Source: a virus
DNA length: 26,669 bases
IMG/VR virus record: IMGVR_UViG_3300008120_005951
Location: 1 to 26,669 of that record
Reading direction: 5' to 3' (one strand)
Shown piece by piece: positions 1-26,669 of this stretch (position 1 is the first letter of the stretch; each line of letters begins with the position of its first letter). Under the pieces are notes generated by a model, which made no database searches, had not been told where the DNA came from, and saw nothing but the letters and a program-made list of their open reading frames with translations. Made by a program: the position numbers and the translations under genes.

Positions 1-17
1 TAAATTAAGAATAACCC

Positions 18-25
18 TATTTATA
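18..25 (+). promoter_or_regulatory. TATTTATA motif, candidate late promoter
   Basis: Exact TATTTATA ending 4 bases before the ATG of the 125-aa gene. The context (TATTTATAGAGTATG) is almost identical to the one before the gene at 5529. It belongs to a set of ten intergenic copies in this window. Confidence 0.5.
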
Positions 26-29
26 GAGT

Positions 30-407
30 ATGAGAGAAAGGAAAAATTTAATATCCCTTGACACCGATTCAGCATTGGCACTGATGCAAGAAATCTACAA
101 TGATATTGTGGAACAGAAGAATACTGCATCTATGATTACCAAAAAAATGTTAACCTTCATGAAGGATGCTGAAGATATGAGTGTAATCGGACCTGTAATT
201 AAGGAACAACAGAAGATATTAAATGACTGTACCGAAAAGAAAATCTCATTGGTTAAACTTCAGAGTGCGTTACTAAAGCAAACCCAAGGTTCGGGTCCGA
301 GTGCCGGTGGAGGTAAACTCCAATTAACCGACGAGGATAGAGTTATTTTAGAAAAGTTAATGAACGACTCTGACGATGAACCGAAAACGGGAACTTATAG
401 AACGTAA
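30..407 (+). CDS. Small uncharacterised protein, first gene of a tail/baseplate-like operon
   Basis: A 125-aa protein I do not recognise. It is mostly charged and probably helical over residues 1-85, followed by a Gly/Ser-rich hinge (GSGPSAGGG, about 87-95) and a short acidic C-terminal helix. There is no signal peptide or membrane segment. Its stop overlaps the next start as TAATG at 405-409, so the two genes are probably translationally coupled. It lies two genes upstream of a gp5-like baseplate protein, so a chaperone or small structural role in tail assembly is possible, but this is inference from position only. Confidence 0.7.
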   Translation: MRERKNLISLDTDSALALMQEIYNDIVEQKNTASMITKKMLTFMKDAEDMSVIGPVIKEQQKILNDCTEKKISLVKLQSALLKQTQGSGPSAGGGKLQLTDEDRVILEKLMNDSDDEPKTGTYRT

Positions 408-2356
408 TGAGCAAACTAAAAAATACCAAAAAGAAACTTCAATCCAAGATTGAAGCAATTAAGAAAATCAACGACGACCCGAAGAAAGCGGTAGATAACG
501 TCGCGGATAAGTATTTAAAAAACATACCATCATCAAATGATTTTGTTGGTAAAAAATTAGATGCTTTAAAAGAAAAAAGAGCACAAAAAAAAGAAAACAA
601 AAAAGACATCTTTGGTGAAATAATTGAAGTTGTTGAACAGTTTTTAGGTACAGACAAAAAATCTTCAGGTTCCGAAACCGATACCGTACAAAGCGGTACT
701 ACAGTAAATCCACAGAAAAATAAAACCAAAAAAAGGTTAAAACAACATTCTTTAACTGCCGCAGAAAAAACATTAGATTCCGCTAAAGAAATTGTTATTA
801 AAAGATTATCCGAAGCACTATTCATGGGTGATGGTATTTGTGGTACCAACGGAACAATAACAGGAGATACGATAAATCTAAAACCTGAAGAATTTGATTT
901 ATTAGATATTCTCACAATCGACCCCGAAAGTTCATGTGGTCAAATTATATACGAACCAAAAAGTCCCGATAGAAATAAAGAAAAAGTAAACAGGGAACTA
1001 TATACTGCATTTAGTGGAGGTTCCTATAGTTTTGTATCAAATAATAATAAAACATTATTTAATGCAAAATGGGACACCTCAAATCAACATTTTATATTGA
1101 CGGGTCTTACCCAAGGAAACCCTGTGGGAATTAATGTACAGGACTTTATTTCCGATTATTATTCTTCTATGGAATTTCCTGAAATAACGGACATCGCCAA
1201 AACGGCAATGTTACTTACGATTCAGGGTGGAAGTAATTGTGGAAAATCAAGAAAATTTGATTTAGCATTAAATAATGTTGACCGACTTCTAAAGAAGTTA
1301 TTGGCGGTATGTGGTTCAGATAATAAAAAAGATGAATTAAAGAATCAAAATGCCGTCAATATGTTCGACCAAAATGAAGAAGATATTGAATTTTATTTTG
1401 ATTTTGATGACGTTGAGGGTATTGATTTAGATGATGAGGATTTGAGATATAGAAGGGTGTTACGTTTTAAAGACTGTTATAATTTTGAAATCGAGGCGGA
1501 CGATAATCATATAGAGGATTTTGTTTATTTGATTAAGAATAAAGACCCGAAAAAAGCAATAGACGAGACACTAAATAAAGTGGCCACAGATGCTAGTGAA
1601 CAATCAGACGGTTCATTATCAATTTCTGACTTATTAAATAACCTTTTGAATAATTTTATTTTAAGTTTACCAAAGGCATTAATAATGACAGTTTTATCCG
1701 CTAAGTTATTTTTACCACTAATCATATTATACAAATACTTTAAAACCCTTATACTATCATCCGTTATTAACATTAAAGAATTAGTAAGAAAATTCAATAA
1801 AGCAATATTCAATATTGTCAAAGATTTATTTTGGTTATTTATTCAAGAATTTTGGAAACTTGTTAAAATTGATTTGATTGCATTTGTAACAAAATTGGTT
1901 TCTAAAATTTTAAAAGAAAAATATAAAAGATACCTTTTAATTGTCACGTCATTAATTGCGTTATTGAAAAAAATACAAGAAACTGAAGTAGGTAGTTGTT
2001 TTGAAATATTTCAAGCAATTTTATCCACCATTGAAGCTGCAATTAATATGAAGGGTCCGATAACGATTCCATCAATACTACTGTTCACGGCAGACTTGAG
2101 TTCGGGTTATAGTAAAGAAAGAGCGTTTTTGAACATTAGTGAAAGAATGTCAAATGCGGGAATACCGACAGGTCCAATATTTGGTGAGGACAATGACTTA
2201 CTATCGGCTGTCAAATCAATTATAGATGGACATACAGAGGAAGAAGATACCAATTCTTTTGTACAGATAGTATTAAAAGGAGGGGCGTTACCCGGACCGA
2301 CAGGTGGTGCGGTTATACCACCAGGTATAATTTCAGGAGTTGGTAAAAAGATTTAA
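407..2356 (+). CDS. Putative virion/baseplate protein with a large hydrophobic segment
   Basis: A 649-aa protein of unknown family. The first 120 residues are very lysine-rich. Residues 125-400 are mixed, probably beta-rich, with acidic stretches (DFDDVEGIDLDDED near 330-345). Residues 406-547 form a long, strongly hydrophobic, probably helical block, most hydrophobic around 420-445, interspersed with Lys. The C-terminus is Gly/Pro-rich (GGALPGPTGGAVIPPG). There is no N-terminal signal peptide, so ordinary secretion is unlikely. Position immediately upstream of a gp5-like hub protein suggests a baseplate or tail protein, and the hydrophobic block could contact or cross a membrane during infection. 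That role is inference. Confidence 0.65.
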   Translation: MSKLKNTKKKLQSKIEAIKKINDDPKKAVDNVADKYLKNIPSSNDFVGKKLDALKEKRAQKKENKKDIFGEIIEVVEQFLGTDKKSSGSETDTVQSGTTVNPQKNKTKKRLKQHSLTAAEKTLDSAKEIVIKRLSEALFMGDGICGTNGTITGDTINLKPEEFDLLDILTIDPESSCGQIIYEPKSPDRNKEKVNRELYTAFSGGSYSFVSNNNKTLFNAKWDTSNQHFILTGLTQGNPVGINVQDFISDYYSSMEFPEITDIAKTAMLLTIQGGSNCGKSRKFDLALNNVDRLLKKLLAVCGSDNKKDELKNQNAVNMFDQNEEDIEFYFDFDDVEGIDLDDEDLRYRRVLRFKDCYNFEIEADDNHIEDFVYLIKNKDPKKAIDETLNKVATDASEQSDGSLSISDLLNNLLNNFILSLPKALIMTVLSAKLFLPLIILYKYFKTLILSSVINIKELVRKFNKAIFNIVKDLFWLFIQEFWKLVKIDLIAFVTKLVSKILKEKYKRYLLIVTSLIALLKKIQETEVGSCFEIFQAILSTIEAAINMKGPITIPSILLFTADLSSGYSKERAFLNISERMSNAGIPTGPIFGEDNDLLSAVKSIIDGHTEEEDTNSFVQIVLKGGALPGPTGGAVIPPGIISGVGKKI

Positions 2357-2357
2357 T

Positions 2358-2558
2358 ATGGAAAAAGATAAATTTTTAAATATCATTAATAATGTCGATA
2401 GTAAATCAAATAAAGATTTGATTGATGTCGAATCTTTTTTGTTTGAAGAATATGAAAAAGCGAAGGTAATGGCAATCAACCTAACAAAACATATGGAGGC
2501 AATTGAAGAAATACATGCTAAAATTGTTGAAGAAATAGAAAAGAGAAAAACATCATGA
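2358..2558 (+). CDS. Small helical protein, baseplate operon
   Basis: A 66-aa acidic/basic helical protein of unknown function. I start it at the ATG at 2358, one base after the stop of the preceding gene; a TTG at 2340 would extend it by six residues into that gene and is less likely. It ends ATGA-overlapped with the next gene (2555-2558), so it is probably coupled to the gp5-like gene. The charge pattern in its second half (EAIEEIHAKIVEEIEKRK) is typical of a short coiled coil. It could be a small baseplate subunit or assembly chaperone; nothing in the sequence decides this. Confidence 0.6.
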   Translation: MEKDKFLNIINNVDSKSNKDLIDVESFLFEEYEKAKVMAINLTKHMEAIEEIHAKIVEEIEKRKTS

Positions 2559-4114
2559 AGATAATAGATTTAGGTATTTGTATTGATAACAATGACCCAA
2601 AAGGGATTGGTAGAATTCGTTGCGTTGATTATGACGATTATGTATCAGGTAAAGAAAATTACCGAAAATATACTCCGTGGAGTGACGACGATGCGTTTAT
2701 CGCAATACCATTTTTACCAAACAATATCAATTTTATTCCTGAAGTAAATCAAACTGTTAAAGTAATTAGATACAATACGGAGAAAACAACCGTTAACCAA
2801 GAATACATAGCAGGACCATTTACAACCAGATTTGATTTTAATGGACAAACATTCTCTCAACAAGTTTCTCCAACAACTTTTGGTTCGGGGGTTAAAGATA
2901 AGGTCGATATTTTTACCAATGGTCAATTACCGGCGGATTGTAAGGACACACTACCTAAAAACACGGATTATTCAGTATCAGGTAAATTTGGTTCTGATGT
3001 TGTATTAACCGAAAATGGTCTCGTTTTAAGAGGTGGTAAATTACTATCAAAAGAAAGTGCTAATGATAAAGAAAGACAGAGATTAAGTAATTACCCTATT
3101 GCATCTAAAAAAGTTGCTAAACTTCACCTTAAAAAATTTCCAGAAAAACGACTATTAAAATCCGAAACAGTAAAAAAAATAACATATGAAAATGCTAATT
3201 TAAAATATGTTATTGAGTATACCGTTAATAGTTTAACCGCACCAACAACAGTAAATTTCTATGTTTATAAGATTAATACAGGTGTGTATGGTGACTTATT
3301 CAAAAGTAATACATTTACTGAATTTACTGAATTGCCACAGAATTTATGTATTTTACTTAATAATGATGGGTCAACAACTACCCCGACATTAAGTATAAAC
3401 ATGACTTCTAAATTTGATTATAATTTATCTTCTATTGATGGTAAAATTAGACAAATTTGTTCTGAAATTAGAACAAATTTATTACAAATAAAAGAAGATG
3501 GGTTTGTGGGATTATTTAGTGCTGACGTTAATAAAAAATTTGATTCACCTGAAGAATTAACCGGTATTTACCCATTTTTCTTTAGACCTACCCCACAACT
3601 TAGAACCCTATCAACCCCAAATACCACTGAATTAGAAAGAAAAAATTCTATACTTACCGGTGTTAAATTGGCTAAGGGGGTTCAACAAAGTAGTTTGGTT
3701 TGGTCTTCAAGTCGTTTCTCAGCACCCCCAATTCCTAAGGAAGAGGTTGTTGAAACACTAATTAAGGATACGAGTTCAAGAGAACAGACATTCTCAAGTT
3801 TAACTTCAGATAAAATATATCTTCTATCAACAGATACTAATTTCACAAACAAAACAATACAGTTTGATAAATTAGATACATATGAATACACTCAAAATGA
3901 TTATTTGAATGACATTGACCCAAATACTTATGCAATTGTAAGAGGTGAGGTCTTATTGGAGTTTTTAAGGTCAATGTACAATGTTCTTTTAACTCATACA
4001 CACAACATTAATAAACCATATGCTAGAGGAACATATGATGCTCATGATACCATGGTTGAATTGTATAATAAGTTAGAGGCGGAACTTTTAAATAAATCGG
4101 TTAGAACCAACTAA
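2555..4114 (+). CDS. gp5-like baseplate hub/spike protein with N-terminal OB-fold
   Basis: A 519-aa protein. Residues 1-95 have the pattern of the T4 gp5/VgrG N-terminal OB-fold: a DPKGIGRIRC strand (the counterpart of DPxxxGRVRV), a YTPWSDDD segment, a PEVNQTVKV strand and a YIAGP strand. A second conserved-looking element lies near 145-165 (GSDVVLTENGLVLRGGK), as often follows the OB-fold in such proteins. The C-terminus carries THTHNINKP (480-488), a motif of contractile-tail hub proteins. There is no lysozyme domain and no obvious beta-helix repeat, so the spike tip and enzyme are probably encoded elsewhere. By family it would act in the baseplate centre, at the tip of the tail tube. Confidence 0.7.
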   Translation: MKIIDLGICIDNNDPKGIGRIRCVDYDDYVSGKENYRKYTPWSDDDAFIAIPFLPNNINFIPEVNQTVKVIRYNTEKTTVNQEYIAGPFTTRFDFNGQTFSQQVSPTTFGSGVKDKVDIFTNGQLPADCKDTLPKNTDYSVSGKFGSDVVLTENGLVLRGGKLLSKESANDKERQRLSNYPIASKKVAKLHLKKFPEKRLLKSETVKKITYENANLKYVIEYTVNSLTAPTTVNFYVYKINTGVYGDLFKSNTFTEFTELPQNLCILLNNDGSTTTPTLSINMTSKFDYNLSSIDGKIRQICSEIRTNLLQIKEDGFVGLFSADVNKKFDSPEELTGIYPFFFRPTPQLRTLSTPNTTELERKNSILTGVKLAKGVQQSSLVWSSSRFSAPPIPKEEVVETLIKDTSSREQTFSSLTSDKIYLLSTDTNFTNKTIQFDKLDTYEYTQNDYLNDIDPNTYAIVRGEVLLEFLRSMYNVLLTHTHNINKPYARGTYDAHDTMVELYNKLEAELLNKSVRTN

Positions 4115-4119
4115 TTTGA

Positions 4120-4127
4120 TATTTATA
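4120..4127 (+). promoter_or_regulatory. TATTTATA motif, candidate late promoter
   Basis: Exact TATTTATA, ending 10 bases before the ATG at 4138, in the short gap between the gp5-like gene and the next gene. Confidence 0.45.
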
Positions 4128-4137
4128 AAATAAAAAG

Positions 4138-5514
4138 ATGTCATATTTCCGTTCATATTTCGAGAAAAACAACACAATTATAAAAAACAAGGCGGTTAAC
4201 ACGGCTAAAAACCCAACCACTGAGATTTTTTATGGTTCAGGTTTTTCTAAATTCCTTTTTAAGGTTGATTTTACAGACCTTATATTAAAAATCCAAAATG
4301 GTGATTTGGTAATCGGTCCAAACACTAAACATTACCTTAAAATGACTAATACCATTTCAGGTGATTCACAATTAGTGGGGGAAAAAAGAAATACGGGTAG
4401 ACAAAGAACCACATCTTTCGATTTAATACTGTTTCAAATTCCCGAAAATTGGGATGAGGGTGTTGGTTTTGATTATGAAGATGGTGGATATGACTATACT
4501 ACAGGTAATGAGACATTTGATGAAAGACCATCAAACTGGTTTTATAGAACCACATTAAATCAATGGACAACCGCGGGTGTTTATCAGAGCGGCCCAACAA
4601 TTGTTGGTACCATACATTTTGATAATGGGGATGAAAACATTAATCTTGAGATTACTAACTATGTAAATGGTATTGTTCTTTCAGGTAATACTAATCACGG
4701 TTTAGGTTTAGCTTTCGCCACCCTATATGAAAACATTGACGATGAATTTGACCAATCGGTGGCATTCTTTACAAAATATACACAGACTTTTTACGAACCG
4801 TTTGTTGAAACCGCATTTGATGATACTATAGAAGACCATCGTCAGAGTTTTATTGGTGAGAGATTAAATAACTTATATCTATATGTAACAAAGGGTACCA
4901 ATTTCTATGATTTAGATGCCCTACCAACTGTTGATATTTTAAACAGTTCGGGAACGGTAATTTCGGGTTTATCTAACTTAACAACCACAAAAATTAGAAA
5001 AGGTATTTATAAAGTTACTTTTGGTATTTCAGGACAACTTTGTGACGGTAAAAGATTTTTCTTTGATAAATGGAAAGGTCTTGAAATTGATGGTGTTAAC
5101 ATTTCTGATGTTACACAAAAATTTGTACCAAAACCCTTTACTGATTATTATTCATTCGGGACAAACCCAACCGAAGCACAAAAATACGTTGTACAGTTTT
5201 CAGGTATTAAACAAAACGAAAGAATCATACGTGGAGAATTAAAAAAGATAAACTTATGGTTCAAATCAATCGATGTACCTAAATCACAACTATTTGAGGA
5301 CGTTTATTATAGAATTTTTGTAAAGGAAGGTAAAACGAATGTTATTGTTTATGACTGGTCGCAAGTCGATATGACCGCAACGGAGAACTCATTTTATTTA
5401 GATACATCATATATGATTCCAAGAGAATATTTTATGGAGTTTAAAGCAAAAACTCATACTGAAGAGATATTCTATGATGATTATGTAAAATTCGAAATAT
5501 TGTCAGAAAAATAA
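4138..5514 (+). CDS. Putative virion structural protein
   Basis: A 458-aa protein rich in aromatic residues, Asp, Asn and Thr, with a strand-rich appearance typical of phage structural proteins. It has no signal peptide, membrane segment or enzymatic motif that I can see. Visible landmarks are a DFTDLILKIQNGDL stretch near residues 44-57, and the segment TQTFYEPFVET followed by an Asp-rich run near 213-240. The C-terminus ends in FEILSEK. It sits in the gap-free plus-strand operon after the gp5-like hub protein, with its own upstream TATTTATA. Baseplate, neck or fibre-connector roles are all possible; I cannot choose between them. Confidence 0.6.
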   Translation: MSYFRSYFEKNNTIIKNKAVNTAKNPTTEIFYGSGFSKFLFKVDFTDLILKIQNGDLVIGPNTKHYLKMTNTISGDSQLVGEKRNTGRQRTTSFDLILFQIPENWDEGVGFDYEDGGYDYTTGNETFDERPSNWFYRTTLNQWTTAGVYQSGPTIVGTIHFDNGDENINLEITNYVNGIVLSGNTNHGLGLAFATLYENIDDEFDQSVAFFTKYTQTFYEPFVETAFDDTIEDHRQSFIGERLNNLYLYVTKGTNFYDLDALPTVDILNSSGTVISGLSNLTTTKIRKGIYKVTFGISGQLCDGKRFFFDKWKGLEIDGVNISDVTQKFVPKPFTDYYSFGTNPTEAQKYVVQFSGIKQNERIIRGELKKINLWFKSIDVPKSQLFEDVYYRIFVKEGKTNVIVYDWSQVDMTATENSFYLDTSYMIPREYFMEFKAKTHTEEIFYDDYVKFEILSEK

Positions 5515-5516
5515 AA

Positions 5517-5524
5517 TATTTATA
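5517..5524 (+). promoter_or_regulatory. TATTTATA motif, candidate late promoter
   Basis: Exact TATTTATA 4 bases before the ATG at 5529; TATTTATAGATTATG differs by one base from the sequence before the gene at 30. Confidence 0.5.
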
Positions 5525-5528
5525 GATT

Positions 5529-5984
5529 ATGAAAAACATAGAAAATCTTATCAGAAAACACCTTAAAACTATATCAGAGGGCGGAATGCCTGAACAAGAA
5601 AACTATATGTTTTTTGGTAACATAGAACAAATGAAGAGACAATGTGAATTGTTGATGGGCGAAGATAAAAATCAAATTGATTCAATCCTTAAACAACACG
5701 ATTGGGCTCAAGACCATATTGCAGAAGCAAAAAGTTTATTAGACCAAGTATTTGATTTTTTAATGAATCAAACCAAAGGTGGTGACACTGAAATGGATGA
5801 GAGTTTATTAAGTGAAGAATATCAAATAGACGAAAGTAAAAACTGCCCCACAAGTCCTTCTAAATGGGCCGCATCTAAAGCGGCAGCAAAAGCAAAATTT
5901 GACGTTTACCCAAGTGCGTATGCAAATGGTTGGGCGGCAAAAAACTATAAAGCAAAGGGCGGTCGTTGGAAAAAGTGTAAATAA
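5529..5984 (+). CDS. Protein with C-terminal Trp/Ala/Lys-rich viral module
   Basis: A 151-aa protein. The N-terminal 100 residues are acidic and helical. The last 45 residues form a compact basic module with CPTSPSKWAASKAAAKAKF and then YPSAYANGWAAKNY, ending GGRWKKCK. Modules of this kind (a K-W-A-A pattern, then Y-P-S-A-Y-A-N) recur in marine phages and large viruses, as I recall, with no assigned function. Two Cys residues bracket the module. The neighbour at 5986 carries two other small Cys-containing modules, so the pair may act together, for example as virion-associated nucleic-acid-binding proteins, but that is a guess from their basic charge. Confidence 0.65.
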   Translation: MKNIENLIRKHLKTISEGGMPEQENYMFFGNIEQMKRQCELLMGEDKNQIDSILKQHDWAQDHIAEAKSLLDQVFDFLMNQTKGGDTEMDESLLSEEYQIDESKNCPTSPSKWAASKAAAKAKFDVYPSAYANGWAAKNYKAKGGRWKKCK

Positions 5985-5985
5985 T

Positions 5986-6951
5986 ATGAAGATTATAGTC
6001 AACGAAGAAGATAAAAAGTATATCCAAGAGTGTCTTGAAAGTGGTGAAGTCTTAAAGGAAGACCTTAGACGTTGGTTTAAGGAGAAATGGGTTGATGTGA
6101 GCCGTAAGGTAGATGGTAAACACCCCCCATGTGGAAGAAAGGATGCAGATGGTAAATCGTATCCAAAATGTCGACCCTCTAAGAAAGTATCAAAAGAAAC
6201 CCCAAAGGTTGCTTCTTCGTATGATAAAAAAGAAAAAAAGTCAATGACTCAACAAAAAAGACGAGCAGAAAAGAAAGACCCTAAAGTCGGTAAAGGAAAT
6301 ACCCCAACATATACTCGTTTTGATGAAAATAAGACCATTACGTTGGATTTCTCTGAAGTTATGGAGTCTTACTCCGCTCCGAGATTAAAGTCCTTAAATG
6401 AGTCTAAAATCGTTTTAAGTGAAGGTTTAACATATCATGTTACTAATGAGAAACCCTTAATAGAAAATGTATATCGTATCTACTCTCAAAAATTCTTTGA
6501 TTTGTTTAACGAATCGAGAGAATTGTTAAACAAAGGAGTGCTTGAGGTATTCGGTGAGGATTATGAATTACTGATGACTGATATAGGTCAAACAGGTATC
6601 TATGAGGGTGAAGAGGTTTATTTAGATATTCCCTTTGTTTTAGATGAAGAAGAACATCTTGTTGAAGCTAAACACAGAGGTAGAAATGTTAAATTAAATC
6701 GTCCGTTTAGAACACCAGGTGGTCCCAAGAAATTTGCTGTTTATGTAAAAAATAATAGTGGTAACATAGTTAAAGTAACTTTTGGTGACCCGAATTTAAG
6801 AGTAAGAAACAACAATAGAGCAGCCGCCAAATCATTTAGAGCTCGTCACAAATGTGACCAAAAGAAAGATAGAACTAAAGCGGGATATTGGAGTTGTAAT
6901 GTTTCAAGATATCGCAAAGCTTTAGGTATCAAATCATCAAACCCATGGTAA
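5986..6951 (+). CDS. Protein with two small Cys-containing modules (CGRKD/YPKCRP and FRARHKC/YWSC)
   Basis: A 321-aa protein. I chose the ATG at 5986, one base after the previous stop; an upstream ATG at 5899 lies inside that gene. Residues 33-70 hold a basic module (KWVDVSRK, then CGRKDADGKSYPKCRPSKK), followed by a Lys-rich stretch with KSMTQQKRRAEKK. The middle (about 115-225) is acidic and carries no motif I know. Residues 240-310 form a second module (KKFAVYVKNNSGNIVKVTFG, then FRARHKC and GYWSC). Both modules are familiar from marine T4-like phages and giant viruses, where their function is unknown as far as I know. The four Cys of the modules could bind metal or form disulfides. Confidence 0.7.
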   Translation: MKIIVNEEDKKYIQECLESGEVLKEDLRRWFKEKWVDVSRKVDGKHPPCGRKDADGKSYPKCRPSKKVSKETPKVASSYDKKEKKSMTQQKRRAEKKDPKVGKGNTPTYTRFDENKTITLDFSEVMESYSAPRLKSLNESKIVLSEGLTYHVTNEKPLIENVYRIYSQKFFDLFNESRELLNKGVLEVFGEDYELLMTDIGQTGIYEGEEVYLDIPFVLDEEEHLVEAKHRGRNVKLNRPFRTPGGPKKFAVYVKNNSGNIVKVTFGDPNLRVRNNNRAAAKSFRARHKCDQKKDRTKAGYWSCNVSRYRKALGIKSSNPW

Positions 6952-7238
6952 TGGATTTTCCATTCAAAGAAGAACAACAAGACGGATTCCACATTAGAAC
7001 ATTTTCATCAGATTTATCTGAAATGGAACTTAAATGGCATTTCGATGAGCAAGATAGAACTGTCATTTGTGAATATGATACTGATTGGATGTTTCAAATG
7101 GATGATGAATTACCTATTATTATAAAAAAAAATACCCCCATTTTTATTCCTGAGGGTACCTATCATCGAATCATTAAAGGGACGGGAGATTTAGTTGTCA
7201 AGGTAAAAAAACACTTGGACACCACACTCGTTAAGTAA
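6951..7238 (+). CDS. Small cupin-like protein
   Basis: A 95-aa protein with a single-domain cupin-like barrel pattern: beta-rich, with IKKNTPIFIPEGTYHRI near residues 59-75 matching the conserved second cupin motif (P-x-G-x-x-H). The first metal-binding motif is poor, so metal-dependent catalysis is doubtful. The start at 6951 overlaps the previous stop as TAATG; an in-frame ATG at 6945 would add two residues. Its last 48 bases overlap, on the opposite strand, the end of the dCMP deaminase gene. The role is unknown; small phage cupins are often called structural or sugar-related without proof. Confidence 0.65.
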   Translation: MDFPFKEEQQDGFHIRTFSSDLSEMELKWHFDEQDRTVICEYDTDWMFQMDDELPIIIKKNTPIFIPEGTYHRIIKGTGDLVVKVKKHLDTTLVK

Positions 7239-7640
7239 TTGCATACTTTTTGATTGGGATTCTTCCCACTTTTCTTTGTTTTTAGTGGTACACACACGTT
7301 TACACCACACAACCTTTACTCCTGAATTAACAATACCTCTGGCACAATCCATACAGGGTAAACCCGAAGTTAGATAAATGGTGGAGTTCTTTAAAGAAAC
7401 ACCAATCCTTGCTGCATTATAAATTGCGTTTCTTTCCGCGTGTTCAAACCAAAAGTATTTTTCAGGTCTTTCCTGACGTTCTTGTATTGAATCGTCCATT
7501 CCCCTCGGGAATGAGTTATAACCTGTAGAAAGGACCTCATTGTCCTGACCAACGATAACCGCACCTATTTGTGTAGATTGGTCTTTAGATTTAAGTTTTA
7601 CTTGTTCTGCGATGTTTAAAAAGTATTCGGTCCAATTCAT
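7191..7640 (-). CDS. dCMP deaminase (deoxycytidylate deaminase)
   Basis: A 149-aa protein of the cytidine/dCMP deaminase family, which converts dCMP to dUMP and so feeds dTTP synthesis. The zinc site is complete: H67-A-E69 (FEHAERNAIY) supplies the His ligand and catalytic Glu, and P95-C96-M-D-C99 supplies the two Cys ligands. An earlier region, STQIGAVIV and GYNSFPRGMDD, is the usual substrate-loop segment of this family. Its start overlaps the stop of the 7637 gene (7637-7640), so both are co-transcribed from the host-type promoter at 7988-8018. A nucleotide-pool gene behind a host-type promoter fits early expression. T4 gpcd is the functional counterpart. Confidence 0.9.
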   Translation of the reverse strand: MNWTEYFLNIAEQVKLKSKDQSTQIGAVIVGQDNEVLSTGYNSFPRGMDDSIQERQERPEKYFWFEHAERNAIYNAARIGVSLKNSTIYLTSGLPCMDCARGIVNSGVKVVWCKRVCTTKNKEKWEESQSKSMQLLNECGVQVFFYLDN

Positions 7641-7981
7641 AATAATTTTTGTTTAGAAATATAATGAATTCTGTCGTTACAGTAAAGACCCATACTTTTT
7701 GCTATATTTTTTTCCACTAACCTACCCATTTCTTGTAAATTTTTTCCATCATTTAATGCAATCCCCACAATAAACGTGTCGTCAGGTTGTTTCTGATATG
7801 TTACGGGTCTTATGTATTTACCCTCATCATCCATTTTGAGATGTTTTATCATCTCTTCTTTGGTTTGTTTACACTCAATATTCCTACTGTCAATCAAACC
7901 CTTTAAGACATCTAATCTTAATTTCTCGTATTCGATATTTTCGATGTCTTCTTCTCTCTGAATTTTTCTAATTTTTGACAT
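7637..7981 (-). CDS. Small protein with possible SAP-like helix-loop-helix
   Basis: A 114-aa protein, mostly unknown. Residues 18-48 (RLDVLKGLIDSRNIECKQTKEEMIKHL) resemble a SAP motif, a short helix-extended-helix fold that binds DNA or RNA in many proteins. The rest has no known motif. I start it at the ATG at 7981 (MSKIRK); the upstream ATG at 7990 lies inside the promoter's TATATTTG box. If transcription starts 4-7 bases after that box, the mRNA would have almost no leader. It is followed by dCMP deaminase with a 4-base overlap. SAP assignment is tentative. Confidence 0.6.
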   Translation of the reverse strand: MSKIRKIQREEDIENIEYEKLRLDVLKGLIDSRNIECKQTKEEMIKHLKMDDEGKYIRPVTYQKQPDDTFIVGIALNDGKNLQEMGRLVEKNIAKSMGLYCNDRIHYISKQKLL

Positions 7982-7987
7982 ACAAAG

Positions 7988-8018
7988 CAAATATAATTAT
8001 ATTTTTAGAATATACAAA
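7988..8018 (-). promoter_or_regulatory. Bacteroidota-type promoter TTTG-N19-TATATTTG
   Basis: On the minus strand TTTG (8018-8015) is followed after exactly 19 bases by TATATTTG (7995-7988), a full match to the known Bacteroidota housekeeping consensus TTTG-N19-TAnnTTTG. The ATG of the SAP-like gene begins at 7981, six bases after the box, so the predicted transcript is leaderless or nearly so. Confidence 0.75.
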
Positions 8019-8046
8019 TAAAAAAGGGGACCTTTTGGGTCCCCTT
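8019..8046 (-). terminator. Rho-independent terminator after major capsid gene
   Basis: AAGGGGACC (8024-8032) pairs with GGTCCCCTT (8038-8046) around a 5-base loop. Read on the minus strand, the stem is followed by a run of T (8025-8020). It lies 22 bases after the stop of the capsid gene and touches the -33 box of the next promoter. Confidence 0.85.
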
Positions 8047-8067
8047 CTCATTATATTAAGATAAAGA

Positions 8068-9780
8068 TTATCTTAAAGTGTCAAGACTGAATGTAGCCAA
8101 TCCATGTACGTCGATTACACCATAGTAACGGTTGTTAACCATTTTCTTAGCGTATCTCGTCATGATACCCTTAATTGGGGTAAAGTTGAACGGATTGTAC
8201 ATAGTCGGAGTCAACTGTAGAGGTACATACGGTGCGTAGATGTAACCAGCGTCTAACAATGACTTACCTTTGTGACCGATGATTACTTTACCTGCTGGTA
8301 AGTAAGGGTCACGGTAAACTTGGTAACGACCAGCTAATGAACCGATTTTCTCGATACCCATGTTGTATGAATCCTGCTCAGGACCTGCGTTTGAAACGTG
8401 GAAGTACTCCAAGTCGTCAAATACTGCAGAAACTTCAGAAGAAACTACAACCCAGTTAGCTCCACCACGAAGAGTTGTCTTGTGGATTTGAGCAGAGATT
8501 TGGTTGATTTTGGTAATCAAAGTTTGGTTCCAATCCTTCTGAGTGTAACCCATGAAAGGTGTACCACTAACAGCACCATACTTCCACTCGTTGTAATCCC
8601 ACTTAGTTCTCCAAGCGGCACCTTTACGAATGTCACGTAAGATTTCACGGTCGATTTCTGCCGCAACTTGCTCAGACAATAAAGCTGTTAATTCAGCTTC
8701 AGCGTCGATGTTGTGGAATGCAGAAACGTCTTGAGCCAATTCAGGAGACCAGCTAGCTCTTAACTTTCTTTCAGTTACAGAAACTGTTACTGATTGAAGG
8801 TCGAAAGATACTTCACCGATTTCTTCTTCGAATTCAAGAGATTCGTAAGTTCTGTAAGAAACAACGATGTTAGCAAGTGCTAAGTCGTTTGTAAAGTCAG
8901 CAGCACTGAAACCTGTTGTTGCGTCATAAAGTTCGAAATCTACGTTCAAGTAAATTTTACCTTCTTCATCACAGATGTCGTTGAACTTATTTACACCACT
9001 ACCGGCTTTCTGACCGTACTCAACGATACCTTTACCGTATTTCTGAGTTACAACGTTGAAGTTTTTAACGCCATTGTTTGCAGTTGTGTTACCAGTAACA
9101 GTGATTGCTAATGAAGCTAAGAATTCTTCAGTGTCCATCACGTTACCATCAGCACCTACCATTTTACCTTGACCATCTTTAGTGAAACCACTAAGAACAA
9201 CAATCGCACTTGATACTGAACCAGACAAAGCCGCAGTACTTTCAGTTACCGCACCATTGTTGAATGTTACGAACGCGAAAGGTGCTGCTGCTACTGAAGT
9301 AGCCGCTCCTCTTGAGTAATCGAAGATACCTGAAGTTGCAGAATCATCTTCCTCATAGAAACGGTCATACAAACTTTGTGAAGAAGTATAACCAGCTCCT
9401 GGATTACTTTCGGAATTTGGATATCCGAATGGTGCTTGCTTAGTGTCTTGGATTTTAGGTATGAAGTAGAACAATTTACCGATAGGTAAGTTCATTGCTT
9501 GTACTGATACGATGTCGTTAGCTAATAATTTAGAGAAAACACGACGGATGATAGGGAAAACTACGGTCTCGAAAGAACCACTAGCATCAGAAACTGCTGC
9601 TTCGTTGATTAAGTAAGACGCTTGGTTTTCGTACAACTGTGCGATGTTATCTTTTTGATGGCCGTCAAGACCTTCTAGGAATCCTAAATCATCCCATTTT
9701 TTGATGGTATCTTCTTTGATAACACGAAGGTGCTTTAGACCGATGTTACCAACCATACCTGATTCTAATAATGCTCCCAT
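8068..9780 (-). CDS. gp23: Major capsid protein, T4 gp23 type
   Basis: A 570-aa protein of the HK97-fold gp23 family, which builds the hexamers of the head. Diagnostic stretches are FPIIRRVFSKLLANDIVSVQAMN (near 74-97), EQVAAEIDREILRDI (near 375-390), and the C-terminal run RYQVYRDPYLPAGKVIIGHKG to ARYAKKMVNNRYYG. The T4 protein is 521 aa, so this one is slightly longer, with an inserted Thr/Ala/Gly-rich region near 150-240. An I-N-E|A site at residues 58-61 matches the gp21 protease consensus at the position where T4 gp23 loses its N-terminal peptide, giving a predicted mature protein of 510 residues. It is last in the head operon and followed by a strong terminator. Confidence 0.95.
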   Translation of the reverse strand: MGALLESGMVGNIGLKHLRVIKEDTIKKWDDLGFLEGLDGHQKDNIAQLYENQASYLINEAAVSDASGSFETVVFPIIRRVFSKLLANDIVSVQAMNLPIGKLFYFIPKIQDTKQAPFGYPNSESNPGAGYTSSQSLYDRFYEEDDSATSGIFDYSRGAATSVAAAPFAFVTFNNGAVTESTAALSGSVSSAIVVLSGFTKDGQGKMVGADGNVMDTEEFLASLAITVTGNTTANNGVKNFNVVTQKYGKGIVEYGQKAGSGVNKFNDICDEEGKIYLNVDFELYDATTGFSAADFTNDLALANIVVSYRTYESLEFEEEIGEVSFDLQSVTVSVTERKLRASWSPELAQDVSAFHNIDAEAELTALLSEQVAAEIDREILRDIRKGAAWRTKWDYNEWKYGAVSGTPFMGYTQKDWNQTLITKINQISAQIHKTTLRGGANWVVVSSEVSAVFDDLEYFHVSNAGPEQDSYNMGIEKIGSLAGRYQVYRDPYLPAGKVIIGHKGKSLLDAGYIYAPYVPLQLTPTMYNPFNFTPIKGIMTRYAKKMVNNRYYGVIDVHGLATFSLDTLR

Positions 9781-9813
9781 TTTAGTATTTTTTTGGTTTT
9801 TATTTTATGTTTA

Positions 9814-11034
9814 TTATTTTATTTTTGACATCAAATCTTTCATTCTCTTGAACTGCGGGTTCTCGTAAGCTTTTGACTCAGAAAGAACTTCAGTTGAAGA
9901 CGAAGTACTTGGTGCCGAAGTAATCTTATCAACTACTGATTCAGAAATTGGTTTTTTAGTATCTAATTCAGTTTTAATTGTTGAATAAAGATTTTTCGAT
10001 TCTTTCAAGGTTGAGATAGAATCAAATCTCTTTAAGATGTTAAGTTTTTCTTGTTTTGTGGTTGAATGTTCTGTGAACAAACGAGTAGCGTAAGCCAAGT
10101 TTGCGTTAAACACAGCAACTTCGTTAAGCTTTTCTTTGAACAACACAAGAGCTTTCTTGTATTCGGCATTTTGTTTTTTCAAGTTCTCAACTTCTTCGTT
10201 GATTGCTCCTGCTGCGAATACTTTTTTACTCTTAATACCTGCTCTTTCAGCTTCACCTTTGTCACCATGTGCGTTCCACTTAGTTCTTGCGGCTTCACCC
10301 ATTTCTTCTTCGTGAGGTTCGTCAAAAGTTTCTTCAGATACTTCCTCTTCATTTGACTCTTCCCCTTCTTCATCAAGTTCGATTTCGTAAACCACTTCCT
10401 CACCTTCGTTCCAATCTTCTGAAACTTCAGGTGCCGGCTCTACCATAGACTCCTCAACATCACCCATTTCTTCCATAGGTTCGTCAAAAGTTTCTTCCAT
10501 AGTTTCTTCTTCGTGGGTTTCTTCTTCGTCCAACTTAATGATGTACTCATCATCACCATCTTCAAGTTCGATGTGGTTTTCATCCTTCTTAACGATAATA
10601 CCATCTTCAGGACCCATTGCTTTGAAAACTTTTAAAACTTCGTCTTCGTCGGCGTCAGTCATATCAACAGTGTCATCATCTTCCATTCCTTCAGGACCCA
10701 TGTCATCCATTTCTGGACCCATTTCGTCTTCAGAATCTAATGATTCAATGTCTTTAGATAGTTCGTCGTCAGATGATTCCTCATCACCCTCTTCATCGTT
10801 ATCGAGACCACCTTCCTCATCCCCAGCTTCGGCTGGTACATCGTCTTGAGTCTCTTCTTCAGAATCGGGTTGTTCTGCAACAACCTCTTCCTCTTCTTCC
10901 AATGATTCTTTTAGCAAATCTGTTAGTTCTTGTTTCATGGTAGAAGCAAGTATACCCTTTGCGTTTGCTTTTACTGCCTCTTCAAGAGTCTGTACTTGAA
11001 GTAATGCTTGTTCTAAAATTGATTTTTCGCTCAT
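9814..11034 (-). CDS. gp22: Prohead core (scaffold) protein, T4 gp22-like
   Basis: A 406-aa, extremely acidic protein placed between prohead protease and major capsid protein, as gp22 is in T4. Residues 1-60 are helical (EQALLQVQTLEEAVKANAKG). Residues 45-245 are almost entirely Asp/Glu/Met/Ser. Residues 275-350 form a long helix (NLKKQNAEYKKALVLFKEKL, then NILKRFDSISTLKES). The acidic part contains two copies of EETFDEPxEE. The C-terminus ends MKDLMSKIK, nearly the same as the motif near the C-terminus of the adjacent protease. By family the protein forms the internal core around which the capsid shell assembles and is then degraded. Assignment rests on position and composition. Confidence 0.8.
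   Translation of the reverse strand: MSEKSILEQALLQVQTLEEAVKANAKGILASTMKQELTDLLKESLEEEEEVVAEQPDSEEETQDDVPAEAGDEEGGLDNDEEGDEESSDDELSKDIESLDSEDEMGPEMDDMGPEGMEDDDTVDMTDADEDEVLKVFKAMGPEDGIIVKKDENHIELEDGDDEYIIKLDEEETHEEETMEETFDEPMEEMGDVEESMVEPAPEVSEDWNEGEEVVYEIELDEEGEESNEEEVSEETFDEPHEEEMGEAARTKWNAHGDKGEAERAGIKSKKVFAAGAINEEVENLKKQNAEYKKALVLFKEKLNEVAVFNANLAYATRLFTEHSTTKQEKLNILKRFDSISTLKESKNLYSTIKTELDTKKPISESVVDKITSAPSTSSSTEVLSESKAYENPQFKRMKDLMSKIK
10296..10335. repeat. Direct repeat copy 1 within gp22-like gene
   Basis: CACCCATTTCTTC (10296-10308) and the 20-base core at 10316-10335 recur at 10461-10497. Each copy encodes an EETFDEPxEE-MG segment, an internal duplication in the acidic region. Confidence 0.6.
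10461..10497. repeat. Direct repeat copy 2 within gp22-like gene
   Basis: Second copy of the unit at 10296-10335: the 13-base start (10461-10473) and 20-base core (10478-10497) are identical, with three fewer bases between them. Confidence 0.6.
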
Positions 11035-11052
11035 TTGGAAATTTTATTTAAC

Positions 11053-11060
11053 TATAAATA
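11053..11060 (-). promoter_or_regulatory. TATTTATA motif, candidate late promoter of gp22/gp23
   Basis: TATAAATA on the plus strand, TATTTATA in the sense of the gp22-like gene, 18 bases before its ATG. The 33-base gp22-gp23 gap has no copy, so it may serve both genes. Confidence 0.5.
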
Positions 11061-11114
11061 TTATGATTATGTAAAAAAGTACTTTTTACGATATTGAAAC
11101 CTAAAATAAATTGT

Positions 11115-11798
11115 TTATTTAGATAAAAATCTATCCAATTTTGACATTAGATTTTTCATTTTATCAATTGATTCTGGTCTTTCCTCAATAGATTCCGCAT
11201 AGTTATCTCTCTCACCTAAATCCTTAAAAACGTATGCCCCGGGAGTTGATGGGGACGATACTAAATCAAAACATACCAATTCAAAATCTTCTTGTACGAT
11301 GTTTTGACCTTTTACATTTTTTAATGAACCAACACCTCTTGATGATATACCTAATGTTGCTCCATTCATTAATAACATTGCGGCTTGGTCTCCTTTGGTA
11401 CTAACTATACCCATCTTCTTCCAACCTGGAGAAGTAAATAATTTTATCTTACCCATTAACATTTTACCATCCCACCACGTTTCCATAATAGAATGTGATA
11501 CCCTATCAAGGTCAATAAGTGAAGATGAGGGGTGATTTAATTCATTTAAGGCACCACCTTTCTTTATAAGTGTTTGATATTTTTCGTTTTCTCTTTTAAG
11601 TAACATTTCAGGATAAATCCTTCCGTTCTTATTTGGAGTATCGAATTTTTGTAAAACGGCATAGAGAATAATATCCTGAGAAAAGTCTGTATCTTTCATC
11701 TCGGATATTATTCTTTGATTTTCTTGTGGAGATATATGACCCGCGTCGTATTCGATTAAAATACCCTTGCCGGTCTCGTTAGGTCCAAGTATCTTCAT
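11115..11798 (-). CDS. gp21: Prohead protease, T4 gp21 type
   Basis: A 227-aa serine protease of the herpesvirus-protease-like gp21 family, which matures the prohead by cutting scaffold and capsid proteins. Visible catalytic elements are His89 in ELNHP, the nucleophile region GISSRGVG (Ser152/Ser153) and the FELVCFDLVSSPS strand with Asp178. The NGRIYP sequence (58-63) is a familiar landmark of the family. The length is close to T4 gp21 (212 aa). The C-terminal tail (214-222, MKNLMSKLD) closely resembles the end of the neighbouring gp22-like protein. A TATTTATA motif lies 13 bases upstream of the start. Confidence 0.92.
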   Translation of the reverse strand: MKILGPNETGKGILIEYDAGHISPQENQRIISEMKDTDFSQDIILYAVLQKFDTPNKNGRIYPEMLLKRENEKYQTLIKKGGALNELNHPSSSLIDLDRVSHSIMETWWDGKMLMGKIKLFTSPGWKKMGIVSTKGDQAAMLLMNGATLGISSRGVGSLKNVKGQNIVQEDFELVCFDLVSSPSTPGAYVFKDLGERDNYAESIEERPESIDKMKNLMSKLDRFLSK

Positions 11799-11811
11799 TT
11801 ATCTTTTTATA

Positions 11812-11819
11812 TATAAATA
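11812..11819 (-). promoter_or_regulatory. TATTTATA motif, candidate late promoter of gp21
   Basis: TATAAATA on the plus strand, TATTTATA in the sense of the protease gene, 13 bases before its ATG. Confidence 0.5.
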
Positions 11820-11832
11820 CCCCAATAACAGA

Positions 11833-12258
11833 TTAATTCTTTGTTTTATAAAAATTAAACAAAGTTTCATCAGTTAAAACGGTATCTATAATATTTTCAG
11901 ATATGTCGGATACTATTTGTTTTATCTCTTTTGATTTAACGTCAAAATATTTCTCAACGTATAATGTTATCTCTAAATCCATAAATGACCTTTTATTTGT
12001 TTTAACCCCGCTAGTTTTGATGTCGAGGTCAACGATAGATTGTGGTTTAAAATACTCACATCTTAGGTCGTAAATTTTATTTTTGATTTGTCTTCTTGTT
12101 TTCGAAATTAGTTTATCGAAATCACAATCGTCCTGATTTGGTTGAGTCCAAGAATTTAATTGGATGTAGATAGTTTTTAGGTTTTTGTAATCAACGGTGC
12201 CATAACCTATCTTTACGTTATTGTGGACACCAATTGTAATAAACTTGCCCTTTTTCAT
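11833..12258 (-). CDS. Uncharacterised protein in head cluster
   Basis: A 141-aa protein of unknown family, with mixed strands and helices: KGKFITIGVHNNVKIGYGTV at the start, then NLKTIYIQLNSW, a Lys/Arg-rich middle, and a C-terminal half EITLYVEKYFDVKSKEIKQI. No motif, signal peptide or membrane segment is visible. It is transcribed towards the protease gene 34 bases away and away from the bS21 gene, with 99 bases between the two divergent starts. Head-assembly involvement is plausible from position only. Confidence 0.65.
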   Translation of the reverse strand: MKKGKFITIGVHNNVKIGYGTVDYKNLKTIYIQLNSWTQPNQDDCDFDKLISKTRRQIKNKIYDLRCEYFKPQSIVDLDIKTSGVKTNKRSFMDLEITLYVEKYFDVKSKEIKQIVSDISENIIDTVLTDETLFNFYKTKN

Positions 12259-12357
12259 TAATATTATTCATACTTAGTATTTTTATGGTGTATTTAAAAT
12301 ATACAGAATAAACTTAAAAAATCCAAATATTTAAATTATATTTTTAAAAAGACACTT

Positions 12358-12549
12358 ATGATTATCGTAGACGTTACAAAAGAAAGAAACCTTGAAATCG
12401 CACTAAAGAAGTACAAAAACAAGGTTTATAAAACAAAACAGACTGAACAATTAAGGGAAAGACAAGAATTTGTGAAACCCTCAGTCTTAAAAAGAGAACA
12501 AAAGTTAAAAGCTATCTACAAAGAGAAGCTAAACGGACCACAAGATTAA
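12358..12549 (+). CDS. rpsU: Phage-encoded ribosomal protein bS21
   Basis: A 63-aa protein with the whole pattern of bacterial bS21: MIIVDVTKERNLEIALKKYK, then KTKQTEQLRERQEFVKPSV and KREQKLKAIYKEK. It matches the short Bacteroidota form better than the proteobacterial one (YKxK end, KPSV). bS21 sits on the 30S platform beside the 3' end of 16S rRNA; in Bacteroidota it helps to hide the anti-Shine-Dalgarno sequence. Tyr54 is kept, the residue I recall as contacting that RNA tail. The gene lies alone on the plus strand inside the minus-strand head cluster; its stop codon TAA shares bases with the stop of the facing gene (TTAA, 12546-12549). No Shine-Dalgarno sequence is seen upstream. Confidence 0.9.
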   Translation: MIIVDVTKERNLEIALKKYKNKVYKTKQTEQLRERQEFVKPSVLKREQKLKAIYKEKLNGPQD

Positions 12550-13283
12550 TCTAAACTTTTACTAAGTTCAATCAATCTGTAGTAATTGAATTTACTCACT
12601 GTAGATTCGTTTACTTCTTTTTTTGCTTCTTTAAGTTTGTCAATTAACGTTGAATCGGATTCTCCTGATATTAAAGTATCAAACTTTTGAGTCATCGATT
12701 CTTTCAACGTATTCATTTCTACAGATAACTCCCCATCCTTCATCGAAACAATTTTCTTAAATGTTTCTTTTTGTTCTTCATTCATGAAGTCAGTAAACTT
12801 AGTGTTGAAATTGTTTACTAAAACTGCATTTAATAATGATTGGTTATCCGTATGTGGAGCAACATCTTCTACCTGAATTTGTTTCGAGGTCGTAAGGTGT
12901 TTAATTAATCTTTCTTTAGATACAACCTTCTTTTCTACATTCAATAGTGTTGTTTCCTCAGACAATACATCTAAACACTCATATACCTCGTTTTTATTAG
13001 GTGCAACTTCTTTTAACGATTCGGTTAATGTTGAGATACCTTCATTAACAAGTTTTGATTTTTGAATTAAAAGAGTTTCGATTTGTTCCACAAACAATTT
13101 AGCGGTCTCAATACTTGGGATATGTTTATTTTCAACATCCTCATAAAACAAATACATCTCAATCAAATTCTTATTTGATTTAACTTGTTTTAATAATTCC
13201 TTGACATCTGATTTTTTATCAGAGGTGTATGATTCTGTTAGTTTTACTAACAACTTTGTTTTTACATCACCAAAATTTGACAT
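12546..13283 (-). CDS. Uncharacterised helical protein after portal gene
   Basis: A 245-aa, Lys/Glu-rich, almost wholly helical protein without recognisable domains; it opens with SNFGDVKTKLLVKLTESY and ends KFNYYRLIELSKSLD. It begins one base after the portal stop, so it is co-transcribed with gp20. In T4 the genes between 20 and 21 encode small prohead core proteins (gp67, gp68). This gene occupies the equivalent place and has the composition expected of a core protein, but no sequence match can be claimed. Its 3' end meets the bS21 gene with a 4-base overlap. Confidence 0.65.
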   Translation of the reverse strand: MSNFGDVKTKLLVKLTESYTSDKKSDVKELLKQVKSNKNLIEMYLFYEDVENKHIPSIETAKLFVEQIETLLIQKSKLVNEGISTLTESLKEVAPNKNEVYECLDVLSEETTLLNVEKKVVSKERLIKHLTTSKQIQVEDVAPHTDNQSLLNAVLVNNFNTKFTDFMNEEQKETFKKIVSMKDGELSVEMNTLKESMTQKFDTLISGESDSTLIDKLKEAKKEVNESTVSKFNYYRLIELSKSLD

Positions 13284-13284
13284 T

Positions 13285-15090
13285 TTATTGTTCGTTTAGT
13301 ATATCTTTTAATTTATTTTCTATTTCATAAATATTCTGTTGGGCTTTATTGACATCAAAAAGGTCATTTAAATTATCGCCCTCACCCAACATACTTAAAA
13401 TATTACGACGTTTTGTGGATTCACTTAACGGTGCGGCGGGTTCCGCTGCTGCCGGTTCTGCGGCTCCTCCACCCATTTCGGCTCCTCCACCCATTTCACC
13501 ACCTGCCGGTGCTTCTCCACCTTCTTGTCTTTCTTCCTCAGGTACACCGTATTTCGCGTCAACATCATCAAATACACCAGAACGTTTAATTACGTTTTGA
13601 GTGTTTGTTAATTCAAATCCCATTGCTCTCTCGATACGTTGTTGTTGTAGGTCAAGTAATACCTCACTATCACTCATACCAAGAATGTTCTTCTTAGCCC
13701 ATGTATGTGACACAGGTAAGATACCTACTTGAGATTGGTCTGAGGTTGCGTTTTTATAAAGTTCAATTTTTTCTTTCCACTGTTCAATCTTTAATAAGTC
13801 GGATTGTGCGGACGGATTGGTTAATGAAAGTGAGAAATTATCTAACTCATCTTCCATACCAAGAAGATACAAGTGAACAAGAGCGATTTTATTCAACTCT
13901 TGAATTAATGATTTTTGAATTCTATTAATGGTTCTTGCGAAACGAATATCCATTAATGCTAATTGCTTACCGTCACCCACAACTTCTTCAAATCCCAAAA
14001 ATGCTTTTGGAATACGAAGTGCAGCTAGCATCTTCTTTTGAATATATTCTATATCGGCAATCTCACCTAAATTCTGAGCTCCCGCCAATGTTTCAATTGG
14101 ATTTGTTTGTGCCGGGTCACGAATAGGAATGAAATAATCTTGGTCTACTGCCATTTGATTATATCTCATATCTACTTGACCATTTCTTGGGTCAACTACT
14201 TGGTCTCTTTTAAATTTATTGGCAACACGTTGTACGTAAGCTTCAATGTCCTTATCGTCCATGTTACCAACAAATACTTTGAATACACGTCTTTCAGGTG
14301 CTCTTGTCGTTCTATAAATCAACATCGCATCCTCCGCAAGAAGTAATTGTTTCCAAATTCTTCTAATCTTATCCAACATGGAAGTACCATACGGAAGCTT
14401 TCTATCGTCACCCAATAATCTAAAATGTGCAATTTCCCATGCTTGGAATTCCAATTCTTTATTCTTCCATTGGAATCTTAATTCTCTTGTAGGTGCTTTA
14501 ATATCTCTTTGATGTGGAGTTTTTGATTCTCTACCTTCAATTCTTTCAATCTCAATATTAGGTAATTGTTGACATCCAATTATACCTCTTTCGGGGTCAA
14601 TTTTTAAATAAACAAAATCATCCCCGTATTTACAAACCCCTCTTGCCCACATCTGTAGATTCGTATTCAAATCTAAACGATTGATGAACAAATCTTCTAA
14701 AATACTTTTAATTCTTGTTGATTCTGAAAATATGGTTAAAATATCGCCCTTTTCAGAAAGTGTCGTAGATTCTTCAGCGTAGATGTCAAGTGCTGCCGAA
14801 ATTTCTGGAGTAAACTCCATGGATTCATAATCATAATATGCTGCTAATCTATTTGGTTCGTAGTAAACAGATTGATTATAAAGGGATTGTTCAAGTTTTG
14901 TCCACTTATCTGCAATGTACTGACTTTGTTGCGCTTGTAACATTGCTTTTTCATAATCTTCTCTACTACTTGTTTTTAGTATTTCGTCTTTAGAAAAATT
15001 AAAAGATGGGACCTCCTCAGATTTTACTGCTCCGGGATACCCAAACATCTTGGTTAATCTCTGAAATACTGTTAAATTATTATCTGCCAT
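13285..15090 (-). CDS. gp20: Portal protein, T4 gp20 type
   Basis: A 601-aa portal (head-tail connector) protein, forming the dodecameric ring through which DNA is packed. Diagnostic stretches are LDIYAEESTT (near 102), RRVFKVFVGNMDDKDIEAYV (near 268-288), MRYNQMAVDQDYFIPIR (near 310-325), the GAQNLGEIADIEYIQKKM helix and PKAFLGFEE. T4 gp20 is 524 aa; the extra length is mostly a Gly/Ala/Pro/Glu-rich tail (about 523-554) and a final helix (555-601). That low-complexity tail is more GC-rich than its surroundings. Two TATTTATA motifs lie upstream, one only three bases from the ATG. Confidence 0.95.
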   Translation of the reverse strand: MADNNLTVFQRLTKMFGYPGAVKSEEVPSFNFSKDEILKTSSREDYEKAMLQAQQSQYIADKWTKLEQSLYNQSVYYEPNRLAAYYDYESMEFTPEISAALDIYAEESTTLSEKGDILTIFSESTRIKSILEDLFINRLDLNTNLQMWARGVCKYGDDFVYLKIDPERGIIGCQQLPNIEIERIEGRESKTPHQRDIKAPTRELRFQWKNKELEFQAWEIAHFRLLGDDRKLPYGTSMLDKIRRIWKQLLLAEDAMLIYRTTRAPERRVFKVFVGNMDDKDIEAYVQRVANKFKRDQVVDPRNGQVDMRYNQMAVDQDYFIPIRDPAQTNPIETLAGAQNLGEIADIEYIQKKMLAALRIPKAFLGFEEVVGDGKQLALMDIRFARTINRIQKSLIQELNKIALVHLYLLGMEDELDNFSLSLTNPSAQSDLLKIEQWKEKIELYKNATSDQSQVGILPVSHTWAKKNILGMSDSEVLLDLQQQRIERAMGFELTNTQNVIKRSGVFDDVDAKYGVPEEERQEGGEAPAGGEMGGGAEMGGGAAEPAAAEPAAPLSESTKRRNILSMLGEGDNLNDLFDVNKAQQNIYEIENKLKDILNEQ

Positions 15091-15093
15091 GTA

Positions 15094-15101
15094 TATAAAT
15101 A
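15094..15101 (-). promoter_or_regulatory. TATTTATA motif, candidate late promoter of gp20 (near copy)
   Basis: TATAAATA on the plus strand, three bases from the portal ATG (15090). If it is a -10-type box, the portal mRNA would be leaderless. Confidence 0.45.
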
Positions 15102-15114
15102 GTTTTCTTTAGAA

Positions 15115-15122
15115 TATAAATA
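15115..15122 (-). promoter_or_regulatory. TATTTATA motif, candidate late promoter of gp20 (distal copy)
   Basis: Second copy before the portal gene, 24 bases from the ATG, in the 57-base gap after the terminase stop. Confidence 0.45.
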
Positions 15123-15147
15123 ATTTTATCCTTTTAATAAAGTCGTA

Positions 15148-16917
15148 TTACCTCTTCTTACCAAATAACCAAGAGTATTCCTTGTAATGGTCTTTTGTTG
15201 GGGAACCTAATGGATGATTGTTATTACCATTATTTCCGGCGAACATAGCCCCCACAGAATCCATAGTAGAACCGTATGAATAGAATGTTCTGTTTGCTTC
15301 ATATGTTCTTTCAGAAACTGTCCAAGATTCTAACATCGCCCTATTTGCGTTTTCGTTCTTTTGTAACTGATTGAAACACATATCACCAGCATAGAGTGCC
15401 ATTGATAAACTCATAATAGAATCATCGTGAGCACCTTTCATGTGGTCAGGTCTCCCGTTGATATAAACGAATGTGTTTAATTCGTTCATCAGTCTTGCTG
15501 ACCTAACGGCGAATCCTTTTCTTAGTTGTTCTTCAAATGCTGCAACGATTTGGGTTCTTTTGTTGTTGAAATTTAAACCGGGAATTTTATCCTGTGCTTT
15601 ACGGTTATAATCCCAAATATTTTGAGTGTTAACACCATCAATGTACAGGTTTTTATAGTTCATTTCTTGTAACTTACGTGATGTGGCAATACCCATACCA
15701 CCTGTAATATCAATTACAATAAATGCTTCATATAGAATACCCCATTTGTATGCAATAGATGCTAAATCGTCGGGTGGTATCTTCCCAATATATTCCGCAA
15801 CTTGTTCTCTTTCATCGAAATCAACAATATTAATTGATGAAAAATCCTCACTATCTCCACGACTTACGTCGACACCCATAATGTATCTATGACCTTGTAT
15901 AGGTTCCTTCCATTGCCAAAAAGTACCTTGCATGTACTTCTCTTTTGGTTCTCGAATAAAGTTCTTGGTAATATGGTCTTGCACATCACCGGGAATTACC
16001 CCGTCACCTGAACCCAAGAAATCACATTCCAATTCCTGTGCAATCTTTCTTCTATCATACTTGAATTTTTTTGACATTGATTCGAACCAAGACGAGAACG
16101 GTTTATATCCTTGTTCCTCATATTCTTGGTATTTGTTTATGTCAAATTCATATATCACAACTTCATTGTCGTCATACTGTTCTCTATTTAACATGTAATG
16201 TGTAATATCACTACACTTAACCCATCTAAGGTCTTTAGTATAACGAGGGTCTTTAAACCATCTTAAATCAGTAATATGAAAGTCATTTATCTTTCTGATT
16301 GCTTGGTCATAAACACCGTAATAAATTGGGTCATAACCATTTGGTGTTGAGATTAAAATGATTTTACCTCCCGTAGAAAGAGATGCCATAGATGCCGCCC
16401 AAAAGTCGTCACCCGCTTCGATATATGCAGCTTCGTCAAATACAAGGATTGTTGGGGTATAACCACGTAACGCATCCGCAGATGTCGCAACGGCTTTAAC
16501 CTCACATCCATTATTTAATCTAAATCTACTTTCAGAGTTTTTATCGGGAGAAAACCCAACATTAATCCAATCGGGCCACTGCTCTAAAAAGTGACGAATT
16601 TTATTCGCCATTTCAATTGCAGTATCTCTTTTGTTAGCAATTACAAGAACTCTCTCAGGATTCTCGGGTTTGGCTAGCTGTAATCTTCTTGATATCCAAG
16701 CCGATGTAACAGTAGATACACCCGCCTGACGATATTTTCTTGTTATATTTTCGTTGTAATCCTCGTAATCCTGAATCAACTGTATTTGGTCAGGAAATAA
16801 CTCAAGAGGAACGAATTTCTTCTGTGTATTATCATAAGTCTGCAAATACGTCTTTAACGAATATGGTGCATCCTTTAGTATTCTAGCATACTCTTTAAGT
16901 TGTTCAACTCTTGTCAT
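15148..16917 (-). CDS. gp17: Terminase large subunit, T4 gp17 type
   Basis: A 589-aa DNA-packaging motor and nuclease. The ATPase has a deviant Walker A, RKYRQAGVST (60-69), in which Val replaces the usual Lys of GKS/T while Lys61 sits at the start of the motif, then Walker B ILVFDEAA (157-164) and coupling motif ISTPNG (189-194). The nuclease domain has the expected three acidic sites: D350 in GVDVSRGDSED, D403 in VIDITGGMG and D498/D499 in GAHDDS. The length is close to T4 gp17 (610 aa). It is the first gene of the head cluster, separated from the upstream operon by a terminator and preceded at three bases by TATTTATA. Confidence 0.95.
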   Translation of the reverse strand: MTRVEQLKEYARILKDAPYSLKTYLQTYDNTQKKFVPLELFPDQIQLIQDYEDYNENITRKYRQAGVSTVTSAWISRRLQLAKPENPERVLVIANKRDTAIEMANKIRHFLEQWPDWINVGFSPDKNSESRFRLNNGCEVKAVATSADALRGYTPTILVFDEAAYIEAGDDFWAASMASLSTGGKIILISTPNGYDPIYYGVYDQAIRKINDFHITDLRWFKDPRYTKDLRWVKCSDITHYMLNREQYDDNEVVIYEFDINKYQEYEEQGYKPFSSWFESMSKKFKYDRRKIAQELECDFLGSGDGVIPGDVQDHITKNFIREPKEKYMQGTFWQWKEPIQGHRYIMGVDVSRGDSEDFSSINIVDFDEREQVAEYIGKIPPDDLASIAYKWGILYEAFIVIDITGGMGIATSRKLQEMNYKNLYIDGVNTQNIWDYNRKAQDKIPGLNFNNKRTQIVAAFEEQLRKGFAVRSARLMNELNTFVYINGRPDHMKGAHDDSIMSLSMALYAGDMCFNQLQKNENANRAMLESWTVSERTYEANRTFYSYGSTMDSVGAMFAGNNGNNNHPLGSPTKDHYKEYSWLFGKKR

Positions 16918-16920
16918 ATA

Positions 16921-16928
16921 TATAAATA
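16921..16928 (-). promoter_or_regulatory. TATTTATA motif, candidate late promoter of gp17
   Basis: TATAAATA on the plus strand, three bases from the terminase ATG and directly downstream of the preceding operon's terminator. Confidence 0.5.
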
Positions 16929-16954
16929 TGAAAAAAGGGTGGTAAAACCACCCT
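16929..16954 (-). terminator. Rho-independent terminator before terminase gene
   Basis: AAGGGTGG (16935-16942) pairs with CCACCCTT (16947-16954) around a 4-base loop. Minus-strand reading gives the stem followed by TTTTTTC. It ends the four-gene operon 16959-20230. Confidence 0.85.
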
Positions 16955-16958
16955 TCAC

Positions 16959-18296
16959 TTACTCATCATCATCTGATAACTTTATTCCGAGACTTCCTAA
17001 AAAGTCCCCCAAATCGTCATCATCAGTGTTATCGGTAATATTATTTAAGTCTTCGTTAAATGCTGCAACAGCGTCTTGATAGTCTTGGTCTTTAAACATT
17101 TGGTCAATACCGGTCATTAATTCATTCATTAAACGTTTACCATTCTCAGAACCTGAAAGTACTTCTTTCATGAATACCAAAAAGTGTTTTGCCGGTAACT
17201 TGAAAATCTCAACTAACAAGTAGTTTTGTAATTCAAATTTGTTTTCGTCTAATAAAATTTCATCAGGAAATTGTCTTCTAATTCTATCCCAAATTGCGGG
17301 ACCTAAACGTAAATCCCACATTTCTTTTTCAAGAGTATCCTCAGAACCTTCAATTTCTGACCACGCTTCGGCATCTTCATTACCTTCTTCATCTGTAGGT
17401 CTTCCTTGAATTGCGAACAATTCCATAACACCCTTAATTAACTCATGAACAAGAATCGGAAAATTAAGACCTCGAGCAACGATTGTTGGGGGATTGGTAT
17501 TTCTTTTTACCTCTTCCTTACCACCAACAGAACCACCACCTTCAGGTCCGCCCATCATCATTTTCATGGTTTCATCACTTAATTGCCAATACAACGTATC
17601 GTTGATTGACATAAGAATACCATACTGACCAATAATTCTATCTGAACCAGTGATTTCTCTAATCTTATCCGCAGCATAATGATACATGTAGTGACCTTTT
17701 TTCGATGCCCCTTGTATCATATTGTTGATTAATCTTCTTTTTGCTTTTTCCATTGTCATTGATTCCAAATCACTCATCAAATCTTGTTCGATGTCGACTG
17801 GGTCAACGTTTTGTTGTTGTTGTTGCATTTCTCGATTGAAGTTTTGGGTATCAATTTCACCCATCCCAACAATCTTAGCATCGAATTGTAATGCTCCTTC
17901 TGGAATACCCATTTCTTTCATTACTAATTCAACTGCAAGTCTCTCTAATTCTTCTCTATGAGCGGCTTCAGTTTGAACAATTTCATTATGCGCTGACATC
18001 ATCATTTGAGCCAACGGCATAATACCTTGTTCACCTTGCATTGGTGCTTCAACTCCCGTATATTCTCTAACTTTAGCAACTACTTGTCTGTATCTTTCAG
18101 ATGCAAGTAATTCTTGGAAATTCTTATTAGGTTCTTCACCGGTTGACGGTAACGGAATCTTTTTTAACGGGGTATCTCCTTGTGCTAATTTGTCTTGTAA
18201 TCCCTGATATGGTCTATCAGGTGTATCGAAATCCATTGCCATCTCTTCTAAGTTTTCACCTAATAAAGATAACAAATCTTTTTTAGAAAACTCCAT
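16959..18296 (-). CDS. Uncharacterised large protein upstream of terminase
   Basis: A 445-aa acidic protein of unknown family. Residues 1-60 have a helical start and a Pro-containing linker. A glutamine run (MQQQQQN) falls near 160. A central helical region (EKAKRRLINNMIQGASKKGHY, then MSINDTLYWQLSDETM) is followed by a Gly-rich loop (GGPEGGGSVGG). A conserved-looking FPILVHELIKGVMELFAIQG comes next, and the tail is very acidic. HELIKG is not a zinc-protease HExxH. It is last in a four-gene operon; its start overlaps the preceding stop (TAATG at 18298-18294). A neck, connector or internal virion role is plausible by location. Confidence 0.65.
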   Translation of the reverse strand: MEFSKKDLLSLLGENLEEMAMDFDTPDRPYQGLQDKLAQGDTPLKKIPLPSTGEEPNKNFQELLASERYRQVVAKVREYTGVEAPMQGEQGIMPLAQMMMSAHNEIVQTEAAHREELERLAVELVMKEMGIPEGALQFDAKIVGMGEIDTQNFNREMQQQQQNVDPVDIEQDLMSDLESMTMEKAKRRLINNMIQGASKKGHYMYHYAADKIREITGSDRIIGQYGILMSINDTLYWQLSDETMKMMMGGPEGGGSVGGKEEVKRNTNPPTIVARGLNFPILVHELIKGVMELFAIQGRPTDEEGNEDAEAWSEIEGSEDTLEKEMWDLRLGPAIWDRIRRQFPDEILLDENKFELQNYLLVEIFKLPAKHFLVFMKEVLSGSENGKRLMNELMTGIDQMFKDQDYQDAVAAFNEDLNNITDNTDDDDLGDFLGSLGIKLSDDDE

Positions 18297-18865
18297 TATT
18301 TCTTCTTTTTTTCTTCTCCCATTGCTTTGGGTTTAGGGTCCGTGCCAGGTCCTGGTTGATATGGAGTTTTTGGTTTACTTGGTTTTTCTGTTGGTGGAGC
18401 GTCAGGAATTACTTCAGGTTGTGCCGGTGTTGGTGCGGGTTCCGCTCCAACAATCGCATCAAATGTCATGAATTCAGGTACATCATTGTGACCTTTAGTG
18501 GCTTTAGTTGCCGGCATTGGTATTGCGGCTTCTTTTACCTTTTCTGTAATAATTCCCATTATATCTGATTTTGAGGTGAAATGTGAAAATTTAGATTCCG
18601 CTAAATTCAACACCCATTCTTCAATCTCAGACTTATTTTCTTCACCATCCTTTTCTTCTTCTTCGTATGTTACAATTGTTTGATTTGATTTTTTAGCATT
18701 AGCAACTTTCTGTTGGAGCTGCGGGTCTTTTTTAGATATCATCACATCCTCTTCAGATAAAACAGTTTTAGCTAAAGTGGTGAGTTGATTGTCACTCAAA
18801 CGAGATAAGGTTTTTTCAGTAAAACCTTCAGATAGTAATTTCTCTATGATTTCTGTACGTTTCAT
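18296..18865 (-). CDS. Uncharacterised protein with Pro/Lys-rich tail
   Basis: A 189-aa protein in two parts. Residues 1-40 are helical (IIEKLLSEGFTEKTLSRLSD), resembling a small helix-turn-helix-like start seen in several proteins of this phage group. Residues 60-115 are acidic. A short motif (VPEFMTFDAIVGA, near 128-140) precedes a disordered Pro/Ala tail ending in EEKKKK. No enzymatic motif is present. It overlaps its neighbours on both sides by 1 and 4 bases and is certainly co-transcribed with them. Function unknown; a flexible virion or assembly protein is possible. Confidence 0.6.
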   Translation of the reverse strand: MKRTEIIEKLLSEGFTEKTLSRLSDNQLTTLAKTVLSEEDVMISKKDPQLQQKVANAKKSNQTIVTYEEEEKDGEENKSEIEEWVLNLAESKFSHFTSKSDIMGIITEKVKEAAIPMPATKATKGHNDVPEFMTFDAIVGAEPAPTPAQPEVIPDAPPTEKPSKPKTPYQPGPGTDPKPKAMGEEKKKK

Positions 18866-19263
18866 ATTTGTTTAAATTTAAGTTCTTGTTGTTCTAATGA
18901 GAAACCTCTTGATTTTAATTTTTTTGTGACTGACTCAATACTCTCACCGAATCTAAAAAATAATCTATCGGATTCTAAGTCAAAGTTTGATTTTTCCCAA
19001 GCCATGGCAATTATACCATCCACAGCATCAATAACACCGAAGTAGTCAGAATTTTGTATTAATTCTAAAACTAAATCGGTGTCTCTGAGTAGACCTACAA
19101 GGTCAATATATTCAATGCTTGGGGATTTCGATGTCATTGTAGAAGACGCGGGAACGTCAAACCACTCCTCTATGTCAATTTCGGCAGATTCACTGAAGAT
19201 GAATTCGTACTGTCTTTGACCTTTATAATCGGAGCCGATTTCATTGACATAGATTAAACGCAT
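18862..19263 (-). CDS. Uncharacterised small protein in pre-terminase operon
   Basis: A 133-aa acidic protein that starts with strands (MRLIYVNEIGSDYKGQRQYEFIF), has a central helix-strand unit (DYFGVIDAVDGIIAMAWEKS, near 73-92) and ends in a basic helix. No motif is recognised. Its stop overlaps the next start by 4 bases (ATGA-type), and it begins one base after the stop of the preceding gene, so it belongs to the same operon. A small connector or head-completion protein is possible from size and position, without sequence support. Confidence 0.6.
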   Translation of the reverse strand: MRLIYVNEIGSDYKGQRQYEFIFSESAEIDIEEWFDVPASSTMTSKSPSIEYIDLVGLLRDTDLVLELIQNSDYFGVIDAVDGIIAMAWEKSNFDLESDRLFFRFGESIESVTKKLKSRGFSLEQQELKFKQI

Positions 19264-19264
19264 C

Positions 19265-20230
19265 TTACTTAAAGTATTTTCCTAAAGTCTCTTCAATACT
19301 TTTGTTAATTTCTTTTTTAATTTCTTCCAAGTCAACTTCTTTAACTTCGTCTTCTTGTACTGAACCTAAATCAGCGTATTTTGATAAATCAATTTCTTCA
19401 TCTTGAACGGCTGGCATATTAACAAAACTTTCCAGTTTATCCATCATTGACATTTCACCCAATTCCTCGTCACCTGTTGGTTCCTCGGCAGGCATTTCAG
19501 GTTCTTCTGCGGGAATTTCTTCTCCACCCATCTCTTCTTCGTCTCTCTCGAATTTTTTCGATATCTCTTCGATATCTTCATCTTCAAGTTTGTCTAAGTT
19601 TACCGCTGAAATGACCATATTAAGAACGTACTTAATATCATCACTTTCCATCTTTTCTTTTTGGTCTCTTAATTCTTGACCAAGTTTACCTGCGAATTTT
19701 TGAATTTCAGCCATATAATCAGATGGTTTAGCTTCACCACCCATTTCATCTGATGGCATTTCTTCAGGTGAAGGTTCCATCATAGGTTCCTCTGAGGGAA
19801 CTTCTGCTGTAGGTTCTGGCATTGGAGCCGGTTCGGCTGGCATGTCTGCAACGGGTTCGGGTGTAGTGGCTTCCGCATTTGATACAGGTGATTTTGGTTT
19901 TAAAACATATTTTGTTGCTTCCTGTAATTCCTGTCCGTTTAACAAATCTAATCTCTTAAATGCTTCTGCATATGAGTTAAATCTATTTTTATTTTTCATG
20001 AATAGACCACCGATATAATCAAGTGAACTCTCATTTAAACCTTTTTTTACGTAATACCCATCCTTTTCTCTTACAATACCGTAAACACCGTTTACAGATT
20101 CGGTAACATATTCAGCTTTGGCTGAGGATGTGGATTTTGATTTATTACCGTAATAAGTCAACTCAAGGATTCTCTTTAGTTTATCGTCACCTTGAAGTTT
20201 CTCACTTCCTAATGGTTTTAAGTCTGCCAT
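19265..20230 (-). CDS. Acidic Pro/Glu-rich protein, first of pre-terminase operon
   Basis: A 321-aa protein of unknown family. Residues 1-105 are a folded-looking domain with VNGVYGIVREKDGYYVKKG (46-65) and NRFNSYAEAFKRLDLLNGQE. Residues 110-165 are a Pro/Glu/Met-rich linker. Residues 165-225 are helical, followed by another acidic repeat-like stretch (EEIPAEEPEMPAEEP) and a C-terminal helix (IKKEINKSIEETLGKYFK). The composition recalls scaffold or internal head proteins. Two upstream AT-rich motifs (TATTTATA at 20278-20271, and a one-mismatch copy nearer) suggest late expression. Confidence 0.65.
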   Translation of the reverse strand: MADLKPLGSEKLQGDDKLKRILELTYYGNKSKSTSSAKAEYVTESVNGVYGIVREKDGYYVKKGLNESSLDYIGGLFMKNKNRFNSYAEAFKRLDLLNGQELQEATKYVLKPKSPVSNAEATTPEPVADMPAEPAPMPEPTAEVPSEEPMMEPSPEEMPSDEMGGEAKPSDYMAEIQKFAGKLGQELRDQKEKMESDDIKYVLNMVISAVNLDKLEDEDIEEISKKFERDEEEMGGEEIPAEEPEMPAEEPTGDEELGEMSMMDKLESFVNMPAVQDEEIDLSKYADLGSVQEDEVKEVDLEEIKKEINKSIEETLGKYFK

Positions 20231-20270
20231 GTTTTTTTAATTATTGATAAATATATTATTCTTCGTATCC

Positions 20271-20278
20271 TATAAATA
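20271..20278 (-). promoter_or_regulatory. TATTTATA motif, candidate late promoter of pre-terminase operon
   Basis: TATAAATA on the plus strand, 40 bases before the ATG of the 321-aa gene; a one-mismatch copy (GATAAATA, 20246-20253) lies closer. Confidence 0.4.
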
Positions 20279-20308
20279 TATGCATATAAAGAAAAAAATT
20301 AAGGTTTA

Positions 20309-21094
20309 CTATTGTGGGAGGGACAATTTCTTATCCCTGACAGTAGTTTTTATTGACATTAATTTTTCTATATACCCATTTCTTCTTAGTAATTTGAAAG
20401 TTAAATTTTCGTAGGAGTACTCTCCACCATCCTCAAGACCGCTCTGTCTGAATTTTTTAATTTTGTCTTTTAGGTCATCCACTTTTTTTGTTACGTCTTC
20501 ACCATTTTCCGCCAATTCTGATAAACTATCTATCATCTTGGCATATTCCTCACCCTTATCTAGTATTTTCTTTTCATCTAAGTCAAATGCAGACTCTAAT
20601 TTCTTAGGTTCGACAATCCATTCGTTATTCAAAACTGAGTATACTCCGGTAGACAAATGTTTTTCATCAATGTCTTGTACATATAACTCAACGTCATAAT
20701 CTTTTATCGTTATGTCGGTGTTTGAGTTCCAAATATTTTTCTTACTATCAAAAAATTCTTTTACTATTTGATGATATGCGGTCGAATTAACTTTAGCAGA
20801 ATCAAATTCATCTAAATCTATTAGAATGTGTAAGTCCACATCTGAATATTTTGACCAATTAAAGTTTGCGAGAGAACCCGTTAAAACGATATCAAAAACA
20901 AAAAAATCAATACCAATAAATTCTAAAAACTCAGAACTGATTTCTAATAATTTTTCTCTTACTTCTTTTTTTAAAAGAAATGATTCCCCGTCTTTATCAA
21001 AGATAGTATCAGGTAACGAATCTTTAGGGACAAATGATTTTACAATGTCCTTATCTTGTTCAATATCTTCTATTAGTTCTTTAATTAAACTCAT
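20309..21094 (-). CDS. Nucleotidyltransferase of the pol-beta superfamily
   Basis: A 261-aa protein. The catalytic signature is clear: LTGSLANFNWSKYSDVDLHI, with G73-S74, then D85-x-D87 as metal ligands. E136 in DVELYV is a likely third carboxylate. The N-terminal 60 residues are helical, and the C-terminal 100 are a helical domain with KKVDDLKDKIKKFR. Enzymes of this superfamily move a nucleotide from NTP to RNA, protein or small molecules; the target here cannot be told. It overlaps the upstream KTSC gene by 4 bases, which suggests the two work together. Candidates include RNA-end modification or a toxin/antitoxin-like role. Confidence 0.8.
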   Translation of the reverse strand: MSLIKELIEDIEQDKDIVKSFVPKDSLPDTIFDKDGESFLLKKEVREKLLEISSEFLEFIGIDFFVFDIVLTGSLANFNWSKYSDVDLHILIDLDEFDSAKVNSTAYHQIVKEFFDSKKNIWNSNTDITIKDYDVELYVQDIDEKHLSTGVYSVLNNEWIVEPKKLESAFDLDEKKILDKGEEYAKMIDSLSELAENGEDVTKKVDDLKDKIKKFRQSGLEDGGEYSYENLTFKLLRRNGYIEKLMSIKTTVRDKKLSLPQ

Positions 21095-21336
21095 TTCACT
21101 TTTTGGTACTTATATGTCTTCGATATACTGGTGTTAAAGTACTTACCCTGTGATTCAGCCATTCTGAATTTTGTAAATACTTCCCACGGCACATCATTAT
21201 ACTCATAAATAGAGCCATTGTTGAATTCCACCAAAAGTGATTTGGATTCAGTATTGTATGTTGAAGATTTTAGATTTGATGAATTTATTGAGACCTCAAT
21301 AAGATTACCATTAATTTTTTCAGATAGAATAGCCAT
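21091..21336 (-). CDS. KTSC-domain protein
   Basis: An 81-aa protein that is essentially one KTSC domain, the small domain named for the C-terminus of some lysyl-tRNA synthetases: SINSSNLKSSTYNTESKSLLVEFNNG, a central YEYNDVPWEVF (Y-x-Y motif) and SQGKYFNTSISKTYKY at the end. Its function is unknown; RNA contact has been suggested by its occurrence. I start it at 21336; an upstream ATG at 21372 would place the palindrome 21344-21362 inside the gene. Its stop overlaps the nucleotidyltransferase start. Confidence 0.8.
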   Translation of the reverse strand: MAILSEKINGNLIEVSINSSNLKSSTYNTESKSLLVEFNNGSIYEYNDVPWEVFTKFRMAESQGKYFNTSISKTYKYQKVK

Positions 21337-21343
21337 AATGTTT

Positions 21344-21362
21344 TTGAGTATAATATACTCAA
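21344..21362. promoter_or_regulatory. Perfect 19-base palindrome, probable operator
   Basis: TTGAGTATAATATACTCAA has two perfect 9-base arms around one centre base, 7 bases upstream of the KTSC ATG. It touches a TATTTATT sequence (21368-21361). A dimeric repressor site or an RNA hairpin before the start codon would both fit. Confidence 0.5.
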
Positions 21363-21370
21363 TAAATATC

Positions 21371-21397
21371 AAAAAGAAAACCCCGATTTCTCGGGGT
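21371..21397 (-). terminator. Rho-independent terminator after hsp20
   Basis: ACCCCGA (21380-21386) pairs with TCGGGGT (21391-21397) around TTTC. On the minus strand it is followed by TTTTCTTTTT. It lies 5 bases after the hsp20 stop. Confidence 0.85.
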
Positions 21398-21402
21398 CCC
21401 CA

Positions 21403-21774
21403 TTAATTCAACGAAATAAAACGTTCAAGAGATTTCTTTTTGAGTTTGGGAAGAAGGATTTCTAAAACACCATTCTCCACTTTACCTGTGATGTCTTTTT
21501 CGTTTACATCCTCAGGAAGAGAATATGTTTTCTTAAAGGAGCTTACAAAAGAATAATTAATATCATCCTTTTCTTCCTTTTTATATGAGATACTCAACAA
21601 ACCATCTTTAACCGAAATAGATAAATCATCTTTTGTTAATCCGGGTACCGCAAGATAGAAAGAGTACTCATTATCTCTCGTAACGAGTTTAGTTGAATTC
21701 TCCCTAGTTAGGGACGGTTTTTCAAAGAAAGTGTCTAACACATCTTTGAAGGGGTCTTTGTGAAATACTAACAT
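21403..21774 (-). CDS. hsp20: Small heat-shock protein (Hsp20 / alpha-crystallin)
   Basis: A 123-aa chaperone of the alpha-crystallin family, which holds unfolding proteins without ATP. The crystallin domain spans about 30-118: YSFYLAVPGLTKDDLSISV is the usual first strand pair (P-G-L-x-K-D-D), and GVLEILLPKLKK is the G-V-L-x-x-x-L-P signature. The N-terminal arm is short, and no IxI tail is evident, so oligomers may be small. T4-like cyanophages also carry hsp20 genes near structural genes. It is divergent from a clpC-like unfoldase gene across a shared inverted repeat, which suggests joint regulation. Confidence 0.9.
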   Translation of the reverse strand: MLVFHKDPFKDVLDTFFEKPSLTRENSTKLVTRDNEYSFYLAVPGLTKDDLSISVKDGLLSISYKKEEKDDINYSFVSSFKKTYSLPEDVNEKDITGKVENGVLEILLPKLKKKSLERFISLN

Positions 21775-21815
21775 AGCTTTATTTTTTTTTGTATATTCGT
21801 ACTCAAAGTATGTTC

Positions 21816-21893
21816 CATTTAAAAAAAGTAGACAATATGACAGTTATATTATTATAACAACTGAAAAATTGTCACCTACTTGTTTTTTAAATG
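21816..21893. promoter_or_regulatory. Long imperfect inverted repeat between hsp20 and clpC-like gene
   Basis: Matching blocks in mirror order are CATTTAAAAAA (21816-21826) with TTTTTTAAATG (21883-21893), AAGTAG (21826-21831) with CTACTT (21876-21881), GACAAT (21831-21836) with ATTGTC (21868-21873), CAGTT (21841-21845) with AACTG (21859-21863), and the centre GTTATA/TATAAC. The arms end about 41 and 36 bases before the two start codons (21774 and 21930), as expected of a shared bidirectional operator or two copies of one promoter. Confidence 0.6.
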
Positions 21894-21929
21894 AATTTTG
21901 ATTATATTTCTATAAAAGATTCAAAAACC

Positions 21930-23948
21930 ATGGCAGTAGATTTTTTCGAAGAAGGTCAACAAACCACACCGAAAAGGGGTCGAAAGGGTTCAACAACACC
22001 CATTTTAGACAACTTTTCAAGAGACCTAAATAAATTAGTGGAAGAGGGTAAGATAGACCCAATCATAGGTAGAGAGAAGGAAGTTAAAAGAATAGCACAA
22101 ATACTTTCTCGAAAGAAGAAAAATAACGTAGTGGTTGTTGGAGATGCCGGTGTAGGTAAATCCGCTTTAGTAGAAAAATTGGCGTTATTGATTGTAAAAG
22201 GAGAATGCCCAACAAATCTATTGGATAAACGAATCGTATCGTTAGATTTGACTTCATTAGTTGCGGGAACAAAGTACAGAGGTCAATTTGAAGAGAGAAT
22301 TAAAGCAATCTTAAACGAACTACAACACGAACCCAATGTGATTGTCTTTATCGATGAATTACACACAATGATTGGTGCGGGTAACGCGAGTGGCTCAATG
22401 GATGCCGCAAACATTTTAAAACCAGCATTAGCTCGAGGAGAAATTCAATGTATTGGAGCAACTACCTTTGATGAGTTTAAAAAACACATTGAAAAAGATT
22501 CTGCGCTTGTAAGAAGATTTCAAAAAATTATTTTGAAGGAACCAACACAAGTAGAAACAATTCAAATTTTGGAAAACCTCAAGGATTCATACCAAACATA
22601 TCATAAGGTTTTCTATGATGATGGTGTTATAGAAACGATTGTTAAATTGTGTTCTCGTTTTATTACTGACAGGCAATTTCCCGACAAGGCAATCGATGTT
22701 CTTGATGAACTAGGTTCGGAAAAGAAAATCAACACTAAAGTTCCTGATATAATTGAGAATCTCAAAAAAGAATCTGAAGAAATAAAGAACAGAAAAATTC
22801 AAGTAGTAAAAAGTCAGAACTATGAGCAAGCGGCGAAATTAAGAGACGAAGAAAGAAAGGTATTGACTAAACTTGAAGAAGAAAAAAACATTTGGTTAGA
22901 GAAACAAAAGGATAACAAAATACCTATTGTAGTAAACGATGTTTACGAAATTGTTTCACAAATGACGGGAGTACCAATCACCAAATTAGATGAAAGGGAA
23001 ACCGAAAACTTATTGAAATTAGAAGAACGATTATCTTCAAAAGTAATTGGTCAAGATGAAGCAATCTCTATTATATCTAAATCAATAAGAAGAAACAGAG
23101 TCGGAATTAAAGATACAAACAAACCAATAGGTTCGTTTATCTTCTTAGGTTCGACAGGTGTGGGTAAAACATACTTAGCAAAATCCATTGCTGAACTTTT
23201 ATTTGGTGACCCCGATAAAGTTGTTAGGGTGGATATGAGTGAGTTCATGGAAAAACACAACGTATCTCGTTTAATTGGTTCACCTCCCGGTTATGTTGGT
23301 TATGATGAAGGTGGTCAATTGACCGAGAAGATTAAGAATAATCCCTTTTCTGTTGTCTTATTTGATGAGATTGAGAAAGCACATAAAGATGTCTTCAACA
23401 TCCTACTTCAGATTCTTGATGAAGGTCATTTAACAGATTCGTTTGGTAGAAAGGTTAACTTCACAAACACAATCATCATCATGACCTCTAATGTTGGTGC
23501 AAAGAAAGTTTCTGATTTTGGTGGTGGGGTTGGTTTCAATACAACATCAAGCGAATCTCAAAAACATGAGGTAAAGAAATCAATCATACAGAAATCTTTA
23601 AAACAACAATTCAATCCTGAATTCTTAAATCGCATTGATGATGTAATTTTGTTTAACCCGTTAAATGAAGAAACGATTAGCAGAATCATCGAAATTGAAT
23701 TGAGTAAATTGATTGTTAGATTAAAAGAAAAGAACTTCAACATCGTTTTTGATAAAACTGTCACCTCAAGAATTGCAGAACTTAACACACAAGAAGAGTA
23801 CGGAGCAAGACCGATTAAAAGAATCATACAGAATTTGTGTGAAGATTTCCTGTCGGAAGAGATTTTGAAGGGTAGTATTAAAGAAAATCAAACGATAACT
23901 TTGAAGTTTAAAGACGGTCAACTAAAAATTTTTAAGAAAATGGTGTAA
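21930..23948 (+). CDS. clpC: ClpC-type AAA+ unfoldase lacking the N-terminal domain
   Basis: A 672-aa Hsp100 protein with two AAA+ modules. D1: Walker A GDAGVGKS (71-78), pore loop GTKYRG (113-118), Walker B IVFIDELHT (138-146), arginine pair (195-196). A UVR-like coiled segment, QNYEQAAKLRDEE (near 296-308), is typical of ClpC. D2: Walker A GSTGVGKT (407-414), pore loop GYVGY (454-458), Walker B VVLFDEIEKAH (475-485), the VGF ClpP-binding loop (534-536) and GARPIKR sensor 2. The usual 140-residue Clp-N domain is absent. The sequence near the loop (SDFGGGVGFNT) is close to Bacteroidota ClpC. I start at 21930; ATG 21891 would add 13 residues but lies in the inverted repeat. It probably unfolds proteins for host ClpP. 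Confidence 0.85.
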   Translation: MAVDFFEEGQQTTPKRGRKGSTTPILDNFSRDLNKLVEEGKIDPIIGREKEVKRIAQILSRKKKNNVVVVGDAGVGKSALVEKLALLIVKGECPTNLLDKRIVSLDLTSLVAGTKYRGQFEERIKAILNELQHEPNVIVFIDELHTMIGAGNASGSMDAANILKPALARGEIQCIGATTFDEFKKHIEKDSALVRRFQKIILKEPTQVETIQILENLKDSYQTYHKVFYDDGVIETIVKLCSRFITDRQFPDKAIDVLDELGSEKKINTKVPDIIENLKKESEEIKNRKIQVVKSQNYEQAAKLRDEERKVLTKLEEEKNIWLEKQKDNKIPIVVNDVYEIVSQMTGVPITKLDERETENLLKLEERLSSKVIGQDEAISIISKSIRRNRVGIKDTNKPIGSFIFLGSTGVGKTYLAKSIAELLFGDPDKVVRVDMSEFMEKHNVSRLIGSPPGYVGYDEGGQLTEKIKNNPFSVVLFDEIEKAHKDVFNILLQILDEGHLTDSFGRKVNFTNTIIIMTSNVGAKKVSDFGGGVGFNTTSSESQKHEVKKSIIQKSLKQQFNPEFLNRIDDVILFNPLNEETISRIIEIELSKLIVRLKEKNFNIVFDKTVTSRIAELNTQEEYGARPIKRIIQNLCEDFLSEEILKGSIKENQTITLKFKDGQLKIFKKMV

Positions 23949-23976
23949 ATATTTTGATTTTTCATAAAATCATATA

Positions 23977-23984
23977 TATTTATA
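23977..23984 (+). promoter_or_regulatory. TATTTATA motif before candidate small RNA
   Basis: Exact TATTTATA, but with no start codon in a suitable place downstream; instead about 100 bases later comes a strong terminator. The only copy of the set not followed by a gene. Confidence 0.4.
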
Positions 23985-24085
23985 TCTACAAGGAAATCTT
24001 TGCCGATAACCTTTCGTTTTTTAGTCCGTGGGGTTGAACCCACAAAATGACCTCCAAGCCCCGATTCCCATCGGGGCTTTTTTTA
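23985..24085 (+). ncRNA. Candidate small RNA between clpC-like and lipoprotein genes
   Basis: No open reading frame is evident here. The stretch begins right after a TATTTATA motif, contains a hairpin GTGGG-G-TTGAA-CCCAC (24028-24043) and a weak AAGG/CCTT pairing (23990-23993 with 24010-24013), and ends in a strong terminator. It is more GC-rich than the surrounding gaps. I cannot match it to a known RNA family. It may instead be just the 3' untranslated end of the clpC-like mRNA. Confidence 0.35.
24056..24085 (+). terminator. Strong Rho-independent terminator
   Basis: AGCCCCGAT (24057-24065) pairs with ATCGGGGCT (24070-24078) around TCCC, followed by a run of seven T. It stops clpC-side transcription before the lipoprotein gene. 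Confidence 0.9.
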
Positions 24086-24108
24086 TTCTAGAATTTTTTG
24101 TATATTTG
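24078..24108 (+). promoter_or_regulatory. Host-type promoter of lipoprotein gene, predicted leaderless
   Basis: TATATTTG (24101-24108) matches the Bacteroidota -7 box; the -33 position (24078-24081) reads TTTT instead of TTTG. The ATG follows only four bases later, as in the 7988-8018 promoter. Confidence 0.5.
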
Positions 24109-24112
24109 TGGC

Positions 24113-24292
24113 ATGAAGAATTATATTTTCGTATTTGCTGCGGTTCTCACAATGGGAATCACGGCGTGTGGTAATGAATCAACCACATCGACAGAAACAA
24201 CCGATTCAACCGCCGTTAATGTGGATTCAAGCGCAGTAACTGCAAATGATACTACAACTGCTCAGATTACTGACAGTACTGTAAATCAATAA
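24113..24292 (+). CDS. Small lipoprotein
   Basis: A 59-aa protein. Residues 1-18 form a signal peptide (MKNYIFVFAAVLTMGITAC) with a lipobox ITAC, so cleavage before Cys19 and lipid attachment are expected. The mature part is only about 40 residues, Thr/Ser/Asp-rich and probably unstructured (repeated TDST, DSS, DTT). I start at ATG 24113; a TTG at 24098 would run through the promoter box. Such tiny lipoproteins are frequent in flavobacterial genomes, so it may be host-derived. In phages, small lipoproteins often block receptors or superinfection. That use is inference. Confidence 0.75.
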   Translation: MKNYIFVFAAVLTMGITACGNESTTSTETTDSTAVNVDSSAVTANDTTTAQITDSTVNQ

Positions 24293-24293
24293 T

Positions 24294-24373
24294 TTGGATG
24301 AGTGCTCACTACCCCTCGGGTGGAAATGTGAGTTTAATGTATTGCATTTGACACCACGGCTCCCAAATTTTTT
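24294..24373 (+). other. Structured intergenic element before the RNA-repair operon
   Basis: TTTGG plus GAG (24294-24303) can pair with CTC plus CCAAA near 24361-24367, closing a domain that contains CTCAC...GTGAG with an inner ACCC/GGGT helix, and AATG/CATT. It is followed by TTTTTT. It could be a terminator of the lipoprotein gene, a small RNA, or a leader element for the kinase gene. Confidence 0.35.
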
Positions 24374-24385
24374 AAACGAACAACT

Positions 24386-24799
24386 ATGACATATAAAGGA
24401 GATTTAATACTATTAAGAGGTTTACCGGGTTCAGGTAAAAGTACATTAGGTGAAATCATTATGACTTCACCCGGAAGTCCACAATTACCATTATCTGCGG
24501 ATGATTTCTTCACTGATAGTAAAGGTAACTACAATTTCGACCCGACGAAATTAAAAGAAGCACACAATCAGTGTAAACAACGTTGTGCATTATTGATGCA
24601 AAACGAGGTTAAAAAAATTGTCGTTTCTAATACATTTACCCAAGAGTGGGAAATGGATGAATACTTGGAGATGGCTAAAAGATATGATTATCGAATACAT
24701 ACAGTAATCGTAGAAAATCGTCATGGTGGTGTAAACATACACAATGTACCAGAGGATAAGTTACAACAAATGAAAGACCGTTTTAACATTGTACTGTGA
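24386..24799 (+). CDS. Polynucleotide kinase (P-loop kinase domain only)
   Basis: A 137-aa P-loop kinase resembling the kinase half of T4 polynucleotide kinase. It has Walker A GLPGSGKST (12-20), the substrate loop LSADDFF (36-42) whose Asp is the likely catalytic base, and a lid-like NRHGGVNIHNVP (111-122). It would put phosphate on 5'-OH ends of broken RNA. The T4 enzyme (301 aa) has a C-terminal HAD 3'-phosphatase; here that domain is absent. The gene overlaps the ligase start (GTGA, 24796-24799), so kinase and ligase are made together. Confidence 0.85.
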   Translation: MTYKGDLILLRGLPGSGKSTLGEIIMTSPGSPQLPLSADDFFTDSKGNYNFDPTKLKEAHNQCKQRCALLMQNEVKKIVVSNTFTQEWEMDEYLEMAKRYDYRIHTVIVENRHGGVNIHNVPEDKLQQMKDRFNIVL

Positions 24800-25881
24800 T
24801 TGAAATTTTAGAAAAATATCACAAAGATGGTTTGTTGATGAAACAAACTCACCCAACCAAAGATTTGTACATATGGAATTATACACCGAGAGTACAGTAC
24901 GAATCGTTGTGGGATGATATTACTATGCAATGCCGTGGTCTTATTACAACTCATTCAGGAGAAGTAATATCAAAACCATTCGGTAAGTTTTTTAATTACG
25001 AAGAAGTCATCGACAAAAATCTAATTCCTTGGGATAGTGAGTATGCACACATCCAAGATAAAATGGATGGTTCTCTCGGAATTCTTTTCTTTTACGACGG
25101 TGAATGGATTATGTCAACAAGAGGTTCTTTTACCTCAGAACAATCTATTCGTGGTTTAGAAATTCTTAAATCAAAATATGATTTAAGTAAATTCATGAAG
25201 GAAGTTACATACCTATGTGAAATCATTTATCCAGAAAATAGGATAGTAGTGAACTATGGTTGTGATAAGATTACATTTTTATCCGTAACAACACCCATAG
25301 ATGAATTGAACTGGCACACCACCCAAGCAATTTTTCATTCATCGGACATTGCGGAAGAAGATGTTGTTGAAAGTACAATGGTGACTTTTAATAAAAAAAC
25401 ATTTGACAGATATAAACAATTAAACACTCCGAATAGTGAAGGATTTGTTGTTCGTTTCTACCCATCAAATTTTAGAATGAAAATAAAGTTTGAAGAGTAT
25501 GTTCGTTTACATAGAATTCTAACCAACGTATCAAATAGAGATGTTTGGGAATATTTGAAAGACGATAAACCATTCGATGATTTACTTGAAAAGGTACCTG
25601 ATGAATTCAATGATTGGGTAAAAGAAACTGTAAGAGATTTGGTAGTTAGATTTGAAAACATAGAAAAAGAATATCAATGGATATTCAATAAAATTCGAAA
25701 TGTTTATTTTGAATCATATCAAAAAGAATTTAACCGACGTGAGTTTGCAGAGTTGGCTCAAAGATACACACACCCATCAATACTGTTTAATATGTTGGAC
25801 GGTAAGTCATATAAAAGTATAATATGGAAAATTTTATATCCACCATATTCAAAACCATTCAAAAAGGATGAAGAGAATTAG
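24796..25881 (+). CDS. rnl1: RNA ligase, T4 Rnl1 type
   Basis: A 361-aa ATP-dependent RNA ligase that joins 3'-OH and 5'-phosphate RNA ends. The nucleotidyltransferase motifs are complete: KMDG (Lys89 takes AMP), STRGSF (107-112), YLCEIIYPENRIVVNYG (139-155), EGFVVRF (215-221) and RMKIKFEEYV (227-236). The N-terminus, with LLMKQTHPTKDLYIWNYT, fits phage Rnl1 proteins and supports the GTG start at 24796, which overlaps the kinase stop; an internal ATG at 24838 would lose that conserved part. T4 Rnl1 is 374 aa and mends tRNA cut by the host PrrC anticodon nuclease. Confidence 0.92.
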   Translation: MIEILEKYHKDGLLMKQTHPTKDLYIWNYTPRVQYESLWDDITMQCRGLITTHSGEVISKPFGKFFNYEEVIDKNLIPWDSEYAHIQDKMDGSLGILFFYDGEWIMSTRGSFTSEQSIRGLEILKSKYDLSKFMKEVTYLCEIIYPENRIVVNYGCDKITFLSVTTPIDELNWHTTQAIFHSSDIAEEDVVESTMVTFNKKTFDRYKQLNTPNSEGFVVRFYPSNFRMKIKFEEYVRLHRILTNVSNRDVWEYLKDDKPFDDLLEKVPDEFNDWVKETVRDLVVRFENIEKEYQWIFNKIRNVYFESYQKEFNRREFAELAQRYTHPSILFNMLDGKSYKSIIWKILYPPYSKPFKKDEEN

Positions 25882-25897
25882 TAAGAAGAATTATACC

Positions 25898-26311
25898 ATG
25901 AAAAAAAGAATTTATTTAGACGATGTAAGAACACCTATTGAAAAGGACCAATGGGTTATTGTTCGTTCTTACGAAGAATTTGTAGAAAAAGTAACCGAGA
26001 TTGGTTTAGAAAACATTAGTTTAATTTCTCTTGACCATGATTTGGGTGACACCGCAATGGCGGAATGGCATCGTAATGTTTATCATCATTATGAATTGGA
26101 TTATGATAACATTTTGGAGAAGACCGGAATGGATTGTACCAAGTGGTTGGTGGAACGGTGGTTGAATGGGGAACCAGTTGTGGATGTTGTTATCCATTCA
26201 GCAAATGCGATTGGTAGTGCCAACATGATGGGTTACATCAACAATTACAGACACATACATAGATTACCTCAAAATTGTATTAGGGTTCAGATTGAACATA
26301 CGGTCAATTAA
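25898..26311 (+). CDS. Cyclic-phosphate-processing receiver (cREC) domain protein
   Basis: A 137-aa single-domain protein of the receiver fold. IYLDDVRTP (D8, D9) gives the acidic pair, ISLDHDLGD (D46, His47, D48) the central acidic strand with an added His, and VVIHSANAIGSANMMGYI (H100, S101, N103) the conserved His/Ser/Asn strand. These extra His residues are those of the cREC family, proposed from comparative genomics to process 2',3'-cyclic phosphate ends alongside RNA ligases. The start at 25898 removes ten residues that overlap the ligase gene; the start at 25868 is possible. In this operon it may supply the 3'-end healing that the short kinase lacks. Confidence 0.75.
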   Translation: MKKRIYLDDVRTPIEKDQWVIVRSYEEFVEKVTEIGLENISLISLDHDLGDTAMAEWHRNVYHHYELDYDNILEKTGMDCTKWLVERWLNGEPVVDVVIHSANAIGSANMMGYINNYRHIHRLPQNCIRVQIEHTVN

Positions 26312-26325
26312 CATGGAAATGTTGA

Positions 26326-26364
26326 AAAGATGATTTGGATATCTTAAATATCTTTCTCATCTTT
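26326..26364 (+). other. Nested hairpin upstream of last gene
   Basis: AAAGATGA (26326-26333) pairs with TCATCTTT (26357-26364), enclosing GATAT (26338-26342) with ATATC (26348-26352). The T-run is short, so it is a weak terminator or a leader structure. Confidence 0.3.
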
Positions 26365-26400
26365 GTAAGACCGATTAATTAATTCAAAAACTAACCCTAT

Positions 26401-26669
26401 ATGAGTTTGACAAAGACTGGCGTTGCCATAAAAAAGTTGAGTATCAAAGGAAAATACAACGAGTTTTCCGATTTCTATGATATTAACAAAGTGGTCATAT
26501 ACAAGAACATCCTTAAACTATTTAAGGAACTAAAAAACAAAGAAAAAGATATTCTTATCCTTACTATCTCCGCAAAAATCAAAGGTCTTGATTGGGAAAC
26601 CGATTTAAGATTTCAACGTGAAGAATTGATTGTTTTGAAGAGGGACATCATGCCATACTTCGAACAAAT
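26401..26669 (+). CDS. Start of an uncharacterised gene, cut by the window edge
   Basis: An open frame from ATG 26401 runs without a stop to the right edge (89 codons seen). It begins MSLTKTGVAIKKLSIKGKYN and continues Lys-rich, with a hydrophobic strand DILILTISAKI near 62-72. I do not recognise it. It lies 89 bases after the cREC gene on the same strand and may be the next member of the RNA-repair operon. Clean, stop-free coding and the same codon use as its neighbours support it. Confidence 0.6.
   Translation, partial: MSLTKTGVAIKKLSIKGKYNEFSDFYDINKVVIYKNILKLFKELKNKEKDILILTISAKIKGLDWETDLRFQREELIVLKRDIMPYFEQ

Follow-up and report, generated by a model that had tools for sequence, protein, structure and literature searches.

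A phage bS21 gene of Bacteroidia type, located in a head gene cluster and lacking the extended Shine-Dalgarno sequence of host rpsU

The window analysed here, a 26,669-base IMG/VR virus record, contains an open frame of 63 codons on the plus strand at 12358-12549, which begins with ATG, ends with TAA and has the product MIIVDVTKERNLEIALKKYKNKVYKTKQTEQLRERQEFVKPSVLKREQKLKAIYKEKLNGPQD, a bS21 (rpsU-like) protein of 63 aa. The reverse strand of this interval is full of stops. The gene is set among head genes that all lie on the minus strand. On one side are the genes for the major head protein (MCP; 8068..9780, phrog_138, 3.9e-67), an acidic low-complexity protein (9814..11034), the head maturation protease (11115..11798, phrog_207, 1.2e-40) and a predicted protein of 141 aa (11833..12258). 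A family search with the acidic protein gave no match, and its composition and its position between protease and MCP suggest that it is probably the scaffold. On the other side are the genes for a 245-aa helical protein (12546..13283), the portal protein (13285..15090, phrog_213, 8.3e-65) and the terminase large subunit (TerL; 15148..16917, phrog_5989, 2.2e-20). The phrog matches of MCP, protease, portal and TerL confirmed the location inside the head cluster that had been proposed in an earlier, sequence-only reading of this DNA.

The two genes that flank bS21 are arranged differently. The 141-aa gene is head-to-head with bS21, and the fold predicted for its product (pLDDT 90) has the order strands, helix, strands, helix. 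No PDB structure matched this fold at an E value of 1e-3 or better, and its sole confident viral structure match was an uncharacterised protein of Myoviridae sp. ctPuP5 (TM 0.81). We considered the 141-aa protein as a ribosome-acting partner of bS21 and rejected this role, as the protein has no PDB fold match and occurs in relatives without bS21; we read it as a head-cluster gene. The 245-aa gene is tail-to-tail with bS21, with overlapping stop codons. Its product had no family match, was modelled as helical with medium confidence, and also occurs without bS21. Elsewhere in the window, a gene for a dCMP/cytidine deaminase family protein (7191-7640, minus) lies downstream of the MCP gene, and an Hsp20 small heat-shock gene (21403-21774, minus) adjoins a gene for a ClpA/ClpB-like double AAA ATPase (21891-23948, plus). 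A gene for a kinase-like P-loop protein (AAA_33; 24386-24799, plus) overlaps that of a T4 Rnl1-type RNA ligase (24796-25881, plus), and these two may form an RNA repair pair. Both a tRNA scan and an Rfam scan of the window were empty.

The product of 12358-12549 matched PF01165 (Ribosomal_S21) with an E value of 1.3e-9 and a score of 38.1 bits, exceeding the gathering threshold (27), and the alignment spanned residues 4-56, corresponding to model positions 2-54 of 55, which agrees with the earlier claim that the protein reads end to end as bS21. With NCBIfam TIGR00030 it scored 24.6 bits, below the equivalog cut-off of 28.95; we therefore regard it as a divergent bS21 that, by its sequence alone, is not called a TIGR00030 equivalog. 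When the PDB was searched using phmmer, the top two matches were chain 9 of 9i5v (1.7e-10) and chain z of the Flavobacterium johnsoniae ribosome 7jil (3.9e-10), and the remaining chains were at 4e-4 or worse. By our own reading of its sequence, the 9i5v chain appears to be a Bacteroidota-type bS21, so that both top matches support the Bacteroidota type assigned before. The outcome that the sequence-only reading had named as speaking against it, a search without any match to bS21, thus did not occur. The segment K51-A52-I53-Y54 places Tyr at residue 54, as in Bacteroidia-type bS21, the form that hides the anti-Shine-Dalgarno sequence and binds the 16S rRNA tail jointly with bS18 and bS6. The protein had also been said to end like the host form, and this was only partly upheld by alignment with Bacteroidota bS21: K51, A52 and Y54 are common to both, but the C-terminal tail beyond about residue 56 is not host-like, with KLNGPQD in the phage and TLKDSLES in the host. 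The gene encodes a phage version of Bacteroidia bS21.

Across 106 distinct phage bS21 coding sequences, residue 54 was Tyr in 102, Phe in three and His in one, which makes it aromatic throughout (106/106) and agrees with the earlier statement that Tyr54 is kept. The median pairwise dN/dS among these genes was 0.14, indicating purifying selection. Because residue 54 is conserved and the median dN/dS is this low, the gene is evidently maintained as a protein. For comparison with the host form we used 54 distinct Flavobacteriaceae-type host proteins, a set that consists mainly of Flavobacteriaceae. Near-complete replacements in the phage proteins relative to this set were found at P5, D8, G9, E10, D13, R14, R18, R21, F23, D24, G27, T28, R30, A34, A37, Q50 and A53. 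All phage and host proteins had A15, L16, K20, L32, K40, S42, R46 and A52 in common, and nearly all had K22, R33, P41, V43, K51 and Y54. At residue 27, a wider Bacteroidota sample had Gly in 32/32 host sequences, whereas all phage bS21 proteins had Lys or Arg.

A scan of IMG/VR with the window bS21 protein yielded 80 loci. Where the contig was long enough, bS21 and the 141-aa gene were head-to-head, 94-107 nt apart, and bS21 and the 245-aa gene were tail-to-tail, their stop codons overlapping or adjacent. Since this gene order recurs in 80 loci, the bS21 locus is not a chance arrangement. A tblastn search for cultured relatives in a phage collection returned a single record of 642 kb, uncultured, at 45%. 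A second scan of IMG/VR, with the alignment of the 141-aa protein as the query, also gave 80 loci, of which 73 had a head-to-head bS21, one was too short to tell and six had no bS21 (L224, L226, L231, L236, L268 and L271). In these six loci both neighbour genes were intact, and the leader of the 141-aa gene came next after the 245-aa gene, with an intrinsic-terminator-like hairpin between the two in five of them, as judged by eye. The six contigs are fragments of 4-38 kb that carry no bS21 elsewhere, and a copy may lie outside the fragment. In a tree of the 141-aa protein (141 columns, root uncertain), the six loci fell in three places inside bS21-bearing groups, which forces at least three changes, and the deepest branch (L061 and L062) carries bS21. 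The simplest reading is an old acquisition of bS21 followed by repeated loss. The six related loci that lack bS21 represent three or more lineages and retain both neighbours, so that bS21 looks accessory. Neither neighbour is tied to bS21, as both also occur in its absence, and this weakens the case for the functional coupling that has been suggested for bS21 and its neighbour.

The intergenic region between bS21 and the 141-aa gene is 99 nt long and contains several promoter-like elements, whose assignment follows the Bacteroidota promoter consensus. The sequence TATATTTT at 12337..12344 (plus), 13 nt before the ATG, is a candidate -7 box of Bacteroidota type for bS21, and TATATTT was present in 70 of the 82 distinct bS21 relatives. 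On the minus strand, the divergent 141-aa gene has a candidate -33 element, TTTGG at 12323..12327; it is conserved in relatives, read as CCAAA on the bS21 strand. A spacer of 19 nt (N19) separates it from a second TATATTTT at 12296..12303, which the aligned divergent leaders suggest as the -7 box of this gene. The leader of the 141-aa gene also holds a conserved element, ACACCATAAA (12282..12291, minus), found in nearly all relatives. We discarded it as a bS21-binding regulatory site, as five of the six bS21-less loci keep it as well. E. coli-type promoters were likewise set aside, since shuffled sequences yielded more sites in a sigma70-type scan than the region itself.

Another element, the 8-mer TATTTATA, recurs through the window; its reverse complement is TATAAATA, the late box of T4. 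One copy lies 3 nt before the portal ATG (15094..15101, minus), and the other sense copies are at 18-25, 4120-4127 and 5517-5524 on the plus strand and at 11053-11060, 11812-11819, 15115-15122, 16921-16928 and 20271-20278 on the minus strand. In the window, eight genes have copies in the 60 nt before them, always on the sense strand; these make up nine of the 11 copies, against 0.4 expected, and the sense copies stand 3-40 nt ahead of structural genes. For 371 genes of relatives, 124 upstream copies were counted against 6 expected, most often 11-12 nt before the ATG. Among the bS21 leaders, 70/82 had the element with at most one mismatch, compared to 35 in shuffled leaders, and it is degenerate in the clade of the window itself. 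TATTTATA is thus a candidate late promoter, which would give very short, near-leaderless mRNAs.

To compare translation signals, the pairing energy of the 21 nt upstream of each start with the 16S rRNA tail was taken as the Shine-Dalgarno (SD) energy. Host Flavobacteriaceae rpsU had an extended SD in 80/80 loci, at -17.6 to -22.1 kcal/mol, with mock positions near +1; these loci are close to F. johnsoniae, because its bS21 was the query. In a wider Bacteroidota sample, 23 of 32 host rpsU leaders reached -13 kcal/mol, a few miscalled starts included; some Bacteroidota rpsU thus have no strong SD, and the host of the window phage may be one of these. The phage bS21 leaders reached -5.4 kcal/mol at the strongest, and that of the window -1.5, so the phage gene has no extended SD, which is a feature of the host gene and not of the protein. 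GGAG, GAGG or AGGA occurred in none of the 82 distinct phage bS21 leaders, and these leaders did not match the alternative anti-SD core of some Flavobacteriales either. SD-like pairing at -7 kcal/mol or stronger was found for 19 of 737 phage genes, rarer than the 84 in mock positions; phage mRNAs as a class are SD-less, just as the sequence-only reading had stated. The lack of an SD on bS21 may therefore be the default of phage genes and not an evolved evasion, but its consequence would be the same. Without the host-type SD, phage bS21 should escape host control.

This contrast bears on a regulatory loop described in the host. In McNutt et al. 2023 (PMC9976891), host rpsU was shown to carry an extraordinarily strong SD and to be translated best by bS21-free ribosomes, which constitutes an autoregulatory loop. 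Such ribosomes prefer the SD-bearing rpsU, and in F. johnsoniae the Y54A substitution or a C-terminal truncation of bS21 raised translation of SD-bearing rpsU 3- to 5-fold (PMC9976891). The explanation that we favour, at a probability of roughly 0.55, is that phage bS21 replaces the host form, hides the anti-SD and shuts off host rpsU. Late in infection, phage bS21 would most likely take the place of the host protein in 30S subunits of the host, where its Tyr54 would keep the 3ʹ tail of 16S rRNA out of reach, so that the ribosomes would stay adapted to SD-less mRNAs, including those of the phage itself. By filling the pool of bS21-free ribosomes, which would otherwise translate host rpsU, it would also cause host bS21 synthesis to fall. 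The SD-less phage gene would be read by replete ribosomes and would be immune to the feedback loop, and the phage form could take over through the host's own feedback with no need for a dedicated protease. This last proposal, in which the phage captures the bS21 pool by exploiting host autoregulation while its own gene is immune, is more tentative, and we hold it at somewhat less than even odds.

Several observations favour replacement of the host form, namely the identity of the protein, its Tyr54, its head-cluster setting, the SD contrast in the sampled Flavobacteriaceae and purifying selection. From these we infer incorporation into ribosomes, blocking of the anti-SD by phage bS21 and repression of host rpsU. 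Phage bS21 is transcribed together with late genes (PMC9723584), and E. coli ribosomes take up the bS21 of a pelagiphage (PMC6375957). The same pelagiphage protein left E. coli ribosomes nearly inactive (PMC6375957), and by analogy phage bS21 might poison ribosomes rather than redirect them. Against replacement, the six related loci without bS21 indicate that the gene is not essential to the lineage, and many N-terminal and loop positions, including Gly27, differ from host bS21.

These replaced positions also speak for the published view, in which the altered N-terminal helix and loop of phage bS21 retune initiation to phage mRNAs, while SD blocking would only be carried over and escape from autoregulation would be a by-product. 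The fixed differences between phage and host cluster at residues 5-37 (P5, D8-E10, R14, R18, R21, F23, D24, G27, T28, R30, A34 and A37), on the mRNA-facing side according to Chen et al. (PMC9723584). However, the host proteins compared are mainly from Flavobacteriaceae, we found no phage-specific initiation signal beyond AT-rich, SD-less leaders, and host leaders are SD-less too, so that it is hard to see what would be discriminated; we consider retuning possible but doubtful. It is rather unlikely that phage bS21 simply supplements, without selectivity, a limiting and loosely bound ribosomal protein and thereby keeps ribosomes complete while host synthesis is shut off. Such a role would fit the strong purifying selection and the loose binding and exchangeability of bS21, an essential protein in F. 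johnsoniae (PMC9976891, PMC6375957), but host-conserved residues, Gly27 and Phe23 among them, are replaced systematically, which exceeds what supplementation would need. If the protein acted away from the ribosome, be it as a virion protein or as a partner that binds RNA in the head, this would explain the position between head genes and the late setting, and virion delivery was suggested by Chen et al. (PMC9723584). We consider such a function very improbable, given that residue 54 is conserved in 106/106 sequences, that bS21 lies on the opposite strand with a promoter-like box of its own, and that it is absent from some relatives with an intact head cluster.

For the displacement of the host copy by a phage bS21, the SD contrast offers a protease-free route, and the published rpsU'-gfp reporters make it approachable in F. 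johnsoniae. If the route is real, the phage would hijack a feedback loop of specialised ribosomes, and the contrast ties such ribosomes to phage biology. The absence of the host regulatory SD from every sampled phage bS21 copy appears to be new. Neither PMC9723584 nor PMC9976891 mentions it, and a search of a limited set of papers found no other that does. The finding is otherwise ordinary, a known phage gene with a known feature.

Phages carry bS21 more often than any other ribosomal protein (PMC9976891, PMC6375957), and exactly this arrangement was described by Chen et al. 2022 (PMC9723584) in freshwater and lake Bacteroidetes phages of clades a-e. In those phages, as here, a Bacteroidetes-like bS21 with an aromatic residue 54, kept in all their phage copies, lies reversed between two hypothetical genes in the TerL/portal/protease/MCP block, and Hsp20 and Clp genes, both present in the window, were reported near phage bS21. 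Chen et al. also proposed that host bS21 is replaced late in infection (PMC9723584). The location, the conservation of Tyr54 and the takeover hypothesis are thus already published, the sequence-only reading was close to theirs, and the window is a further member of their bS21 phage family from a separate IMG/VR record. One difference is that their co-transcribed neighbour was absent from two outgroups, whereas here both neighbours occur in bS21-less relatives. F. johnsoniae host bS21 (7jil; PMC9976891) is of the same family and length and shares Tyr54, K40-P41-S42-V43 and R46, but identity is only about 38-45%, the phage form replaces Gly27, Phe23 and several Arg, and F. johnsoniae rpsU has the extended SD that the phage gene does not have. 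The bS21 of Pelagibacter phage HTVC008M (Mizuno et al. 2019, PMC6375957) is likewise a phage bS21, shown in E. coli ribosomes, but is of proteobacterial type and belongs to another host phylum. McNutt et al. regard autoregulation as helping the host to restore bS21 if a phage destroys it (PMC9976891); their view and ours disagree on whether the loop treats the phage protein as bS21.
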